Assembly (NCBI RefSeq): GCF_016900775.1 | Contig: NZ_JACJKN010000006.1 | Coordinates: 62,001-126,000, forward strand | DNA from: Olsenella uli | GTDB taxonomy: Bacteria; Actinomycetota; Coriobacteriia; Coriobacteriales; Atopobiaceae | DNA length: 64,000 nt | Reading direction: 5' to 3' | Shown here: piece after piece, positions 1 through 64,000 of the stretch | Layout: every line of letters begins with the position of its first letter | Position numbering within the stretch: position 1 is the first letter of the stretch | Notes under the pieces: generated by a model | Databases searched by the model: none | Told to the model about the DNA's origin: nothing | What the model saw: only the letters and a program-made list of their open reading frames with translations | Program-made: the position numbers and the translations under genes

Positions 1-2
1 AC

Positions 3-2717
3 GTCTGGGTCTTCATCGATGACGTGCTCGTGCTCGACCTCGGCGGCATTCATGACGCAACGAGTGGAAATATCAATTTCCATACTGGCACAATAACTTA
101 CGACGCCAGTCCGTATCGCGGGGAGAGGGGCCAGCGCTGGACTGGGGCAACCGGTAATACGTATGCTTCCATCGAAGACGCCTTCACTGCGGCCGGCAAG
201 ACGTGGAACGACGACCCGTACGCCACGCACACCATCAAGTTCTTCTACCTCGAGCGCGGCGACGGCGGGTCCAACTGCCGCATCCGCTTCAACCTCCCGA
301 CCATTCCCGACGGCTCGGTCGAGATCGATAAGGACGTAACCTACTCCAACCTCAACGATGTCTCGGACATCGACTTCACGTTCAATGCCTACGTCGACTA
401 TGACGGGGACGGCACGGACTACCAGCTCTATACCGGCGCCTATGACGTGTACGAGGACGGCGAGCGCGTGCAGGCTGGGCTCACGGCCGAGAACGGCGTC
501 ATCAAGCTCAAGGACGGCCAGACCGCCCGACTCATCACGTCGGACAACCCCGATGGCTCGCGCATCACCCGCCAGAGCCGCTACTACGTCGTGGAGACGG
601 GTGCGACGAGCGACAAGTACGAGGTGGAGATCAACGGTACCTCCGCCTCGTGGCAAGGTGGATCCGTCAACGGGGTCAAGAGCCCTGAGTTCGTCGTGAA
701 CCAGACCGCCCACGTGACGTTCGAGAACTCCATCTCCGCGGAGAACTCGTTCAACGTCGAGGTCAAGAAGGACGGCAAGGTAGAGGATGGCGACGTCTTC
801 TACGCAATGGTGATGATTGGATCCAGGCAGTACGAGGGCACGTACTACCTCTACGACTCTGATGACGATACGTCGGGAGAGCAGAGGACGACCAGCGGCG
901 GCCTCGTCGAGCTCATGGCCGGCCAGCATGCTGAGATCCGGGGGATCGTTGGCGGCAACACGGTCACCGTCTACGAGGTGAACGCCGACGGGATGGCGTT
1001 CAGCGATGAGGACTATCTCGCCCCGACGTTCTCCATGACGGATGAAAGCGGCACCCCCCTGAAGGGCGGAGCGTCGAACGTGCAGGACGACGATGGCCGA
1101 ACGGGCATCAAGGGCGAGACCAACGAGGGCACCGCTCTCGGGCAAGACCCCGTCATCAAGGTGGTCATGACCAACACGTCTGCGCTTGCACATTACGAGC
1201 TGGACGTCTTTAAGAAGATTGACGGCCGCGAGTGGCGCGAGAGCGACTCGTTTACCTTCCGCATCGAGGGCGTTGGCCGAGTTGCGAACCCGGGAGAAGG
1301 GCTGGACACCACCTATGAGATGCCTTTGCCGCGATGCGACGAGGGCAATGTCCAGCAGGAGGTCACAATTGATGGTCAGAGCCCGCAGATCAATGTGGAT
1401 GGAAGCACTGCAAAGGTGGAAGCCTTCTGCCCTATTACGTTTGACGAGCCGGGACTCTATTACTACAAGGTGACCGAGGTCGAGGATGGCAGCCCCGATG
1501 ACTTGGTGTACGACAATCCTTGGTATGTCGAGCTTGAAGTCTCTGACAACATCGCGGGCGGCGGCCTGAACGTAACGGGGATGTGGGTCAAGAGGGACCT
1601 CGACTCCAAAGAATCCGCGAGAGGTATTTACCAGAGCCTTGTGTTCACTAACCGCTACGTGTCCCTGACGTTCGCCGGACTCCAGGAGACCAAGCAGGTC
1701 GTTGGCCATGATGCGAGCGCGGGCGACTTCAGCTTCACCGTGACGGCGCTTGCCGATGAGGCCACGGGCACCACTGCCGAGCAGGCGGCTGAACTCGCCG
1801 GGCTTTCTAACCTTGCTGGCGAGCTCAACGGCGCGTTCCAGGACAACGTTCTTACCTTCAGCAACGGCGAGTCGATCACCACGGACCAGACGCGCACGGT
1901 TCGCTCCGCCAACGAGCTGACGCTGACCGCCGCAAACGTCGGCCACACCTACGTCTACGAGTACGCTGAGGTTCTCGGCGAGGACAGCAAGTGGCATCAG
2001 GAGGAGGAGACCACCTGGCGCGTCTCTGTTGCCGTGACCTGGGTCGACGAGAGCGCTAAGGATGACATTCAGGCCGTGCTGACGCTTGAGAAGAAGGTTG
2101 GCGACGGCGACTGGGCAAACGCAGGGTCTGCGACCTACAAAACCTCTGACGAAAGCCATGCCGACCCTCTGACGGTCTCCTTCAAGAACGTCTATAGCGT
2201 CTATCACCTTGATATCTTCAAGGGCGAGCTCGGTAAGGACGGGAGCGGCAGGCCCGTCGCAGACCCCAATAGGCCGCTGTCGGACGCCGAGTTCACGCTC
2301 TACAGCGACGAGGCATGCACGCAGGAGGTCGCAAAGGGCGTCACCAGCGACGGCGAGAATGGCGTGACGAAGGGACATGTGATTCTCTCCGGCCTCGAGG
2401 AGGGGGGCACCTACTACCTCAAGGAGACCAGGGTTCCCTCAGGCTATCAGATTCTCGACAAGACGATCGTCATCGAGGTCGGACGAGACCAGGCGGTCTT
2501 CACCATCCCCGGGGACGAGGGCGAGGACCCGACGACCGAGACGGTCCAGCTCAACAAGGATACCGCCACGTTCAGCTTCTCCGTTGCCAACAAGCCCAAC
2601 CCTGAGTTCCCGACCTCAGGCTCCTCCGGCACGATCCTCATGATGTCGGCCGGCGTTGCCGCGGTTGCGGTCGGCGGGGCGTATCTGGCGAGAAGGAAGG
2701 GCCTGCTCCGGGGGTAG
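3..2717 (+). CDS. Large sortase-anchored surface protein / pilus tip adhesin (5' partial)
   Basis: The reading frame is open to the window edge, so the N-terminus is missing; about 904 residues remain. The first residues read VWVFIDDVLVLDLGGIHD, and HTIKFFYLERG follows near residue 80. Both are typical of the fibro-slime domain found in tip adhesins of Gram-positive pili. Several beta-sandwich repeats resembling Spy0128/FctA pilin domains follow (about residues 395-520 and 550-700). Near residues 735-850 there is a SpaA/Cna-B type domain with an E-box, YYLKETRVPSGY. The C-terminus has a sorting signal starting near residue 869: FPTSG, a hydrophobic segment and a basic tail (ARRKGLLRG). The family is covalently linked to the pilus or wall by a sortase. 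The backbone pilin and two sortases follow directly. The motif is FPTSG rather than LPXTG. Confidence 0.85.
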   Translation, partial: VWVFIDDVLVLDLGGIHDATSGNINFHTGTITYDASPYRGERGQRWTGATGNTYASIEDAFTAAGKTWNDDPYATHTIKFFYLERGDGGSNCRIRFNLPTIPDGSVEIDKDVTYSNLNDVSDIDFTFNAYVDYDGDGTDYQLYTGAYDVYEDGERVQAGLTAENGVIKLKDGQTARLITSDNPDGSRITRQSRYYVVETGATSDKYEVEINGTSASWQGGSVNGVKSPEFVVNQTAHVTFENSISAENSFNVEVKKDGKVEDGDVFYAMVMIGSRQYEGTYYLYDSDDDTSGEQRTTSGGLVELMAGQHAEIRGIVGGNTVTVYEVNADGMAFSDEDYLAPTFSMTDESGTPLKGGASNVQDDDGRTGIKGETNEGTALGQDPVIKVVMTNTSALAHYELDVFKKIDGREWRESDSFTFRIEGVGRVANPGEGLDTTYEMPLPRCDEGNVQQEVTIDGQSPQINVDGSTAKVEAFCPITFDEPGLYYYKVTEVEDGSPDDLVYDNPWYVELEVSDNIAGGGLNVTGMWVKRDLDSKESARGIYQSLVFTNRYVSLTFAGLQETKQVVGHDASAGDFSFTVTALADEATGTTAEQAAELAGLSNLAGELNGAFQDNVLTFSNGESITTDQTRTVRSANELTLTAANVGHTYVYEYAEVLGEDSKWHQEEETTWRVSVAVTWVDESAKDDIQAVLTLEKKVGDGDWANAGSATYKTSDESHADPLTVSFKNVYSVYHLDIFKGELGKDGSGRPVADPNRPLSDAEFTLYSDEACTQEVAKGVTSDGENGVTKGHVILSGLEEGGTYYLKETRVPSGYQILDKTIVIEVGRDQAVFTIPGDEGEDPTTETVQLNKDTATFSFSVANKPNPEFPTSGSSGTILMMSAGVAAVAVGGAYLARRKGLLRG

Positions 2718-2798
2718 CGCTGGAGATTCATCAGCAACTCCCGCTCGGAGATACCGGGTGGTGTTGATAGCTAACTCGTTTAGTAATTCGTGGGCAAT

Positions 2799-2815
2799 GC
2801 CGGCGGGGAGCCGGC
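2799..2815 (+). promoter_or_regulatory. Small hairpin just before the pilin ribosome binding site
   Basis: GCCGGC, a GGGGA loop and GCCGGC form a 6-bp stem ending three bases before the AAAGGAG ribosome binding site of the backbone pilin. Such a stem could modulate translation or protect the 5' end of a processed pilin mRNA. The role is inference. Confidence 0.35.
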
Positions 2816-2831
2816 GAAAGGAGAGAAGAAC

Positions 2832-4292
2832 ATGGCTCACATCAAGAACAGGCTGAGGGGGCTGCTCGCCGCGTTCGTGGCGCTCGTCGCCGCCCTCGCC
2901 ATTGCCCCGGGGACGGCGCTCGCTGACCCGATCACGGGCGGTGACGTCACCATCACCAACGTCGAGCCTGGCGACCAGGTCTATCTGTACCAGGTCGTGA
3001 AGACCGACGTTAACACGACCAACAACGAGGCGACCAACAGCTTCGTGACCGACTTCGGCATCGACTTTGACGAGGAGTGGGCCGCGAGCAACACGGCTGC
3101 CGACCCCGACACCACGGACGAGGTCGAGGGCTACGCCAACACCATCGCCCAGTACGTGAACGAGAACGCTGGGCAGTGGGGTGCCACTGGCTTCAAGATG
3201 TATGGCCCCGTGAGCGCCACCGCTGCCGGCGCCGTCTTCAACGACGTTGACGCCGGCCAGTACCTCGTGGTCGTAGAGAGTGCCAACGATGCGACTCGCG
3301 TGTATCAGAACACCATCGTCACCGTCATGCCCGAGGCTGACGGCGCCGACTGGGTTGAGGTGGACGTGAGCGCCGATCTGAAGTACACCGACATGACGCC
3401 CGATCCCGACGGATCTGTCGTGGACAAGAAGATCAACGGCCAGGATGCCGTCGACAACGTCGACACCAACGACACCGTGACCTTCACCATCACCGCTCCC
3501 GTTCCCAAGTACGTCGACGAGCTTGGCACCCGCGTGTACAAGCTGACCGACACCATGGATGACGGCTTTGTCTATGTTGCCGACAGCCTTGAGGTCAAGG
3601 TTGGTGGGACCACTCTGACCGCTGGCGACGATTACATCCTCGGTTCCGCCGACGGCTTCTTCGGCACCATCCAGCTCACTGGCACCGCCCTCAAGGCGTA
3701 TGCCAACCAGACGCTTACGGTGACCTACAAGGCGACCCTTGCCCAGGACGGCAACGCCCCCGTCTACAGCGCCGACGAGTCCAACTCCGTCGTGCTTGAG
3801 TTCTCCGTCAACTCCGTTGATGAAGAGACCTCCACGGATGACGATACCGTGTGGATGACCGTCTACGGCATCACCTTCAAGAAGGTCAACGGCGACAAGG
3901 ACGCTCTCGAGGGCGCTGAGTTTACGATCAAGGACGCCGATGGCAACGAGCTCTACACGGGCCTCAAGTCCGGTGCGAACGGCGTTGTGACCCTCAACGG
4001 CGCGCTTGCTGCCGGCCAGAAGTACACGCTCGTGGAGACCAAGGCTCCCGCCGGCTACAAGCCGATTGCCGATCTGGCGTTCACCATTACCTCCTCCGGC
4101 CTTGCCGATGACGGCACCTATACGGGCAGCCTCTACGAGGTGAACGGCGGCGAGATCGTCGATGAGGAGTCCAACTTCTTCACCGAGCTCCCGACCACCG
4201 GTGGCGCGGGTACCGTTGCCCTGACCGCCGCTGGCGTCGTGCTCGTCGCAGGCGCCGCCGCGTTCATCGTCCGCTCCCGCAAGGAGAACTAG
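2832..4292 (+). CDS. SpaA-type isopeptide-forming backbone pilin with LPTTG anchor
   Basis: Major pilin subunit, exported by Sec and polymerised by class C sortase. The start is the ATG at 2832, preceded by AAAGGAGAG; an upstream in-frame ATG at 2790 has no such site and would put 14 hydrophilic residues before the signal peptide. Residues 1-32 form the signal peptide, ending in ALA before DPIT. A fimbrial isopeptide D2-like domain covers about residues 195-345. A SpaA prealbumin-like domain follows (about 350-440) with the E-box YTLVETKAPAGY. The C-terminus has LPTTG (about residue 453), a membrane helix and a basic tail (RSRKEN). A canonical YPKN pilin motif is not obvious, so the cross-linking lysine is not assigned. 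A strong terminator-like hairpin separates it from the sortases, which would favour pilin over sortase expression. Confidence 0.9.
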   Translation: MAHIKNRLRGLLAAFVALVAALAIAPGTALADPITGGDVTITNVEPGDQVYLYQVVKTDVNTTNNEATNSFVTDFGIDFDEEWAASNTAADPDTTDEVEGYANTIAQYVNENAGQWGATGFKMYGPVSATAAGAVFNDVDAGQYLVVVESANDATRVYQNTIVTVMPEADGADWVEVDVSADLKYTDMTPDPDGSVVDKKINGQDAVDNVDTNDTVTFTITAPVPKYVDELGTRVYKLTDTMDDGFVYVADSLEVKVGGTTLTAGDDYILGSADGFFGTIQLTGTALKAYANQTLTVTYKATLAQDGNAPVYSADESNSVVLEFSVNSVDEETSTDDDTVWMTVYGITFKKVNGDKDALEGAEFTIKDADGNELYTGLKSGANGVVTLNGALAAGQKYTLVETKAPAGYKPIADLAFTITSSGLADDGTYTGSLYEVNGGEIVDEESNFFTELPTTGGAGTVALTAAGVVLVAGAAAFIVRSRKEN

Positions 4293-4331
4293 GACCTGGT
4301 GCGCCTCCGTGCGTAAGGCTCTCGAGCCACT

Positions 4332-4363
4332 GGCCCGGCCCCCTTGGGGAGCCGGGCCTTCTT
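4332..4363 (+). terminator. Intrinsic terminator / attenuator after the pilin gene
   Basis: GGCCCGGC pairs with GCCGGGCC, and an inner CCCC/GGGG pair leaves a very short loop. The tail is TTCTT. It lies between the pilin and first sortase genes, so it probably acts as a partial terminator. Confidence 0.7.
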
Positions 4364-4390
4364 GGTTGTGCATTCTTGAATTGAGGTCTC

Positions 4391-5491
4391 ATGGTCAGGT
4401 CAGACGTCTTCAACGGCGCCTCTCGCTCGCAGGTCAGCTTGACCTCCGCTGCGGCAAGGTCTCGCGGGCGAATCGCGGCCGCGGTCATCGCCCTTCTCGC
4501 TGGTCTTCTCTGCATTACCTACCCGTTTGTCAGCAATGCCGTGCACCAAGGCGAGCAGCGTGTTGTGGTCGAGCAGTCAAGGGAGATTGTGAGCGAGACC
4601 GACGACGGCCTCCTGGATTCGGAGCGGCAGCGAGCCATTGCCTACAACGAGCAGCTCCTCTCAAGCAGGACGGTCGTCACCGACCCGTTTGACCCAGATG
4701 CCGAGAAGCCCACGGATGAAGACTACGAGAGTGTGCTCAATCTTGCGGGTGATGGAGTCATGGCCACTATCAACATTCCCAAGATTCACGTCGAGCTCCC
4801 CATTTATCACGGCACCGAGGCCGATACGCTGCAGCGGGGCGTGGGCCATCTCGAGCAGACCTCCGTCCCCATCGGAGGCGAGTCGACGCACTGCGTCCTC
4901 TCCGGCCACACCGGGCTTCCCTCGATGAAGATCTTCGACAACCTGGACCAGCTCGAGGTGGGGGACTACTTCGTTATCTCGGTCCTCGGCGAGGACCACG
5001 CCTACCGCGTCACTTCCGTCGAGGTGGTCCTTCCCGACGAGACCGACTCCCTCGTCATCGAGCAGGGCCGCGATCTCTGCACGCTCGTCACCTGCACTCC
5101 GTACGGCGTTAACACCCACCGCCTGCTCGTCCACGCGGAGCGCTGCGAGCTGCCCGCGGAGTGGCTCGACAAGGGCGACGCCGACTTCCCCTCCGGCTAC
5201 ACCGAGCCACCCGACAAGGCGCTGCTACCCTCCGTCCTTCTCGGCCTGCTTCTCGCCGCGCTGGTGATTGGCACATACGTGCTCGTGTCCAAGCTGCGGT
5301 CCCGCGGGCGCGGCGGCTCGGGGAGCGCCCCGGTTCCCGCTGGCCAGCCCACGCCAAGGCCGACGGGCAGGCACTTCGCCGGCCAGGGTCCCGGAGGCGA
5401 CGCATCGTCCGGCCCAAGACGCGCCGTCGGCGTGAGGCCCGTCATCCCGCGCGACGGACGTCGCCGTGACGGGAGGCGCTACCGTGGCTAG
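4391..5491 (+). CDS. Class C (pilin-polymerising) sortase
   Basis: Membrane transpeptidase, 366 residues, that cleaves LPXTG-like signals and links pilin subunits. An N-terminal membrane helix lies at about residues 27-50, with a second one near the C-terminus (about 278-300) followed by an Arg/Pro-rich cytoplasmic tail. A DPF lid motif (VVTDPFDPD, about residues 95-103) is typical of class C. The catalytic residues are visible: His173 in SGHTG, Cys235 in TLVTCTPYG and Arg244 in THRLLV. The gene overlaps the next sortase by 8 bases, so the two are probably translationally coupled. The ribosome binding site before the ATG is weak (TTGAGG). Confidence 0.92.
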
Positions 5492-6464
5492 GCACCTCGC
5501 CCAGGGAACGCCCGGTCCCGAGGGGCCCCGTAGGCAGCGGGGCGGGGTGGCGCCCCTCGTGGCCGCGCTCGTCCTTCTCGCCATCGGCGCGTGCCTGCTC
5601 CTGGCGCCGAGCGTCTCGGCGGTCATCGAGCAGGGACGCGTGGAGCAGGTGGTCGAGGAGTCTCGCACGTCCGCGACCGTGTCCGACGAGGAGGATCCCC
5701 CCGCTGCCGCTGAAGACGATGGCGGGGACGCCTTCCGCCCCAAGGAGGGCGACCCCACCTATGAGGCGCTCGTCGATTACAGCGAGCGGGTGCGCGAGGG
5801 CACGGGCGACAAGGTCAACGACCCCTTCGCCTTCTCCGGTGACGAGCTGGCCGCGATGGGCCTCCCGGACGGCATCGTGGGCTCGACCGACATCCCGGCC
5901 ATGGGCGTCACGCTGCCTATTTACCTCGGTGCAACCGAGGCCAACATGGAGCTCGGCGCGGCGGTGGTCGCCGGGACCTCGATGCCCGTCGGCGGGGAGT
6001 CCTCCAACTGCGTGATTGCGGCGCACCGGGGGGTCTGGCACGGTGTGCAGATGTTCCGCGACATCGAGCTTCTTGAGGTGGGGGACACGATTACCATCAC
6101 GACGGCATGGGACGAGCTCACCTACCGGGTCTGCGAGATCCGCGTCATCGAGCCGGACGACGTCGACGCGCTAGCCGTCCAGGAGGGCAGGGACCTGGTC
6201 ACGCTCTTCACCTGTCATCCCTATGCCGTCTCCTCGCATCGCTATCTGGTGTACTGCGAGCGAGTGGAGAACGACGAGGCGCAGGCGAGCCCGGGTGCCG
6301 TCGAGCGGGTGGTCGCGGCGTTCCTCCCGGCGGAGTCGACCGGCTCGCCCGCGCTCGAGGTCGAGCGCTGGCTGCGCATCGGCGGGCTGGCGCTGCTGGT
6401 CGTGGTGCTTGTTCTGCTGGTGGCCACCATCGTCCGGAGGGTCTGCGGCCGGGCGGGGCGGTAG
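5484..6464 (+). CDS. Second class C-like sortase
   Basis: Second membrane sortase, 326 residues. The GTG at 5484 is chosen because GGGAGG sits 7 bases upstream; another GTG at 5466 lacks a site. A membrane helix lies at about residues 22-45 and another near the C-terminus (about 295-315). A DPF lid motif (VNDPFAFS) is present. Catalytic His181 (AAHRGV), Cys244 (LFTCHPYA) and Arg253 (SSHRYLV) are conserved. The start overlaps the stop of the preceding sortase. Two sortases with one backbone and one tip protein suggest that one polymerises the shaft and the other adds the tip or anchors the fibre. Which does which cannot be told from sequence. Confidence 0.9.
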   Translation: MARHLAQGTPGPEGPRRQRGGVAPLVAALVLLAIGACLLLAPSVSAVIEQGRVEQVVEESRTSATVSDEEDPPAAAEDDGGDAFRPKEGDPTYEALVDYSERVREGTGDKVNDPFAFSGDELAAMGLPDGIVGSTDIPAMGVTLPIYLGATEANMELGAAVVAGTSMPVGGESSNCVIAAHRGVWHGVQMFRDIELLEVGDTITITTAWDELTYRVCEIRVIEPDDVDALAVQEGRDLVTLFTCHPYAVSSHRYLVYCERVENDEAQASPGAVERVVAAFLPAESTGSPALEVERWLRIGGLALLVVVLVLLVATIVRRVCGRAGR

Positions 6465-6599
6465 CGAGTCTACGGGCTGCGCGTTCTTCTCGCCGGGCGG
6501 TCTTGATGTGCCCCATTCATGTCTCTTGGTGAGATGGACTAGAAGATTATATAGTATGACATTGTGTTAATGTTGAATCATAACAACCTAAGAATTTCC

Positions 6600-6628
6600 T
6601 TGCATCTTGAGATGAGCTGTGATATAAA
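6600..6628 (+). promoter_or_regulatory. Putative sigma-70 type promoter before the DUF3800 gene
   Basis: TTGCAT at 6600-6605 and TATAAA at 6623-6628 are separated by 17 bases, inside a conspicuously AT-rich island (about 6530-6650) in otherwise GC-rich DNA. It faces the DUF3800 gene. The hairpin at 6664-6690 lies in what would be its leader. Confidence 0.45.
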
Positions 6629-6663
6629 CTAACTGGTCGTCTCGTAAGAGGGGGCTATCAAGG

Positions 6664-6690
6664 GCCGGGGGGTTCCCCCCGGCATTTTTA
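6664..6690 (+). terminator. Intrinsic terminator or leader attenuator
   Basis: GCCGGGGGG pairs with CCCCCCGGC around a two-base loop and is followed by ATTTTTA. It ends the pilus locus or, if the promoter at 6600 is real, attenuates the DUF3800 gene. Confidence 0.75.
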
Positions 6691-6710
6691 ATATCGCGAG
6701 GCGGTGGAAG

Positions 6711-7382
6711 GTGAGGGAGCTCTCGGTATTCGTTGACGAGTCGGGCGACTTGGGCGGTGAGTCCAAGTACTATCTCCTTGCGCTTGTCTTTCATGATCAA
6801 GCAGATGATCTTGGGCGAACGATTCGCCTCTATGAGGGCGATCTGGCCGTCCGCGGGCTTGAAGACGTTCCTCTGCACCTCAGCCCCCTGCTTCGGGGAA
6901 ACGACGCCTACGCTGAGATGGAGCCAAAGCGTCGCGCCGCCTATCTCGCTAGCTTTGGCACCTTCGTTCAGCACTCTCCCTTTACCTACCACGTGTTTGT
7001 GTACCGCAAGAGCGAGTTTCGCGACCGTGCATCGCTCGGCGCCAGAATGAGGCGCGATCTCGTCGAGTTCCTCTTTGACCACATCGAGCGCCTCTAGGGG
7101 TTCGACCTGGTGAAGATTTACTATGACGACGGCCAGGCGCTCGTGACGCGGGCGCTTCACGACGGATTTGAGTATGCGCTCGCCCGCGAGGCGGTCATCT
7201 ATCGCGACGCGCGGCCTGACGGGTATCGCATGCTGCAGGTCGCCGACTACGCCTGCGGCGTGGAGCTGGCGGCGCTGAGGTACGACGCGCACGAGGAGAA
7301 CGCCACGGACCGGCTCTTCTTCGGCACGCGCCGCGACTTCGTGAAGACGTTCCTGAGGAAGCTCCGCAAGCACCTGCTGTAG
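6711..7382 (+). pseudogene. DUF3800-family protein interrupted by an in-frame amber stop
   Basis: The GTG-initiated frame begins ELSVFVDESGDLG, the DUF3800 N-terminal signature with the conserved Asp-Glu-Ser-Gly. It runs to a TAG at 7095-7097, then continues in the same frame as GFDLVKIYYDDGQ and ends with LQVADYACGVELAAL, the usual DUF3800 C-terminal motif. Joined, the two halves give about 223 residues, the normal family length. This is therefore a single nonsense substitution with no frameshift. DUF3800 proteins have an RNase H-like fold and are often found in mobile or defence contexts; their activity is not established. The gene is probably inactive unless the TAG is read through. A downstream restart at a GTG (7110) has no convincing ribosome binding site. 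Confidence 0.8.
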
Positions 7383-7424
7383 GGGTCGGGCCCACGGCGC
7401 GTCCGTTCTTCTCGCCCGTGACGT

Positions 7425-7475
7425 GAGTGACGGGTTTTGGACGGACTGCTATTCGAGTGACGGGTTTTGGACGGA
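7425..7475. repeat. Two direct repeats of 21 nt, 30-nt period
   Basis: Identical 21-mers starting GAGTGACGGGTTTTGG and ending ACGGA lie at 7425-7445 and 7455-7475. Related text (TACGTCCAGAACCTGTCACT, opposite orientation) lies at 32886-32905, so this looks like a dispersed intergenic repeat. Confidence 0.8.
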
Positions 7476-7511
7476 TGGACGTATGATTCGAGGCCCGTTT
7501 GGTCAGAGTGT

Positions 7512-7545
7512 GTCACTCGCACGCGTCACTCGATCGCGTCACTCG
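7512..7545. repeat. Three GTCACTCG repeats with a 13-nt period
   Basis: GTCACTCG starts at 7512, 7525 and 7538. It is the inverse of the CGAGTGAC start of the adjacent 21-mers, so the whole 7425-7545 stretch may form one foldable element between the DUF3800 and PPK2 genes. Confidence 0.75.
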
Positions 7546-7576
7546 CATACGGCGCCCGCCGCCAGGTTCTTCTCGC

Positions 7577-8473
7577 CTAGTCGTCAACGTCCGCCGCGGG
7601 GCCGTCCACGAGCGCGGCACGGCACTCATCGAGCCGGTCGAGCGACGTGCGCGGCAGCTCAGGGTAGCGCGGGTCCATGTCCTCCAGCACCTGGAGCAGC
7701 GCCTCGGAGAAGAGCGTGCGGGCCACCCACTTCTGGTCCGCGGGCAGCACGAGCCAGGGGGCACGCTCGGTTGCGGTCTCGGCGATCATCTCCTCGTAGG
7801 CGGCCTGGTACTCGTCCCACTCCATGCGCTCGGAGAGGTCGCTCTCAGAGAACTTCCAGTTCTTGGCTGGGTCGTCGATGCGCTCGAGGAAGCGCTCGCG
7901 CTGCTTGTCCGCGCTCACGTTGAGGAACACCTTGACGATGCGGTTCCCGGTGCGCCAGAGATAGCGCTCGAAGCCGCGGATGTCCTCGAAGCGCTCCCTG
8001 AAGTAGCGCTTCTCGCCCATGTCGCGGCAGCGGTCCGGCAGCTGGTAGTCACGCCAGAGCCCGTGGACGCGCACCACGAGGCACTCCTCGTAGTAGGAGC
8101 GATTGAAGACGGCGATCTTGCCGCGCGCCGGCAGCGCCGAGAAGCTGCGCCAGAGAAAGCCGTGCTCGCGGTCAATGCTGGTGGGCTGCTTGAAGCTGCG
8201 CACGTCTATGCCCGTGGGGTTGATGCCGCCGAGCACGTGGCGAATCGTCGAGTCCTTGCCGGCGGCGTCCATGGCCTGCAAGATCACGATGACGCTCTCG
8301 CGCGCCTCCGCGTAGAGGGGGTCCTGCAGCTCCTCGATGCGGGCCTTGTTGCGCGCGAGCCGCTCCTCCCAGGCGGGCCGCTCGTCCCCGTCCACCCTGA
8401 GCGAGGTGGGATAGTCGCTCAGGCGAAAGCCCTTCTCGCCCGTCACCGTGAAGTCGCGTACGCCTGCGCCCAT
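7577..8473 (-). CDS. ppk2: Polyphosphate kinase 2 (PPK2) family protein
   Basis: Cytoplasmic polyphosphate:nucleotide phosphotransferase, 298 residues. The P-loop-like motif AMDAAGKDSTIRHVLGG (about residues 50-66) is a Walker A variant. SFKQPTSIDREHGFLWR and NRSYYEECLVVRVH, the second a Walker B/lid region, are PPK2 signatures. The family makes NDPs or NTPs from polyphosphate, or the reverse; the subclass cannot be fixed by eye. The start is the ATG at 8473, with GGAGG upstream. The frame is open for a further 78 codons, but these lack PPK2 similarity and overlap the feoA promoter region. The gene is divergent from feoA. Confidence 0.92.
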   Translation of the reverse strand: MGAGVRDFTVTGEKGFRLSDYPTSLRVDGDERPAWEERLARNKARIEELQDPLYAEARESVIVILQAMDAAGKDSTIRHVLGGINPTGIDVRSFKQPTSIDREHGFLWRSFSALPARGKIAVFNRSYYEECLVVRVHGLWRDYQLPDRCRDMGEKRYFRERFEDIRGFERYLWRTGNRIVKVFLNVSADKQRERFLERIDDPAKNWKFSESDLSERMEWDEYQAAYEEMIAETATERAPWLVLPADQKWVARTLFSEALLQVLEDMDPRYPELPRTSLDRLDECRAALVDGPAADVDD

Positions 8474-8699
8474 GTGTGCCTCCCTAGTCGCGTTTCTGTT
8501 CTTGTTCCCCACTTTGACGTGGCGGCGGATGAGAGTTCCGGCGTGTGGGATGCCGGACAGAGCGATAGACAAAATCGGCCTCTCCGATACCCGAAAGCGT
8601 CGGCTCGCTCTGTTTCGGCACATCGCGGCGAGCGCCGCATCGGTTGAGATGGGGCGTACGGAAAAGTAACCCGCATTCAACTCAATCGGCGAACGGTAC

Positions 8700-8730
8700 T
8701 TGCGCATGAAAAAGTAAGTCCTATATTACT
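8700..8730 (+). promoter_or_regulatory. feoA promoter with overlapping dyad
   Basis: TTGCGC (8700-8705) and TATATT (8722-8727) are 16 bases apart. AGTAA and TTACT (8713-8717, 8726-8730) form an inverted repeat over the -10 box, a plausible site for a metal-dependent repressor. The identity of the repressor is unknown. Confidence 0.5.
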
Positions 8731-8769
8731 CATGAGGAGTTCAAGCAGCTAACTTATGGGAGGCAAGTC

Positions 8770-9000
8770 ATGGCGGCATCCCAGCTTCCGCTGGCCATGG
8801 TCGGCCCGGACGAGACGGCGCGCGTGGCCAGCGTGCGCGGAGGGGCGGACCTGCGGCAGCACCTCTCGGAGCTCGGCTTTGTGGAGGGCTCCGAGGTCAG
8901 GGTCGTCTCTCGCGCGGGCGGCGACGTCATTGTGTCGGTCAAGGGCGCGCGTCTGGCGCTCAACCGCTCGATGGCGAGCCACATCAGCGTGACATTGTGA
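8770..9000 (+). CDS. feoA: FeoA-domain protein
   Basis: Small SH3-like cytoplasmic protein, 76 residues, of the ferrous iron transport system. RQHLSELGFVEGSEVRVVSRAGGDVIVSVKGARLALNRS (in pieces: LGFVEGSEV, GARLALNR) matches FeoA. GGAGG precedes the ATG. It is the first of two tandem feoA genes followed by feoB. The family binds FeoB and modulates it. The stop lies 44 bases before the start of the second feoA. Confidence 0.88.
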   Translation: MAASQLPLAMVGPDETARVASVRGGADLRQHLSELGFVEGSEVRVVSRAGGDVIVSVKGARLALNRSMASHISVTL

Positions 9001-9044
9001 TGAGGGGGACCGCCCCTCTCGCCGTTGGGGAGAAAGGAAGGCAA

Positions 9045-9287
9045 ATGACAACGCTTAAGGATGTGAAGGTGGGGGAGAGCGCGACGGTGTCCAGGCTCAC
9101 GGGCGCCGGGGCCCTCAAGCGCCGCATCATGGACATGGGGCTCATCAAGGGCACGCGCGTCCACGTTCGCAAGGTGGCGCCGCTCGGCGACCCGCTCGAG
9201 CTCACGGTGCGCGGCTACGAGCTCTCGATCCGCAAGGACGAGGCGGCGAGCGTCGAGGTTTCTGACGTGATGCGCGACGACCGGTAA
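9045..9287 (+). CDS. feoA: Second FeoA-domain protein
   Basis: FeoA, 80 residues. The ATG at 9045 is used because AAAGGAAGG lies just upstream; an in-frame ATG at 8997 overlaps the previous stop and adds 16 unrelated residues. The motifs RIMDMGLIKGTRVHVRKVAP and GDPLELTVRGYELSIRK are the FeoA hallmark and closely match the FeoA part of the fusion at 29230. Tandem FeoA genes before FeoB are common in anaerobes. A terminator-like hairpin (9341-9361) and repeats separate it from feoB. Confidence 0.93.
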   Translation: MTTLKDVKVGESATVSRLTGAGALKRRIMDMGLIKGTRVHVRKVAPLGDPLELTVRGYELSIRKDEAASVEVSDVMRDDR

Positions 9288-9289
9288 AA

Positions 9290-9337
9290 CCTGACAAACG
9301 ACCCTGACACCTTTGTCAGGAAGACACCTTTGTCAGG
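9290..9337. repeat. TGACAAAGGTG-family palindrome (partial)
   Basis: CCTGACA and TGTCAGG arms at 9290-9320, then a second GACACCTTTGTCAGG at 9323-9337. This is a degenerate member of the inverted-repeat family seen in full at 18732, 32741, 51311 and 59790. Confidence 0.75.
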
Positions 9338-9340
9338 AGG

Positions 9341-9361
9341 CGGCCGGGAGCGGCCGTTTTT
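9341..9361 (+). terminator. Terminator-like hairpin between feoA and feoB
   Basis: CGGCCG, a GGAG loop, CGGCCG, then TTTTTCT. It may set feoA:feoB stoichiometry or show that feoB has its own promoter. Confidence 0.6.
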
Positions 9362-9373
9362 CTCGCGCAACAA

Positions 9374-9389
9374 GTTAGCTAAGTCTAAC
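9374..9389 (+). promoter_or_regulatory. DtxR/IdeR-like dyad before feoB
   Basis: GTTAGCTAAGTCTAAC is an inverted repeat of GTTAG and CTAAC. The half-sites resemble the TTAGG...CCTAA core recognised by DtxR/IdeR iron regulators. A related half-site, GGTTAACCTA, occurs at 13434-13443 beyond the ZIP gene. Assignment to DtxR is inference. Confidence 0.45.
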
Positions 9390-9436
9390 AATTGTCACCG
9401 TGCAAGTAGCAGTTAGCAAACTCTGAAAGGCAGGAC

Positions 9437-12100
9437 ATGGCTGAGATCACGATCGGTCTCGCAGGCAACCCAAACTGCGGCAAGACCACGCTGTTCAACG
9501 AGCTCACCGGCTCCAACGGGTATGTGGGCAACTGGCCCGGCGTCACCGTGGAGAAGAAGCAGGCGACCTGGCGCGCGGACCGCGACGTCACCTTCGTCGA
9601 CCTGCCCGGCATCTACTCGCTCTCCCCGTACACGCCCGAGGAGGTCGTCTCGCGCGACTACCTGGTGAACGAGCGGCCGGACGCCGTGATCGACCTCGTC
9701 GACGCCACCAACCTCGAGCGCAACCTCTATCTCACCACGCAGCTCCTGGAGGCGGGGCGTCCCGTCGTGGTGGGCCTCAACATGTGTGACCTGCTCAAGG
9801 AGAAGGGCGACGTCATCGATGTTGCGGCCCTCTCCGAGCGCCTGGGCGCGCCGGTCGTTGAGGTCTCCGCGCTGCGCAACACCAACCTCGACGAGCTGGT
9901 GAACAAGGCCGTGGCCGCCGGGCGCGCGGGCAAGGTCCAGCCCGGGGCGCCCTGCTTCTCTCCCGAGGTCGAGGCGGCGCTCGGCGAGATCGCCGGAATC
10001 GTCTCCGGCAGCTGCGACGCAAACCTCGTGCGCTGGTACTCAATCAAGGTCTTCGAGCGCGACGCCGAGGCGGTGAAGGCCCTCCACCTCTCGTCCGCGC
10101 AGCTCAACAAGGCCGAGCAGGCCATCAAGGCGGTTGAGAGGTCCCGTGACGACGACGCCGAGTCCATCATCACCTCAGATCGCTACGACTGGATCGCGGA
10201 CGTCATGGACGCGTGCGTCAAGAAGGCGCCCAAGAAGCTCAGCATGTCCGAGAAGATCGACCGCGTGGTGACCAACCGAGTGCTGGGCCTGCCGATCTTC
10301 GTGGCCGTGATGTTCGTCGTGTACTTCATCGCGGTGTCCACGGTGGGAACGTGGGGCACCGACTGGGCCAACGACGGCGTCTTCGGCGACGGCTGGCTCT
10401 GGAACCCGTCCGACCAGGCGGCCTACGAGACGGCGACCGAGGAGTACGACGCCGGCTACTACGGCGACAAGATCGACGGCTTCCTGGCCGCGGCCGAGGC
10501 CGACGGGCTTGACACCGCCGGCGTGAGCGACGCGGTCGCCGCCCTCGCCGAGGATCCCGAGGATCCCGAGGCACAGGCCGTCGTCTCTGGCTTCGTCGCC
10601 GAGGCGCAGGCCGCAGGCGTCGTGGCCACCGACGTCCCGATGCACGACGGCGACGGCAACTTCCTCGACGCGAACGAGGAGGTCGTCACCCGCATCGACG
10701 CCGACGGCGAGCCCGTGCTGGCTGACGGGCAGGAGCTCGCGGTCATCGACTCCGTGAGCGCGTCGGACTTCGCCGACGCCGTCGCCGCGCAGGAGAGCGC
10801 GCCGGCGCTCGATGACTACGCCAGCTTCGTGCCGTCGATCCCCTCCGTCATCGAGGGCTGGCTCGCCGCGGCGGGCGCCTCCGAGTTCGTGACCGCGCTC
10901 GTCCTCGACGGCATCGTCGCCGGCGTTGGCGCGGTGCTCGGCTTCATCCCGCAGATGCTCGTGCTCTTCGTCATGCTGTGCTTCCTCGAGGACTGCGGCT
11001 ACATGAGCCGCGTGGCCTTCGTCATGGACCGCGTGTTCCGCCGCTTCGGCCTGTCCGGCAAGAGCTTCATCCCGATGCTCATCTCCTCGGGCTGCGGCGT
11101 CCCCGGCGTCATGGCCACCAAGACCATCGAGAACGAGAAGGACCGCCGCATGACGGCGATGCTCACCACCATGATTCCGTGCGGCGCCAAGACCCCGATC
11201 ATCGCCCTCGTGATGGGCGTCCTCATCGGCGGCTCCGACGCGTGGTGGGTCGCCCCGATGTTCTACTTCCTCGGTCTCGCCGCGATCGTCGTCTCCGCGC
11301 TCATGCTCAAGAAGACCAAGATGTTCGCCGGCGAGCCCGCGCCGTTCGTGATGGAGCTCCCCGACTACCACCTGCCCACCCTCAAGAGCTGGTGGCTGCA
11401 CGTGTGGGAGCGCATCTCCGCGTACCTCAAGAAGGCCACGACGATCATCTTCGCCGCGTCCGTGGTGGTGTGGTTCCTGCTCGAGTTCGGCTTCGCCAAC
11501 TGGGAGGGCGGCAACGGGGCCTTCGGCTTCATGTCGCTCATGGAGGGCGCGCCCGAGTACTACACCGACTACTCCCTGCTCGCGATCGTAGGCAACGCCG
11601 TCGCCTGGATCTTCGCCCCGCTCGGCGCCGACACCTGGCAGGCCGCGGCGGCGTCGATCAACGCCCTCATCGCCAAGGAGAACCTCGTCTCCACCTTCGG
11701 CGTGATTTACGGCATCGGTGACGCCACCGAGAACTCCGTGACCATGTGGAGCGGCTTCGCCGGCATGTTCACCGACGCCTCGGGCATCCTGCACGTCGGC
11801 GCCATGTGCGCGTTCGTGGCGTTCAACATGCTCGACGCGCCGTGCTTCGCCGCCATCGGCACCATCCGCAAGCAGATGGACTCGCCGAAGTGGTTCTGGT
11901 TCGCGATCGGCTATCAGTGCGTCTTTGCCTGGTGCGTGGGCCTCATCATCAACCAGCTCTGGGAGCTCTTCGCGCTGGGGAACTTCGGCGTGTGGACAGT
12001 GGTCGCATTTGCGCTGCTCGCGGGCATGATCTTCCAGATCGCACGCCCGATGCCGCGCGACGAGCAGCCCGACGAGAAGGTCCTCGCCCAGCTCGCGTAG
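9437..12100 (+). CDS. feoB: Ferrous iron transporter FeoB with an unusual acidic insertion
   Basis: Inner-membrane Fe(II) transporter, 887 residues. The N-terminal G domain has GNPNCGKTT (G1, about residues 9-17), a threonine switch in NWPGVTVEKK, DLPGIYSLSPY (G3) and NMCD (G4). Membrane motifs include FVMLCFLEDCGYMSRVAFVMDR and LISSGCGVPGVMATKT. It is about 110 residues longer than most FeoB proteins. The extra sequence is an Asp/Glu/Ala-rich stretch at about residues 318-470, between the first membrane helix and the first gate motif, predicted to be extracytoplasmic. AAAGGCAGG precedes the ATG. It lies downstream of two feoA genes and a DtxR-like dyad. A second FeoB is encoded at 29230. Confidence 0.95.
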   Translation: MAEITIGLAGNPNCGKTTLFNELTGSNGYVGNWPGVTVEKKQATWRADRDVTFVDLPGIYSLSPYTPEEVVSRDYLVNERPDAVIDLVDATNLERNLYLTTQLLEAGRPVVVGLNMCDLLKEKGDVIDVAALSERLGAPVVEVSALRNTNLDELVNKAVAAGRAGKVQPGAPCFSPEVEAALGEIAGIVSGSCDANLVRWYSIKVFERDAEAVKALHLSSAQLNKAEQAIKAVERSRDDDAESIITSDRYDWIADVMDACVKKAPKKLSMSEKIDRVVTNRVLGLPIFVAVMFVVYFIAVSTVGTWGTDWANDGVFGDGWLWNPSDQAAYETATEEYDAGYYGDKIDGFLAAAEADGLDTAGVSDAVAALAEDPEDPEAQAVVSGFVAEAQAAGVVATDVPMHDGDGNFLDANEEVVTRIDADGEPVLADGQELAVIDSVSASDFADAVAAQESAPALDDYASFVPSIPSVIEGWLAAAGASEFVTALVLDGIVAGVGAVLGFIPQMLVLFVMLCFLEDCGYMSRVAFVMDRVFRRFGLSGKSFIPMLISSGCGVPGVMATKTIENEKDRRMTAMLTTMIPCGAKTPIIALVMGVLIGGSDAWWVAPMFYFLGLAAIVVSALMLKKTKMFAGEPAPFVMELPDYHLPTLKSWWLHVWERISAYLKKATTIIFAASVVVWFLLEFGFANWEGGNGAFGFMSLMEGAPEYYTDYSLLAIVGNAVAWIFAPLGADTWQAAAASINALIAKENLVSTFGVIYGIGDATENSVTMWSGFAGMFTDASGILHVGAMCAFVAFNMLDAPCFAAIGTIRKQMDSPKWFWFAIGYQCVFAWCVGLIINQLWELFALGNFGVWTVVAFALLAGMIFQIARPMPRDEQPDEKVLAQLA

Positions 12101-12111
12101 CGTGCAAAGGC

Positions 12112-12138
12112 GTGCAAAAGGGGCAGGCACTTTTGCAC
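12112..12138. repeat. Small GGGGCAGGCA-type palindrome
   Basis: GTGCAAAAG and CTTTTGCAC flank GGGCAGGCA. It shares the G-rich core with the larger palindromes at 17758 and 49504 (GGGGACAGGCCCC). Confidence 0.7.
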
Positions 12139-12143
12139 ACATT

Positions 12144-12185
12144 GGCGCGCCGCCGGTTCTTCTCGCCGGCGGCGCGCCCGTTTTT
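12144..12185 (+). terminator. Intrinsic terminator of feoB
   Basis: GGCGCGCCGCCGG pairs with CCGGCGGCGCGCC (13 bp); the loop is TTCTTCTCG and the tail CGTTTTT. The loop region contains a copy of the recurring GTTCTTCTCGCC motif. Confidence 0.85.
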
Positions 12186-12395
12186 ATGCCGGGGAAGGCC
12201 CCCCGGTCTGCATGCATATCGATTGTCGGTGGTTTATGTGCGGCCGTGCGAGTATCTGGCCTGGCCCGGCCTGGAAAACCGCTGGTAAATAAATGACATA
12301 ATTTTAGTCGTACTTAGGGGCGCGCCGAGAACCGCCGACAATCGTCTCGAGGGGTCCCATGCCCCGGCGGGGAGGGGCCCGCCCCCGCGGGTCCA

Positions 12396-12517
12396 TTTCT
12401 AGGTGTTTTTTGCGATGGCATACGGATACCCGGCGTATCCTGACTAGAATAGTCGCAGGTCAACAAATGACACCTAACTAGTAGTATTTAGAGGTGTCTT
12501 GAAAAAACACCTAGAAA
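12396..12517 (+). promoter_or_regulatory. Leader of the ZIP transporter gene with nested inverted repeats
   Basis: TTTCTAGGTGTTTTTT (12396-12411) is perfectly repeated in inverse at 12502-12517. Between the arms lie GGATAC/GTATCC (12424-12440), GACTA/TAGTC (12442-12454) and ACACCT/AGGTGT (about 12470-12497). The inner AGGTGT elements share sequence with the outer arms, so alternative pairings are possible. This is a candidate metal-responsive leader or a cluster of operators. The rest of the 454-bp gap holds only the terminator of feoB and no ORF. Confidence 0.5.
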
Positions 12518-12554
12518 CGGATTGATTCCCAAGAGGGGACCAAGGAGGCACGAG

Positions 12555-13364
12555 ATGATAGACAACATCCCCCAGGCGCTCGCGTGGGCGGCGCTCGGCT
12601 GCGGCTTCACCTGGCTCATGACCACGGCGGGCTCGGCCGTGGTGTTCTTCTTCCGCTCCGAGCGCAAGAACATGCACCACATCTTCCTCGGCTTTGCCGC
12701 GGGCGTCATGGTTGCGGCGAGCGTGTGGTCGCTGCTCAACCCCGCGATCGAGCAGGCGGAGGGCCTCGGCGTTCCCGGCTGGCTGCCCGCCGCGGGCGGC
12801 TTTCTTCTGGGCGTGGCCTTCCTCATGGCGCTCGACACGTTCCTGCCCCACCTCCACGCGGACTCCGACGAGCCGGAGGGCGTGCCCTCCGGCTGGAAGC
12901 GCACCACGCTCCTCGTCTCCGCGGTGACGCTCCACAACATCCCCGAGGGCATGTCCGTGGGCCTGCTCTTTGCCATGGCGGCGCAGACCGCCGGCGCGGC
13001 GGGGGAGGCCTACCTCGGCATGGCCGTGGCGCTCGCCATCGGCATCGGTCTGCAGAACTTCCCGGAGGGCGCGGCCATCTCGCTGCCGCTCGCGCGCGAG
13101 GGCATGAGCCGCGGGCGCGCCTTCGTGATGGGCAGCCTCTCCGGCATCGTGGAGCCGATCTTCGGCGTGCTCGTGGTGCTGGCCAGCGGCTGGATCAGCC
13201 CGTACATGCCGTGGCTCCTGGCGTTTGCCGCCGGCGCGATGGTCTACGTGGTGGTGGAGGAGCTCATCCCCGAGTCCCACCTCGGCGAGCACTCCAACGT
13301 GGGAACGCTCGGCTTCATCGCGGGCTTCGTCCTGATGATGGTGCTGGACGTGGCGCTGGGCTAG
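12555..13364 (+). CDS. ZIP-family divalent metal transporter
   Basis: Integral membrane protein, 269 residues with about eight hydrophobic segments, of the ZIP (ZupT-like) family that imports Zn, Mn or Fe. The signature metal-binding motifs are TLHNIPEGMSVGL (about residue 130) and GLQNFPEGAAISLPL (about 165). A short His/Asp/Glu loop, LPHLHADSDEPEG, sits between helices 3 and 4, as in the variable cytoplasmic loop of ZIPs. The ATG at 12555 follows AAGGAGG; an upstream in-frame ATG (12522) lacks a site. The substrate is not determinable, but the neighbours are iron genes. It follows a leader rich in inverted repeats. Confidence 0.9.
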   Translation: MIDNIPQALAWAALGCGFTWLMTTAGSAVVFFFRSERKNMHHIFLGFAAGVMVAASVWSLLNPAIEQAEGLGVPGWLPAAGGFLLGVAFLMALDTFLPHLHADSDEPEGVPSGWKRTTLLVSAVTLHNIPEGMSVGLLFAMAAQTAGAAGEAYLGMAVALAIGIGLQNFPEGAAISLPLAREGMSRGRAFVMGSLSGIVEPIFGVLVVLASGWISPYMPWLLAFAAGAMVYVVVEELIPESHLGEHSNVGTLGFIAGFVLMMVLDVALG

Positions 13365-13545
13365 CCAATAGTAAACCTATGCTTACTTATGGAGAACCTG
13401 TGTCGGCCTCTTTTCCCGTTTGAAGTTAGCTCTGGTTAACCTATCCTACCATCGTGCCGAGAAGAACCGCGACTCGCATCGGCACCAGTGCGTTTAACCC
13501 TGCCCGAGCGACGGACCCTCTCCCCGTCGCAGACGGCGCATCCTT

Positions 13546-13592
13546 GCGCCACCTGCCCACCCCCTCTACGGCAGGTGGCGCCTTTGCGTTTT
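13546..13592 (+). terminator. Terminator-like hairpin after the ZIP gene
   Basis: GCGCCACCTGCC and GGCAGGTGGCGC form a 12-bp stem, followed by CTTTGCGTTTT. The surrounding 13365-13826 gap has no gene. It also holds a GAGAAGAAC copy (13459), a GTTAAC-containing half-site (about 13422-13445) and the repeat at 13616-13695. Confidence 0.6.
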
Positions 13593-13615
13593 GGCCCGGC
13601 GCCCCTCGCCGCCGT

Positions 13616-13695
13616 GATTAACGCGCACTCGCGCGCGGTTTTCTGAACGTCAACTGGGGAAACGCGAAAAAGGCCTGCACGAGCGCGCGTTAATC
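13616..13695. repeat. Inverted repeat GATTAACGCGC
   Basis: GATTAACGCGC at 13616-13626 and GCGCGTTAATC at 13685-13695, perfect 11-bp arms extended by similar CTCG/CGAG bases. Function unknown. Confidence 0.7.
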
Positions 13696-13735
13696 GAGCC
13701 TCTCCGCCCCTGCTGGTCAGTGACTCGCATCCATA

Positions 13736-13811
13736 CGAAAAGGCCCCGCCCCTTGCGAGGCGGAGCCTTCCGCGAAGCGCGGCTCTGCGTGCAGGGGACG
13801 GGGCCTTTCGT
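13736..13811 (-). terminator. Terminator of gpmA
   Basis: CGAAAAGGCCCCGCCCC and GGGGACGGGGCCTTTCG form a long nearly perfect stem just beyond the gpmA stop. On the minus strand the stem ends in CCTTTTCG. Confidence 0.75.
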
Positions 13812-13826
13812 GCGGACGAACGCTGG

Positions 13827-14591
13827 CTACTTCTTGGCCTTGCCCTGGTTGGCGACGGCGTTAATCTTGGCCTCGATGGTGGCGGGGTCGCCGATGTAGT
13901 GCTTGTCGACGACGTTCCAGTCCTTGTCGAAGGTGTAGGAGCACGGCACGCCGGTCGGGATGTTGACCTCGAGGATCTCCTCGGGGGTCAGCTTCTCGAA
14001 CTGCATGACGAGGGCGCGCAGCGAGTTGCCGTGAGCGGCAATGAGCACGCGCTTGCCGGCCTCCATCTGCGGCTTGATCTCCTGCTCAAAGTACGGCCAG
14101 GCGCGGGCGATGGTGTCCTTGAGGCACTCAGTGTAGGGGAGGTCCTCCTTGGGCACGTCGCGGAACATCTCGAGGACGTGCGGGTCGCGCTCGTCGCCGG
14201 GCTCGAGGGCGGGCGGGCAGACGTCGAAGGAGCGGCGCCAGATCTTGACCTGCTCCTCGCCGTGCTCGGCGGCGGCGTCGGCCTTGTTCAGGCCCTGGAG
14301 GGCGCCGTAGTGGCGCTCGTTGAGCTGCCAGGCCTTGTGGACGGGCAGCCAGTTGCGGTCGAGCTCGTCGAGCACGCAGTTGAGCGTGTGGATGGCGCGC
14401 TTGAGCAGCGAGGTGTAGCAGACGTCGAAGTCGTAGCCGGCCTCCTTGAGGGCCTTGCCGCCCGCGTGGGCCTCCTCGCGACCGGTGTCGGTGAGGTCGA
14501 CGTCGGTCCAGCCGGTGAAGAGGTTGAGCTTGTTCCACTCGGACTCACCGTGGCGGACGATGACGAGCTGCATGGTCTGATCGTCGTTCAT
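13827..14591 (-). CDS. gpmA: 2,3-bisphosphoglycerate-dependent phosphoglycerate mutase
   Basis: Glycolytic enzyme interconverting 3- and 2-phosphoglycerate, cytoplasmic, 254 residues, which matches the dPGM family. LVIVRHGESEWNKLNLFTGW carries the phosphohistidine RHG motif near residue 15. YTSLLKRAIHT, ERHYGALQGLNK and IAAHGNSLRALV (second catalytic His) are all intact. The start is the ATG at 14591, with GAAGGGA about 10 bases upstream; a later ATG (14573) is possible. The frame is open further upstream, but that part overlaps the Cys-rich peptide gene and is not homologous. It has its own terminator. Confidence 0.95.
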   Translation of the reverse strand: MNDDQTMQLVIVRHGESEWNKLNLFTGWTDVDLTDTGREEAHAGGKALKEAGYDFDVCYTSLLKRAIHTLNCVLDELDRNWLPVHKAWQLNERHYGALQGLNKADAAAEHGEEQVKIWRRSFDVCPPALEPGDERDPHVLEMFRDVPKEDLPYTECLKDTIARAWPYFEQEIKPQMEAGKRVLIAAHGNSLRALVMQFEKLTPEEILEVNIPTGVPCSYTFDKDWNVVDKHYIGDPATIEAKINAVANQGKAKK

Positions 14592-14720
14592 TGGAGACAC
14601 GTCCCTTCTGATGCAAAGTTTGTGCGGCCGAGGCCGCCTTGCCCCTCTAGTATGACGCAGATGGGTATAGTTGCCTTTGGTTAACAACAAACTTTTCTCC
14701 TCTTTTCGGAGGTTGGTCGC

Positions 14721-14915
14721 ATGGGCCTCGCCGACGTCGTCATCATTACCGCCATCGCGGTCCTTCTCGCCCTGGCAGTGCGCTCCATCAGGAGGTCGGG
14801 TGGCGAGTGCTCGAGCTGCGGCAGCAGGGGCTCGTGCTCCGCGCACGCCGCGGGCGGCCCCTGCCCGGCCGCGCGCGACATGCTCAGGAACGTGGAGAAG
14901 AACCTCGGCAAGTAG
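14721..14915 (+). CDS. FeoB-associated Cys-rich membrane protein
   Basis: Peptide of 64 residues with one N-terminal membrane helix (about residues 4-20), a short basic stretch (RSIRRSGG) and a cysteine cluster (CSSCGSRGSC...PCPAA). This is the architecture of the FeoB-associated Cys-rich family (Pfam PF12669), usually encoded next to feoB. The cysteines are thought to bind iron or relay electrons, but the role is not established. A strong GGAGG precedes the ATG. Here it lies about 2.6 kb from feoB, divergent from gpmA, with a GGTTAAC-containing upstream region. Confidence 0.8.
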   Translation: MGLADVVIITAIAVLLALAVRSIRRSGGECSSCGSRGSCSAHAAGGPCPAARDMLRNVEKNLGK

Positions 14916-15018
14916 CCATGCCGCCGGCGGCACGCCGGGAAACAGGCGCGAAACACGCGTGTGAGAACCTATCGCTGAATAATGAGTAGCCCTGCCGGTC
15001 AACCGGAAAGGAAACCGC

Positions 15019-16359
15019 ATGAGCAGCGAGAAGGACATCGACTTCGTTCTCCGGACCGTCGAGAAGCGCGACATCCGCTTCGTGAGGCTGTGGTTCGCTG
15101 ACGTGCTCGGCAACCTCAAGTCGTTCGCGATCTCTCCCGAGGAGCTCGAGGAGGCCTTCGAGGAGGGCATCGGCTTCGACGGCTCGGCCGTCGACGGCTT
15201 CGCCTCGCTCGAGGAGTCGGACATGCTCGCCTTTCCCGACCCCGACACCTTCGCGCTGCTGCCGTGGCGCCCCTCGGAGTCCGGCGTCGCGCGCGTCTTC
15301 TGCGACGTCTTCACCCCCTCGCGCGAGCCCTTCGAGGGCGACCCGCGCCGCTGCCTCAAGAAGGTCTTCCAGGCGGCCGAGGAGCGGGGCTACGTGCCCA
15401 ACGTGGGTCCCAAGATGGAGTACTTCTACTTTGACAACGACCTCGACCCGGTGCCGCTCGACAACGCGGGCTACTTCGACCTCACGCCCATGGACACGGC
15501 CAACGACCTGCGCCGCCAGACCACGCTCACGCTGGAGAAGATGTCCATCCCCGTCCAGTACTCCTACCACGCGGCCGGCCCCTCGCAAAACGGCGTGGAG
15601 CTGCGCTTCACCGAGGCCGTGAGCTGCGCGGACAACATCATGACGGCCCGTCTGGTCATCAAGCAGGAGGCCGCCGAGCAGGGCATGTACGCCTCGTTCA
15701 TGCCCAAGCCCATCACCGACGTCCCCGGGTCCGCGATGTTCCTCTACCAGTCGCTGCTCGACCATGACGGCGAGAACCTCTTCTGGGGCCCCAAGGAGTT
15801 CCACGAGGCGCACCTCTCCGAGCTCGCCCAGCACTACATCGCCGGCATCCTCAAGTATGCGCCCGAGTTCACGCTGGTCACCAACCCCACGGTGAACTCC
15901 TACAAGCGCTTCATCTCCACGGGCGAGGTGCCCACGCACGCCACGTGGGGCCGCAAGAACCGCGCCGCGCTCGTGCGCGTGCCCACGCACAAGCCGGGCA
16001 AGCACATCGCCACCCGCGTCGAGCTGCGCAGCCCCGATCCCACGGCGAACCCCTACCTGGCCCTCGCGGTGACCATCGCCGCCGGCCTCAGGGGCATCGA
16101 GGAGGGCCTGCCGCTCCCCGAGGAGGCCACGAGCGAGACGCTCGCCCTCTCCGAGCGCGAGCTCGCCGCCCGCGGAATCGCCCGCCTGCCGCGCACGCTC
16201 GGCGAGGCCGTGGACCGCTTCGAGTCCTCCGAGCTCATGCGCACCGTCCTCGGCGACCACATCTTCGACTACCTGGTCCGCGAGAAGCGCGACGAGTGGT
16301 ACGAGTACTGCACCGCCGTCACCGACTGGGAGCGCGAGCACTACTACGGCGGCTTCTAG
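15019..16359 (+). CDS. glnA: Glutamine-synthetase family protein with a divergent active site
   Basis: 446 residues, the length and fold of type I glutamine synthetase. IGFDGSAVDGFASLEESDM, NPTVNSYKRFIS and RVELRSPDPTANPYLAL are well conserved. Residues aligned with the metal- and nucleotide-binding positions are changed: GPKMEYF has Lys132 for the first Glu (Glu134 remains), YHAAGPSQNG has Ala185 and Gly192 for two metal Glu residues, and SAMFLYQS has Phe241 and Tyr243 for two His. Numbers in GS literature (E129, E212, E220, H269, H271) are my by-eye mapping. It may be a non-catalytic or altered-substrate member. The Tyr adenylylation loop is also not recognisable. It precedes an amino-acid ABC transporter and a GlnR-like regulator. 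An AAAGGAAA ribosome binding site is present. Confidence 0.85.
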   Translation: MSSEKDIDFVLRTVEKRDIRFVRLWFADVLGNLKSFAISPEELEEAFEEGIGFDGSAVDGFASLEESDMLAFPDPDTFALLPWRPSESGVARVFCDVFTPSREPFEGDPRRCLKKVFQAAEERGYVPNVGPKMEYFYFDNDLDPVPLDNAGYFDLTPMDTANDLRRQTTLTLEKMSIPVQYSYHAAGPSQNGVELRFTEAVSCADNIMTARLVIKQEAAEQGMYASFMPKPITDVPGSAMFLYQSLLDHDGENLFWGPKEFHEAHLSELAQHYIAGILKYAPEFTLVTNPTVNSYKRFISTGEVPTHATWGRKNRAALVRVPTHKPGKHIATRVELRSPDPTANPYLALAVTIAAGLRGIEEGLPLPEEATSETLALSERELAARGIARLPRTLGEAVDRFESSELMRTVLGDHIFDYLVREKRDEWYEYCTAVTDWEREHYYGGF

Positions 16360-16397
16360 CCGCGACTCGCGTCAGGCGAGAAGAACGATGGCATGCG

Positions 16398-16435
16398 GCG
16401 CCGTCCGGGGGTTCCCGGGCGGCGCTGTCCTTCTC
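16398..16435 (+). terminator. Possible terminator of the glutamine-synthetase-like gene
   Basis: GCGCCG pairs with CGGCGC and CCGGG with CCCGG around GGTT, followed by the pyrimidine-rich tail TGTCCTTCTC. It has no U-run. Confidence 0.45.
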
Positions 16436-16507
16436 ACCGCACTTCTTGCCTGCGGGGGCCGCGGCGCTTAGCCCTTGGGGGATCGTTGCGCCGTGCGGCC
16501 GCCTCGG

Positions 16508-16719
16508 CGTTAGGGATGCGGGGTCGTTGCAGCTCCGGGGCGCGCCTTCGTTAGGGAATCGCGGTCGTTGCGGGGCGGGAGGCGTGGGGACGCGGCGCGC
16601 CGGGCGATGCGGGCCCGCTGCGGGGGCACGAGGGCCGCCCGCAGGCCTTCCGCCCCGCAACGACCGCGATTCCCTAACCGCCCCTCGGGCGGGGCCCGCA
16701 ACGACCCCCGAATCCTAAC
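16508..16719. repeat. Mirror-symmetric set of GTTAGG...GTCGTTGC repeats
   Basis: Two direct copies start at 16508 and 16549 (41 nt apart). Two inverted copies end at 16678 and 16719 (again 41 nt apart). The inner pair is a perfect 29-bp inverted repeat (16549-16577 with 16650-16678). The outer units read GTTAGGGATGCGGGGTCGTT and its near inverse. A decayed copy lies near 16467-16490. This fills most of the 563-bp gap between the GS-like gene and the transporter. No ORF is evident. Confidence 0.85.
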
Positions 16720-16922
16720 GCGCCCGGTCGGCGCGCGATGCCGCCTGCCCCATACGTGTCAATCTTGTTAAGAAACTTGGCGAGAAGAACCTCGTAGGAC
16801 GACTTGAACCAAACTGAAACCTTGGCGACGGACGGGGCATGCGCCCTGACACGGGAAGACCCGTGCCACCGTCGGGAAAGGGCGTGACCACGCGCCGAAG
16901 CATTGGGGGAAGGACACCCACC

Positions 16923-17750
16923 ATGAAGCTCTCCAGCCGGATTGCGGGCGGCCTCGCGGTCGCCTGCGCGCTAGCCGTGACTATCGCGGGATGCAGCGGG
17001 GGAGGGCAGACCAGCACCCCCGCGGGCGACGCCGCCGACACCGCCGCCTACACCCTCGTGGAGGACGGCAAGCTCATCGTCGCCTCGGACCTGGCCAACG
17101 CGCCGCTCGACTTCGTGGACGAGAAGACCGGCGAGGCCCAGGGCTTTGAGATTGACCTCATCAACGCCGTCGCGGACAGGCTCGGCCTCGAGTGCGAGGT
17201 CCTGCCCGCCATGAAGTTCGACACCATCGTCCCGCTCATCGAGCAGGGCGGCAAGGCCGACGTGGGCGTCTCCAACATCACCATCACGGACGAGCGCTGG
17301 GAGCAGGTGGACTTCACCGACTCCTACATGGACTCCAACCAGGGCCTCGTGACGCTTTCGAGCGCGGGCGACGTGACCGAGGACTCCCTCAACGTCAAGG
17401 GCACCAAGGTCGCCGTCCAGGCCGGCACGACCGGCGCCTCCTGGGCCGAGGAGAACCTGCCCAACGCCGAGATCGTGGCGCTCGACGACCCGGTGGTGGC
17501 CGTGACCGGCGTGCAGACTGGGCTGTACGCCGCCGCCGTGGCGGACCTGCCCGTGATGACCTACCTCTGCTCCAACTCGTTCACCGACTGCCAGGTGGCC
17601 ATCGAGATCCCCACGGGCGAGCAGTACGGCATCGCCGTCAACAAGGACAACCCCGGCCTCACCGAGGCCATCAACGGCGCCCTGGCCGAGCTCGAGGAGG
17701 AGGGCTACGTCTCCGAGCTCGAGGTCAAGTGGCTCGGCGCCGAGCTCTAG
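16923..17750 (+). CDS. Amino-acid ABC transporter substrate-binding lipoprotein (first copy)
   Basis: Family 3 extracellular solute-binding protein, 275 residues, with a lipoprotein signal ending IAGCSG (lipid Cys about residue 22). The motifs FVDEKTGEAQGFEIDLINAVA, IVPLIEQGGKADVGVSNITI and TGEQYGIAVNKDNPGLTEAIN are typical of polar amino-acid binders such as the GlnH/ArtJ type. The ATG at 16923 is preceded by GGGGGAAGG; 28 upstream in-frame codons are not signal-like. It is followed by a paralogue, a permease and an ATPase in one direction. The ligand is unknown; the GS-like and GlnR-like neighbours suggest glutamine or glutamate. Confidence 0.92.
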   Translation: MKLSSRIAGGLAVACALAVTIAGCSGGGQTSTPAGDAADTAAYTLVEDGKLIVASDLANAPLDFVDEKTGEAQGFEIDLINAVADRLGLECEVLPAMKFDTIVPLIEQGGKADVGVSNITITDERWEQVDFTDSYMDSNQGLVTLSSAGDVTEDSLNVKGTKVAVQAGTTGASWAEENLPNAEIVALDDPVVAVTGVQTGLYAAAVADLPVMTYLCSNSFTDCQVAIEIPTGEQYGIAVNKDNPGLTEAINGALAELEEEGYVSELEVKWLGAEL

Positions 17751-17757
17751 CGTGCAC

Positions 17758-17844
17758 GCCTTGCCTAAGCGGGGACAGGCCCCTTTTAGGCAAGTTGTTT
17801 TGAGAAACTTGCCTAAAAGGGGCCTGTCCCCGCTTAGGCAAGGC
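17758..17844. repeat. Perfect 39-bp inverted repeat, GGGGACAGGCCCC family
   Basis: Arms 17758-17796 and 17806-17844 are exact inverses, separated by 9 bases, with the core GGGGACAGGCCCCTTTTAGG. It lies between the two binding-protein genes, ending 19 bases before the second start codon. Other members are at 49504-49532 and, reduced, at 12112-12138. Confidence 0.9.
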
Positions 17845-17862
17845 GGATTGGGAGGAAAAGAA

Positions 17863-18705
17863 ATGTCCAGCATGAACAGGCGTAACTTCGTTGTCACCCT
17901 CGGCCTTGCCGGCACCGCGCTGCTCGCGGGCTGCAGCGGCTCCAACGAGCCCGCCGCCGACGCCCCGGCCGCCGACGACGTGGCCGAGTCTACCGACGAG
18001 GCCTCCTACACCCTCGTGAAGGAGGGCGTGCTCACCAACGTGGCCGAGCTCGGCTTCTCGCCCTTCGAGTACATCGACGAGGACGGCAACACCGTGGGCT
18101 TTGACGTGGACCTCTCCAACGCCCTTGCCGAGAAGATGGGCCTCACCTGCGAGTGGCTGCCCAACCAGGCCTTCGACACGCTCGTCCCCACCATCAAGCA
18201 GGGGGGCAAGGCCGACATCTGCATCGCCGGCATGACGATCAGCGACGAGCGTCTCGAGGAGGTCGACTTCTCCGACCCCTATCTCAACTCCAACCAGGGC
18301 ATCGTGGCCGCCGCCGGCTCCGACCTCAACTCCGAGAGCCTCAACGCCGAGGGCATGCAGGTCGCCTGCCAGACCGGCACCACCGGCGACGACTGGATCT
18401 CCGAGAACCTGCCCAACGCCACCAAGGTGCCGCTGGCCGACGTCACGGCAGCCCTCATGGGCATCTCCACGGGCCTCTACAACGCCATGGTCATCGACCT
18501 CCCCGTTGCCCAGAACATGATCGCCGAGTCCTTCTCCGACCTCGAGGTCGTCGAGGAGATCCCCACGGGCGAGCAGTACGGCATCGCCGTCTCCAAGGAC
18601 AACCCCGGTCTGCTCGCGGCCATCAACGAGGCTCTCGCGGCCGTTGAGGAGGACGGCACGATGGACGAGATCAAGCAGAAGTGGTTCGGCACCACCGAGA
18701 TCTAG
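17863..18705 (+). CDS. Amino-acid ABC transporter substrate-binding lipoprotein (second copy)
   Basis: Paralogue of the preceding binding protein, 280 residues. The signal region MNRRNFVVTLGLAGTALLAGC combines a twin-arginine-like RRNF motif with a lipobox (LAGC), so export may be by Tat; a tatA gene is in this window at 53360. Motifs FEYIDEDGNTVGFDVDLSNA, KQGGKADICIAGMTISDERL and TGEQYGIAVSKDNPGL match family 3 binders. GGGAGG precedes the ATG at 17863. Upstream in-frame codons fall inside the palindrome. Two binders for one permease suggest two related ligands or affinities. Confidence 0.92.
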   Translation: MSSMNRRNFVVTLGLAGTALLAGCSGSNEPAADAPAADDVAESTDEASYTLVKEGVLTNVAELGFSPFEYIDEDGNTVGFDVDLSNALAEKMGLTCEWLPNQAFDTLVPTIKQGGKADICIAGMTISDERLEEVDFSDPYLNSNQGIVAAAGSDLNSESLNAEGMQVACQTGTTGDDWISENLPNATKVPLADVTAALMGISTGLYNAMVIDLPVAQNMIAESFSDLEVVEEIPTGEQYGIAVSKDNPGLLAAINEALAAVEEDGTMDEIKQKWFGTTEI

Positions 18706-18731
18706 ACGAGAAGAACCTGCGGGTCGCGGCG

Positions 18732-18818
18732 GTTGCTGACAAAGGTGTCAGGGCCCTTTGTCATGATCGCCGCGACTCGCGCATCATGACAAAGGGCCCT
18801 GACACCTTTGTCAGCAAC
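18732..18818. repeat. Perfect 36-bp inverted repeat, TGACAAAGGTG family
   Basis: Arms 18732-18767 and 18783-18818 are exact inverses with a 15-base centre. Core: TGACAAAGGTGTCAGGG ... TTTGTCAT. It lies between the second binding protein and the permease and could form a strong hairpin in the operon mRNA. Confidence 0.9.
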
Positions 18819-18836
18819 GCACGAAACGGAGGAAGC

Positions 18837-20222
18837 ATGCAGCACAGACGAGGGGCGCTTCTCGTTGCCCTCGCCCTGGCGCTCACGGGCGTCTTTGCGA
18901 CGGCGGCGCCGCAGCCCGCGCAGGCGCTCACCACCGAGAAGGCCACCGCGCGCCCCAACGAGGACGGCGGCGACGGCGTCATCGGCGGGATGGACACGCG
19001 CCTGACCTGGGAGGGCACGGTCGAGCCCGGCGAGGAGGTCACCTCGGTCACGCTGACCCTGCCCGAGGGCGCCACGTTCGAAGGCTCCACGACGCGCATC
19101 ACCGCGCTCGAGGGCCTCTCGCGCATGGACGTGACCGGCGAGGCCACGCCCTCCGCCAACTCCATCACGGTGAGCTTTGACCAGGCCATCCCCGAGGGGT
19201 CGCTCCTGCGCCTGGAGATCACCAACATGCAGTTTCCCGCCGCGGGCGGCGACTGCGTGGTCTCCGGCAGCTACGAGTCCGCGGGCGCCACGCACGAGCT
19301 CGCGGACTCCGACCCCATCGCCACGATCGCCAACACCCCGCTCCAGAGCCTCGTCAACTGGCTTGACGAGCAGCCGTGGGTGGAGGCGTGGAACTCCAAC
19401 CAGTTCCTCGGCATGTTCTTGAGGCCCCAGCTGCTCGTGACGTCCTTCTCGTCGCTTGCGCCGGGCTGGCTGCTGTGCCTGGGGATCGTCGTGGCGGCCT
19501 ACCCGTTTGCCATCGCGCTGGGCCTGCTCTTCGCCATGCTCAAGATCTCCAAGTGGCGGATCTTGCGCGCCATCGCCGTGGTCTACATCAACGTGCTGCG
19601 CGGCACGCCGCTCTTCCTGCAGATCTACATCATGTTCTTCGGCCTGCCGATGCTCAACATCAACATCGACAACAACCTGCTTGGCATCATCGTCATGGCC
19701 ATCAACTCCTCGGCCTACCTCGCCGAGATCTTCCGCGCGGGCATCCAGTCCATCCCGCAGGGCCAGTACGAGGCCGCCAGCTCGCTCGGCATGAACTACG
19801 TGCAGACGATGTTCTCCATCATCCTGCCGCAGACCGTGCGCCGCGTCATCCCCACGGTGACGAGCGACTTCATCACCGCGTTCAAGGACACGTCGCTCCT
19901 CTCCTCGGTGGGCGTCATGGAGCTCATGATGTTCTCCAAGAACCTCACCACCGTCACGGGCAACATCACGCCGTACGTGGCCGCCGGCATCTTCTACCTC
20001 ATCGTCACGCTGCCGCTGATCAAGGTCGTGGGCATCGTCGAGGAGAACATCGCCCGCTCCGAGCGCGGCGGCGGCCCGCGCCCCAAGCGCCGCGCCGACG
20101 TGGCCGACCACGCTGACGAGCTCGTGGAGAAGAGCGCCGAGAAGGACGTGGAGAAGGGCGCCGAGAAGGACGCCCCCGCCGCTCCCGCCGCCCAGATGAA
20201 GGAGGCCGCGAATGCCTGCTAA
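18837..20222 (+). CDS. Amino-acid ABC permease with a fused secreted N-terminal domain
   Basis: 461 residues. Residues 1-31 are a signal peptide ([20 protein letters not shown]). Residues about 32-165 are a beta-rich domain ([19 protein letters not shown] and similar) that should be outside the cell. The HisM/GlnP-type permease follows (about 200-425) with the EAA loop [22 protein letters not shown] in pieces ([13 protein letters not shown]) that contacts the ATPase. The C-terminal 45 residues are charged, rich in Lys/Glu/Ala. GGAGG precedes the ATG at 18837. The gene overlaps the ATPase gene by 11 bases. The N-terminal domain resembles surface adhesin-like modules more than a solute-binding fold; its role is unknown. 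Confidence 0.88.
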
Positions 20223-21072
20223 GCGTCACCGCCGCGCCGCCATCGACGTCCCGCCCGCGCTGCCGGCAGACGAGGCCGCGCGCATCGCCTACGCGCACGA
20301 CCAGGGCCTCACGAGCCACCACTTCACGCCCGGCGAGCACCCCATCGTGCGCATCGAGCACCTCAACAAGAGCTTCGACGAGACGCTCGTCCTGAAGGAC
20401 GTGAACCTCAACGTCTGGCCCGGCGAGGTCGTGGTGGTGCTCGGGCCCTCGGGCTCGGGCAAGTCCACGATGCTGCGCTGCATCAACCTCCTCGAGCGCC
20501 CGAGCGCGGGGCACATCCTCATCGAGGACGAGGAGATCACCAACAAGAGCGCGGCCGAGGTCAACCGCCTGCGCCGCGACGTGGGCATGGTCTTCCAGCA
20601 ATTCAACCTCTTCCCGCACCTCACGGCCAAGGAAAACGTCATGATCGGCCAGACGAAGGTGCTCAAGAAGAGCAGGGAGGAGGCCGAGGCCGAGGCGCTC
20701 AAGCAGCTTGCCGCCGTCGGGCTCGCCGACCGCGCGGACTTCAAGCCCACGCAGCTCTCCGGAGGCCAGCAGCAGCGCGTCGCCATCGCCCGCGCCGTGG
20801 CCATGCACCCCAACGTGCTCCTCTTCGACGAGCCCACCTCGGCGCTCGACCCCGAGCTCGTCCGTGGCGTCCTTGACGTCATGCGCGACCTCGCGGAGAA
20901 CTCGGGCATGACCATGATCGTGGTCACGCACGAGATGGGCTTCGCGCGCGACGTGGCCGACCGCGTGGTATTTATGGAGGACGGCTACGTGGTGGAGCAG
21001 GGCCTGCCCGAGAAGGTCTTCGACCATCCCGAGAACGCCCGCACGGCCGAGTTCCTCGGCAGCATCAACTAG
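20212..21072 (+). CDS. Amino-acid ABC transporter ATP-binding protein
   Basis: GlnQ/HisP-type ATPase, 286 residues. Walker [10 protein letters not shown] (about residue 82), Q-loop [10 protein letters not shown], signature [14 protein letters not shown], Walker [14 protein letters not shown] and the H-loop VVTHEMGFA are intact. It has an N-terminal extension of about 45 residues before the domain. The ATG at 20212 lies inside the end of the permease gene, with AAGGAGG upstream, so the two are coupled. It drives uptake together with the permease and the two binding proteins. Confidence 0.95.
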
Positions 21073-21149
21073 CTGCGGCTCGTTTGAAACATAGCGTTTC
21101 TGGCTCGTTAAGCGCCGTTTCCGGACGGTCACTGAGCTGCGGCTCGTTT
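21071..21149. repeat. Direct repeat AGCTGCGGCTCGTTT
   Basis: The same 15-mer occurs at 21071-21085 and 21135-21149, just after the ATPase gene. Function unknown; possibly a binding site for the regulator encoded downstream. Confidence 0.55.
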
Positions 21150-21160
21150 ACGAAGTTCTG

Positions 21161-21200
21161 ACATCGCCCCCGTCGAACGCGGGGGCGATGTGCTAATCTT
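21161..21200 (+). terminator. Terminator of the amino-acid transporter operon
   Basis: ACATCGCCCCCG and CGGGGGCGATGT form a 12-bp stem with a 7-base loop (21161-21191), followed by GCTAATCTTTTC. Confidence 0.7.
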
Positions 21201-21236
21201 TTCAAATACATGTGCTCAATTCCGGGAGGCCTGAGG

Positions 21237-21911
21237 ATGCATCACAAGAACATCCTTCTCGTATCTGCAACCACGCGGCTCCACGACCGCATGCGCGAGC
21301 TCTCCCACGCCATTGACGTCTCCATCGCCCTCGCGAGCGAGGAGACCTTCTCGCAGGCGGTCTCGTCCGGCCACGAGTTCGACCTTGTCATCCTGGACGG
21401 CGAGGGCATGGGCCAGGACATCCTGAACGCCGTCGACGCGTTCGTGGCGGAGAACGGCTTCATCCCGATGCTCCTCGTCCAGGACCCCGATAAGCTTGCC
21501 ACGCTGCGCATGCCCATGCAGGGGAAGAACGACTTCATCCTCTCCACCGCCGGCGTGGCCGAGCTCGAGGTCCGCTGCACCCTGCTGCTCTGGCCCGGCG
21601 AGGAGTCCGCGCCGGCCGACATCGTCACCGTGGACAACATGACGATCAACCTCGCCACCTACCAGGTCTATATCGACGAGAAGCCCGTCGACCTCACCCT
21701 CATGGAGTACTCGCTGCTGTCCTTCCTGGCCACGCACCCCAGCCGCGCCTACTCGCGCGAGACCCTGCTGCACCGTGTCTGGGGCTTCGAGTACTGCGGC
21801 GGCACGCGCACCGTCGACGTCCACATCCGCCGCGTCCGCTCCAAGGTGGGCCCCCAGGTGGCGAGCCACATCGTCACCATCCGCGGCGTGGGCTACCTCT
21901 TCCGCATCTAG
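21237..21911 (+). CDS. glnR: Orphan OmpR-family regulator, GlnR-like
   Basis: 224 residues: an N-terminal receiver-like domain (1-115) and a winged-helix DNA-binding domain (about 125-224; LTLMEYSLLSFLATHPSRAYSR, GGTRTVDVHIRRVRSKVG in pieces). The receiver lacks the acidic pair expected after the first strand (LLVSATTRLHD), though an Asp is kept in LVILDGEG. No histidine kinase is adjacent. This matches actinobacterial GlnR, an atypical unphosphorylated nitrogen regulator; the layout NDFILSTAG then AELEVRCTLLL resembles it. Location next to an amino-acid transporter and a GS-family gene supports a nitrogen role. GGGAGG precedes the ATG at 21237. It could instead be another orphan OmpR regulator. 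Confidence 0.75.
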   Translation: MHHKNILLVSATTRLHDRMRELSHAIDVSIALASEETFSQAVSSGHEFDLVILDGEGMGQDILNAVDAFVAENGFIPMLLVQDPDKLATLRMPMQGKNDFILSTAGVAELEVRCTLLLWPGEESAPADIVTVDNMTINLATYQVYIDEKPVDLTLMEYSLLSFLATHPSRAYSRETLLHRVWGFEYCGGTRTVDVHIRRVRSKVGPQVASHIVTIRGVGYLFRI

Positions 21912-21947
21912 CGCCGCCGCCCCGGCCGGGGGCGCAAGAGGCGAGCG

Positions 21948-21995
21948 GGGCGCGAGAAGAACGTGCGTCTCCACGTTCTTCTCGCGCCCGTTTTT
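21948..21995 (+). terminator. Terminator built from an inverted pair of the GAGAAGAAC motif
   Basis: An 18-bp perfect stem (21948-21965 with 21972-21989) is made of GCGAGAAGAACGTG and its inverse, and followed by GTTTTTC. It ends the GlnR-like gene. Confidence 0.9.
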
Positions 21996-22129
21996 CAGGA
22001 AGCAGAAAGCATCGTGCCACCCCGGTGATGCGCTCGCAGACGGCGTATGCGCCCCTCCCCGCGGGGTACATTCGACAGCGGACACAAAAACACGCCCCAC
22101 GCAACGGGGCGACGCGAGAGAGGGAAGAC

Positions 22130-23605
22130 ATGAGCGACTATCCGTATGGCACGCAGAACCCGCAGGACCCCCAGGGCCCGCAGAGCCCCTACCAGCAGCC
22201 CGCAGGCGAGCAGCCCACGCAGGCCCAGCCCACGGCGCAGCGGCCGCCCTTCCCGGGTGCCCAGGGCGCGCAGGGCGCCCACGCCGCGCATGACGCGCAG
22301 GGCGGGCCGGCCCAGCCCGGCCAGACGCCGCCCCGGCCCGAGGCGAGCGCGCCCCAGCCGCCCGCGGCGCCTGACTTCCAGCCCCAGAAGAAGCCGCGCC
22401 CCGGCCTGAGGGCGGTGCTCGCCGGGCTGCTCGGCGGCGTCGTGGGCGCCGCGGCGCTCACGGGCGTGCTGCTGGGCACGGGCGTGGTGAGCGCGGGCGG
22501 CGGCGCGCAGGCGGCGGGGACCTCGCAGGCCATCACCATCGACCCCTCCGACGAGGACACCACCGTGGCCAACGCGGTGGCCGCCAAGACCCTGCCCTCC
22601 GTGGTGACCGTCTACAGCACCTACGCCAACGGCGAGGGCATGGGCTCGGGCGTCATCTACGACACCAACGGCAACGTCATCACCAACAACCACGTCATCG
22701 AGGACGCCGAGTCCATCAGCGTCACCCTCAACGGCCAGAGCTACGACGCCACCCTCGTGGGGACCGACGCCTCGAGCGACCTCGCGGTCCTGCACGTGGA
22801 CTTCGGCGACACCGAGGTCACGCCGATGGAGATCGGCGACTCCTCGGCCCTGCAGGTGGGCGACTGGGTGATGAGCGTGGGCAGCCCCTTCGGCCTTGAG
22901 AACTCCGTCTCGCAGGGCATCGTCTCGGCGCTCTCGCGCAACACGCTCATGGAGGGCGCCTCCGGCAACACGCTCTACACCAACCTCATCCAGACGGACG
23001 CCACGATCAACCCCGGCAACTCCGGCGGCGCGCTCGTGAACGCCGAGGGCCAGCTCGTGGGCATCTGCACGCTCTACTCGTCCGACACGCAGAGCTTCGC
23101 GGGCATCGGCTACGCCATCCCGAGCGACTACGCCACCGAGGTCGCCGACAAGATCATCGCCGGCGAGGCGGTCACCCACGCCTACATCGGCCTCACCATG
23201 CAGACGGTGACCCCGCAGAACTCCTTCAGGAACAACCTCTCCGTCGACCAGGGCGCCTACGTGGTCGAGGTCGCGCAGGGCGGCCCGGCTGCCGCGGCCG
23301 GCATCCAGGAGGGCGACGTCATCACCAAGATCGGCGACGACGCCATCTCCTCGGCCGACGCCGCCATCCTCGCCGTGCGCTCCCACAGCATCGGCGAGAC
23401 CGTCAAGGTGACCGTCATGCGCGGCGGCGAGGAGCTGACCCTCGACGTGACCCTCGGCTCCGACGAGGCCCTTCAGCAGGAGCAGCAGGACCAGCGCGAC
23501 CAGACCGTCAACGTCAACGGCCAGGAGGTCACGATTGACGACCTCATCGACCTCTACCAGCAGTACCAGCAGGAGCAGCAGATGAGCCCCTTCGGCGGCA
23601 GGTAA
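22130..23605 (+). CDS. HtrA/DegP-like membrane-anchored serine protease
   Basis: 491 residues. A long Pro/Gln/Ala-rich cytoplasmic N-terminus (1-90), one membrane helix (about 93-118), a trypsin-like domain (about 145-330) and a PDZ domain (about 345-430) follow in order. The catalytic triad is His in TNNHVIED, Asp in SSDLAVLHV and Ser in NPGNSGGAL. The C-terminus is Gln-rich. The family degrades or remodels misfolded envelope proteins. AGGGAAG precedes the ATG at 22130; the frame is open further upstream without coding character. It is monocistronic, with terminators on both sides. Confidence 0.95.
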   Translation: MSDYPYGTQNPQDPQGPQSPYQQPAGEQPTQAQPTAQRPPFPGAQGAQGAHAAHDAQGGPAQPGQTPPRPEASAPQPPAAPDFQPQKKPRPGLRAVLAGLLGGVVGAAALTGVLLGTGVVSAGGGAQAAGTSQAITIDPSDEDTTVANAVAAKTLPSVVTVYSTYANGEGMGSGVIYDTNGNVITNNHVIEDAESISVTLNGQSYDATLVGTDASSDLAVLHVDFGDTEVTPMEIGDSSALQVGDWVMSVGSPFGLENSVSQGIVSALSRNTLMEGASGNTLYTNLIQTDATINPGNSGGALVNAEGQLVGICTLYSSDTQSFAGIGYAIPSDYATEVADKIIAGEAVTHAYIGLTMQTVTPQNSFRNNLSVDQGAYVVEVAQGGPAAAAGIQEGDVITKIGDDAISSADAAILAVRSHSIGETVKVTVMRGGEELTLDVTLGSDEALQQEQQDQRDQTVNVNGQEVTIDDLIDLYQQYQQEQQMSPFGGR

Positions 23606-23640
23606 CCCGACAAAGGTGACCGGGGCGTCTGTCAGGTTTT

Positions 23641-23692
23641 CGGGCCCCGCGGCGCGCGTCGCGGGGCCCGCGTTCTTCTCGCCCTTTTTCCT
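23641..23692 (+). terminator. Terminator of the HtrA gene
   Basis: CGGGCCCCGC and GCGGGGCCCG form a 10-bp stem; the tail is CGTTCTTCTCGCCCTTTTTC, combining the recurring motif with a U-run. A degenerate TGACAAAGGTG element lies just before it (23610-23633). Confidence 0.8.
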
Positions 23693-23755
23693 CCGCGCCC
23701 ATTTCTGTCCGGCGGTACGGGTACCCTAGTTCCCAGGAGAAGAACGGGAGGGCCC

Positions 23756-25501
23756 ATGGCTGAGATCAGATGCCCGCACTGCGGCGAGGTGTTCCAGGTC
23801 GACGAGACGGAGTACGCGCAGATCGTGCGCCAGGTGCGCGACGCGGAGTTCACGCGCGAGCTCAGGGCGCGCGAGCAGATGGCGGAGCGCGAGCGCGCGA
23901 GCGCCGTGGAGGCCGCCGTCGCCCAGGCGCGCCAGGAGGCGCGCGAGCTCGCCTCGCGCGAGCGCGAGGAGCTGCAGGCCCAGCTCGCCGCCGCGCGCCA
24001 GGGCGCGGAGCGTGCGTCGGCCGAGAAGGACGCGCAGCTCGCCGAGCTCCGCGCCCAGGTGGAGCGCGGAGAGGACGCCGTCGCGCTCGCCCGCGCGGCC
24101 GCGGAGCGCGCGCTCGCCCAGGCGATTTCCGAGCGGGACCAGAAGATTGCCGAGCAGCAGCGTGCCCTGCTCGAGGCCAGCGCGGCGCAGGAGCGGGCCC
24201 TCAGCGAGGCGGCCACGAAGGGCGCCTCGGAGCTCGCCGAGCGCGACCGTCGCGTCGCCGCGCTCGAGGCGCAGCTCAAGGCCCGCGAGCAGTCCTTCTC
24301 CACCGAGAAGGCCCTTGCGGTGAGCGAGGCCACGGACGCCCAGGAAAAGCGCATCGCCGAGCTTGAGGGAGACCTGCGTGCGGCCAGGCTCGAGCAGGAG
24401 CGCCGCGTCTCCGAGCTCGAGGCCCAGATCAAGGCCCGCGAGTCCGCCTTCGTGACGGAGAAGGCCCTCGCCGTCACGAAGGCCACAGGCGAGCAGGGCG
24501 AGCGCCTTGCGGCCCTCGAGGGAGACCTGCGCGCGGCCAAGCTCGAGCGCGAGCAGGTCGAGGCGTCGCTGCGCCAGCAGATGGCCGAGCAGGAGCGGTT
24601 CAAGGACCAGACGATCCGCGACCGCGAGGACGAGATCGAGCGCCTGCGCAACCAGCGTGCGCGCCTCTCCACCAAGCTCATCGGCGAGTCGCTCGAGCAG
24701 CACTGCGAGATGGAGTTCAACCGCTGGCGCTCGCTGGGCTTTCGCGGCGCCGAGTTCCATAAGGACAACGAGGTTGTGGGCGGTTCGAAGGGAGACTACG
24801 TCTTCCGCGAGGTTGACGACGAGGGCGTCGAGGTCGTCTCCATCATGTTCGAGATGAAGAACGAGGACGACGCCTCGGCCGCCACGAGCCGCCACAAGAA
24901 CTCCGACTTCTTCAAGAAGCTCGACCAGGACCGACGCAACAAGAGCTGCGAGTACGCGGTGCTCGTCTCGATGCTCGAGCCCGAGAGCGAGCTCTACAAC
25001 TCCGGCATCGTGGACGTGTCCTACGAGTACGAGAAGATGTACGTCATCCGCCCGCAGTTCTTCATCCCCATGATCACGCTGCTGAGAAACGCGGCGGAGA
25101 ACGCGCACGCCTACCGGCGCGAGCTCGCCGAGGTGCGCCAGCAGAACATCGACGTCACCAACTTCGAGAACGCCCTCGAGAAGTTCAAGGACGGCTTCGG
25201 CAAGAACTACGCGACGGCGAGCAAGAAGTTCGGGGACGCCATCGAAGAGATCGACAAGGCCATCGCGCGCCTCCAGAAGGTGAAGGAGGACCTGACCTCC
25301 TCGGAGCGGCAGCTGCGCTACGCCAACGACAAGGCGGAGGCGCTGACTATCCGCAAGCTCACCTTCAAGAACCCCACCATGCGCGAGAAGTTCGCCCAGG
25401 CCCGCGCGGAGCGGGAGGAGGCCAAAGCGGGAGGGCACGGCGCGGCCCCCGGGCGGGAGCAGGCGGACTCCGAGGCCGTGGAGCCCGACGACGTGGAGTA
25501 A
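23756..25501 (+). CDS. DUF2130 coiled-coil protein with N-terminal zinc ribbon
   Basis: 581 residues. It starts [11 protein letters not shown], one CxxC of a zinc-ribbon-like element. A long charged coiled coil follows (about 20-290). The DUF2130 domain (about 300-500) contains KGDYVFREV ... IMFEMKNE, which resembles the D...ExK pattern of PD-(D/E)XK nucleases; activity is unproven. Residues 165-215 and 216-266 are a tandem 51-residue duplication (nucleotides 24248-24400 and 24401-24553). The C-terminal tail is acidic. AGGAGAAGAACGGGAGG precedes the ATG and contains a copy of the GAGAAGAAC motif. The cellular role is unknown. Confidence 0.88.
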
Positions 25502-25540
25502 ACTAAAAAATCTCAGCATTGCCGGGAGGGAGGCCATAGG

Positions 25541-26125
25541 ATGGATTACCGCGCCTTTTTCAGGGACGCCGTCAAGGTGGATGACGAGGGACTTCTCGAC
25601 GTCCTGTCCCAAAACGCCACGTGCCGCGCCTTCGAGAAGGGCGACTGCCTGCTTCGGACGGGGGAGGTCCAGAGCGGGGTCGGCTTTCTCGTCTCCGGGA
25701 TTGTGAGAAGCTTCTCTGTGGACGCAGACGGCCATGACATCACCGACTGCATCCTCTTCACGCCGGGATCTGCGCTCTCGCCGAGCGTCGAGCTCGAGGG
25801 CCCGTCCTCCTCGACCGTCGAGGCGCTTGCGGACGGCGAGGCGGTCTACCTGGGCAATGCGCTCATCAGGGAGCTGCTCGAGACCAACCTTGCGGCCAAC
25901 CACCTGTTCATCCGCGTCGTGAGCGAGGCCTGGCACATGCACTGGGAGACGCGTCGCGTGGTGTCCCAGCTTCGCTCGCGCGAGCGCTACCTGTGGTTCC
26001 TCGAGCGCTATCCCGGCATCGTGGAGAAGGTTCCCAACCGCTATGTGGCGTCCCTTCTGGGGATGACGCCCGTGACGCTCTCGCGCCTGCGCTCAGACCT
26101 CAGAAACGAGGGCATGGTCCGGTAA
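25541..26125 (+). CDS. Crp/Fnr-family transcription regulator
   Basis: 194 residues. An N-terminal cyclic-nucleotide-binding-like barrel (about 20-115; GVGFLVSGIVRSFSVDADGHDITD in pieces) precedes a C-terminal helix-turn-helix (about 165-190; RYVASLLGMTPVTLSRLRSD). No Cys cluster for an iron-sulfur centre is present, and the cAMP phosphate-binding RS motif is not obvious, so the effector is unknown. It resembles the small Crp-like regulators of anaerobes. GGGAGGGAGG precedes the ATG. The gene converges on dxs. Confidence 0.88.
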   Translation: MDYRAFFRDAVKVDDEGLLDVLSQNATCRAFEKGDCLLRTGEVQSGVGFLVSGIVRSFSVDADGHDITDCILFTPGSALSPSVELEGPSSSTVEALADGEAVYLGNALIRELLETNLAANHLFIRVVSEAWHMHWETRRVVSQLRSRERYLWFLERYPGIVEKVPNRYVASLLGMTPVTLSRLRSDLRNEGMVR

Positions 26126-26173
26126 GGGCCGCCCGGCCGCGCGGGTCCGGACGCCCGGCCCGGCGCGGGGCGC

Positions 26174-27931
26174 CTATGCGCCGAGAAGGGCGCGAATATC
26201 CGCCACGATGCCCTCCGCCGTCATCCCGCACCGCTCGAGCAGCTGGGCCGGGTCGTAGCGGTCCGCGAAGGCGCGGGGCAGCCCGTAGCAGCGCATGCGG
26301 ACGTCGTCGCAGGCGAGGACGCGCGCGCAGCGCTCGCCGAAGCCGCCCTCGAGGATGCCGTCCTCCATCGTGACGATGACGTCGTGGCCGGCGGCGAGCC
26401 GGGCCAGCAGGCCCTCGTCTGCCGTCGTGGCAAGGCGGGGGTTGACGAGGGTGGCATGTACGCCGTGCTCGGCGAGCGCGCCCGCGACCTGCTCGCCGAG
26501 GGGGAAGAGGTCGCCCAGGGCGAGCAGCGCGACGCGCGAGCCCCTCCGCACGATCTCGGCGCCTCGCGCGTAGCCCTCGGCCGGGCGCGCGAAGTCCGGG
26601 CGGGACGTCACGCCCGCCACGGGGACGCGGATGGCGACGGGCCCCTCCGCGCGGTCGAGCGCCCAGGCGAGCATGTCGAGGTACTCCTCGGAGCAGGTGG
26701 GCGCGAGGTAGGGGAGGCCCGGCATGGCGCCGAGCATGGGGATGTCGAAGAAGCCGAGGTGCGTGGCGTCGGTGGTGCCGAAGGCCGAGGCGCCAAAGAC
26801 GAGGATGACGGCCCGCGCCGCGTTGAGGCAGAGGTCGTGCCACAGCTCGTCGTAGGCGCGCTGCAGGAAGGTCGAGTAGATGCCGAGCACGGGCGTGGCG
26901 CCCGCGCGCGCAAGGCCGGTCACGTAGGTCACGGCGTGCTCCTCGGCGATCCCCACGTCCACGAACTGCCGCCCGGCGCGCTCGCGCAGCTCGGGCGTGA
27001 AGCCCATGATGTAGGGCATCGCGGCGTTCACGGCCACGAGCGTGGGGTCGGCCTCCATGCGCGCCGCGAGGAACGACGCCGTGAGCTGCGCGTAGTCGGG
27101 ACCGTCCGCCTGGCGCAGGGGGAGCCCGGAGGCGGGGTCGAAGGGGGAGGGGTGGTGCCAGCCCTCGGGGTCGGCGAGCGCGGGGGCGTAGCCGTGGCCC
27201 TTCTCGGTGTGGATGTGCAGCACGACGGGGTGGTCGGTGCCCGCGAGCTCCGAGAGCGCCGCCTCGAGCGCCTGCTCGTCGTGGCCGTCCTCGAGGTAGC
27301 GGTAGTCGAGGCCGAGCGCCGTGAAGGGGTTGCGCGGCGAGGCGCCGCGCGTGGAGCGCAGCTCGGCGAGCGCGCCGTAGATGCCCCCCTGGTTGGGGGC
27401 GATCGACCACTCGTTGTCGTTCACGACGATGACGAGGCCGCCCGCGAGGGAGGCCGCGTTGTCGAGCCCCTCGAAGGCCAGGCCGCCCGAGAGCGAGCCG
27501 TCGCCGATGACCGCCACCACCGCGTACTTCTCGCCCGCGAGATCGCGCGCCGCGGCAAGGCCGCAGGCGAGGCTCACCGAGGTCGAGGTGTGTCCCATCG
27601 CAAACAGGTCGTGCTCGGACTCGCTGGGGCTCGAGAAGCCGGAGACGTCCTCGTAGCGCGCCGGGTCGAGAAACGCCTGTGCGCGGCCGGTGAGCATCTT
27701 GTGCGCATACGTCTGGTGCGAGACGTCGAAGACGATCTTGTCGCGCGGGCTCTCGAAGACGCGGTGCAGCGCCACGGTGAGCTCCACGACGGAGAGGTTG
27801 GACCCCACGTGTCCGCCGACCACGGCGGAGCTCTCCACGATCGCCGCGCGAATCTCCGCGCAGAGCGCGGGGAGCGCCTCGGGGGGCAGGGCGCGCACGT
27901 CCTCGGGCGAGTCGATGCGCTCAAGATACAT
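26174..27931 (-). CDS. dxs: 1-deoxy-D-xylulose-5-phosphate synthase
   Basis: 585 residues; the first enzyme of the MEP isoprenoid pathway, condensing pyruvate and glyceraldehyde-3-phosphate with TPP. Landmarks: FDVSHQTYAHKMLTGR near the N-terminus, the TPP/Mg motif GDGSLSGG...VVNDNEWSI, the catalytic Glu in VDVGIAEEHAVTYV, and a C-terminal transketolase domain (EDGILEGGFGERC). It is about 40 residues shorter than E. coli Dxs, as in several Gram-positive forms. The ATG at 27931 is preceded by GGAGGGGG; an upstream ATG in frame (27949) would overlap that site. It stands alone. Confidence 0.93.
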   Translation of the reverse strand: MYLERIDSPEDVRALPPEALPALCAEIRAAIVESSAVVGGHVGSNLSVVELTVALHRVFESPRDKIVFDVSHQTYAHKMLTGRAQAFLDPARYEDVSGFSSPSESEHDLFAMGHTSTSVSLACGLAAARDLAGEKYAVVAVIGDGSLSGGLAFEGLDNAASLAGGLVIVVNDNEWSIAPNQGGIYGALAELRSTRGASPRNPFTALGLDYRYLEDGHDEQALEAALSELAGTDHPVVLHIHTEKGHGYAPALADPEGWHHPSPFDPASGLPLRQADGPDYAQLTASFLAARMEADPTLVAVNAAMPYIMGFTPELRERAGRQFVDVGIAEEHAVTYVTGLARAGATPVLGIYSTFLQRAYDELWHDLCLNAARAVILVFGASAFGTTDATHLGFFDIPMLGAMPGLPYLAPTCSEEYLDMLAWALDRAEGPVAIRVPVAGVTSRPDFARPAEGYARGAEIVRRGSRVALLALGDLFPLGEQVAGALAEHGVHATLVNPRLATTADEGLLARLAAGHDVIVTMEDGILEGGFGERCARVLACDDVRMRCYGLPRAFADRYDPAQLLERCGMTAEGIVADIRALLGA

Positions 27932-28106
27932 GGTGCCCCCTCCCCTCAATCATCCGCTCATCTGCGCCAGAGAATTCTAGATTCTCACATTTTAGCCTCG
28001 AAGTTGTGTTGCGTCTGCGAAAAGCGTGCCTGCGCGCCAGAGCTGGCCAGGGCGTGCGGAGACGTCTAAAATGTGCATATTGCTGGGTCGAGACAGGGGG
28101 TCACGC

Positions 28107-28967
28107 ATGGCACGCATCGTCATCACCGCAGAGACCGGCTGCGACGTTCCCGCCCCCGAGGCGGCCGAGCTGGGGATCGAGCTCGTTCCCATGCACGTCA
28201 CCGTGGGGAGCCGGACCATCGACGACGGGGAGATCTCCCCGGCCGAGATGCTCGAGCAGTGCCGCCAGCTCGGCGTGCTCCCCAAGACGAGCGGGTGCAC
28301 CCCGCACGACTTTGAGGTGGCCTTCGACCGCATCCACGCCGAGCGTCCCGACGCGCAGATCCTGCACGTGGCGTATTCCGCCGTCACGACCTGCTCGCTC
28401 GAGTCGGCCCTCGCCGCCGCCGAGACGCGCGACTACGTGACGGCCGTCGACACCCGCCACGTGACCATCGGCCAGGGGCTCGTCGTGCGCGAGGCGGCCC
28501 GCTGGGTGCGCGCGCACCCCGAGGCCGGCGTCGACGAGGCGCGCGCCTACGTGGAGGACCTCTCCGCGCGCGTGCGCATGGCGTTTCTCCCCGGCGACCT
28601 CGGTTACCTGCGCGCGGGCGGCCGCCTCTCCAACGCAGCGTTCCTGGGCGCCACGCTCCTCAAGATCAAGCCCGTCGTGGAGCTTCTGGAGGGCAGGCTC
28701 GTCGCCACCAAGAAGCTCCGCGGCTCCATGGCGGCGGCCTCGGTCCGCCTCGTCGACTACCTGGTGCTGCGCGAGGACTTCGACCCCGCGCGCATCGTCT
28801 TCGTGAAGTCGCCGGGCCTGCCCGACCAGGTGCGCGAGCTCGTGAGCGCGCATGCGCGCGAGCTGGGCTTCGCCGAGGTGGAGTGGTACGAGACCGGGGA
28901 CGTCATCACCTCGCACTGCGGCCCCGGCGCCCTCGGCGTGGCGTTTGCCGTGAGGGTGCGGGCGTAG
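28107..28967 (+). CDS. DegV-family fatty-acid-binding protein
   Basis: 286 residues. It starts RIVITAETGCDVP, the DegV N-terminal pattern with the Thr/Ser fatty-acid head-group site. LPKTSGCTPHDFEVAFD, YSAVTTCSLESAL, LGYLRAGGRLSNAAFLGATLLKIKP (in pieces) and SHCGPGALGVAF are family motifs. DegV/FakB proteins present fatty acids to the kinase FakA, but no fakA is nearby. The ATG at 28107 is chosen because similarity begins there; upstream codons (from a GTG at 28026) are not family-like. The ribosome binding site is moderate (AGGGGG). Confidence 0.92.
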   Translation: MARIVITAETGCDVPAPEAAELGIELVPMHVTVGSRTIDDGEISPAEMLEQCRQLGVLPKTSGCTPHDFEVAFDRIHAERPDAQILHVAYSAVTTCSLESALAAAETRDYVTAVDTRHVTIGQGLVVREAARWVRAHPEAGVDEARAYVEDLSARVRMAFLPGDLGYLRAGGRLSNAAFLGATLLKIKPVVELLEGRLVATKKLRGSMAAASVRLVDYLVLREDFDPARIVFVKSPGLPDQVRELVSAHARELGFAEVEWYETGDVITSHCGPGALGVAFAVRVRA

Positions 28968-29229
28968 CCCCGGCGGGCGCGCGTCCTTCTCGGCCCTTCT
29001 CGCCATTCGAGGCCATGGGGCGGGCTCCTTCGAGCCTGCACGCGCAGGCGTTGCGCGCCCTCCGCCCAAAAAAGAGATTGCCAGCGTTTGAGCAGCTCAG
29101 GGGCTCGCTGGGCTGCGCTGCCCGCAGGGCTTCCCTCGAGTTTGCGCGAGCGGGCGAGAAGGGGGCGCTCCAGGGCAGGCGCACACGCTACAATGGCGTG
29201 CGAGTGGAGCTGCGAGGGGAGAAGTGCGC

Positions 29230-31584
29230 ATGAACCTGGACGAGCTGGAGATCGGCAAGGACGCCGTGGTGGCGTCGGTGGACTGCGACGAGCCGTCACT
29301 GCGCCAGCACATCCTGGACATGGGCCTCACGCCGGGCGTGGAGGTCACGCTCATGAAGCGCGCCCCCATGGGCGACCCGCTGGAGATCCGCCTGCGCGGC
29401 TACGAGCTCACCCTGCGCCGGGACGACGCCCGCCACATCGCGCTCACGCAGGTGCACGACATGCACGACGCCCCGCGCACCCGCGAGCGCCTCGAGGCCG
29501 CCCCGCACCCCGCCATTGGCGAGAAGTACGCGCCGCGGCGCGACGGCAAGGCCATCCCCGAGGGCCGGCCGCTGAGCCTTGCCCTGGCCGGCAACCAGAA
29601 CTGCGGCAAGACCACGCTCTTCAACGCGCTCACGGGCGCGAACCAGCACGTGGGCAACTTCCCGGGCGTGACCGTGGACCGCAAGGACGGCCAGGTCAAG
29701 GGACATCCCGAGGTCACGGTCACGGACCTGCCGGGAATCTACTCGCTCTCCCCGTACACGAGCGAGGAGGTGGTCTCCCGCCGCTTCATCCTGGAGGACG
29801 GCCCGGACGCGATCATCGACATCGTGGACGCCACCAACATCGAGCGAAACCTCTACCTCACGCTCCAGCTCATGGAGCTCGACCGGCCGATGGTCCTTGC
29901 GCTCAACATGATGGACGAGCTCACGGCCAACGGCGGCACGGTGAGCGTGAACCGCCTGGAGGCCGCGCTCGGCATCCCCGTGGTGCCAATCTCCGCGGCG
30001 CGCGAGGAGGGCATCTCCGAGCTCGTGGAGCACGTGCTGCACGTGGCGCGCTTCCGCGAGCACCCGGGGCGCGTGGACTTCTGCGCGGCGGACGGCCCCG
30101 ACCACGGGGCGCTCCACCGCTGCATCCACGGCATCTGCCACATCATCGAGGACCACGCCGCCGCGGCGAGCCTGCCCGTGCGCTTTGCGGCGACCAAGCT
30201 CATCGAGGGCGACCAGCTCGTCATGGGCGCCCTGGGGCTCGACCAGAACGAGCTCGACGCCGTGGAGCACATCATCAGCCAGATGGAGGGCGAGTCCGGC
30301 CGCGACCGCATGGCGGCGCTCGCGGACATGCGCTTCTCGTTCATCGAGGGCGTCTGCGCCGAGTGCGTGGTCAAGCCGCACGAGAGCCGCGAGCACGCGC
30401 GCTCGGTGGCGGCCGACCGCATCCTCACGGGCAAGTACACGGCCATCCCGGTCTTCGTGGGCATCATGGCGCTCGTCTTCTGGCTCACCTTCGACGTCAT
30501 AGGCCAGCGGCTCTCCGACCTTCTCGCCGCCGGCATTGACTGGGTGACGGCGCAGGTCGACGCCGCGCTCACCGCCTTTGGCCTCAACCCCGTGGTGCAC
30601 AGCCTGGTCATAGACGGCGTCTTTGCCGGCGTGGGCTCGGTGCTCTCCTTCCTGCCGATCATCGTGGTGCTCTTCATCCTGCTCTCGATCCTCGAGGACT
30701 CCGGCTACATGGCGCGCGTGGCCTTTGTGATGGACAAGCTGCTGCGGCGCCTCGGCCTCTCCGGCCGGAGCTTCGTGCCCATGCTCATCGGCTTTGGCTG
30801 CTCGGTGCCCGCCATCATGGCCACGCGCACCCTGCCCTCCGAGCACGACCGCAAGATGACGGTCATGCTCACGCCGTTCATGAGCTGCTCGGCCAAGGTG
30901 CCGGTCTACGCGCTCTTCTCGGCCGCGTTCTTCCCCGAGCAGGCGCCGCTCGTGATGATCGCGCTCTACCTCATGGGCATCGTGGTAGGGATTCTCGTGG
31001 CGCTCGTGCTCAAGGGCACGGCCTTCAAGGGCGACCCGGTGCCGTTTGTGATGGAGCTCCCCAACTACCGCCTGCCCGCGGCCCGCACCGTGGCGCGCCT
31101 GGCCTGGGACAAGGCCAAGGGCTTTGCCACCAAGGCGTTCACGATCATCTTCGTGGCGAGCGTGGTGATCTGGTTCCTGCAGACCTTTGACGTGCGGCTC
31201 AACGTGGTCTCCGACCAGTCCCAGAGCATGCTCGCGGCGCTGGGCGCCCTGCTGGCCCCGCTCTTCGCGCCGCTCGGGTTTGGGGACTGGCGCGCCGCGG
31301 CGGCCCTGGCGGCGGGCTTCGGCGCCAAGGAGAACGTCGTGGCCACGCTGACCGTCCTCATGGGCGGCACGACGGCGGGGCTGCCCGCGCTCTTCTCGCC
31401 GCTCACGGCCTTTGCGTTCCTCACGTTCACGCTGCTCTACACGCCGTGCGTGGCCGCGGTCTCGGCCGTGCGCGGCGAGCTCGGCACCCGCATGATGTGG
31501 GCCGTCATTGCCATGCAGTGTGGCGTGGCGTGGGTCGTGGCGCTCGCCGTGCGCCTCGTGGGGATGGCGCTCGGGCTGGGGTAG
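29230..31584 (+). CDS. feoB: FeoA-FeoB fusion ferrous iron transporter
   Basis: 784 residues, a second Feo system. Residues 1-75 are a FeoA domain (ILDMGLTPGVEVTLMKRAPM, GDPLEIRLRGYELTLRR). A linker leads into FeoB: GNQNCGKTT (G1), DLPGIYSLSPYTSEEVVSRR (G3) and NMMD (G4). The membrane part has FILLSILEDSGYMARVAFVMDK and LIGFGCSVPAIMATRT. The loop after the first membrane helix is short, unlike the FeoB at 9437. The ATG at 29230 has GAGGGGAG at good distance; a GTG at 29224 is too close to it. Two FeoBs suggest different metals, affinities or regulation. Confidence 0.95.
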   Translation: MNLDELEIGKDAVVASVDCDEPSLRQHILDMGLTPGVEVTLMKRAPMGDPLEIRLRGYELTLRRDDARHIALTQVHDMHDAPRTRERLEAAPHPAIGEKYAPRRDGKAIPEGRPLSLALAGNQNCGKTTLFNALTGANQHVGNFPGVTVDRKDGQVKGHPEVTVTDLPGIYSLSPYTSEEVVSRRFILEDGPDAIIDIVDATNIERNLYLTLQLMELDRPMVLALNMMDELTANGGTVSVNRLEAALGIPVVPISAAREEGISELVEHVLHVARFREHPGRVDFCAADGPDHGALHRCIHGICHIIEDHAAAASLPVRFAATKLIEGDQLVMGALGLDQNELDAVEHIISQMEGESGRDRMAALADMRFSFIEGVCAECVVKPHESREHARSVAADRILTGKYTAIPVFVGIMALVFWLTFDVIGQRLSDLLAAGIDWVTAQVDAALTAFGLNPVVHSLVIDGVFAGVGSVLSFLPIIVVLFILLSILEDSGYMARVAFVMDKLLRRLGLSGRSFVPMLIGFGCSVPAIMATRTLPSEHDRKMTVMLTPFMSCSAKVPVYALFSAAFFPEQAPLVMIALYLMGIVVGILVALVLKGTAFKGDPVPFVMELPNYRLPAARTVARLAWDKAKGFATKAFTIIFVASVVIWFLQTFDVRLNVVSDQSQSMLAALGALLAPLFAPLGFGDWRAAAALAAGFGAKENVVATLTVLMGGTTAGLPALFSPLTAFAFLTFTLLYTPCVAAVSAVRGELGTRMMWAVIAMQCGVAWVVALAVRLVGMALGLG

Positions 31585-31695
31585 CGCCGCGCGCCGCGTG
31601 CCGTGCCGGGCACGCCTGATGCCAGCGGCACGGCGCGCTTACCCGCCGCTGACGGAACGGGCGTACCGTAGGGTCCATCGGGAGAAGGAGAGACC

Positions 31696-32469
31696 ATGGC
31701 AGACGAGAAGAGCCTCGACCAGCGGACCGCCCCCGAGGACCCGCTCGGCCAGACCTACCACCGCGGCCCCGTGATCATGCGCGGGCCGATGATTCCCTCG
31801 GACACCACGACCGGCAACCTGCTCGCCGCGGAGGACTCGACCGACTGGCTGCACATGGACCCATGGCGCGTCCTGCGCATCCAGGCCGAGTTCGTCGACG
31901 GCTTCGGCGCGCTCGCCGAGCTGGGCCCGGCCGTGAGCGTCTTTGGCTCGGCGCGCACCTCGCGCACGGACCCGATGTATCGCGCCGCGCGCCACGTGGG
32001 GCGTAAGCTCGCCGAGGCGGGCGTCGCCGTGATCACGGGCGGTGGCGGCGGCATCATGGAGGCCGCCAACTGCGGCGCGGCGCGCGCGGGCGGCAAGTCG
32101 GTGGGCCTGGGGATCGAGCTTCCGCACGAGCAGGGCATCAACAAGTGGGTCAACCTCGGCATGACCTTCCGCTACTTCTTCGTGCGCAAGACGATGTTCG
32201 TGAAGTACTCGGGCGGCGCCATCATCTTCCCGGGCGGGTTTGGCACGCTCGACGAGGCCTTCGAGCTGCTCACCCTGGTGCAGACGCACAAGGTGGCGCG
32301 CACGCCGGTGGTGCTCTTCGGCGCGGAGTACTGGTCTGGCCTCATGGACTGGATCGAGGGGACCGTGCTCGGCGCGGGCAACATCTCGCCGCTCGACCCT
32401 GCGCTCATCGTGGTGACTGACGACGAGGACGAGGCCGTGCGCGTGGCGCTCTCCGAGCTGCGCCGCTAG
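31696..32469 (+). CDS. LOG-family (TIGR00730-like) protein
   Basis: 257 residues, Rossmann-like lysine-decarboxylase-fold protein. It has VSVFGSARTSRTDPMY, the phosphate-binding GGGGGIMEAANCGA and the catalytic-type motif PGGFGTLDEAFE. Known members are cytokinin-activating phosphoribohydrolases (LOG) or nucleotide 5'-monophosphate nucleosidases. The substrate here is unknown. An N-terminal extension of about 65 residues precedes the domain. GGAGAAGGAGAG precedes the ATG. It has no operon partner. Confidence 0.9.
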   Translation: MADEKSLDQRTAPEDPLGQTYHRGPVIMRGPMIPSDTTTGNLLAAEDSTDWLHMDPWRVLRIQAEFVDGFGALAELGPAVSVFGSARTSRTDPMYRAARHVGRKLAEAGVAVITGGGGGIMEAANCGAARAGGKSVGLGIELPHEQGINKWVNLGMTFRYFFVRKTMFVKYSGGAIIFPGGFGTLDEAFELLTLVQTHKVARTPVVLFGAEYWSGLMDWIEGTVLGAGNISPLDPALIVVTDDEDEAVRVALSELRR

Positions 32470-32635
32470 GACGCGCCGGGGCGAATCTTACCAAAGCGTC
32501 ACCCGCGCGTAAGCCCAATCGATTGGCCCCGGCCCGCCTGGCTGCGAGAATGGGGTCACCCTCCCAGGACGGGCGCGCAGGCGACTCGGCGCGCCCGGTC
32601 CCTGGGGGAGGGGCAGCGGCGCGGAAGGGGGCACC

Positions 32636-32743
32636 ATGATCGCACGAATGTCCGAGCGGGCCGTTCTTCTGAGTTGCCTGGCCACCTCGACGCTTCTGGG
32701 CTGCCTCGCGCTCGCGATGCTCATGCACGCGGCGGCACTCTGA
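32636..32743 (+). CDS. Possible small membrane peptide (35 aa)
   Basis: ATG at 32636 preceded by AAGGGGG with good spacing. It encodes a 35-residue peptide that is almost one hydrophobic helix (residues about 10-33, with two Cys and several Met) after the start MIARMSER. The stop codon is the first three bases of the 33-bp inverted repeat that follows. It is too short for homology judgement and may be a chance ORF. Apart from this and the repeat, the 468-bp gap 32470-32937 holds no gene. Confidence 0.4.
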   Translation: MIARMSERAVLLSCLATSTLLGCLALAMLMHAAAL

Positions 32744-32813
32744 CCTGACAAAGGTGCCGGGGGAGTTTGTCATGTTTTTTATGACAAACTCCCCCGGCAC
32801 CTTTGTCAGGTCA
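32741..32813. repeat. Perfect 33-bp inverted repeat, TGACAAAGGTG family
   Basis: Arms 32741-32773 and 32781-32813 are exact inverses with loop GTTTTTT. It includes TGACCTGACAAAGGTGCCGG and the TTTGTCAT end. It would also form a strong hairpin after the small ORF. Confidence 0.9.
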
Positions 32814-32937
32814 GCCACCCCCGCCATCACCTTTGTCTCGCCTTGGTAGAGTAACAGGCTCTGAACGGATGGCCCGGATTTTGGGGTCGCATACGTCCAG
32901 AACCTGTCACTGATGTCACGGAGTCGCTTTCTCTGGG

Positions 32938-33891
32938 CTACTCGGCGAGGAGCGCCTCCACGTCGGCGCGCTCGGGCATGGCGGGGATGGCGCCGCGCTT
33001 GCGGACGCAGAGGGACGCCACCGCGTTGCCGAGGCGCGCGAAGCCGGCCGCGTCCTCGCAGGTGACGTCGCCGGCCGCCTTGCCGCTCTCGCAGAAGCCC
33101 GCGAGGAAGCCGCCCCAGAAGGAGTCGCCGGCGCCCGTGGCGTCTACGGCGTCCGCGGGGAAGCCCGGCACCTCGACGCCGCCGTCGGCGCAGCGCACGT
33201 ACGCGCCGCCCGCGCCGAGCGTCACGGCCACGACCTTGGGGCCCTGGGCCAGAAGCGCGGCCGCCGCGGCCTCGGGGTCGTCAAGGCCGGTGAGCAGCCC
33301 GCACTCCTCGTCGGAGAGCTTCATGAGGTCCATCTGCGGCACCACGGCGCGCATCTGCTCCACGGCGGCCTCGACGGAGGGCCAGAGGTTGGCGCGGTAG
33401 TTGGGGTCGTAGGAGAGGGTGCAGCCGGCCTCGCGCGCGGCCTCGAGCGCGGCGAGCGTGGCCGAGCGGGCGGGCTCGTCGGTGAGGGAGAGCGAGCCCA
33501 CGTGGAAGACGCGCGAGCTGGCGATCACGTCGCGCGCGAGCTCGTCCTCCGTGAGGCGGGTGTCCGCGCCGGGCTTGCGCGCGAAGGAGAACTCGCGCTC
33601 GCCGTCCGGGGAGAGCGCCACGAAGGCCAGGGTGGTGAAGGCGTCGGGGTCGGAGATGAGGCCCGTGGTGTCGATGCCCTGCTCCTCCAGGGTGGCGCGC
33701 AGGAACTCGCCGTGCATGTCGCAGCCCACCTTGCCGAGGAAGGCGGTCTTGTGGCCGAGCTTCTCCAGCGCAACGAGGACGTTAGCCGGCGCGCCGCCGG
33801 CGTTGCGCTCGAAGAGGCGCTGGCCGCCCGCCGAGGTGCCGGCGTCGGTGAAGTCGATGAGGAGCTCGCCCAGTGCTGAGACAGAGAACAT
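32938..33891 (-). CDS. PfkB-family carbohydrate kinase, probable fructokinase
   Basis: 317 residues. ALGELLIDFTDAG at the start and NAGGAPANVLVALEKLG give the first PfkB signature. The second signature, with the catalytic Asp, is DAVDATGAGDSFWGGFLAG near the C-terminus. The protein lacks the KDPG-kinase features and best fits bacterial fructokinases that phosphorylate fructose released from sucrose. The ATG at 33891 is preceded by AAAGGAC. A LacI-type operator (33910-33923) lies about 20 bases upstream and matches sites before the PTS and amylosucrase genes, which supports a sucrose role. Confidence 0.88.
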   Translation of the reverse strand: MFSVSALGELLIDFTDAGTSAGGQRLFERNAGGAPANVLVALEKLGHKTAFLGKVGCDMHGEFLRATLEEQGIDTTGLISDPDAFTTLAFVALSPDGEREFSFARKPGADTRLTEDELARDVIASSRVFHVGSLSLTDEPARSATLAALEAAREAGCTLSYDPNYRANLWPSVEAAVEQMRAVVPQMDLMKLSDEECGLLTGLDDPEAAAAALLAQGPKVVAVTLGAGGAYVRCADGGVEVPGFPADAVDATGAGDSFWGGFLAGFCESGKAAGDVTCEDAAGFARLGNAVASLCVRKRGAIPAMPERADVEALLAE

Positions 33892-33909
33892 GAGGTGTCC
33901 TTTCGCTTG

Positions 33910-33923
33910 CGGAATCGATTCCA
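33910..33923 (-). promoter_or_regulatory. LacI-type operator before the fructokinase gene
   Basis: On the minus strand it reads TGGAATCGATTCCG, with a central CG and near-perfect symmetry. It shares the TGNNAWCG pattern with operators at 40247, 40263, 46142 and 46176. Confidence 0.6.
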
Positions 33924-34109
33924 TGGCCATTATGCCGCCGTGGCGCCGCGCCGCGCGCTCTTCTCGGTAAGAGGGCGCATTTCCTCCGTCAGGCGCGCCA
34001 ACGCGCGGCCGGCCCCGCCGCTCACCGGATGGCACTTGACGAAAAACGCAACGTCAACGACTATGAGAACGATACCACAACCACACACCCGGAGAGGGGG
34101 AGGGAACAC

Positions 34110-34907
34110 ATGATCAAGCTCATCGCGTCAGACATGGACGGCACCCTTCTGGACGAGGGCTCGCGCGTGCCCGAGGAGACCTTCGACCTGATCGTGGCCC
34201 TGCGCGAGAAGGGCGTCCACTTTGTGGCCAGCTCCGGCCGCCGCTATGACACGCTGCGCTGGTTCTTCGAGCCCATAGCTGACAAGATCGACTACGTGGC
34301 CTCGCTCGGCACGCAGGTCTACGCGGAGGGGCAGCTGCTCGACCGCGAGGTCTTCTCAACGCTCTCGGTCATGCGGCTCTTCGAGACCTGCGCCCTGTTC
34401 GACTGCCTGCACCTGGCCGTCTACGAGGACGACGCCACCTACCTGATCGACGACCTCAGCGCCTACATCAGCGAGCTCGACAAGGACCTGGGCTCGGCCA
34501 TCCGCGTCTTTGACCCGCCCTCGCCGCGCGTCAACATCATCAAGGCCGCCGTGTGCTGCGACCGCCCCGAGCTCATCACCGAGATGGCCTACGTGCTGGA
34601 GCGCGAGCTGGGGGAGTGGTTCACGTTCCTGCCGAGCGGCTCGCGCTGGATCGACGTGGCGCCGGTCCACGTGAACAAGGCGGTGGGCCTGGCGCAGGTG
34701 ATGCGCTACTACGGCGTGGCGGCAGACGAGGTCATGGCCTTCGGGGACTCCATGAACGACTACTCCATGCTGCGCTTTGTGGGCCACCCGGTGGTGGTGG
34801 AGAACGCGCGCTACTCGCTCAAGCAGATCGCGGAGCGCGTGATTGGGCCCAACACGGAGCGCTCCGTCCAGCAGGCGATGCGCGAGCTGCTGGCCGAGCT
34901 GTCGTAG
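34110..34907 (+). CDS. Cof-type HAD phosphatase
   Basis: 265 residues. IASDMDGTLLDEGSRVP carries the HAD nucleophile DxD. SSGRRYDTL is motif II (Ser/Thr-type), and the conserved Lys and MAFGDSMNDYSML form motifs III and IV. The C2B-type cap between them identifies the Cof/IIB group, which dephosphorylates sugar phosphates and cofactors. The ATG at 34110 is preceded by GGAGAGGGGGAGG. It is divergent from the fructokinase and convergent with GH32, with a shared bidirectional terminator. Confidence 0.92.
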   Translation: MIKLIASDMDGTLLDEGSRVPEETFDLIVALREKGVHFVASSGRRYDTLRWFFEPIADKIDYVASLGTQVYAEGQLLDREVFSTLSVMRLFETCALFDCLHLAVYEDDATYLIDDLSAYISELDKDLGSAIRVFDPPSPRVNIIKAAVCCDRPELITEMAYVLERELGEWFTFLPSGSRWIDVAPVHVNKAVGLAQVMRYYGVAADEVMAFGDSMNDYSMLRFVGHPVVVENARYSLKQIAERVIGPNTERSVQQAMRELLAELS

Positions 34908-34915
34908 GGACGCAA

Positions 34916-34978
34916 GAGGGGCGAGAAGAACCTGGACGGGCCCCATCGCGGGGCCGGCCCCAGGTTCTTCTCGCCCCT
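34916..34978. terminator. Bidirectional terminator made of an inverted GAGAAGAAC pair
   Basis: AGGGGCGAGAAGAACCTGG and its inverse form a 19-bp outer stem; GGGCCCC and GGGGCC pair inside. It sits between the convergent HAD and GH32 genes. Confidence 0.8.
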
Positions 34979-34990
34979 CCTTTCCGGGCT

Positions 34991-36505
34991 CTAGGGAAGC
35001 AGCCGGCGCACGGACAGGCAGCTGACGCGCAGCGAGCCGCCCTCCGCCACCAGGCGCACGGCGCGCGGCCCCGCCGCGGGCAGGCTGTAGGCGCTCAGCA
35101 CCTGCTCGCCGTCGTTCACGAAGACCTCCACCGAGCCGCGGTCCAGGAGGACCTGCAGCCTGAGCTCCCGGCGGCCGGCGGAAGCCGGAGCCGCGCGGTA
35201 GCCGCGCTCGCCCACGCGCGCCGCCTGCCGGTCCAGCACGACGCGGCCGGCCTGGTCGTCATAGGCCACGTAGGTGCCGCCGCCGTCCGGCGTGGCGTGC
35301 AGCATGAGGCCGGCGCGCTCGGCCGTCGAGGAGGCGAGGTCAATAGCGAGGTCCACGCGGCCGGACGCGAGGTCCTTCTCGACCACGAGCTCCTCGTTGG
35401 GCCCCAGCTCAAGCGGCCCCACCTCGCGCGCCGGCCCCCACAGGGCATCGAGCTCTCGCGCGGGCGCGCAGTGCAGCGCGCCGTCCGGCCCCAGCGCAAG
35501 CTCGCGCGGCACGGTGAGCTGGCCGCACCAGCCGTCCTCCTGCGTGGGCAGCGCGCCGCCGTTGGGGCTCATCCAGCCCATCAGGATGCGGCGGCCGTCG
35601 GGCGCCTCCATGGTCTGCGGCGCGTAGAAGTTCTGCCCCCAGTCGAGCTGCCGGAAGTCCCCGGCGGGCTCGAAGGGGCTGCCAGGCCGCCAGGTGCCCA
35701 CGAGGTAGCCCGCGTTGTTGAAGTTGCGGTAGCGGTAGCCCGAGGGCCGGGCGCCCATGGCGGAGAAGCAGAGCACCCAGCGGCGCTCGCCGCCCGGCGC
35801 GGCGAGCTCAAAGAGATCCGGGCACTCGAGCATGTAGACGTCTGGGTCGGGGTGGCGGTAGATCACGCCCTCGGGGCGCCACCGCGTCAGGTCGTCCGAG
35901 GCGTAGAGCACAATCTCCCCGCGTCCGTCCGGCGCGCGCCGGCCCACGACCATGTACCACGCGTCCCCCTGGCGCCACACCTTGGGGTCGCGGAAGTCCC
36001 GCAGGCCGTCCGGGTTGCCCACCACGACGCCGCGCTTCTCAAAGCGGACGCCGTCCTCGGAGGTGGCCAGGCACTGGACCTCGAGGTTGCCCTCGTCCTC
36101 GTTGCGCCCGTTGCGCCAGCGGTGCGCGGTGTAGAAGACGTAGAGGAGCCCGTCCGGCCCGGTCACGGCCGAGCCCGAGTAGACGCCCGCGCGCTCGGCC
36201 ACGAGGCTCGGGGCCAGGGCGACGGGCTCCGACCGCCAGCGCGCGAGGTCGGCGCTCGAGGCGTGGCCCCAGTGCATGGGGCCCCACTGCGTGCCGAAGG
36301 GGTGGAGCTGGTAGAAGGCGTGCCAGCGCCCGTCGAAGAAGCAAAGGCCGTTGGGGTCGTTGATCCAGCCGCCGGGGGAGGCCACGTGGAACGTGGGATA
36401 CCAGCGGTCGCGCCGCGCGGCGGCGAGCTCGGCCACGCCCCGCTCGGCGCGGGCGAGGGCCTGCTCGTGCGGGGCGAAGCTGGCGTTGGGGTCGTCCGGG
36501 GTCAT
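34991..36505 (-). CDS. Glycoside hydrolase family 32 (sucrose/fructan hydrolase), first
   Basis: 504 residues without a signal peptide, so cytoplasmic. The GH32 five-blade propeller shows GGWINDPNGL (nucleophile Asp, about residue 49), a FRDPKVW block with the conserved RDP, and ECPDLFEL (acid/base Glu). A beta-sandwich C-terminal domain ends with VEVFVNDGEQVLS. The family cleaves sucrose, sucrose-6-phosphate or small fructans. AAAGGA precedes the ATG at 36505. It starts 10 bases after the stop of the second GH32 gene upstream, so the two form an operon. Confidence 0.93.
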   Translation of the reverse strand: MTPDDPNASFAPHEQALARAERGVAELAAARRDRWYPTFHVASPGGWINDPNGLCFFDGRWHAFYQLHPFGTQWGPMHWGHASSADLARWRSEPVALAPSLVAERAGVYSGSAVTGPDGLLYVFYTAHRWRNGRNEDEGNLEVQCLATSEDGVRFEKRGVVVGNPDGLRDFRDPKVWRQGDAWYMVVGRRAPDGRGEIVLYASDDLTRWRPEGVIYRHPDPDVYMLECPDLFELAAPGGERRWVLCFSAMGARPSGYRYRNFNNAGYLVGTWRPGSPFEPAGDFRQLDWGQNFYAPQTMEAPDGRRILMGWMSPNGGALPTQEDGWCGQLTVPRELALGPDGALHCAPARELDALWGPAREVGPLELGPNEELVVEKDLASGRVDLAIDLASSTAERAGLMLHATPDGGGTYVAYDDQAGRVVLDRQAARVGERGYRAAPASAGRRELRLQVLLDRGSVEVFVNDGEQVLSAYSLPAAGPRAVRLVAEGGSLRVSCLSVRRLLP

Positions 36506-36515
36506 GCGGTCCTTT

Positions 36516-37901
36516 CTAGTACGTGCCGGCCATGCCGTCGCCCATCTCCCAGGCGTGCAAAAGCGACTGTCCCTTCTGCGCGAGCGCGAGGTGACCGGGG
36601 CGGGGGAACCAGCGCGTGGCAAGCGCGAGCTCGCCGCCGTTCACGAAGACCTCCACGGCGGAGCTGTCGACAAGAACGCGCAGGTCGCGCACCGCGTCCA
36701 CGGATGCCGCGCGCTCGTCGCGGCCGCAGCCCACGCGATCGTCCGCAAACGTCAGGCGCACGGTGCCGTTCTCCCAGCTTATCGCAAGCGCGTCGTCGAG
36801 CACGAGGGAGCCCGCGGGCTCCGCGTTGGCAAGAAGGACGTCGGCCCGGTGCTCGGCCAGCTCGAGCGTCCCGTCGGCCGCGAGCTCGTGCCGCGCGCCG
36901 CGCAGCGCCTCGAGCTCTGCCACCGGCCGCTGGAGGAGCGCCCCGCCCGCCCCGGCCGTGACCTCGCGCGGGACCGTGAGGCAGTGGCACCACGCCATGC
37001 CGTCCGGGGCGCTCTCGAAGTCCGCCTCGGGCAGGCCCATCCAGGCGATGAGGATCGTGCGGCCGGACTCGTCGACGAAGGTCTGCGGCGCGTAGAAGTC
37101 AAAGCCGCAGTCCCAGCGGCGGAAGGCGCCCGCGTCCACCACGGCCCCCTCGCTCACGCGGGAGCCTGCGGCGACCGGGACGTAGCCGGCCTGGTCGCGG
37201 ATGCCGTTGGCCCAGGGGAGGCCCTGCATGCCCTGCGGGCAGAAGGAGAGCCACTCGCGCCCGCCGAGCTCCACGCGGTCCGGGCACTCCCACATGTAGC
37301 CGAAGGGCTCCGCGGAGCGGACGGTGCCCGCGTTCTCCCAGGCAAGGCCGTCGTCCGAGCGCAGCACGAGCACGAGGCCGTGGTCGTCCACGTCGCGCGC
37401 CCCGAGGATCATCCGCCACGCGTCGCCCTCGCGCCAGACCTTGGGGTCGCGCACGTGGCGGGTGCAGAAGGCGGGGTAGTCGGCGTTTCTCAGCAGCACG
37501 TTCTTCTCGCCCATCTTGTAGCCGTCCGGGCTCTCTATGAGTATCTGCACGGAGCGGCGGCCGGCGTGCACGTAGTCGAAGTCGCCGGGCTCCTTGACGT
37601 TGCCGGTGTAGTAGAAGCGCACGCCGCCCTCCACGGGGACGGCGCAGCCAGAGTAGGCGCCCGAGGCCTCGTCGGGCGTGTCGGGCGCGATGACAAACTC
37701 GCGGTCGACGGCGCGCCAGCGAACGAGGTCCTCGCTCGTGAAGTGGCCCCAGCCGCGCGGGGCGTGCGGGGCGGGCCAGTCGGGGCTGTACTGGTAGAAC
37801 ACGTGATAGGTGCCGTTGAGCTGGCAGAGGCCGTTGGGGTCGTTCAACCAGCCGGTGGGTGGCATGAGGTGAAAGCCCATGCGCCAGGGGTCGTGTGACA
37901 T
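36516..37901 (-). CDS. Glycoside hydrolase family 32 (sucrose-6-phosphate hydrolase-like), second
   Basis: 461 residues, cytoplasmic. The motifs TGWLNDPNGLCQ (nucleophile Asp), RHVRDPKVWREG and MWECPDRVEL (acid/base Glu) are complete. The C-terminal sandwich carries VEVFVNGGELAL. It is the size of ScrB/SacA enzymes that hydrolyse sucrose-6-phosphate delivered by the PTS, consistent with the PTS permease encoded just upstream. AAAGGAG precedes the ATG at 37901. A 330-bp gap with a large imperfect palindrome separates it from the PTS gene. Confidence 0.93.
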   Translation of the reverse strand: MSHDPWRMGFHLMPPTGWLNDPNGLCQLNGTYHVFYQYSPDWPAPHAPRGWGHFTSEDLVRWRAVDREFVIAPDTPDEASGAYSGCAVPVEGGVRFYYTGNVKEPGDFDYVHAGRRSVQILIESPDGYKMGEKNVLLRNADYPAFCTRHVRDPKVWREGDAWRMILGARDVDDHGLVLVLRSDDGLAWENAGTVRSAEPFGYMWECPDRVELGGREWLSFCPQGMQGLPWANGIRDQAGYVPVAAGSRVSEGAVVDAGAFRRWDCGFDFYAPQTFVDESGRTILIAWMGLPEADFESAPDGMAWCHCLTVPREVTAGAGGALLQRPVAELEALRGARHELAADGTLELAEHRADVLLANAEPAGSLVLDDALAISWENGTVRLTFADDRVGCGRDERAASVDAVRDLRVLVDSSAVEVFVNGGELALATRWFPRPGHLALAQKGQSLLHAWEMGDGMAGTY

Positions 37902-38019
37902 GGGACTCCTTTGCGGGTGAGGGACGGCCCGTCCGGCACGGGCCGCCCCGAAGGAGGGACGGGAATTCGGGCCGCGCCGCCCGGCTGGCATCGGGGCCCA
38001 AAGGGGGCGCGGCGAGCTC

Positions 38020-38171
38020 CTGCCAAAAAATAGCCTAAGTGCACCACTTTTTGACGGGAACGGGAAATGAGGCGCGGGACCGAGCGGATAGTGCCTGGAT
38101 TTCGGCGGGCGTGCCGCGTCGAGGGGCGTCCCATCGGCCAAAAGCGGTGCACTTCGCGCTGTTTTTGGCAG
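38020..38171. repeat. Imperfect long inverted repeat between the PTS and GH32 genes
   Basis: CTGCCAAAAAATAGCCTAAG followed by TGCACC (38020-38045) is mirrored at 38146-38171 by GGTGCACTTCGCGCTGTTTT followed by TGGCAG. The 330-bp gap 37902-38231 has no ORF of note. It may be a repeat element or a regulatory structure. Confidence 0.65.
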
Positions 38172-38231
38172 ATGGCGGAAGAGGCGCTCCCGGTGGGCGA
38201 TCATCCGGCCGGTCCCGCGCACGGGGACGGG

Positions 38232-40211
38232 TCAGGAGAGCTCGACGAGCGCGTCGCCGGGTCGCACGGCGGCGCCCGTGTGCGGGGTCACGCTGCCGTA
38301 GGCGTCCGTGTTGGTGACGATCACGGGCGTCACGGGGTCGAGCCCGGCCGCGCGGATGGCGTCGAGGTCGATGTCCATGAGTAGCTGCCCGGCGCTCACG
38401 TGCTCGCCCACGCGGACGTGCGCGGTGAAGGGGGCGCCGTTGAGCGTCACGGTGTCGATCCCGATGTGCATGAGGATCTCGGCGCCCGCGTCGGTGGTCA
38501 TGCCCAGGGCGTGGCCGGTCTCGGCGAGCACGGTGACGGTGCCCGCGGCGGGCGCGTAGAGCTTGCCCTCGGTGGGGCGCACCGCGGCGCCGGTGCCCAT
38601 GGCCTCGCTCGCAAAGACCGGGTCGGGGACCTCGGTCATCTTGATGGCGGTTCCGGCGAGCGGGGAGACGATGGTCTCGGCGGCGCTGGTGGCGCTGGCG
38701 GCGCCCGCGCTCACGGCCGCCACGGCGGCGTCGGCCGCGGCGGCGGAGAGGGCCGCGGCGTTGGCGGCGTCAGCGGCGGACGCGGCGACGGAGGCCTCGA
38801 CCACGGGTGCGGCGGCCTGCTGCTCGGGGTCCTTGTAGAGCATGTAGGAGATCGCAAAGGCCACGACGCCCGCGATGGCGAACATGATCACGTACTGGAC
38901 GGGCCGGTTGAGGCAGAGCAGGATGCCAAAGATGCCGGTGACGCCGGTGCCGCTGGCGGCAAGCCCCGCGATGGAGGCGAACATGGCGCCCAGGCCGCCG
39001 CCGATGCAGCCGGCCACGAAGGGCTTGAAGAAGCGCAGGTTGACGCCGAAGATGGCGGGCTCGGTGATGCCCATGAACGCGGAGAGCGAGGAGGGCAGGG
39101 CAAGCGAGCGGACCTTGACGTCCTTGGTCTTGAGGGCCACGGCAAGGGCGGCGCCGGCCTGGCCGATGTTGGCGGCGCTTGCGAGCGGCAGCCAGTAGGT
39201 CACGCCGTACGTGGCGATCTGGCCGAGGTCGATGGTGGTGTACATCTGGTGGATGCCGGTGACGACGGTGGGGGCGTAGAGGGCGCCCATGATGAGCGAG
39301 CCCAGGCCGAGGGGCAGCGTGAGCAGGAACTGGATGCCGCCGAGGATGGCGTTTTCCGCCCACACGAAGATCGGGCCGACGGCGAGCATGACCACGTACG
39401 CGGTCACGGCCACGGAGACGAGCGGAGTCACGAAGAGGTCAAAGGCCTCGGGCACCACCTTGTGCAGGCGCTTCTCCACAAAGGCGAGGATGCCGCAGGC
39501 GATGACGATGGGGATGACGTGGCCCTGGTAGCCGGTCCACTCGATGGAGTAGAGGCCCGGGATGACGGAGTAGGTCTGGAGCACGCCCTCGGTGGCCACG
39601 GTGTTGGCGTTCTGCAGGCCGGGGTTGATGAGGATCATGCCCATGACGGCGCCCAGGTACGGGTTGGCGCCAAAGGCCGACGCCGCGGAGTAGCCGATGA
39701 GGATCTGCAGGAACGTGAACGCCGTGTTGGAGACGAGGTTCAGGATCTGGTACCAGGCGTTGTTGGTGTCCAGGCTGATGAAGCCGTTGGTGTCCATGAA
39801 GCTGAGCGCGCTCATGATGCCGAGCAGCAGGCCCGAGGCCACGATGGCCGGGATGATGGGCACGAAGACGTCGCCCAGGAGCTTGATTGCGCGCATGAAC
39901 GGGTTGGTCTGCTGCTCCGCCGCCGCGGCCTTGACCTCCGCCTTGGTGGCAGCGGTGATGTGGCCGAGCGCGATGAACTCGTCGTAGACCTTGTTCACCG
40001 TGCCGGTGCCGTAGATGACCTGGAGCTGGCCGGACGCCTTGAAGTTGCCCTTGGCGCCGGTCGCGTTGTCCACCTTGGCCTGGTCGACCTTGCCGTCGTC
40101 CGCGAGCACGAGGCGCAGGCGCGTCGCGCAGTGCGCGGCCGAGACCACGTTGCCCGGGCCGCCTATCGCGTCCAGTATCTCCTGTGCCGCCTGCCGATAG
40201 TCAAGTGCCAT
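38232..40211 (-). CDS. Sucrose/beta-glucoside-type PTS permease, EIIBCA
   Basis: 659 residues with domains B-C-A. EIIB (1-85) has the phospho-Cys in SAAHCATRLRLVL. EIIC (about 105-455) has about ten hydrophobic segments and the GITEPAIFGVNLRFFKPF motif of the glucose superfamily. An Ala-rich linker (about 465-505) leads to EIIA (about 505-659), with the phospho-His in ILMHIGIDTVTLNG. It imports and phosphorylates a glucoside. The adjacent fructokinase, GH32 enzymes and LacI regulator point to sucrose. Two LacI-type operators lie 36-65 bases upstream of the ATG at 40211. HPr is encoded nearby but is atypical. Confidence 0.93.
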   Translation of the reverse strand: MALDYRQAAQEILDAIGGPGNVVSAAHCATRLRLVLADDGKVDQAKVDNATGAKGNFKASGQLQVIYGTGTVNKVYDEFIALGHITAATKAEVKAAAAEQQTNPFMRAIKLLGDVFVPIIPAIVASGLLLGIMSALSFMDTNGFISLDTNNAWYQILNLVSNTAFTFLQILIGYSAASAFGANPYLGAVMGMILINPGLQNANTVATEGVLQTYSVIPGLYSIEWTGYQGHVIPIVIACGILAFVEKRLHKVVPEAFDLFVTPLVSVAVTAYVVMLAVGPIFVWAENAILGGIQFLLTLPLGLGSLIMGALYAPTVVTGIHQMYTTIDLGQIATYGVTYWLPLASAANIGQAGAALAVALKTKDVKVRSLALPSSLSAFMGITEPAIFGVNLRFFKPFVAGCIGGGLGAMFASIAGLAASGTGVTGIFGILLCLNRPVQYVIMFAIAGVVAFAISYMLYKDPEQQAAAPVVEASVAASAADAANAAALSAAAADAAVAAVSAGAASATSAAETIVSPLAGTAIKMTEVPDPVFASEAMGTGAAVRPTEGKLYAPAAGTVTVLAETGHALGMTTDAGAEILMHIGIDTVTLNGAPFTAHVRVGEHVSAGQLLMDIDLDAIRAAGLDPVTPVIVTNTDAYGSVTPHTGAAVRPGDALVELS

Positions 40212-40246
40212 TGGAACCGCCCTTCTCTCTGCGATGTCCTGCCGTA

Positions 40247-40276
40247 TGAGAACGTTCCCATATGAAATCGTTCTCA
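40247..40276 (-). promoter_or_regulatory. Two adjacent LacI-type operators before the PTS gene
   Basis: TGAGAACGTTCCCA (40247-40260) and TGAAATCGTTCTCA (40263-40276), 16 bases apart centre to centre. Both have a central CG and dyad symmetry. They are probably bound by the LacI-family protein encoded at 40596-41579. Confidence 0.75.
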
Positions 40277-40443
40277 CAATAGCGCAGAGAGCCGGGGAAC
40301 GCAAGATATTGTGCGAGCGGTTGAATCCGGTCGGCAAGCGGCGTGCGGCCCGAGCATGCCTCCCCGCACGGAATCGCGCGGCGGCGGGCAGAAGCGGCAA
40401 TCCCGCGGTCCGGCGCGTTGCGTGGATGGGGCTTGTGGCAATC

Positions 40444-40475
40444 GGCGAGAAGAACGACCTGCGGTTCTTCTCGCC
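40444..40475. repeat. Hairpin from an inverted pair of GGCGAGAAGAAC
   Basis: Perfect 12-bp arms (40444-40455, 40464-40475) with an 8-base loop, in the 384-bp gap between the PTS and LacI genes. No U-run follows. Confidence 0.85.
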
Positions 40476-40478
40476 CCT

Positions 40479-40536
40479 GTTGCGAAGGGCGGGGTCGTGG
40501 CAGCGCAATCTCTGCCACGACCCCGCCCTTCGCAAC
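40479..40536. repeat. Perfect 24-bp inverted repeat, GTTGCG...TGGCA family
   Basis: Arms 40479-40502 and 40513-40536 around a 10-base loop. The half-unit begins GTTGCGAAGGGCGGGG and ends GTGGCA. The same half-unit layout recurs in the cluster at 54912-55118. Confidence 0.9.
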
Positions 40537-40595
40537 GCGTCTCACGCCGCTCCTGCCATGGCCCCGCAATCGGCAACGCGGCGCCGGCACGCGGC

Positions 40596-41579
40596 CTAGC
40601 GCGTGGAGTTTCTCGCCACGACCTCGTAGCCCATCCTGACCTTGCGCGGCGCGTACTCCTGGCCGCTCATGAAGCCGAGGAGCGTCTTGGCGGTCTCGGC
40701 GCCGGAGGACTTGTAGTGCAGGTGGACCGTCGTCAGCGTGGGCGTGACGATCTGCGAAATCTCGGAGTCGTCCATGCCCGTCACCACCACGTCCTCGGGG
40801 ACGCGGTGGCCGTACTCGCGCAGGCATGTGAGGGCGCCGTAGGCGATGGAGTCGGTGGCGCAGACGATGCCGTCGAGCTCGGGATAGGTGTCGAGGAGCG
40901 CCTCGGCCTGCTCGTAGCCGGAGTCCACGGTGAACTCGGCGATGCGCATCGCCCGCTCGGGGACCTCGACGCCCGCCGCCGCGCACGCCTCGAGAAAGCC
41001 GCGCCGACGCATCTGGCCCACGGCCACGTCCTCCTCGAAGACGCCGATGTAGGCCGGGTGCCGCGCGGAGCGCAGCGCGAGGGCGGTGACGTCGCGCATG
41101 GCCTCGAGGTCGTTCTGGAAGACGCAGGAGCAGCTGTCGGTGTCCTGGTCCAGCATCACGATGGGCACCGGGAGCGACGAGATGGCCTCGCGGTGCTCGT
41201 CGGTGATGACGGTGGCTATGAGGATGACGCCGTCGACCTGGCTCTTCTCGGAGAACAGGCGCAAGAACTCGACCTCGCGCGCGGCGTCGTTGTCCGTGTT
41301 GGCAAGGAGCACCTGGTAGCCTGCCTCGTTGAGGACGGGCGTAATGCCGGCGACCATCCGGCTGACCGACGCCGAGTTGATCTTGGGGATGATGACCCCC
41401 ACGACGTTGGTGCGCCCCGTGCGCAGCGTCTTGGCGTGCTGGGACGGGACGTAGCCGGTCTTCTCTATGACGCGGCGGATGGCCGCGCGCTTCTCCTGGC
41501 TCACGTAGCCGTCGTTGAGGTAGCGCGACACCGTGGCCCGCGACACGCCGGCCATCTGCGCTATCTGGTTGATGTCCAT
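40596..41579 (-). CDS. LacI-family transcription regulator of sucrose use
   Basis: 327 residues. The N-terminal LacI helix-turn-helix reads DINQIAQMAGVSRATVSRYLN. The hinge region is followed by a periplasmic-binding-like effector domain (about 60-327; VVGVIIPKINSASVSRM, VDGVILIATVI, GMDDSEISQIVTPTLTTV in pieces). It sits upstream of the PTS gene in the same direction. Paired operators with the usual central CG lie before the PTS, amylosucrase and fructokinase genes. The effector is probably sucrose, fructose or a phosphate ester, by inference. Confidence 0.93.
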   Translation of the reverse strand: MDINQIAQMAGVSRATVSRYLNDGYVSQEKRAAIRRVIEKTGYVPSQHAKTLRTGRTNVVGVIIPKINSASVSRMVAGITPVLNEAGYQVLLANTDNDAAREVEFLRLFSEKSQVDGVILIATVITDEHREAISSLPVPIVMLDQDTDSCSCVFQNDLEAMRDVTALALRSARHPAYIGVFEEDVAVGQMRRRGFLEACAAAGVEVPERAMRIAEFTVDSGYEQAEALLDTYPELDGIVCATDSIAYGALTCLREYGHRVPEDVVVTGMDDSEISQIVTPTLTTVHLHYKSSGAETAKTLLGFMSGQEYAPRKVRMGYEVVARNSTR

Positions 41580-41697
41580 CCCTTGGGGCTCCCTTCAGAC
41601 AGCATGAGTGTAGCGCCGCCGGGGCACACCTCACCAAACCGCCATGAAAGCGCAGGTTGAGGGGTCAGCTCGGGGCGTGGGGCGCTATGCTCGTGAC

Positions 41698-42207
41698 ATG
41701 GCAGACTACGAGCACATAGTCCACGAGTTCGAGCCGGTCTTTGACGGGCGCTCCCGCGTGCTCGTGCTGGGCTCGCTCCCCTCGGCGCTCTCGCGCGAGA
41801 ACCGCTTCTACTACGGCAACCCGCGCAACCGCTTCTGGCGCGTGATCGCCGCCTGCGCGGGCGAGCCCGTCCCCGCGGATGACGACGTCCCCGCCAAGCG
41901 CGCGCTGCTCCTGCGCCACGGCATCGCGCTCTGGGACGTCATCGAGAGCTGCGACATCCGCGGCTCGGCGGACGCCTCCATCAGAAACGTGGTCCCGGCC
42001 GACGTCCCCCGCATCCTGCGGGCGTCGCCCGTGGAGGCCGTGCTCTGCAACGGCGGTACGGCCGGAAGGCTCTATCGCCGCTGGCTGGAGCCCGTGTGCG
42101 GCCTGCCGGCGCGGGTGCTGCCGTCCACGAGCCCCGCCAACGCGGCGTGGTCGCTCGACCGGCTCGTCGCGCGGTGGCGAGAAGAACTCGCCGGGCTGAT
42201 GTGCTGA
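41698..42207 (+). CDS. Hypoxanthine/uracil-DNA glycosylase-family protein
   Basis: 169 residues. RVLVLGSLPSALSRENRFYYGNPRNRFWRV (in pieces: GSLPSALSRENRFYY, NPRNRFWRV) and LPSTSPANAAWS are the two active-site blocks of the UDG superfamily branch annotated as DNA-deoxyinosine glycosylase. It excises deaminated bases. The ATG at 41698 is chosen by homology; the ribosome binding site is weak. The last codons contain a GGCGAGAAGAAC copy (42176-42187), and the 61-nt repeat array begins just after the stop. Confidence 0.88.
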   Translation: MADYEHIVHEFEPVFDGRSRVLVLGSLPSALSRENRFYYGNPRNRFWRVIAACAGEPVPADDDVPAKRALLLRHGIALWDVIESCDIRGSADASIRNVVPADVPRILRASPVEAVLCNGGTAGRLYRRWLEPVCGLPARVLPSTSPANAAWSLDRLVARWREELAGLMC

Positions 42208-42222
42208 CGGCCGGACGTTCTT

Positions 42223-42510
42223 GTCGCCCCGCCCCCGCACGGCGGGCCTGCGGGGGATTCGCGACGCTCCGGAAACGGGATGTGTCGCCGCATCCCCGCA
42301 TGAGGCTTCTGCGGGGCCTTGGCGACGTTTTGGCGCGTGGGTTTGTCGCAAATCCTCCGCAAGGTGGCTCCGCCGGGGGTTCGCGACGTTTTCAGCCGGG
42401 AGACCGTCGCAAGCGCCCCGCGCTGCGGGTCTGCGGGGGAATGGCGACGTTTTGGTGAGCGGGACTGTCGCAAGCGCCCCGCGCATCCGCTCCGCGGGGG
42501 GAATGGCGAC
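42223..42510. repeat. Array of five 43-nt palindromes, exact 61-nt period
   Basis: Units start with GTCGC at 42223, 42284, 42345, 42406 and 42467, and each ends with GCGAC 43-44 nt later. Inside each, a C-rich and a G-rich arm can pair. The 18-nt stretches between units are themselves alike (GTTTTGGNGNGCGGGANT). The array fills the 333-bp gap between the glycosylase and HPr genes. Confidence 0.92.
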
Positions 42511-42540
42511 AAGAACGTGGACGCCCTGGCCGTCCCGCTC

Positions 42541-42795
42541 CTAGAACGTCCGCGTGATCTGCCGGATGGCCGCCGCGGCAGTGTCCTCGTCCGGTCCGCT
42601 CACGGTCACGACCACGTGCTCGCCCGTGCGCACGCCGAGCATCAGGAGCTGCATGAGCTGCTTGGCGTCCACGACGCGCCCCGCGTGCTCCAGGGTGACG
42701 TCGCTTCTCCAGCGCTCTGCCTCGCTCGCCAGCAGGACGGCAAGCTGGATGTGCAGACCCAGCGGGTCCGTGATGTCGCAGGGTATCTCGTGCAT
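42541..42795 (-). CDS. HPr-like phosphocarrier with altered active-site surroundings
   Basis: 84 residues, HPr fold. ITDPLGLHIQLAVLLAS keeps the phospho-His (about residue 15), but the usual Arg-Pro after it (HARPA) is Gln-Leu. DAKQLMQLLMLGVRTGEHV has Gln where the regulatory Ser46 would be. In canonical HPr, Arg17 contacts the phosphate and Ser46 is the target of HPr kinase. It may be a specialised HPr or a regulatory paralogue; another HPr may exist elsewhere in the genome. AGAGGAC precedes the ATG. It stands alone between a repeat array and a LysR gene. Confidence 0.85.
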   Translation of the reverse strand: MHEIPCDITDPLGLHIQLAVLLASEAERWRSDVTLEHAGRVVDAKQLMQLLMLGVRTGEHVVVTVSGPDEDTAAAAIRQITRTF

Positions 42796-43069
42796 GGGGC
42801 GTCCTCTCGGGGGCGGGGAACGGGCCGCCTTGACCTCTCACGATAATCCCAAAGCCTCCGCAAGGCTGAAAGACTTCGGTGCGTGGCGAGACGCATGCCG
42901 CAGCCGGTCGGAGCCGGCTCGAGGGTGCGGTCCCTGCCGCGCCGCATGGTCAACTGCCTTTTGAGGAAGGGGGCGCATGTTATTCACTGGTAGCGCGGCT
43001 GTGACAAACTAGGCACATCGCATAACACATATCCGCTCTCGGCAGCGCGTCTCGCAGGGAGGCTCATTC

Positions 43070-43960
43070 GTGAACATAAAGCAGCTCAGATACGTCGTGG
43101 CGATTCTCGCCACGGGGAGCTTCTCTGCCGCTGCCGCGCGTGAGAGCGTCTCGGTCCAGGCGGTCTCCAAGGCCATGTCCGAGCTCGAGGGGGAGATGGG
43201 CGCTCCGCTCTTCAACCGTGCGAGCTCCGGGGTGACGCCCACGCCGCTCGGCCGCGCCTTCGGGGCGCGCGCCCAGCGGGTGCTCGTGGAGTACGACGCG
43301 CTCGAGAGCTTCGCCCGGTCGAGCGCCCGCGAGGCCGCCGCGGGCCGCGGCCTGCGCCTGGGGCTCTGCGTGCCGAGCTTTCCGGGCATCGAGCGCATCT
43401 GCGCCATGATCAACGTGGTGACCGGCCGCGCCCTCGGCTGCGAGGTCGAGGTCATCCTCACGAGCGGGAGGACCTGCGTGGACGAGCTCAGGGCGGCCCG
43501 CTTTGACGCGCTCGTGACGATCGGCCCCCTGAAGGAGCGCGGGGTCGTCACGGGGAGCCTCGGCACGATGTCCCCCTATGTGCTGATGTCCAAGTCCAAC
43601 CCGCTGGCCAGAAAGCGCGAGGTCACGCTCGAGGACATCAACGCGTGCCCCGTGGCGCTCGCACCGGACTTCGACCACTTCAACGAGTCAGTCTGCCGCG
43701 CCTACGCGGCCCGCGGGATGACCTTGGAGCTCGTCGAGATTCCCACGATGGGGTCGTACAACGACCTCCTGGAGCACAGAAACGGCCTCTCGTTCATCGT
43801 GGGCGGCGAGTTCATCGGCCCCCTCGAGGGCTGCGTCATGAGGCCGATCGCCCCGCGCGACCGGATGCCGATCCCCATCTGCCTCTCGTCGCTCGAGGGG
43901 GCGAGCTTCAGCTACCTCGAGCTCAGCCACGCCCTCTCCAAGATGAAGATCCTCTCCTAG
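43070..43960 (+). CDS. LysR-family transcription regulator
   Basis: 296 residues. The N-terminal winged helix reads NIKQLRYVVAILATGSFSAAAARESVSVQAVSKAMSELEGEMG (recognition helix SVSVQAVSKAMS). The C-terminal effector domain (about 90-296) is of the usual PBP type. The GTG at 43070 follows GGGAGG. The target is unknown; it is convergent with the amylosucrase gene and followed by a hairpin of the TGACAAAGG family with a U-run. Confidence 0.9.
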   Translation: MNIKQLRYVVAILATGSFSAAAARESVSVQAVSKAMSELEGEMGAPLFNRASSGVTPTPLGRAFGARAQRVLVEYDALESFARSSAREAAAGRGLRLGLCVPSFPGIERICAMINVVTGRALGCEVEVILTSGRTCVDELRAARFDALVTIGPLKERGVVTGSLGTMSPYVLMSKSNPLARKREVTLEDINACPVALAPDFDHFNESVCRAYAARGMTLELVEIPTMGSYNDLLEHRNGLSFIVGGEFIGPLEGCVMRPIAPRDRMPIPICLSSLEGASFSYLELSHALSKMKILS

Positions 43961-43962
43961 GA

Positions 43963-44034
43963 CCTGACAAAATGCCCTGGCACCTTTGTCATCATGACAA
44001 TGGTGTCAGGGCATTCCGTCAGGTTTTTTGCGGG
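43963..44034 (+). terminator. TGACAAAGG-family palindrome acting as terminator
   Basis: Imperfect arms (43963-43992, 43994-44023; CCTGACAAAATGCCCTGGCA ... CCGTCAGG) are followed directly by TTTTTTG. The repeat seems to serve as the terminator of the LysR gene and abuts the amylosucrase stop. Confidence 0.65.
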
Positions 44035-44037
44035 CGG

Positions 44038-46077
44038 CTACGCGAGGTACCAGACGAAGTCCCAGGCGGGGAGCTGGAAGGTCTCGAAGCCCATGGTCTC
44101 GCCCGTGACGAGGTTGGTGTACTCGGAGCAGGACGGCATCCACACGGTCTTCTCGTCATCGCTGAAGTTAAAGACCGCGTTGAGCGTGCGGCCGCCGGCG
44201 CTCCGGCGGATCCAGAGGATGGCCGGGTCGCTGTAGTCGACGATCCCCGCCTCAGCGTCGGCGTCGAAGACGTCCTCGCGCCGGCGGATGGCCTCCAGCT
44301 CGCCGAGCGCGTCGAAGATGCGCTGCTGGACGCTGCCCTTCTCGTCAACGCGGTCGACGAGGCTCCAGTCGAAGCGGCCGCGGTGGATGTAGCGCGAGTC
44401 CTCGGCCTTCTCGGGGTCGTCCTTGTAGGTGTAGTCGTTCACCTGGCCGACCTCGTCTCCGCTGTAGATGATCGGCAGGCCGGACTGCGCGAGCAGGTAG
44501 GCGTGGAGCATGACGTCCTTGCGGATGGCGAGGTCCATGGCCTCCTCGTCGCCCTCGAAGCCCGCCGCCTCGATGCCGCACATGGAGGCCGTGGTGGCGC
44601 AGAAGCGGGCGTCGCCCGTGACCGGGTCGGCGTTGTAGAGCTCGCCGCGCGAGGTGCTGCCCGGCGTGTGGCCCTGGAAGTAGTCGTTGAGGTAGCGCTT
44701 GTGCGGCACCTCCTCCATGCCCCAGGTGCTGAGCGTGGCGTAGTCGAGACCCCAGCCAATGTCGTCGTGGCAGCGCAGGTAGTTGAGGAAGGTGTACTGG
44801 CTGGGCAGCCCGCAGACGGCGTCGAGCTGCGAGCGCAGCAGGCGCGTGTCGCGGCAGGCCACGGAGTTCCAGGTGGTGGCCATGGTGGTCACGTTGTAGA
44901 GCATGTGGCACTCGGGCTTCTCAACCGTCCCGAAGTAGGGCACCACCTCCACCGGCGCCATGACGACCTCGCCCAGAAGCACGATGCCGGGACACACGAT
45001 CTCGCCGATCATACGCATCATGCGCACGATGGTGTGGACCTGGGGGAGGTTCCGGCAGTTGGTGCCGAGCTGCTTCCAGATGTAGGGCACGGCGTCGATG
45101 CGGATGATGTCCATGCCCTGGTTGGCCAGGTAGAGGAAGTTGTACATCATCTCGTTGAAGACGCGCGGGTTGCGGTAGTTGAGGTCCCACTGGTAGGGGT
45201 AGAACTGCGTCATCACGGACTGGCCGAGTTCCGGCAGGTAGGTGAAGTGGCCGGGCGCGGTGGTGGGGAAGACCTGGGGGACGTCGCGGGTGTACTGGTC
45301 GATCACGGCCTGGTTGCTCTCGAAGAAGTACCGGCTCATGTACTCGCCCTCGCCCGCGCGGGCGCGCCGGGCCCACTCGTGGTCCTCCGAGGTGTGGTTC
45401 ATGACGAAGTCCATGCAGAGGCTGATGCCCTTCTTGTGGCACTTCTCGGCGAGGTGCGCCAGGTCCTCCATCGTGCCGAGCTCGGGCTTCACGCGGCGGA
45501 AGTCCTTGACGGCGTAGCCGCCGTCCGAGCGGCTCTTGTCCGCGGGCGTGTCCAGGAACGGCATGAGGTGGAGGTAGTTCACGCCCACGCGCTCGAGGTA
45601 GTCCAGGCGGTCCTCCACGCCCCGGATGTTGCCGGCGAAGTTGTCGATGTACATCTGCATGCCGAGCATGTCGCGGCTGCGGTACCACTCGCCGGCGGCT
45701 GCGCGCTCGGCGTCGAGGGCGCGCAGCTGCTCGGAGCGCGCGTCGTAGTAGGCCCGCATCTGGTCGAGGAGCTCGGCGAACATGTCGCTGTTGTCGTAGA
45801 GCTCCATGTAGAGCCAACGGAGCTCGTCGTGGTGGCGGGCGAGCCGCTCCTGGAAGACGGCGTCGGCCTTCGCGCGCGCCGCCTTGGTGGCGCTCGGCTT
45901 GGCGGCCGCGGCCTTGGCGGCGGTGGCGCTCGGCTTGGTGGCCTTGGCGGCGGTGGCGCGCGGCTTGGCGGTGGCGGCCTTGGCGGCGGTGGCGCGCGGC
46001 TTGGCGGCCGCAGCCTTTGACGTCCTTCTCGCCGGCGCCTTCTTGGCCGGGCTCTTCCTCGTGGCCTTCTCCGTCAT
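44038..46077 (-). CDS. Amylosucrase-like GH13 enzyme with a histone H1-like N-terminal tail
   Basis: 679 residues. The catalytic part matches amylosucrase/GH13_4: YLHLMPFLDTP, DFVMNHTSEDHEW, GMDIIRIDAVPY (nucleophile Asp), LLGEVVMAP (acid/base Glu) and LRCHDDIGW (transition-state Asp). Amylosucrase splits sucrose and builds an alpha-glucan; sucrose phosphorylase-like or hydrolytic action cannot be excluded. Residues 1-70 are a Lys/Ala/Pro/Thr-rich low-complexity tail (KSPAKKAPARR, repeated AAKPRATAAKA) like histone H1. GAAAGGAC precedes the ATG. Two LacI-type operators upstream place it in the sucrose regulon. Confidence 0.88.
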   Translation of the reverse strand: MTEKATRKSPAKKAPARRTSKAAAAKPRATAAKAATAKPRATAAKATKPSATAAKAAAAKPSATKAARAKADAVFQERLARHHDELRWLYMELYDNSDMFAELLDQMRAYYDARSEQLRALDAERAAAGEWYRSRDMLGMQMYIDNFAGNIRGVEDRLDYLERVGVNYLHLMPFLDTPADKSRSDGGYAVKDFRRVKPELGTMEDLAHLAEKCHKKGISLCMDFVMNHTSEDHEWARRARAGEGEYMSRYFFESNQAVIDQYTRDVPQVFPTTAPGHFTYLPELGQSVMTQFYPYQWDLNYRNPRVFNEMMYNFLYLANQGMDIIRIDAVPYIWKQLGTNCRNLPQVHTIVRMMRMIGEIVCPGIVLLGEVVMAPVEVVPYFGTVEKPECHMLYNVTTMATTWNSVACRDTRLLRSQLDAVCGLPSQYTFLNYLRCHDDIGWGLDYATLSTWGMEEVPHKRYLNDYFQGHTPGSTSRGELYNADPVTGDARFCATTASMCGIEAAGFEGDEEAMDLAIRKDVMLHAYLLAQSGLPIIYSGDEVGQVNDYTYKDDPEKAEDSRYIHRGRFDWSLVDRVDEKGSVQQRIFDALGELEAIRRREDVFDADAEAGIVDYSDPAILWIRRSAGGRTLNAVFNFSDDEKTVWMPSCSEYTNLVTGETMGFETFQLPAWDFVWYLA

Positions 46078-46141
46078 GGGCGGTCCTTTCCCCCTCTGCG
46101 TATGCTCCCGCACGCATTCTAGCGGTGCGCCCGCCCAAAGG

Positions 46142-46189
46142 TGGGAACGATTCCGCGGGCGTAGGCAACGAGGGGTGGGAACGTTCCCC
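46142..46189 (-). promoter_or_regulatory. Two LacI-type operators before the amylosucrase gene
   Basis: TGGGAACGATTCCG (46142-46155) and TGGGAACGTTCCCC (46176-46189), both with central CG and 34 nt apart. They match the operators of the PTS gene (inverse of TGAGAACGTTCCCA is TGGGAACGTTCTCA). Confidence 0.7.
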
Positions 46190-46321
46190 TGCGCCGCCGC
46201 CCGCTGATCGCGAGGCGCGGCCCTCCTCTCGCCGCGCGCCGTCTTGGGGCCGGCGACGGGGCGGGTCGGCGCGCGATGGGGTATAACAGCCTCAAACGGC
46301 AATCGAGGCGAGGAGGAACCC

Positions 46322-46843
46322 ATGAACAGCGTCATCCAGGGCATGCTGGACCGCCGGAGCGTCCGCGCGTACACCGACGAGGTGCCGAGCCGCGAGCAGG
46401 TCGACCAGGTCGTCGAGGCCGGCCTCTGGGCGGCGAGCGGCATGAACCGCCAGGGCCCCATCATCGTGGCCGTCACCAACCGCGCGCTGCGCGACCGCCT
46501 CTCGCGCATGAACGCCGAGATAATCGGCGACCCCAGCCGCGACCCGTTCTACGGCGCGCCGGTCGTGCTCGTGGTGCTTGCCCCGCGCGACCAGCCCAAC
46601 CGCGTCTACGACGGCAGCCTCGTCATGGGCAACCTCATGCTCGCCGCGCACGCGCTGGGGCTCGGCAGCTGCTGGATCCACCGCGCCCGCGAGGAGTTTG
46701 ACACCCCCGAGGGCAAGGCCATCCTCGCCGAGCTGGGCGTCGAGGGCGACTACGAGGGCATCGGCCACTGCATCCTGGGGTATGCGGCCGAGGTGCCGGA
46801 GCCCAAGCCGAGGAGGGACGGTCGCGTTTATTACGCGGAGTAG
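46322..46843 (+). CDS. Nitroreductase-family FMN protein
   Basis: 173 residues. It starts with the typical MLDRRSVRAYTDEVPSREQ, where the RRSxR motif binds FMN phosphate. AGLWAASGMNRQGPIIVAVT and LVMGNLMLAAHALGLGSCWIH are family motifs, and ILGYAAEVPEPKPRR closes the domain. The family reduces nitro compounds, quinones or flavins with NAD(P)H; the physiological substrate is unknown. AGGAGGAAC precedes the ATG. Confidence 0.93.
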   Translation: MNSVIQGMLDRRSVRAYTDEVPSREQVDQVVEAGLWAASGMNRQGPIIVAVTNRALRDRLSRMNAEIIGDPSRDPFYGAPVVLVVLAPRDQPNRVYDGSLVMGNLMLAAHALGLGSCWIHRAREEFDTPEGKAILAELGVEGDYEGIGHCILGYAAEVPEPKPRRDGRVYYAE

Positions 46844-46878
46844 GCCGCGGCGGCCGCGCGTTCTGTTAGCCTAGGAAG

Positions 46879-46906
46879 GCGCCGGGTTCTTCTCGGCGTC
46901 TTTTTT
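46879..46906 (+). terminator. Terminator after the nitroreductase gene
   Basis: CGCCG and CGGCG flank GGTTCTTCT, followed by TCTTTTTTCC. The loop again carries the GTTCTTCTC motif. Confidence 0.7.
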
Positions 46907-46918
46907 CCTTGGACGGAA

Positions 46919-47893
46919 GTGAGCAACGTGGACCTCAGCCAAGCCATAGAGTGCGCGAGCGCCTTCGTGTTTCCCGGCTTCCTCACGGACGACGCGTCGC
47001 TCTCCGCCGAGCGCGCCAAGAACGAGGAGGCGCTCGGGGTGCTGCGCGCCGCCTGGGCGGAGGCGCCCGCCGGCCGCGAGCCGTTCCCGTACGACCTCGT
47101 GCTCTCCCTCGCGGACAGAAACCGCGACGTCTGCGACCGCTTTGGCATAGAGAAGCTGCGCGACCTCTCTCCCTCGAGCCTCGCGCGCGGGCTTTCCGCG
47201 GCCGACCTCATCCATGCCGTGGCGGTGCTCCAGCACCGCACGGACGCGCAGGTGACGGCGCTCGCCGGCCCGGACGCGCGCGACCTCAACGTGGCCTGGG
47301 TGGACGCGCCGGTCTCCGGCATGGTCGTGGGGATCGACATCGAGACCACGGACCGCGACCCGGCGCGCGGCTACATCATCAACGTGGGCCTGGAGTTCAT
47401 GACCATCGGGCCCAAGGCCAAGCCGCACGACCCCTTTGCCGGCTACTTCGGCCTGCCCGAGATGTACGCCGAGAAGGGCGTGCCGCTCGCGGACATCCAC
47501 AAGATCTCGTGGTCCGACCTCGAGGGCAAGACCCCCTTCCGCGAGGACAAGCAGGTGCAGAAGGCGCTTCTGGCCGCGATGTGCGCCTACCCGTTCATGG
47601 CGCACAACGCCGCCTTCGAGGACTCCTGGTTCATGCTGCACATCGACGGCTACGCCGAGGCGCGCAAGGCCGGGCGCGTGGTGGTCGTGGACTCGCGCGA
47701 CATCTGCCGCCGCGTGGACCCCGAGACGCGCATCCTGCCCCACGAGCAGCGGCCGGCGTCGCTCGAGAGCTGGGCGCGCCGCCGCGGTACGCTCAAGGCG
47801 GGGGAGTCGGAGCGCCACCTCGGCCTCGACGACGTGGAGCTCATGCTCGCCACGGTCCAGGCGGAGTTCACGGCCCGCAACATGCTCGCCTGA
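46919..47893 (+). CDS. DEDDh-type 3'-5' exonuclease domain protein
   Basis: 324 residues. The C-terminal half (about 135-324) shows the exonuclease motifs VVGIDIETTDRDP (ExoI, Asp and Glu), MAHNAAFEDSWFM (ExoII) and RHLGLDDVELML (ExoIII, His-x4-Asp), as in RNase T/DNA polymerase III epsilon. The N-terminal 130 residues are helical and of unknown function. GTG at 46919 is close to its Shine-Dalgarno-like GGACGGAA; the GTG at 46928 has better spacing, so the start is uncertain by three codons. Substrate, DNA or RNA, is unknown. Confidence 0.85.
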   Translation: MSNVDLSQAIECASAFVFPGFLTDDASLSAERAKNEEALGVLRAAWAEAPAGREPFPYDLVLSLADRNRDVCDRFGIEKLRDLSPSSLARGLSAADLIHAVAVLQHRTDAQVTALAGPDARDLNVAWVDAPVSGMVVGIDIETTDRDPARGYIINVGLEFMTIGPKAKPHDPFAGYFGLPEMYAEKGVPLADIHKISWSDLEGKTPFREDKQVQKALLAAMCAYPFMAHNAAFEDSWFMLHIDGYAEARKAGRVVVVDSRDICRRVDPETRILPHEQRPASLESWARRRGTLKAGESERHLGLDDVELMLATVQAEFTARNMLA

Positions 47894-47931
47894 CGCCCGG
47901 GCGCCCGGTCCGGGCCCGTTGGCGCCCGCCG

Positions 47932-48080
47932 CGGGTACGTACACGCCGTTTTCGGGTACGTACACGCCTCGGGCGTCGACGTTCTTCTCGCCAAGCGCTC
48001 TGCCTGCGGGTCCTTGGCTGCATGGTACCGTATGAATTATCAAATTGCGTACGCATCCGGAGGGGGAGTGTACGTACCCG
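47932..48080. repeat. CGGGTACGTACACGCC repeats
   Basis: Two direct copies (47932-47947, 47953-47968; 21-nt period) and one inverted partial copy GTGTACGTACCCG (48068-48080). The palindrome TGCGTACGCA lies at 48046-48055. The 290-bp gap holds nothing else evident except a GTTCTTCTCGCC copy at 47981. These may be operator sites for the aminopeptidase gene or a repeat element. Confidence 0.65.
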
Positions 48081-48183
48081 GGAGGGCGTGCGCCCGGAGG
48101 CGCCCGGCGCGCCGAGAAGTGCTAGGCTGGACGGTCGCGCTTCGCAAACGACCTGCGAAAGAATCTGCGACCGAAGGAGACCT

Positions 48184-49509
48184 ATGATCGAGAAGGACGT
48201 CGCCGCCGGGCTCGTCGAGTTTGTCCGCGCATGCCCGAGCATGTTCCACACCGCCGCCGCCATCCGCGCTCGGCTCGACGCCGCCGGGTTTGCCTATCTG
48301 CCCGAGGGCGACGCCTGGGCCATGGAGCCGGGCGGGCGCTACTACACCGTCCGCAACAACTCGAGCGTCGTGGCGTGGAAGGTCGGCGCCGAGCTCCCCG
48401 AGGACGGCTACCACTTCCAGCTGGCCGCCGCCCACGGCGACTCGCCCACCTACAAGGTGAAGGCGGCGCCCGTGCTCGAGGGCCCGGAGGGGTACCTCCG
48501 CCTGGACGTCGAGGCCTACGGCGGCATGCTCGACCACACGTGGCTGGACCGGCCGCTCGGCCTTGCGGGCCGCGTGCTCGTGCGCGACGGCGCGCGCGTG
48601 GAGAGCCGCCTCGTGGACATCGCCGAGGACGTCTGTCTCATCCCGAGCGTGCCCATCCACCTGGACCGCGCGAGCGGCCTTACGCCCGAGCTCAACCGCG
48701 CGGTGGACCTCTGCCCGCTCTTCTCGGCGGGCGAGCTTCCCGCGGGGGCCTTCGACGAGATGGTGGCTGAGGCCGCGGGCTGCGAGCCGGCGGACGTCCT
48801 CGCGCGCGACCTCTTCCTCGTGGCCCACGAGGAGCCGCGCGTCTGGGGCCGCGCTGGCGAGTTCGTCTCCGCAGGCCATCTCGACGACCTCCAGTGCGCC
48901 TATGTGGCGCTCGAGGCCTTCCTCGCGGCGGATAACCCGGGCGACGTGAGCGTCTACGCGTGCTTCGACAACGAGGAGGTGGGCTCGGGCACCAAGCAGG
49001 GGGCGCTGTCCACGCTGCTCGCCGACACGCTCTCCCGCACGAGCGCGGCGCTCGGCCGCACGCCCGAGGAGCACCTGCGCGCGCTCGCCGGCTCCATGCT
49101 CGTGAGCTGCGACAACGCGCACGCCGTCCACCCCGCCCACCCCGAGAAGTTCGATGCGGCCAACCGCTGCCGGCTCAACGGCGGCCTCGTCATCAAGGAG
49201 GCGGCCAACCAGCACTACTGCACGGACGCCTTCAGCCGCGCCGTCCTCGTTGCCGTGCTGGAGCGCGCGGGCGTGCCGTACCAGACCTTTGCCAACCGCT
49301 CGGACGTGGCCGGCGGCTCCACGCTCGGCAACCTCTCCAACACCCAGGTGAGCGTGCACGCCGTGGACGTGGGCCTGCCGCAGCTGGCCATGCACTCCGT
49401 CTTTGAGACGGCGGGCGCCCGCGACACGGCGCTCGGCATCGCCGCACTCACGGCGTTCTACGAGGCCGACCTGCGCATCGACGGCTCAGACGCGGCGGAG
49501 ATCGCCTAA
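48184..49509 (+). CDS. M18-family aminopeptidase
   Basis: 441 residues, cytoplasmic zinc aminopeptidase of the aspartyl aminopeptidase group. Metal-site motifs: AAAHGDSPTYKVK (His-x-Asp), YACFDNEEVGSGTKQG (catalytic Glu pair), SCDNAHAVHP and LAMHSVFETAGARD (final His). It releases N-terminal acidic or neutral residues from peptides. GAAGGAGA precedes the ATG. The stop codon TAA lies within the GCCTAAAAGGGG palindrome, so the repeat supplies the end of the protein. Confidence 0.93.
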   Translation: MIEKDVAAGLVEFVRACPSMFHTAAAIRARLDAAGFAYLPEGDAWAMEPGGRYYTVRNNSSVVAWKVGAELPEDGYHFQLAAAHGDSPTYKVKAAPVLEGPEGYLRLDVEAYGGMLDHTWLDRPLGLAGRVLVRDGARVESRLVDIAEDVCLIPSVPIHLDRASGLTPELNRAVDLCPLFSAGELPAGAFDEMVAEAAGCEPADVLARDLFLVAHEEPRVWGRAGEFVSAGHLDDLQCAYVALEAFLAADNPGDVSVYACFDNEEVGSGTKQGALSTLLADTLSRTSAALGRTPEEHLRALAGSMLVSCDNAHAVHPAHPEKFDAANRCRLNGGLVIKEAANQHYCTDAFSRAVLVAVLERAGVPYQTFANRSDVAGGSTLGNLSNTQVSVHAVDVGLPQLAMHSVFETAGARDTALGIAALTAFYEADLRIDGSDAAEIA

Positions 49510-49532
49510 AAGGGGACAGGCCCCTTTTAGGC
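49504..49532. repeat. GGGGACAGGCCCC-family palindrome over a stop codon
   Basis: GCCTAAAAGGGG and CCCCTTTTAGGC are perfect 12-bp arms around ACAGG. The TAA of the aminopeptidase gene is inside the first arm. Confidence 0.9.
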
Positions 49533-49543
49533 GAGTTCTCAGC

Positions 49544-49580
49544 AAAAAGGGCGCGGGGCCCCGGAGGAGGCCCCGCGCCC
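49544..49580 (-). terminator. Terminator of the phosphofructokinase gene
   Basis: GGGCGCGGGGCC and GGCCCCGCGCCC (49549-49560, 49569-49580) form a 12-bp stem. On the minus strand a run of five T follows at 49548-49544. Confidence 0.85.
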
Positions 49581-49622
49581 GGCGGCCTGTTCGCGCGAGG
49601 GGCGCGGGCCGAGAAGTGCGGC

Positions 49623-50702
49623 CTACTCGTCGCCGAAGCTGATCCCCATGGCCTTGGCCTCCTTGACGAGGTCGCTCTTGGGGTCGACGTACTTGAGCTT
49701 GCCGGCCACGTCCTTGAGCGGCACGCGGCACATCTTGCCGTTGACCTGCGCGATCATGACGCCGTACTTGCCCTTGAGGCAGGAGAGCGCCGCCTCGACG
49801 CCGCACTGGGTGGCAAAGATGCGGTCCTGGGCGTCCGGCTGCCCGCCGCGCTGGGTGTGGCCGGGGATGGCGATGCGAATCTCGCGGCCGGTGCGCTTGT
49901 CGATCTCCGCCGCGATGTCGTAGGCGACCGACGGCGAGGTGCGCGCGGCCACGAGCTTCTTGTACTCCTTCTTCGAGAGCGCGGCCTCCTCCTTGGAGAT
50001 GGCGCCCTCGGCCACCACGACGATCGTGAAGCGCGAGCCGGCCTTGTCGCGGTCCTCGATGACGCGGATGACGTTCTCGATGTCGTAGGGGATCTCGGGG
50101 ATGAGGATGACGTCGGCGCCGCCGGCCACGCCCGCGTAGAGCGGGATCCAGCCGACCTTGTGGCCCATGATCTCGATCACGAAGACGCGGCCGTGGGAGC
50201 TCGCGGTGGTGTGGATCTCGTCGATGCAGCGGGTGGCCACCTCGACGGAGCTCGTGAAGCCGAAGGTCATGTCGGTGCCGTAGGTGTCGTTGTCGATGGT
50301 CTTGGGAAGCGCGATGACGTTCAGGCCCTCCTGGGAGAGGCGGTTGGCGGTCTTGGTGGAGCCGTTGCCGCCGAGCATGAACAGGCAGTCCAGCTTGAGC
50401 TTGGCGTAGGTGTGCTTCATCGCCTCGACCTTGTTGACGCCGTCGGCCTCGGGCGTGTCGAGCAGCTTGAAGGGGGTGCGGCTCGTGCCGAGCACGGTCC
50501 CGCCGCGCGTGAGCAGGCCAGAGAAGTCGCGGTTGTCCATCATGCGGAAGCGCTCGTAGATGAGGCCCTGGTAGCCGTCCTCAAAGCCGTAGACCTCGAC
50601 GGGCTCTTCGGACTGGCGGTAGAGCGTCTTGACGATGCCGCGCATGGTGGCATTGAGCGCCTGGCAGTCGCCGCCGCTCGTGAGAAGACCGACTCGAAGC
50701 AT
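49623..50702 (-). CDS. pfkA: 6-phosphofructokinase
   Basis: 359 residues; phosphorylates fructose-6-phosphate in glycolysis. VGLLTSGGDCQALNATMRG is the N-terminal phosphate-binding block and LGGNGSTKTANRL the donor-binding site. LPKTIDNDTYGTDMTFGF holds the catalytic region and PGHTQRGGQPDAQDR the substrate site. The Gly after GGN (position 104 in E. coli) suggests ATP. The Lys in PKTIDND, where E. coli has Gly, is shared with pyrophosphate-using enzymes. This is the mixed long type common in Actinobacteria and Clostridia; ATP is more likely. GGGAAGGA precedes the ATG. Confidence 0.94.
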   Translation of the reverse strand: MLRVGLLTSGGDCQALNATMRGIVKTLYRQSEEPVEVYGFEDGYQGLIYERFRMMDNRDFSGLLTRGGTVLGTSRTPFKLLDTPEADGVNKVEAMKHTYAKLKLDCLFMLGGNGSTKTANRLSQEGLNVIALPKTIDNDTYGTDMTFGFTSSVEVATRCIDEIHTTASSHGRVFVIEIMGHKVGWIPLYAGVAGGADVILIPEIPYDIENVIRVIEDRDKAGSRFTIVVVAEGAISKEEAALSKKEYKKLVAARTSPSVAYDIAAEIDKRTGREIRIAIPGHTQRGGQPDAQDRIFATQCGVEAALSCLKGKYGVMIAQVNGKMCRVPLKDVAGKLKYVDPKSDLVKEAKAMGISFGDE

Positions 50703-50886
50703 GGTACATCCTTCCCTCTGGGCTCACAGATAGGAAAAGTATGCACCTCGCTCGGCGGAATGCAGAGTATTCTCCGCGAGCGGTATCGTTCCCAGTGCGA
50801 CGGGGGGACGAGCGAGCCGTTGCCGCTCCGTCTCCCCGCCGCCACTGCTACCATGGCGAGAAGAACGTCGAGCCGGGGAGGGTCCC

Positions 50887-51306
50887 ATGACATCAGACGA
50901 GCGACGAGAAGTGGCCGAGGCCGTGGCGGCGGGACGCCGCGCGCTCGCCAGCCTGGAGGAGGCCGCGGACGCCCTGGGCAGCGCGAGCAACTGGGGGCTC
51001 TTCGACCTTCTCGCGGGCGGCATCATCACGAGCCTGGTCAAGCGCTCGCGGCTCGATGACGCCGAGGAGGCGCTCGAGCGCGCCCGGGCCGATCTCTACG
51101 CCTTCACGCGCGAGGTCTCCGACGTGCGCGGGATCGAGGAGCTGCGCGTGAACGTGGGCGGCCTCGCCTCCGCGCTCGACATCCTTGTGGACAACCCGTT
51201 CGTGGACCTCTACGTGCAGAAGAGGATCGATGACGCCGAGGAGAACGTGCAGGCCGCGATCGGGGCAACAAGGACGGTGCTCCGCCGCCTGGAGTCGCTG
51301 CGCTGA
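50887..51306 (+). CDS. Conserved hypothetical protein with helical repeats
   Basis: 139 residues, no recognised family. A Glu/Ala-rich helix comes first (about 1-30), then a Gly-rich segment WGLFDLLAGGIITSLVKRSRLDDAEEALE, then two long amphipathic helices. RLDDAEEALERARADL and KRIDDAEENVQAAIGAT look like an internal duplication of a (K/R)xxxDDAEE motif. No signal peptide or clear membrane helix, although the Gly-rich part is hydrophobic. A good GGGGAGGG site and the GGCGAGAAGAAC motif precede the ATG. Followed by a palindrome of the TGACAAAGGTG family. Confidence 0.7.
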   Translation: MTSDERREVAEAVAAGRRALASLEEAADALGSASNWGLFDLLAGGIITSLVKRSRLDDAEEALERARADLYAFTREVSDVRGIEELRVNVGGLASALDILVDNPFVDLYVQKRIDDAEENVQAAIGATRTVLRRLESLR

Positions 51307-51310
51307 CAAA

Positions 51311-51379
51311 TGCTGACAAAGGTGTCAGGGGCGTTTGTCATGAAAATTATGACAAACGCCCCCGTCACCCCTGCCAGCA
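51311..51379. repeat. TGACAAAGGTG-family inverted repeat
   Basis: Arms 51311-51341 and 51349-51379, nearly perfect (a few mismatches in the outer third), loop GAAAATT. It follows the hypothetical gene and precedes paaK. Confidence 0.85.
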
Positions 51380-51483
51380 TCACGCCGTTCACCGTTTCCG
51401 TTTGCGAACGCCGGTGACACGCCCGTCCTTCTCGCCATAGAATCTCCTCATCTGTGGTTTTGGGTTCCAGAAAGGGTAGGCAG

Positions 51484-52794
51484 GTGGGCAAGATGCAGGA
51501 GATTCTCCACGCGCCCCACGAGCAGATCGAGGCGATTCAGCTCGAGGGCATCAAGAAGACCGTGATCAAGTGTTACGAGAACGTGCCGTTCTACCGCGAG
51601 AAGTTCGACGAGGCCGGCTTCGACCCGTACGCGGTCACGAGCCTCGCCGACCTCGAGCGCGCGCCCTTCACCACCAAGCAGGACATGCGCGACAACTACC
51701 CGTACAAGATGTTCGCCGAGCCGCTCAAGAACTGCCGCGAGATCCACATGTCCTCCGGCACCACGGGCGTGGCCACGGTGGGCGGCTACACCCAGCACGA
51801 CCTGGAGATCTGGGGTGAGTGCTTCGCCCGCGGCATCGAGTACGCCCACGGCGGCGAGGACGACATCTGCCACGTCTGCTACGGTTACGGGCTTTTCACC
51901 GGCGGCCTCGGCGCGCACTACGGCGGCCTCTACGCGGGCGCCACGGTCATCCCCATGTCCGCCGGCAACACCGAGCGCCAGATTCGCGTGCTCAAGGAGA
52001 TGGGCTCCACGATCATCTGCTGCACGCCGAGCTACGCCATGCACATCGCCGACACCGCCCTCGAGATGGGGATCGACCCGGCTCGCGACTTCCACCTGCG
52101 CGCGGGCATCCACGGCGCCGAGCCCTTCAGCGACAACTTCCGCCGCGACCTCGAGCGCAAGCTCAACTACCACGTGCTCGACGTCTACGGCCTCACCGAG
52201 ACCATGGGCCCGGGCGTGGCCATCGAGTGCTGGGAGCAGGACGGCCTGCACCTTGCCGAGGACCACTTCTACGCGGAGATCATCGACCCCAACACCGGCG
52301 AGGTCCTGCCCGACGGCGAGTGGGGCGAGCTCGTGCTCACCACCACCGACCGCGAGGCCACGCCCGTCGTGCGCTATCGCACGCGCGACATCACGCGGAT
52401 CCTCCCCGGCGAGTGCGCCTGCGGCTGCACACACCGCCGCATCGACCGCATCCACGGCCGCACCGACGACATGCTCATCATCCGTGGCGTCAACGTCTTC
52501 CCGAGCCAGATCGAGGACGTCATGAAGACGTTCGCGCAGGTCAGCTCCTGGTACCAGATCGAGATCGACACCGACCAGCGCTCGCTCGACCTGGTCACGC
52601 TCAAGGCCGAGGTCAACCCCGACTTTGCCTTCGACTCCGTGGCCGCCGTCGAGCGCCTGCAGAAGGAGATCTCGGCGCGCCTCAAGACCGCGCTCTCCGT
52701 GGGCGTGCGCGTCAAGCTCGTGGAGCCCAAGACCATCGCGCGCAGCGAGGGCAAGGCCAAGCGCATCGTCGACCTGCGAAAGGGGATCAAGTAA
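51484..52794 (+). CDS. paaK: Phenylacetate-CoA ligase family protein
   Basis: 436 residues, adenylate-forming enzyme. Motifs: MSSGTTGVATVGGYT (phosphate-binding P-loop), DVYGLTETMGPGVAIEC (A5), VVRYRTRDITRI (A7) and GRTDDMLIIRGVNVFPSQIE (A8). The last Lys is in SEGKAKRIVDLR. In gut anaerobes paralogues pair with an ACT-domain protein and indolepyruvate ferredoxin oxidoreductase and activate aryl acetates from amino-acid fermentation; here only the ACT partner is present. GTG at 51484 follows GGGTAGG; ATG at 51493 is an alternative. The stop overlaps the start of the ACT gene (TAATG). Confidence 0.93.
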   Translation: MGKMQEILHAPHEQIEAIQLEGIKKTVIKCYENVPFYREKFDEAGFDPYAVTSLADLERAPFTTKQDMRDNYPYKMFAEPLKNCREIHMSSGTTGVATVGGYTQHDLEIWGECFARGIEYAHGGEDDICHVCYGYGLFTGGLGAHYGGLYAGATVIPMSAGNTERQIRVLKEMGSTIICCTPSYAMHIADTALEMGIDPARDFHLRAGIHGAEPFSDNFRRDLERKLNYHVLDVYGLTETMGPGVAIECWEQDGLHLAEDHFYAEIIDPNTGEVLPDGEWGELVLTTTDREATPVVRYRTRDITRILPGECACGCTHRRIDRIHGRTDDMLIIRGVNVFPSQIEDVMKTFAQVSSWYQIEIDTDQRSLDLVTLKAEVNPDFAFDSVAAVERLQKEISARLKTALSVGVRVKLVEPKTIARSEGKAKRIVDLRKGIK

Positions 52795-53222
52795 TGATTG
52801 ACCAGATCACCGTCTTCCTCGAGAACAAGCGCGGCCGCATCGCGTCTCTGTGCCGCACCCTGGGCGACGCCAACATCAACATGGCCGCGCTCTCCGTGGC
52901 CGACACCACCGAGTACGGCATCGTGCGCATCATCTGCAGCGACACCGAGGCTGCCCTCGCCGCGCTCGACGCGGGCGGGTACCGCGCCATCAAGACCAAG
53001 ATCATGGCCATCGCCGTGCCGCACCACCCGGGCGGCGCCGCGGACCTGCTGGAGAAGCTCGACGACCTCGACGTGGACATCGAGTACTTCTACTGCTTCT
53101 CCACGACCGACGACCTCGCGGTGCTGGCGCTCAAGATCGCCGACCCGGCGAGCGCGGCGGAGGCGAGCTGGGCCATCGAGAAGGCCGGCTTCCACGTGTT
53201 CGACCAGTCCGAGATAGAGTAG
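52794..53222 (+). CDS. Tandem ACT-domain protein
   Basis: 142 residues comprising two ACT domains (about 1-70 and 71-142): QITVFLENKRGRIASLCRTLGDANINMAALSV in pieces, then DLLEKLDDLDVDIEYFYCF. ACT dimers bind amino acids and regulate metabolic enzymes. The gene shares one base with the paaK stop and must be co-translated with it, which is the usual pairing in anaerobes. The ligand is probably an aromatic amino acid or aryl acid, by inference. Confidence 0.92.
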   Translation: MIDQITVFLENKRGRIASLCRTLGDANINMAALSVADTTEYGIVRIICSDTEAALAALDAGGYRAIKTKIMAIAVPHHPGGAADLLEKLDDLDVDIEYFYCFSTTDDLAVLALKIADPASAAEASWAIEKAGFHVFDQSEIE

Positions 53223-53247
53223 GTACCTCTCGCACGCCTGCCCCCTC

Positions 53248-53286
53248 GATGGGCCTGCCATACATCTGCTGTATGGCAGGCCCATC
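53248..53286 (+). terminator. 17-bp perfect hairpin after the paaK-ACT pair
   Basis: GATGGGCCTGCCATACA and its exact inverse (53248-53264, 53270-53286) around TCTGC, followed by TCATATGTATTTTA. It is probably a terminator with a weak tail, or a structure in the tatA leader. Confidence 0.6.
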
Positions 53287-53359
53287 TCATATGTATTTTA
53301 CGGAGGGTCTCTGTCCGCCTACCATGAGGTCGTTCCCACCGCGTCATTGGAGGCAGCGC

Positions 53360-53584
53360 ATGATTCTTGGCATGGGCATCCCCGAGCTCGCCGTCATTCT
53401 GGTGATCATCCTCGTCATCTTTGGGCCCAAGAATCTCCCCAAGCTTGGGTCGGCCATCGGCAAGACCGTCAAGAACGTGCGCGAGGGCATGGAGGAGGAC
53501 CCCAGCGACTCGGAGCCCTCCGCCGAGCCCGAGGTCACCCCCATCGAGGCATCTGACGTCGAGAAGAACGGCGACGTCCGATAG
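53360..53584 (+). CDS. tatA: Twin-arginine translocase subunit TatA/E
   Basis: 74 residues. An N-terminal membrane helix (GIPELAVILVIILVIF) is followed by the FGPKNLPKLGSAIGKTVKNVREG hinge and amphipathic helix (in pieces FGPKNLPKLG, IGKTVKNV), then an acidic tail. This is the TatA pore-forming component. TatC is not in the window. TTGGAGG precedes the ATG at 53360. The RRNF-type signal on the binding protein at 17863 may be a substrate. The tail contains a GAGAAGAAC copy (53561). Confidence 0.93.
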   Translation: MILGMGIPELAVILVIILVIFGPKNLPKLGSAIGKTVKNVREGMEEDPSDSEPSAEPEVTPIEASDVEKNGDVR

Positions 53585-53647
53585 CTCCGCCCCGCGCCCC
53601 CGGGACCTCCTTCCCGCCCGGGGGCGCCCTCTCGTGGCTGGCGATCT

Positions 53648-53933
53648 GTCACTTGGGCCCCGCGCGTCGATTGTGCGGGGCCCAGGTGACGTTTCTTTAG
53701 CTGAGAGTGTCGCGAAGCCCCCGCGCGGCAGCCGTGCGGGGGAGAGGCGACGCTCTTGCGGCGGGAACGTCGCGAAGCCCCCACCCAGATAGCGTGCGGA
53801 GCGGAGACGACGTTTCCGCGCTTGGGGGTGTCGCGAAGCCCCCCGCGCGGCAGCTGCGCGGGGGAGAGGCGACGGCCCCGCCGCAAGAGCGTCGCCGGAC
53901 ACCCGCCCGCCCACGGCGCGGGGCCCAGGTGAC
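53648..53933. repeat. Array of five 43-nt palindromes, 60-61-nt period
   Basis: Units start at 53648 (GTCAC), 53709, 53769, 53830 and 53891 (GTCGC) and end GTGAC or (G/A)CGAC 43-44 nt later. Typical arms are GTCGCGAAGCCCCCGC and GCGGGGGAGAGGCGAC. The inter-unit stretches at 53752-53768 and 53874-53890 are near inverses of each other. The array fills the 385-bp gap between tatA and the LysR gene. Confidence 0.92.
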
Positions 53934-53969
53934 ACCCGCCCCGCCCGCCGTCCTTGCCGCCTGTCGCCC

Positions 53970-54836
53970 CTAGCGGAGCTCGCCGAGCAGCGCCACGACG
54001 CGACTGGCGAGCGGCGTGAGCGCGCGATCGGCCTTCCAGATGACGGCGGAGCGCGACTCCAGGTCCTTCTCGGTGACGACCTTGATGAACTGGTCGCCGG
54101 TGTCGCACACCCTGAGCAGGGACTGCGGCACAAGCCCGACGCCCATGCCGGAGGCCGCCCACGCGCAGGTGGTGCGCTCGTCCTCGGTCTCGCAGGCGAC
54201 GCGCGCCTCAAGGCCCCGTGCGGAGAGCGCGTGGCGCACCTGCTGGGAGAGCCGTCGGTCGCAGACGAGCGGCACCCGCGCGAGCTCCTCGAGCGAGACC
54301 TCCATCTCGTCGCCCACCTCAAGGTGCGGGGGCATGACGGCGACGAGCGGCTCCGCGGGGGCGTACCTGCAGCGGAGCCCGGCGCTGGTAAAGGGGGTCC
54401 GCACGACGCCGATCTCCGCGATCCCGCTTGCCACAAGGTCGATGACCTCAGGCACCGTCCCCTCGCGCACCTCGAAGGAGACGCCGGGCGCGGACGCGAG
54501 CTCGCCCAGGCGCGTCGAGGGGACGAGCCCCGCCGCGCTCGCGCAGACTGCCATGCACACGGTTCCGGTGAGCCCCCTTCCCAGCCCCGAGACCTCGCGT
54601 GCCGTGGCGTTGGCGAGCGCGAGCATCGTCGTCGCGCGCTCGTAGAGGAGCCGCCCCGCATCGGTGGGGGTGACGCCGCGCGGCCCTCGGAGGACGAGCT
54701 TTGTGTCAAGCTCGCGCTCGAGCTGGGCGAGCTCGTAGGAGAGCGGCGGCTGGGAGATGTGGAGCCGCCGGGCTGCCGCGGTGATCTGCCCCTCCTCGAC
54801 TATTGCGACAAAGTACTCGAGCTGCTTGAGATTCAC
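53970..54836 (-). CDS. LysR-family transcription regulator
   Basis: 288 residues. The winged helix reads NLKQLEYFVAIVEEGQITAAARRLHISQPPLSYELAQLERELD (recognition part HISQPPLSYELA). The effector domain is of CysB/CbnR type. The start is the GTG at 54836, with GGGAGG five bases upstream; the open frame beyond it crosses the repeat cluster and is not homologous. Neighbours are repeat arrays on both sides, so the target is unclear. Confidence 0.9.
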   Translation of the reverse strand: MNLKQLEYFVAIVEEGQITAAARRLHISQPPLSYELAQLERELDTKLVLRGPRGVTPTDAGRLLYERATTMLALANATAREVSGLGRGLTGTVCMAVCASAAGLVPSTRLGELASAPGVSFEVREGTVPEVIDLVASGIAEIGVVRTPFTSAGLRCRYAPAEPLVAVMPPHLEVGDEMEVSLEELARVPLVCDRRLSQQVRHALSARGLEARVACETEDERTTCAWAASGMGVGLVPQSLLRVCDTGDQFIKVVTEKDLESRSAVIWKADRALTPLASRVVALLGELR

Positions 54837-54911
54837 GTTTCCTCCCTCGGGGCGCCGCGATATAGAAGGATTGTATCGCCTGCCCGCAGGTGCCCTGACA
54901 GAGGAGGGGGC

Positions 54912-55118
54912 GCGTTGCCGAAAGGGGGGGCCATGGCAATCTGCCGGCCAGAGGCGTTGCGGGATATGGGGTTCTGGCAGCCGCGCGTGGCGGCGACCTG
55001 GCGTTCTTCTCGCCCGCGTTGCGGGATATGGGGCCGTGGCAGGCCCGGAGCTGCCATAACCCGCGATTCCGCAGCGCCCCCGCCCGGCAGATTGCCACGA
55101 CCCGCGATTCCGCAGCGC
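54912..55118. repeat. Cluster of GCGTTGCG...TGGCA repeats, direct and inverted
   Basis: GCGTTGC starts at 54912, 54954 and 55016 (direct; units contain GTTGCGGGATATGGGG and end TGGCA). Inverted copies end at 55077 and 55118, 41 nt apart, with ACCCGCGATTCCGCAGCGC. A GTTCTTCTCGCC copy (55003) accounts for about 20 extra bases between two units. This fills most of the 406-bp gap between the LysR gene and the response regulator. Confidence 0.85.
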
Positions 55119-55242
55119 CACGACGCAGCGTCACGTCGCGGCAGCGCTCCGCCGCCCCGCCCGCCGCCACCGCGCCCTTAGCAAATCCTTAGCAATCGTC
55201 GCCCCTCCTCCGCGTATCCTTGGGCGGGAGGAAAGGAGGCGC

Positions 55243-55977
55243 ATGGGCGAGCACGCCGGGCGCGGTAGGCGCATACTGGTGGTGGACGACGAGCGGGAGA
55301 TCTGCGACCTCGTGGCGGTCTACCTCGAGGGAGAGGGCTTCGAGGTGGAGCGCCTCTACGACGGCGCCTCCGCGCTCGCGCGCGTCGAGGACGCGTCCGC
55401 CGCGCCAATCGACCTCGCGATCCTTGACGTGATGCTGCCCGGCGTCGACGGCTTCGAGCTCTGCCGCAAGATCCGCGAGCGGCACGCCTACCCGGTCATC
55501 ATGCTCACCGCGCGCGGCGAGCAGGCGGACAAGATCTCCGGCCTTGCGCTCGGGGCTGACGACTACGTGACCAAGCCCTTCCTCCCGCTCGAGCTCGTGG
55601 CGCGCGCCAAGGCGCAGCTCAGGCGCTACACGCGCTACAATGCGCCCATGCCAGGCGAGCCGAGCGGGCGAGGGGACGTCATCGTGTGCCGCGGCCTTGT
55701 GCTCGACGTGCGGACGCACGAGGCGCGCCTCAACGAGCGCCCGCTCCAGCTCACGCCCACCGAGTTCTCCATCCTGCGGATCCTCCTGGAGGCCGAGGGC
55801 GCCGTCGTCTCCGCGCGCGAGCTCTACTTCAAGATCTTCGGGGAGGCCTACTACGAGCGGGGCTCGGGCTCCATCACCGTCCACATCCGCCACCTGCGGG
55901 AGAAGATGGGCGACTCCTTCGAGGACCCGAGCTACATCCGGACCGTCTGGGGGTGTGGGTACAAGATTGAGCGCTAG
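55243..55977 (+). CDS. OmpR/VanR-type response regulator
   Basis: 244 residues. Receiver domain (about 8-125): VVDDEREI (acidic pair), LAILDVMLPGVDGFEL (phospho-Asp), MLTARGE (Thr) and DDYVTKPF (Lys) are all intact. A winged-helix OmpR domain follows (about 140-244; LTPTEFSILRILLEAEG, GSITVHIRHLREKMG). AAAGGAGG precedes the ATG. The sensor kinase gene begins within its last codons, so the pair is coupled. Confidence 0.95.
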   Translation: MGEHAGRGRRILVVDDEREICDLVAVYLEGEGFEVERLYDGASALARVEDASAAPIDLAILDVMLPGVDGFELCRKIRERHAYPVIMLTARGEQADKISGLALGADDYVTKPFLPLELVARAKAQLRRYTRYNAPMPGEPSGRGDVIVCRGLVLDVRTHEARLNERPLQLTPTEFSILRILLEAEGAVVSARELYFKIFGEAYYERGSGSITVHIRHLREKMGDSFEDPSYIRTVWGCGYKIER

Positions 55978-57175
55978 CGAGAAGAACGCGCCGCGCGCGG
56001 GGTCATCGGCCGCGACCATGAGGACGGTCGCGGCAGCGGCCGTCGCCGTCATCATAGGCGCGGTGGCGTTCCAGACCGTCTTCGGGTTTGTGGACGGCGC
56101 GTGGAACGGCACCTTCATGGACTGGCTGGCGGGCCAGTTCCTGGACCACCACAACCTTGAGGTCTTTGGCGTGACGCCGGAGATCGTGCTCGACAACGGC
56201 GGCGTCAAGTACTTCTTCCTGCAGCTGGGGATCTGCGTTATCGTGGCTATCGTGGCCGTGGGGGCGGTCTCATGGCGCATGGCGTCCCGCCGCGCGGAGC
56301 GCAGGGCCGCCGCGCATGCCGCGGAGCTGCTCGGCCGCTACATGTCACACGACCTCGAGGCCCACGAGGCCTTCCCCGAGGGCTACGAGGAGCTCGCGCT
56401 GGTGGCCTCGGACGTCAAGCGCGCCGCGGCCGACCAGGCGCGCCGGCTCGAGGACGAGTCCGCGCGCAGGAGCGACCTCATCACCTACCTGGCGCACGAC
56501 CTCAAGACGCCGCTCACCTCGGTCATCGGCTACCTCTCGCTGATCGACGAGGTCCCCGACCTGCCCGCCGAGCAGCGGTGCCGCTACGTGGGCATCACGC
56601 TCGACAAGGCCCTGCGCCTGGAGGCGCTCATCAACGAGTTCTTTGACATCACGCGCTACGGCCTTGCGCACATAGAGCTGGAGCTCGCGCCCGTCGACCT
56701 CTCCTTCCTGCTCGTCCAGATGGCAGACGAGTTTCTGCCGGCGCTCTCCGCGCACGGCAACCGGCTCGTCGTGACCGTCGAGGGCTCCGAGCGCACGCCG
56801 GAGGAGCCCGGCGAGCCGCTCGTGATCACGGCCGACGCGGCCCGCCTCGCCCGCGTGCTCAACAACCTCATCAAGAACGCGATCGCCTACAGCGCGGAGG
56901 GGACGAGCATCGACCTTCGCGCCCACCGCTCGGGCGAGCGGGTGGTCATCAGCGTCTCGGACGAGGGCGCGACCATCCCCTCCCACAAGCTGCGCGCCAT
57001 CTTCGACAAGTTCTTCCGCGTCGACGAGTCGCGCGGGAGCGCCACGGGCGGCACCGGGCTCGGCCTGGCCATCGCGCGCGAGATCGTGGAGCTTCACGGG
57101 GGCACGATCTCTGCCGCGAGCGCGGAGGGGCGAACCACGTTCACGGTGGAGCTGCCGGCCGGCGCGCGGGCGTGA
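55967..57175 (+). CDS. VanS-like sensor histidine kinase
   Basis: 402 residues if started at the TTG at 55967, which overlaps the regulator stop; an ATG at 56018 is an alternative and lacks a good ribosome binding site. Two membrane helices (about 25-45 and 85-105) flank an extracytoplasmic loop of about 40 residues. A HAMP-like linker leads to DLITYLAHDLKTPLTSVIGYLS (H-box His), then N-box NNLIKNAIAYSAEG, FDKFFRVDESR (F) and GGTGLGLAIAREIVELHGG (G2). The layout matches VanS/PhoR-type kinases. The signal is unknown; a secreted C39-like protein is encoded next to it. Confidence 0.92.
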   Translation: MSASEKNAPRAGSSAATMRTVAAAAVAVIIGAVAFQTVFGFVDGAWNGTFMDWLAGQFLDHHNLEVFGVTPEIVLDNGGVKYFFLQLGICVIVAIVAVGAVSWRMASRRAERRAAAHAAELLGRYMSHDLEAHEAFPEGYEELALVASDVKRAAADQARRLEDESARRSDLITYLAHDLKTPLTSVIGYLSLIDEVPDLPAEQRCRYVGITLDKALRLEALINEFFDITRYGLAHIELELAPVDLSFLLVQMADEFLPALSAHGNRLVVTVEGSERTPEEPGEPLVITADAARLARVLNNLIKNAIAYSAEGTSIDLRAHRSGERVVISVSDEGATIPSHKLRAIFDKFFRVDESRGSATGGTGLGLAIAREIVELHGGTISAASAEGRTTFTVELPAGARA

Positions 57176-57208
57176 CGGCCGCGTTGGCCGCCCCTCCTTC
57201 CCGAGGGT

Positions 57209-57373
57209 GTCGCCGCGGCCCCGCAGAGCGTCCGGGCGGGGGCGCGGCGACACCCTCAGGCGGGGAAGCGTCGCGAGGCCCCCGCGCTGACGCCCCGCGG
57301 GGGCGCGGCGACACATCGGCGCCGGAAAGCGTCGCGAGGCCCCCGCGCGCAGATGCTGCGGGCGCCCCGCGAC
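57209..57373. repeat. Array of three 43-nt palindromes, exact 61-nt period
   Basis: GTCGC starts at 57209, 57270 and 57331; each unit ends GCGAC exactly 43 nt later. Arms read GTCGCGAGGCCCCCGCG and CGCGGGGGCGCGGCGAC. Same architecture as the arrays at 42223 and 53648. It lies between the kinase and the C39-like genes. Confidence 0.92.
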
Positions 57374-57431
57374 GTTTTTCTCGCTCCTCCGGCCGTGCCC
57401 TCCGGCCCGTCTCTCCGGCCCGCCGCGCGGG

Positions 57432-58106
57432 CTATGCCGAGAAGGACCAGAGGTTCGCGCACTGGGTGAGCACGCGGTCGAGCTCCCAGGTCCTGCCGGT
57501 GCGCTCGGCGCTGTTGGGGTCGCGCACGACGATCTCCCCCTCCTCCGTGAGGCCCGCGAGCACGATGAAGTGGCCCGTCGAGGTGAAGTCGCCGGGCAGC
57601 ACGCTGCAGATGACGGGGTGGCCCTGCGAAAGCGCCTCCCGCACGGCGTCGGCGCTCGCCGGCAGCTCCTCCGAGCGCAGCCCCAGCTCGGAGGCGCCCT
57701 CGCTCATGAGCGTCCACGTGGTCATGCCGTCTGCGGTGTAGCCCCCGCGCTCGGAGAGGGCGGCCATGCCCGCGGGGTCGAGGTCGTCCTTTCCCGTGAG
57801 CGCCACGTACACCATCGAGAGGCAGGTGGGCCCGCAGCCGTTCTTCTCGATGGTCCCCCCGGCGTAGCCGATGCCCGCCCAGGCCGGGTCGGTCTGGTAG
57901 AGGCAGGGGACCTCGCCTCGGCGCCACTCGGCGCGGGGCGTGGAGGTGACGGGCTCGGCCGCCCGGGCGTCGCGGGGCGCGGCCGCGGACAGCGCCGCGA
58001 GCGCGATGCCGAGAAGGGCGAGCGCGGCGGCCGCGGACAGAAGCAGGGCGGACGTCCTTCTCGCCCTCCTGCGACGGACGTAGCGGCTGGGCGCGTACCT
58101 GGTCAT
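57432..58106 (-). CDS. Secreted C39-like cysteine peptidase
   Basis: 224 residues. A basic N-terminus (RRRRARR) and a membrane helix (about 20-42) form a signal peptide or anchor, then ARAAEP. The papain-like domain shows KNGCGPTCLSMVY (catalytic Cys) and TSTGHFIVLAGLTEEGEIVVRDPNS in pieces (GHFIVL with catalytic His; VRDPNS with Asp/Asn), as in Peptidase_C39_2. The family includes wall-associated or bacteriocin-processing proteases; the substrate is unknown. GAGAGGAG precedes the ATG. It converges on the two-component genes, with a repeat array between. Confidence 0.88.
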   Translation of the reverse strand: MTRYAPSRYVRRRRARRTSALLLSAAAALALLGIALAALSAAAPRDARAAEPVTSTPRAEWRRGEVPCLYQTDPAWAGIGYAGGTIEKNGCGPTCLSMVYVALTGKDDLDPAGMAALSERGGYTADGMTTWTLMSEGASELGLRSEELPASADAVREALSQGHPVICSVLPGDFTSTGHFIVLAGLTEEGEIVVRDPNSAERTGRTWELDRVLTQCANLWSFSA

Positions 58107-58295
58107 GGCGGTCTCCTCTCCTCGGTGTCTGGCACCAGTCTGGAGCCCGCGCCCATAAGGGGTCCTGAACCAGGGATTAAGGTTTTGCTAATGGCCTGTA
58201 GGAAGTTGTTAGGGTTTTGTCAAGAGGGTTTCGACGGAAGGGAGGATTGGGTATAACGAGCGTGTCAGACGAGAAGAGAGAAAGGAGGGTAGAAC

Positions 58296-58523
58296 ATGAC
58301 CAAGGTCAAGAACATGGGCTCCCGCCAGCGCAAGGTGCTGAGGGCGTGCCACAACGGCTGGTTCATGAGCGGCGAGTATCGCGCGCTTTTCGGCGGCCAC
58401 GAGCGTCGCTTCTGGGCCGACAGCCCCAAGATCCTGTTCAACGACGTTGACCAGTGGTTCGCCACCCACGAGCGGAACCACGCAGACTCGCACCTGCTCG
58501 TCAAGTGCGTCCGCGCGGCGTAG
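58296..58523 (+). CDS. Small basic protein of unknown function (75 aa)
   Basis: 75 residues, rich in Arg/Lys/His and aromatic residues (NGWFMSGEYRALFGGHERRFWADS). No signal peptide or membrane helix. AAAGGAGG with ideal spacing precedes the ATG, and an intrinsic terminator follows the stop, so it is very likely a real, separately transcribed gene. No family recognised. The nucleic-acid-binding flavour (pI clearly basic) is only an impression. Confidence 0.75.
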   Translation: MTKVKNMGSRQRKVLRACHNGWFMSGEYRALFGGHERRFWADSPKILFNDVDQWFATHERNHADSHLLVKCVRAA

Positions 58524-58550
58524 CGCCTGCGCCCATACGAGAGGTCGAGC

Positions 58551-58573
58551 GGAGCCTGCGGGCTCCATTTTTT
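58551..58573 (+). terminator. Terminator of the 75-aa protein gene
   Basis: GGAGCC, TGCG loop, GGCTCC, then ATTTTTTAT. Confidence 0.85.
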
Positions 58574-58610
58574 ATGCCGCGGCAGGCTGCCGTGCCGGGC
58601 GGGCCTGACG

Positions 58611-59771
58611 TCAGCGGCGCGCGTGCGCGAGCATGAGGGCGAGGATGACGGCGAGGCCGCGCCGGAGGCTGTCCTTCTCGACCCACTCCTCGCGCGTGTG
58701 GAGGAGGTCGCCCTCCACGGTGCCCACGGTGTGGGCGCAGATTCCCAGCGAGAGCGGGATGTTGGCGTCCGTCGAGGACTCCTGGTGCGTGGGCGTCACG
58801 CCGCCGAGCTCGCGCAGCACCTCGTCGGTGCGGGCGATGAGCGCGCCCTGGCCCTCGGGCACGTGCTCGCCGGAGGCGGGACGCCGGCCGATGAGCTTGA
58901 CGTCGATGCGCGAGCCCTTCCGCAGGTGCTCCTCCACGAGCCCCACGAAGTTCCCGTACATCTGCTCGAGGCACTCCTCGGAGGCGGAGCGGTACTCCAC
59001 GAGCACGCTCGCGTCCTCGGCGATGGAGTTCACGGTGGTGCCGCCCTCGAAGCGACCCACGTTGATGGTGGTCTTGGCCGCCGTGGGCAGCTCCATCGCG
59101 TAGAGGTCCTCGATGAGGGAGCAGAGCTCCTCGATGGCGTTGTCGCGCCCGAAGTTCTCCCACGAGTGGCCGCCCTGCGTGTGGCATGCGACGCGCCAGC
59201 GGTGCGAGCCCACGGCCGAGACCACGTGCATGCCCAGATAGAGGTCGAACGAGGTGAACTCGCACACGCGCCCGGCGTACTGGCGGAAGAGCTCCCGCGT
59301 GCCGGCGAGGTTGCCGAGGCCCTCCTCGCAGGAGTTGGCCACCACGAGCAGCGGCCGGTCGAGCTCCACGTTGTTCCTGACGAGGTAGCGCGCCGCGAGG
59401 AGCAGCCCCACGAGGTTGGCGGTGTCGTCGCCCACGCCGGGCGCGAGCAGGCGCGTCGCGCTCTCGGCGAGCGGCAGCGGCTCGGTGTCGGGAAAGACGA
59501 CGTCGGTGTGGGCGGCAAAGACGGCGATTCCCTCGTCGGGTGCCGCGTGCGGCCCCGCGGGAAGCGAGAAGATCACGTTCTTGGCGTCGTCGATGCGCAC
59601 GGCGCCAACCGGCGCGCCCTGCGCGACCAGCCAGCTGCGGATGAACTCGGCGCGGCGCTCCTCGTGCCCGGAGGGGGCAGGGATCTGCGCGAGCGTGCGG
59701 AGCAGCTCGAGCTCCTCCTCGTGGCACTCGTCGGCGTAGGCGGTCGCAAGCTGCTTGATTTTCTCGTCCAT
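58611..59771 (-). CDS. M20-family metallopeptidase (peptidase T-like)
   Basis: 386 residues. Metal ligands are visible: VFAAHTDVVF (His-x-Asp), GVGDDTANLVGLL (bridging Asp) and VVANSCEEGLGN (catalytic Glu pair). HTQGGHSWENFG is the dimerisation-domain His motif, and HQESSTDANIP comes near the C-terminus. Di- or tripeptidase or acylamino hydrolase activity is likely. The ATG at 59771 is preceded by GGGAG. The open frame extends far upstream but crosses a palindrome and the dehydrogenase gene, so it is not coding there. Confidence 0.92.
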   Translation of the reverse strand: MDEKIKQLATAYADECHEEELELLRTLAQIPAPSGHEERRAEFIRSWLVAQGAPVGAVRIDDAKNVIFSLPAGPHAAPDEGIAVFAAHTDVVFPDTEPLPLAESATRLLAPGVGDDTANLVGLLLAARYLVRNNVELDRPLLVVANSCEEGLGNLAGTRELFRQYAGRVCEFTSFDLYLGMHVVSAVGSHRWRVACHTQGGHSWENFGRDNAIEELCSLIEDLYAMELPTAAKTTINVGRFEGGTTVNSIAEDASVLVEYRSASEECLEQMYGNFVGLVEEHLRKGSRIDVKLIGRRPASGEHVPEGQGALIARTDEVLRELGGVTPTHQESSTDANIPLSLGICAHTVGTVEGDLLHTREEWVEKDSLRRGLAVILALMLAHARR

Positions 59772-59789
59772 GACGGCTCCCGGGCGTCT

Positions 59790-59859
59790 CATGACAAAGG
59801 TGACAGGGGCATCTGTCATGACTTGGATTATGACAGATGCCCCTGTCACCTTTGTCATG
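59790..59859. repeat. Perfect 30-bp inverted repeat, TGACAAAGGTG family
   Basis: CATGACAAAGGTGACAGGGG at the start of arm 1 (59790-59819) is mirrored in 59830-59859; centre of 10 bases. It lies between the divergent peptidase and dehydrogenase genes. Confidence 0.9.
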
Positions 59860-59975
59860 TTCTGCCGAGAAGGACGCGCCGCTCGCGGAGAAGTTGACCG
59901 GTCAACATGTCCGAAGGCGCATACTACCCGGCGGACCGCCGGCGTTCCGGCACGCAGCAATCCAAAGGGGGAAAC

Positions 59976-61139
59976 ATGGCAGTCAACCGCTTCGTTCTGA
60001 ACAACATCTCGTACCACGGCTCCGGGGCCATCAAGGAGATCCCCGGCGAGCTCACCCGCCGCGGCTACAAGAAGGCCTTCGTCTGCTCCGACCCGGACCT
60101 CGTGAAGTTTGGCGTCGTGGCCAAGGTGACCGACCTGCTCGACGAGGCCGGCATCGCCTGGGAGCTCTACTCCGAGATCAAGCCCAACCCCACGATCAAG
60201 AACGTGCAGGACGGCGTGGCCGCCTACCAGGCCTCCGGCGCGGACTGCATCGTCACCATCGGCGGCGGCTCCTCGATGGATACCGCCAAGGGCATCGGCA
60301 TCATCGTGGCCAACCCGGAGTTTGCCGACGTCGTCTCCCTCGAGGGCGTGGCGCCCACCAAGAAGCATGCCGTCTTCACCATTGCCGTGCCCACCACCGC
60401 CGGCACCGCGGCCGAGGTCACGATCAACTACGTGATCACCGACCCCGAGAAGGTCCGCAAGTTCGTCTGCGTGGACGTGAACGACATCCCCGACGTGGCC
60501 GTGGTGGACCCCGACATGATGGCCTCCATGCCCGCCGGGCTTACCGCCGCCACCGGCATGGACGCGCTCACCCACGCGATCGAGGGCTACACCACCAAGG
60601 GCGCCTGGGAGCTCTCCGACATGTTCCACTACAAGGCCATCCAGCTCATCTCGAAGCACCTGCGCGACGCCGTGGCCGAGGCCAAGAGCGGCGTTCCCGG
60701 CTCCGGCCGCGAGGGCATGGCGCTCGCGCAGTACATCGCCGGCATGGGCTTCTCCAACGTGGGCCTCGGCATCGACCACGCGATGGCGCACACGCTCTCC
60801 GCGCACTACGACACCCCGCACGGCGTGGCCTGCGCCATGCTGCTGCCGGTTGCCATGGAGTACAACAAGCCCGTCGTGACCAAGCGCCTGGCCGAGGTCG
60901 CCGTGGCCATGGGCGTTGACACCGCCGGCATGACCGAGGACGAGGCCGCCGACGCCGCCATCGCCGCGGTGCGCCAGCTCTCCGCCGACGTCAACATCAA
61001 GCCCACGTGCGACGGCCTCGTGGAGGCCGACCTCGACCAGCTGGCCGACGACGCCATCGCCGACGCCTGCTTCCCGGGCAACCCGCGCGAGGCCGACCAC
61101 GCCGCCGTGGTGGAGCTCTTCCGCAAAGTGATGGCGTAG
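59976..61139 (+). CDS. Iron-containing alcohol dehydrogenase, lactaldehyde reductase-like
   Basis: 387 residues. TIGGGSSMDTAKGIGI is the NAD(P)-binding GGGS motif. VPTTAGTAAEVT and GMDALTHAIEGYTT hold the first metal ligands. GLGIDHAMAHTLSAHYDTPHG (in pieces GIDHAMAHTL, YDTPHGVA) carries the three metal His of the FucO group. The best match is 1,2-propanediol oxidoreductase/lactaldehyde reductase. The ATG at 59976 is preceded by AAAGGGGGAA. It stands alone; no fucose or rhamnose genes are in the window. Confidence 0.93.
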   Translation: MAVNRFVLNNISYHGSGAIKEIPGELTRRGYKKAFVCSDPDLVKFGVVAKVTDLLDEAGIAWELYSEIKPNPTIKNVQDGVAAYQASGADCIVTIGGGSSMDTAKGIGIIVANPEFADVVSLEGVAPTKKHAVFTIAVPTTAGTAAEVTINYVITDPEKVRKFVCVDVNDIPDVAVVDPDMMASMPAGLTAATGMDALTHAIEGYTTKGAWELSDMFHYKAIQLISKHLRDAVAEAKSGVPGSGREGMALAQYIAGMGFSNVGLGIDHAMAHTLSAHYDTPHGVACAMLLPVAMEYNKPVVTKRLAEVAVAMGVDTAGMTEDEAADAAIAAVRQLSADVNIKPTCDGLVEADLDQLADDAIADACFPGNPREADHAAVVELFRKVMA

Positions 61140-61161
61140 CGTCCTTTTCGACGTGGGGGCA

Positions 61162-61230
61162 CCCCGCCCCTTTGCACGCAAGCTGCTTCGCGCAAAGCGC
61201 TCAGAAAGCTTGCTTTGCAAAGGGGCGGGG
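61162..61230. repeat. Inverted repeat CCCCGCCCCTTTGCA
   Basis: 15-bp perfect arms (61162-61176, 61216-61230), with GCAAGCT/AGCTTGC pairing inside (61178-61184, 61207-61213). It follows the dehydrogenase gene and may terminate it, though no U-run follows. Confidence 0.8.
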
Positions 61231-61346
61231 CGCCGTCGTATCGGGGCTTCTTTACCGTCGGGGAACGTGCTGCTTCGAGGGTCGTTTGGGCGGGAATAAG
61301 AATTGCGTGACGAGAAGAGCGCGCTGGCGAGAAGGACGTGGTGTGC

Positions 61347-62525
61347 GTGGCGGACGTTCGGGACTACCTTGAGCTGAGGGGCGACATCGCGCTCGCCGAG
61401 CGGCCGTTCAACGACGTGGACGCGCTCGCGCTCTCCACGCTCGCCTACCTCGACCTCACGGGGATCGTTGAGGGCCCCGTGCGGGTCACGGACGCGTGCG
61501 CCGAGCTCCTGGCGCGCTCGGACGGGGACGTCTCCTCGCGCGTGCGCTCGCTCGCGACGATCGACGAGCGCTTCGTCGTGGCGCTCGGGGCGTCGGCCCG
61601 CCTTGGCGACGCCCTGCTCACCGACTACGTCGACGTGCGCGACGGCGAGCGCGTGATGCAGTTCGCCGCCGTGACCGTGTCCCTGGACGACGGCGCGACC
61701 TTCGTCGCCTTCCGGGGGACCGACACGACCCTCGTGGGCTGGAGGGAGAACTTCATCCTGAGCTTTGCCGTGACCGAGGCGCAGCGTGCGGCGGCGGCCT
61801 ACCTCGGCCGCGCGCTCGAGCGGGCGGCGGCGACGGGAGGGTGCGTCCGCGTGGGCGGGCACTCGAAGGGCGGCAACCTCGCCGCCTACGCGGCGAGCAT
61901 GTCCCCCGTCGCGCTCGCGGGGCTGATCGAGCGCGTCTGGAGCCTCGACGGCCCCGGGATGGACCGCGCCGTGATGCCCGTGAGCTGCCACGATGTGATG
62001 GGGGAGCGCTACGTGAAGATTGTGCCCGCCTACAGCGTGGTGGGCAGGTTCTTCTCTGATGACGCCCCGGTGAGCGTGGTGCGCAGCAACGCCGCCCGCT
62101 CGCTCCAGCACGACCCGCTCTCCTGGCAGGTGGGGCCGGGGGGATTTGTTGAGGCGGACGGCCCGGACCCGGAGTGCCTGCTGGTGGAGGGCGCGTTTGC
62201 GTCCTGGCTCTCCAAGCTTGCGCCCGAGGACAGGCGCCTGCTCACCGACGAGCTCTTCGACGCGCTCGCGGCGGGAGGGGCGGAGCGCTTCGAGGACCTG
62301 TTCGCGAGCCCCGCCGCCGCGCAGAAGGTGCTCGCCGCCCTCGGCGAGGTCGACTCGCGCACGCGCGACATGATGCTGAGCCTTCTCGGGGAGCTCCTGG
62401 GGGCGGGTGCCGCTGCGGCCGGCGAGGCGCTGACGGACGCCGCCGCGGACGCCGCGACGCGGGTGGCGCGGCGGGTCGTCGGACTCGTCGGCGGCCAGAG
62501 GGCCCAGGGGGAGGCGGAAAATTAA
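61347..62525 (+). CDS. Mbeg1-like (DUF2974) alpha/beta-hydrolase-fold protein
   Basis: 392 residues. ADVRDYLELRGDIALAERPFNDVDALALSTLAYLDL (in pieces DYLELRGD, PFNDVDAL) is the conserved N-terminus of DUF2974. VAFRGTDTTLVGWRENF follows, and RVGGHSKGGNLAAYAA contains the GxSxG-type nucleophile elbow. The family resembles lipases, but the substrate is unknown. GTG at 61347 gives the family start and lies 10 bases from GAAGGA; GTGs at 61338 and 61341 are also in frame. The Ala-rich C-terminal tail is probably disordered. The TAA stop is inside the 62518-62532 repeat arm. Confidence 0.85.
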   Translation: MADVRDYLELRGDIALAERPFNDVDALALSTLAYLDLTGIVEGPVRVTDACAELLARSDGDVSSRVRSLATIDERFVVALGASARLGDALLTDYVDVRDGERVMQFAAVTVSLDDGATFVAFRGTDTTLVGWRENFILSFAVTEAQRAAAAYLGRALERAAATGGCVRVGGHSKGGNLAAYAASMSPVALAGLIERVWSLDGPGMDRAVMPVSCHDVMGERYVKIVPAYSVVGRFFSDDAPVSVVRSNAARSLQHDPLSWQVGPGGFVEADGPDPECLLVEGAFASWLSKLAPEDRRLLTDELFDALAAGGAERFEDLFASPAAAQKVLAALGEVDSRTRDMMLSLLGELLGAGAAAAGEALTDAAADAATRVARRVVGLVGGQRAQGEAEN

Positions 62526-62601
62526 TCCGCCCCGTGGAATGCCTCCGGAGCGTTTTCCCTGTTGAGCAGAAGCCGTCGCGCCCAGAGGGCGGATTAATTT
62601 T
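62518..62601. terminator. Bidirectional terminator-like inverted repeat
   Basis: AAAATTAATCCGCCC (62518-62532) and GGGCGGATTAATTTT (62587-62601) are perfect inverses 54 bases apart, between convergent genes. Each arm ends in an A or T run suited to termination on either strand. Confidence 0.6.
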
Positions 62602-62607
62602 GAGCCC

Positions 62608-62973
62608 CTAGTCGTCCACCCCGATGACACCGCCCACGACCATGCTCACGAGCGAGATTACGATCGAGCCGAGGATCGCCGAGAAGAGCGAGTCGATGGC
62701 GATGCCGGCGTGGAAGATGTTGCGGGAGAGCCAGCTCGCGAGCTCGAGCACGAAGGCGTTGACCACGAGGTAGAAGATGCCGAGCGTGGCCAGGGTGAAG
62801 GGGATGGCGAGCGCCTGGAGGACCGGCTTGACGGTCGCGTTGAGCAGGGCGAGCACGAGCGCGCAGAAGATCGGCCCCACCCAGGCGCCGCCCACCGGCA
62901 CGATGCCGGGGACGAGCCAGATGGCGACCGCGCACGCGATGGCCGTGACGAGCCACTTACCGATGAATCCCAT
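62608..62973 (-). CDS. Phage-holin-superfamily IV / YvlD-like membrane protein
   Basis: 121 residues with four hydrophobic helices (about 5-25, 32-52, 57-80 and 90-115). The order WLVTAIACAVAIWLVPGI ... LVLALLNATVKPVLQALAIPFTLATLGIFYLVVNAFVLELA (in pieces) matches Pfam PF04020. Despite the holin label, members are chromosomal membrane proteins of unknown role, some linked to envelope stress. GAAAGGGG precedes the ATG. Confidence 0.9.
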   Translation of the reverse strand: MGFIGKWLVTAIACAVAIWLVPGIVPVGGAWVGPIFCALVLALLNATVKPVLQALAIPFTLATLGIFYLVVNAFVLELASWLSRNIFHAGIAIDSLFSAILGSIVISLVSMVVGGVIGVDD

Positions 62974-63063
62974 GCGTTTCCCCTTTCGTCCTGTGGGTAG
63001 GATACCCCCAAGGTCGCAATTTCAGCCCCAGATCTTCCGGGGCCCGTCGCGGAGGGGGTTGCC

Positions 63064-63618
63064 ATGCAGCTCACGGTCACCGCAGAGGCCGTGCCCGGCG
63101 GCGTGCGCGTGCTCGCGGAGCCGCCGGGCGACTCGTTTGCCATCGAGGTGGCTCCGGCGCCCGGCCCCGGCGCCGCGGCGGACGTGGGCGCGGACGTTCT
63201 TCTTGCCCTGCGCGCCTTGGGAATCCGTCCCGGCGCGGGAGACGCCGCCCCGCGCCCCGCGGGGAAGGCCCGCCACCGTTGGCGCGCCGAGCTCGCCCGG
63301 GTGCCGCTTCGCATGCGCCACGAGGGGAGCGAGGCCACGGTCCTCTGGGAGGCGCGCGACCGCCTGCGGGTGCTCGCCGGGGCGACGCTTCGGGCCGAGC
63401 CGCCGCTCAACCGCGACGGCAGCCTCGGGTTTGCCGCCCGCTTCGCCCTGCGCCTGCGCGAGGAGCACGCGGACGCCATCGTAGGCGCGCGCACGACGGA
63501 GGACATCGTGCTCAGGAGCGTGAACGAGGTCGGGCGCCTGCTCTACTTCGCAGGCGCCAACAGCTGGCTCGTGCTGCGCGACGACGCCGGCCACACGCTC
63601 GACGAGCTCTCGCGCTAG
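63064..63618 (+). CDS. Hypothetical protein (184 aa)
   Basis: No recognised family. The first 70 residues are Ala/Pro/Gly-rich and probably partly disordered (APAPGPGAAADVGADVLLAL). The C-terminal 85 residues look folded (LRAEPPLNRDGSLGFAARFAL; NEVGRLLYFAGANSWLVLRDD). No signal peptide. GGAGGGGG precedes the ATG with good spacing, which supports a real gene. It is followed closely by the tautomerase gene in the same direction (66 bases), so they may be co-transcribed. Confidence 0.7.
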   Translation: MQLTVTAEAVPGGVRVLAEPPGDSFAIEVAPAPGPGAAADVGADVLLALRALGIRPGAGDAAPRPAGKARHRWRAELARVPLRMRHEGSEATVLWEARDRLRVLAGATLRAEPPLNRDGSLGFAARFALRLREEHADAIVGARTTEDIVLRSVNEVGRLLYFAGANSWLVLRDDAGHTLDELSR

Positions 63619-63683
63619 AGGCGTCCCTCCCCGCGCCCCCGCCGCTGCGCTATGCTGGGTGCACCCGACCGAGAGGAGCCGCC

Positions 63684-64000
63684 ATGCCCGTCGTGCACAC
63701 CTACTGCTCCGCGCCCATCGCGCCCGAGGCCCGCGAGGCGCTCAAGGCCGCCTACGGCCGCGCGATCGAGGCCGTGCCCGGCAAGTCCGAGGCCTGGCTC
63801 ATGTGCCTTTTCGAGGACGACGCGCACATCTACTTTGCCGGGGACGACTCCGAGCCGTGCGCCCTTATCGACGTGAGCGTGTTCGCGCGCTCCGAGGTGC
63901 CCGCCTCCGCGTGGGAGCGCTTCACCGAGGAGGTCACGCCCGCGGTCTGCCGCGAGCTGGGCGTGGACCCCGCGCGCCTCTACATCCGCTACGGCTGGAC
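63684..64000 (+). CDS. MIF-like tautomerase (3' partial)
   Basis: The frame from the ATG at 63684 is open to the window end (105 complete codons plus two bases). Pro follows the initiator Met (MPVVHTYCSAP), as required for the catalytic N-terminal proline of the MIF/phenylpyruvate tautomerase superfamily. GKSEAWLMCLFEDDAHIYFAG, with the conserved Lys, LIDVSVFARSEVP and YIRYG match MIF rather than short 4-OT proteins. AGAGGAG precedes the start. In host-associated bacteria, MIF homologues may affect host signalling, but this is speculation. Confidence 0.85.
   Translation, partial: MPVVHTYCSAPIAPEAREALKAAYGRAIEAVPGKSEAWLMCLFEDDAHIYFAGDDSEPCALIDVSVFARSEVPASAWERFTEEVTPAVCRELGVDPARLYIRYGW

What the first reader, a model, noticed from the sequence alone, without database searches (positions are those of the whole stretch)
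15019..16359. Glutamine-synthetase homologue missing most metal-binding residues
By-eye alignment puts Lys, Ala, Gly, Phe and Tyr at five positions normally Glu, Glu, Glu, His and His (residues 132, 185, 192, 241, 243), while the substrate and subunit-contact motifs remain. This suggests a pseudoenzyme, perhaps a nitrogen sensor, or a ligase with another metal site. It sits near an amino-acid transporter and a GlnR-like regulator.
Basis: partly seen in the sequence, partly recalled or inferred. Interest (0 to 1): 0.7.

Follow-up and report, generated by a model that had tools for sequence, protein, structure and literature searches.

The report
Dead glutamine synthetase paired with GlnR
In two gut-bacterial families an ordinary ammonia-assimilating enzyme has lost the residues that hold its catalytic metals, yet it is kept under purifying selection beside a GlnR-type nitrogen regulator while a different enzyme probably does the chemistry, so it may have become a nitrogen sensor.

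Summary
The ORF at 15019-16359 is a full-length type I-alpha glutamine synthetase (GS) that aligns without gaps across the metal site. Four of six metal ligands are replaced (E132K, E189A, E196G, H245F, B. subtilis numbering), the ATP-site His/Asn is Tyr, and the glutamine-feedback Arg62 is Ser. Two ligands remain.

The loss is not local. It defines one well-supported clade covering every copy read from two Coriobacteriales families, under purifying selection. Nearly all other relatives read keep all the ligands. Every good-quality Coriobacteriales genome sampled also carries a GSIII; the window genome's GSIII has intact ligands.

The gene's stable partner is an OmpR-type, GlnR-like regulator, directly downstream in most of the class. 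The two genes co-occur almost perfectly (122 both, 0 GS only, 3 regulator only, 24 neither). A GlnR-type box (GAAAC-n6-GAAAC) lies upstream of GS.

Best reading: a catalytically dead GS kept as a nitrogen-status protein working with GlnR, perhaps sensing 2-oxoglutarate, since the archaeal 2-oxoglutarate site is intact in the window's protein. Ligand loss, conservation and linkage are shown; inactivity, ligand binding and GlnR contact are inferred. I found no published description, though the library searched is partial.

The parts
14939..14954 (+). GlnR-type box GAAAC-n6-GAAAC upstream of the GS gene (a possible further half-site GTGAG follows at the same spacing)
   Evidence: found at similar positions and orientation before GS in 48 of 62 loci, essentially absent in that orientation before neighbouring genes
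15019..16359 (+). Degenerate type I-alpha glutamine synthetase, 446 aa
15205..15207 (+). Codon 63, Ser at the place of the glutamine-feedback residue Arg62
15412..15414 (+). Codon 132, Lys in place of metal ligand Glu132
15571..15573 (+). Codon 185, Ala in place of metal ligand Glu189
15592..15594 (+). Codon 192, Gly in place of metal ligand Glu196
15739..15741 (+). Codon 241, Phe in place of metal ligand His245
15745..15747 (+). Codon 243, Tyr in place of the ATP-site His/Asn247
16923..17750 (+). Amino-acid ABC transporter substrate-binding protein (family 3)
   Evidence: seen only in the window's family between GS and regulator
17863..18705 (+). Second substrate-binding protein (family 3)
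18837..20222 (+). Amino-acid ABC transporter permease
20212..21072 (+). Amino-acid ABC transporter ATPase, nearest to GlnQ (below the curated cut-off)
21237..21911 (+). OmpR-type regulator of the actinobacterial GlnR kind

Best explanation
A catalytically dead type I glutamine synthetase kept as a ligand-binding nitrogen-status protein that works with the GlnR-like regulator encoded downstream. Steps. (1) The ancestor had a working GS in a glnA-glnR arrangement behind a GlnR-type box (gene order and box shown; autoregulation inferred). (2) Coriobacteriales carry GSIII, which takes over glutamine synthesis (presence shown; takeover inferred). (3) In the ancestor of the window's family and its sister family, metal ligands E189, E196 and H245 were lost, most simply once; E132 became Lys in most of the window's family (pattern shown). 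(4) The substrate-site arginines, the ammonium-site Asp and much of the C-terminal contact region stayed conserved, so an oligomer with an anion-binding pocket probably remains (conservation shown; oligomer and binding inferred). (5) Arg62, which reads glutamine, is lost, while the archaeal-type 2-oxoglutarate site at the subunit interface is intact in the window's protein, so the signal is more likely 2-oxoglutarate (nitrogen shortage) than glutamine (inferred). (6) The ligand state alters GlnR activity by protein contact, controlling its own operon and possibly amtB-glnK in this genome (inferred). About 0.9 that glutamine synthesis is lost, 0.55 for the sensor/regulator role with GlnR, 0.3 for 2-oxoglutarate as the ligand.
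For: Loss of four of six ligands in a gapless alignment; one clade with support 100/100; 74 of 87 canonical near-invariant positions retained, the rest including all four lost ligands and residues beside them; dN/dS median 0.19; GSIII with intact ligands in the genome, GSIII in every good-quality Coriobacteriales genome; GS followed by the regulator within 300 bp in 35 of 38 checked genomes of families without the transporter insertion; co-occurrence 122/0/3/24; regulator nearest to GlnR structures; GlnR-type box before GS in 48 of 62 loci; 2-oxoglutarate residues R23, S35, R84, R165, R166, S182 intact in the window's protein (mapped from PMC11957540).
Against: No biochemical evidence of sensing, oligomerisation or GlnR contact. 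Linkage and a shared box could reflect co-regulation only. The sister family has largely lost the flap residue Glu304, and the 2-oxoglutarate site is altered in some members (a genus with L021-L024, a Thermophilibacter subclade, part of the sister family). In Firmicutes the contact uses the regulator's C-terminal tail, which this regulator lacks. In one genome (G102) the two genes are on different contigs. The co-occurrence test is not corrected for shared ancestry.
Confidence: 0.55

Rival explanations
1. Dead GS kept for a role that does not run through GlnR, for example a regulatory or scaffolding subunit acting on PII/GlnK, GSIII or a transporter; its link to the regulator gene reflects shared regulation only.
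For: A single PII gene lies beside amtB in the genome; M. mazei GS is known to bind GlnK1 (PMC11957540); a transporter sits in the operon in the window's family.
Against: Every one of 122 genomes with the GS has the regulator, and the pairing predates the transporter and the loss of the ligands.
Confidence: 0.25
2. An enzyme with another chemistry: a ligase or transferase with a remodelled or metal-free active site acting on a glutamate-like substrate.
For: Substrate-site arginines and D54 are conserved; a Lys at position 132 could stand in for a cation in most members of the window's family.
Against: The glutamate and ATP chemistry of this fold uses both metals (general knowledge); no new acidic residue is fixed in the clade's derived positions; the catalytic flap Glu304 is largely lost in the sister family.
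Confidence: 0.12
3. A still active GS whose metal ligands are supplied by shifted residues.
Against: The alignment has no gaps across the ligand motifs and the predicted fold matches solved GS at TM about 0.9; no conserved alternative acidic residue was found.
Confidence: 0.04
4. A decaying gene without function.
For: Relaxed positions such as Arg62 and the flap are variable across the order.
Against: dN/dS 0.19, full-length open frames in all copies read across two families, and conserved promoter box.
Confidence: 0.03

Closest known systems
Firmicutes GS with GlnR/TnrA (feedback-inhibited GS circuit, PMC9249791)
   Same: GS sits in an operon with a regulator called GlnR; the same GSI-alpha fold; GS is proposed to act as the nitrogen sensor.
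   Different: There the GS is an active enzyme, reads glutamine through Arg62, and binds the C-terminal tail of a MerR-type regulator. Here the metal site and Arg62 are lost and the regulator is OmpR-type without such a tail.
Actinobacterial GlnR (OmpR-type orphan regulator, PMC10704036)
   Same: The downstream regulator is most similar to it, and the GS promoter carries its type of box.
   Different: In characterised actinomycetes the signal and sensor reaching GlnR are described as unknown; a linked, degenerate GS as partner was not found in the literature searched.
Archaeal 2-oxoglutarate-activated GS (M. mazei, M. thermolithotrophicus; PMC11957540, PMC10799026)
   Same: All six mapped 2-oxoglutarate contact residues are present in the window's protein; closest solved sequence and fold.
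   Different: Those are active enzymes with all metal ligands; here binding is untested and four ligands are lost.
Lengsin, the vertebrate lens GSI remnant (noted in PMC2667176)
   Same: A catalytically inactive descendant of class I GS retained for another role after a different GS took over.
   Different: Lengsin is eukaryotic, not linked to a nitrogen regulator, and proposed to act in the lens.

Membership tests
Functional type I glutamine synthetase (GlnA) | GS N- and C-terminal domains and dodecamer-type fold | tested here: met
   PF03951 and PF00120 above cut-off; predicted monomer fold matches solved GS; oligomer not tested
Functional type I glutamine synthetase (GlnA) | Six metal ligands E132, E134, E189, E196, H245, E333 | tested here: not met
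   Only E134 and E333 kept
Functional type I glutamine synthetase (GlnA) | Score above NCBI's curated GlnA cut-off | tested here: not met
   416.3 against 429.15 bits
Functional type I glutamine synthetase (GlnA) | Glutamine synthesis activity | not testable with these tools
   Needs an assay
Firmicutes-type GS sensor of GlnR/TnrA | Arg62 for glutamine feedback | tested here: not met
   Ser63 in the window's protein; variable across the order
Firmicutes-type GS sensor of GlnR/TnrA | MerR-type partner with GS-binding C-terminal tail | tested here: not met
   Partner is OmpR-type and ends at its DNA-binding domain
Firmicutes-type GS sensor of GlnR/TnrA | Direct, ligand-dependent binding of GS to the regulator | not testable with these tools
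   Only linkage, co-occurrence and promoter evidence here
Actinobacterial GlnR (downstream regulator) | OmpR-type DNA-binding domain closest to GlnR | tested here: met
   Best solved relatives are GlnR of S. erythraea and M. tuberculosis
Actinobacterial GlnR (downstream regulator) | GlnR-type receiver domain | tested here: inconclusive
   PF21695 GlnR_1st in 16 of 47 members; window copy below cut-off; no ordinary receiver match
2-oxoglutarate-responsive GSI-alpha | 2-oxoglutarate contact residues R26, S38, R87, R172, R173, S189 (M. mazei) | tested here: met
   R23, S35, R84, R165, R166, S182 in the window's protein; altered in some relatives
2-oxoglutarate-responsive GSI-alpha | 2-oxoglutarate binding | not testable with these tools
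   Needs a binding assay

The most novel reading that the evidence does not exclude
The protein is a dedicated, enzymatically dead glutamine synthetase that senses 2-oxoglutarate and directly controls an OmpR-type GlnR. It would supply the missing nitrogen sensor for GlnR in these bacteria, and suggest that the active GS encoded beside GlnR in other actinobacterial lineages does the same job.
Probability: 0.25. Interest if true: 0.85.

Novelty: new variant of a known kind. Interest (0 to 1): 0.62.

Why it matters
How nitrogen status reaches actinobacterial GlnR is described as unknown (PMC10704036). A GS that probably cannot catalyse but stays linked to GlnR would separate sensing from catalysis and give a clean system to test whether GS is that sensor. 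It also means that 'glnA' annotations in two gut-associated families probably do not denote an ammonia-assimilating enzyme; the GSIII gene is the likelier one.

Tried and rejected
Sequencing or annotation error: rejected, every copy read from the two families shares the losses. Recent pseudogene: rejected, dN/dS 0.19 and intact frames. Only GS of the cell: rejected, a GSIII with intact ligands is present. The transporter as the key partner: disfavoured, not found between GS and regulator in the sister family. GSIII as a target of the same box: not supported, 2 of 33 promoters. amtB: box in 3 of 16 promoters of the family, suggestive only. The count of strict boxes in the genome (3) equals its reversed control, so it is not evidence by itself. 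Rfam scan of the window: nothing. Paper searches for GS in this group, GS pseudoenzymes and GSIII gave nothing relevant; the library holds only open-licence papers. The regulator's AlphaFold2 model was not used for domain placement because its pTM is only 0.55.

Full report
Observation. The ORF at 15019-16359 encodes 446 aa with both GS domains, PF00120 and PF03951. Aligned with 175 homologous ORFs, the query carries K132, E134, A185, G192, F241, Y243 and E335 where canonical GS has E132, E134, E189, E196, H245, N/H247 and E333. Four of six metal ligands are gone. The ligand motifs align without gaps to the solved M. mazei enzyme. An AlphaFold2 model built from 56 relatives has pLDDT 90.4 and pTM 0.92 and matches solved GS structures at TM about 0.9. 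I could not measure ligand geometry because coordinates are not returned.

How wide is it. Named close relatives are Thermophilibacter and Olsenella, so the window is from Atopobiaceae (group f1). Every f1 copy read, and every copy read from a sister family (f3; Coriobacteriaceae by inference, since group codes carry no names), lacks E189, E196 and H245. E132 is Lys or Arg in most f1 members, while most f3 members keep Glu. A third family of the order (f2, probably Eggerthellaceae) and the other families read keep the ligands. One partial exception is L145, an f2 sequence with E132A that branches as sister of the degenerate clade. Twenty-seven loci from outside the class also keep them, one with the conservative change E132D. 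In a maximum-likelihood tree f1+f3 form one clade with support 100/100 on a branch of 0.43, consistent with a single origin of the loss.

Not decay. Of 87 positions at least 97% conserved in canonical sequences, 74 stay at least 85% conserved in both degenerate families. The 13 others include the four lost metal ligands and neighbours such as H183 and D194. The arginines equivalent to R298, R316, R321 and R335 are 97-100% kept, as are D54 and Y152. Median pairwise dN/dS among close relatives is 0.19, against 0.15 for gpmA and 0.10 for the regulator.

Who makes glutamine. The genome has one other GS, a GSIII of about 700 aa with intact ligand motifs GPEQEYFL, HNEVAPAQHE and GSGKHN. GSIII was found in every Coriobacteriales genome of the class sample and only twice outside that order; in a second sample of the window's family it was found in 25 of 25 good-quality genomes. 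Many other families of the class instead carry a second, canonical GSI. That GSIII relieved the ancestral GSI of its catalytic duty is inferred.

The partner. In f2, f3 and most other families of the class checked, GS is followed directly by an OmpR-type regulator: 35 of 38 checked genomes within 300 bp. Homologues also lie near GS in several lineages outside the class. In f1 an amino-acid ABC transporter usually lies between them. Across 149 genomes, 122 have both genes, 0 have GS without the regulator, 3 have the regulator without a strong GS match, and 24 have neither. Fisher p is 9e-25, not corrected for shared ancestry. One f1 genome, G102, has them on different contigs. The regulator's best solved relatives by sequence are GlnR of Saccharopolyspora erythraea and M. 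tuberculosis (names). Its receiver matches the Pfam GlnR N-terminal domain in 16 of 47 members, below cut-off in the window copy, with no match to the ordinary receiver family.

The promoter. A GlnR-type box, GAAAC-n6-GAAAC, lies at 14939-14954; the published GlnR boxes have this form (PMC10704036). Such boxes occur, in the same orientation and mostly 60-120 bp upstream, before GS in 51 of 67 f1, 7 of 16 f3 and 20 of 21 intact class members outside the order, against a background of 0.013 per 200 bp; only 3 of 13 f2 members have one. Neighbouring genes show essentially none in forward orientation. The strict pattern GWAAC-n6-GAAAC occurs three times in the genome: at GS, upstream of amtB-glnK, and at one further place. 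The reversed control also gives three, so the count alone is not informative; the placement is suggestive. GSIII promoters mostly lack it.

Which signal. Arg62, required for glutamine feedback in B. subtilis and M. mazei GS (PMC9249791, PMC11957540), is Ser here and variable across the order, but invariant in the intact relatives outside it. The six residues that hold 2-oxoglutarate in M. mazei GS map to R23, S35, R84, R165, R166 and S182, all present in the window protein and in most f1 sequences. They are altered in L021-L024, in a Thermophilibacter subclade and in part of f3. This favours 2-oxoglutarate over glutamine but does not show binding.

Conclusion. Loss of the metal site, its confinement to one clade, purifying selection, a separate GSIII with intact ligands, and the tight link to a GlnR-like regulator behind a GlnR-type box are shown by computation. 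Lack of activity, ligand binding and control of GlnR are inferred. It may work like the GS sensor of Firmicutes, but it is not a member of that circuit as defined: Arg62 is absent, and the regulator is of a different family with no C-terminal tail. No published account was found in the open-licence library, which leaves out most subscription papers.

Noticed in passing
window, 19 places including 16376, 16780, 21952/21975, 34921/34964, 40445/40464: The 11-mer GCGAGAAGAAC (usually preceded by G) occurs 19 times in the window against 0.05 expected, and 404 times in the genome against 6 for the reversed control. Some copies form close inverted pairs, one inside a terminator-like hairpin. It looks like a DNA-uptake-sequence-like dispersed repeat; it was also seen in several loci of other Atopobiaceae and in none of the five loci checked from other families.
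   Followed up: partly
L145 and L221 (genome G072): An f2 GS with E132 replaced by Ala but the other ligands intact branches as sister of the degenerate clade, a possible intermediate.
   Followed up: no
loci L149-L165, L171 (other families of the class): Many families of the class outside the order carry a second canonical GSI that has Arg62 but an altered 2-oxoglutarate site.
   Followed up: no
window 18837-20222: The ABC permease has an N-terminal extension of roughly 200 residues with a weak, sub-threshold match to DUF2808 before the membrane domain.
   Followed up: no
loci L040-L043 and relatives: In one Thermophilibacter subclade the transporter between GS and regulator is a more distant homologue (about 45% identity, one binding protein), as if replaced in place.
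   Followed up: no
G132 and G096: Two Coriobacteriales genomes lack both a strong GS orthologue and the regulator orthologue, consistent with joint loss; G096 is fragmented.
   Followed up: no
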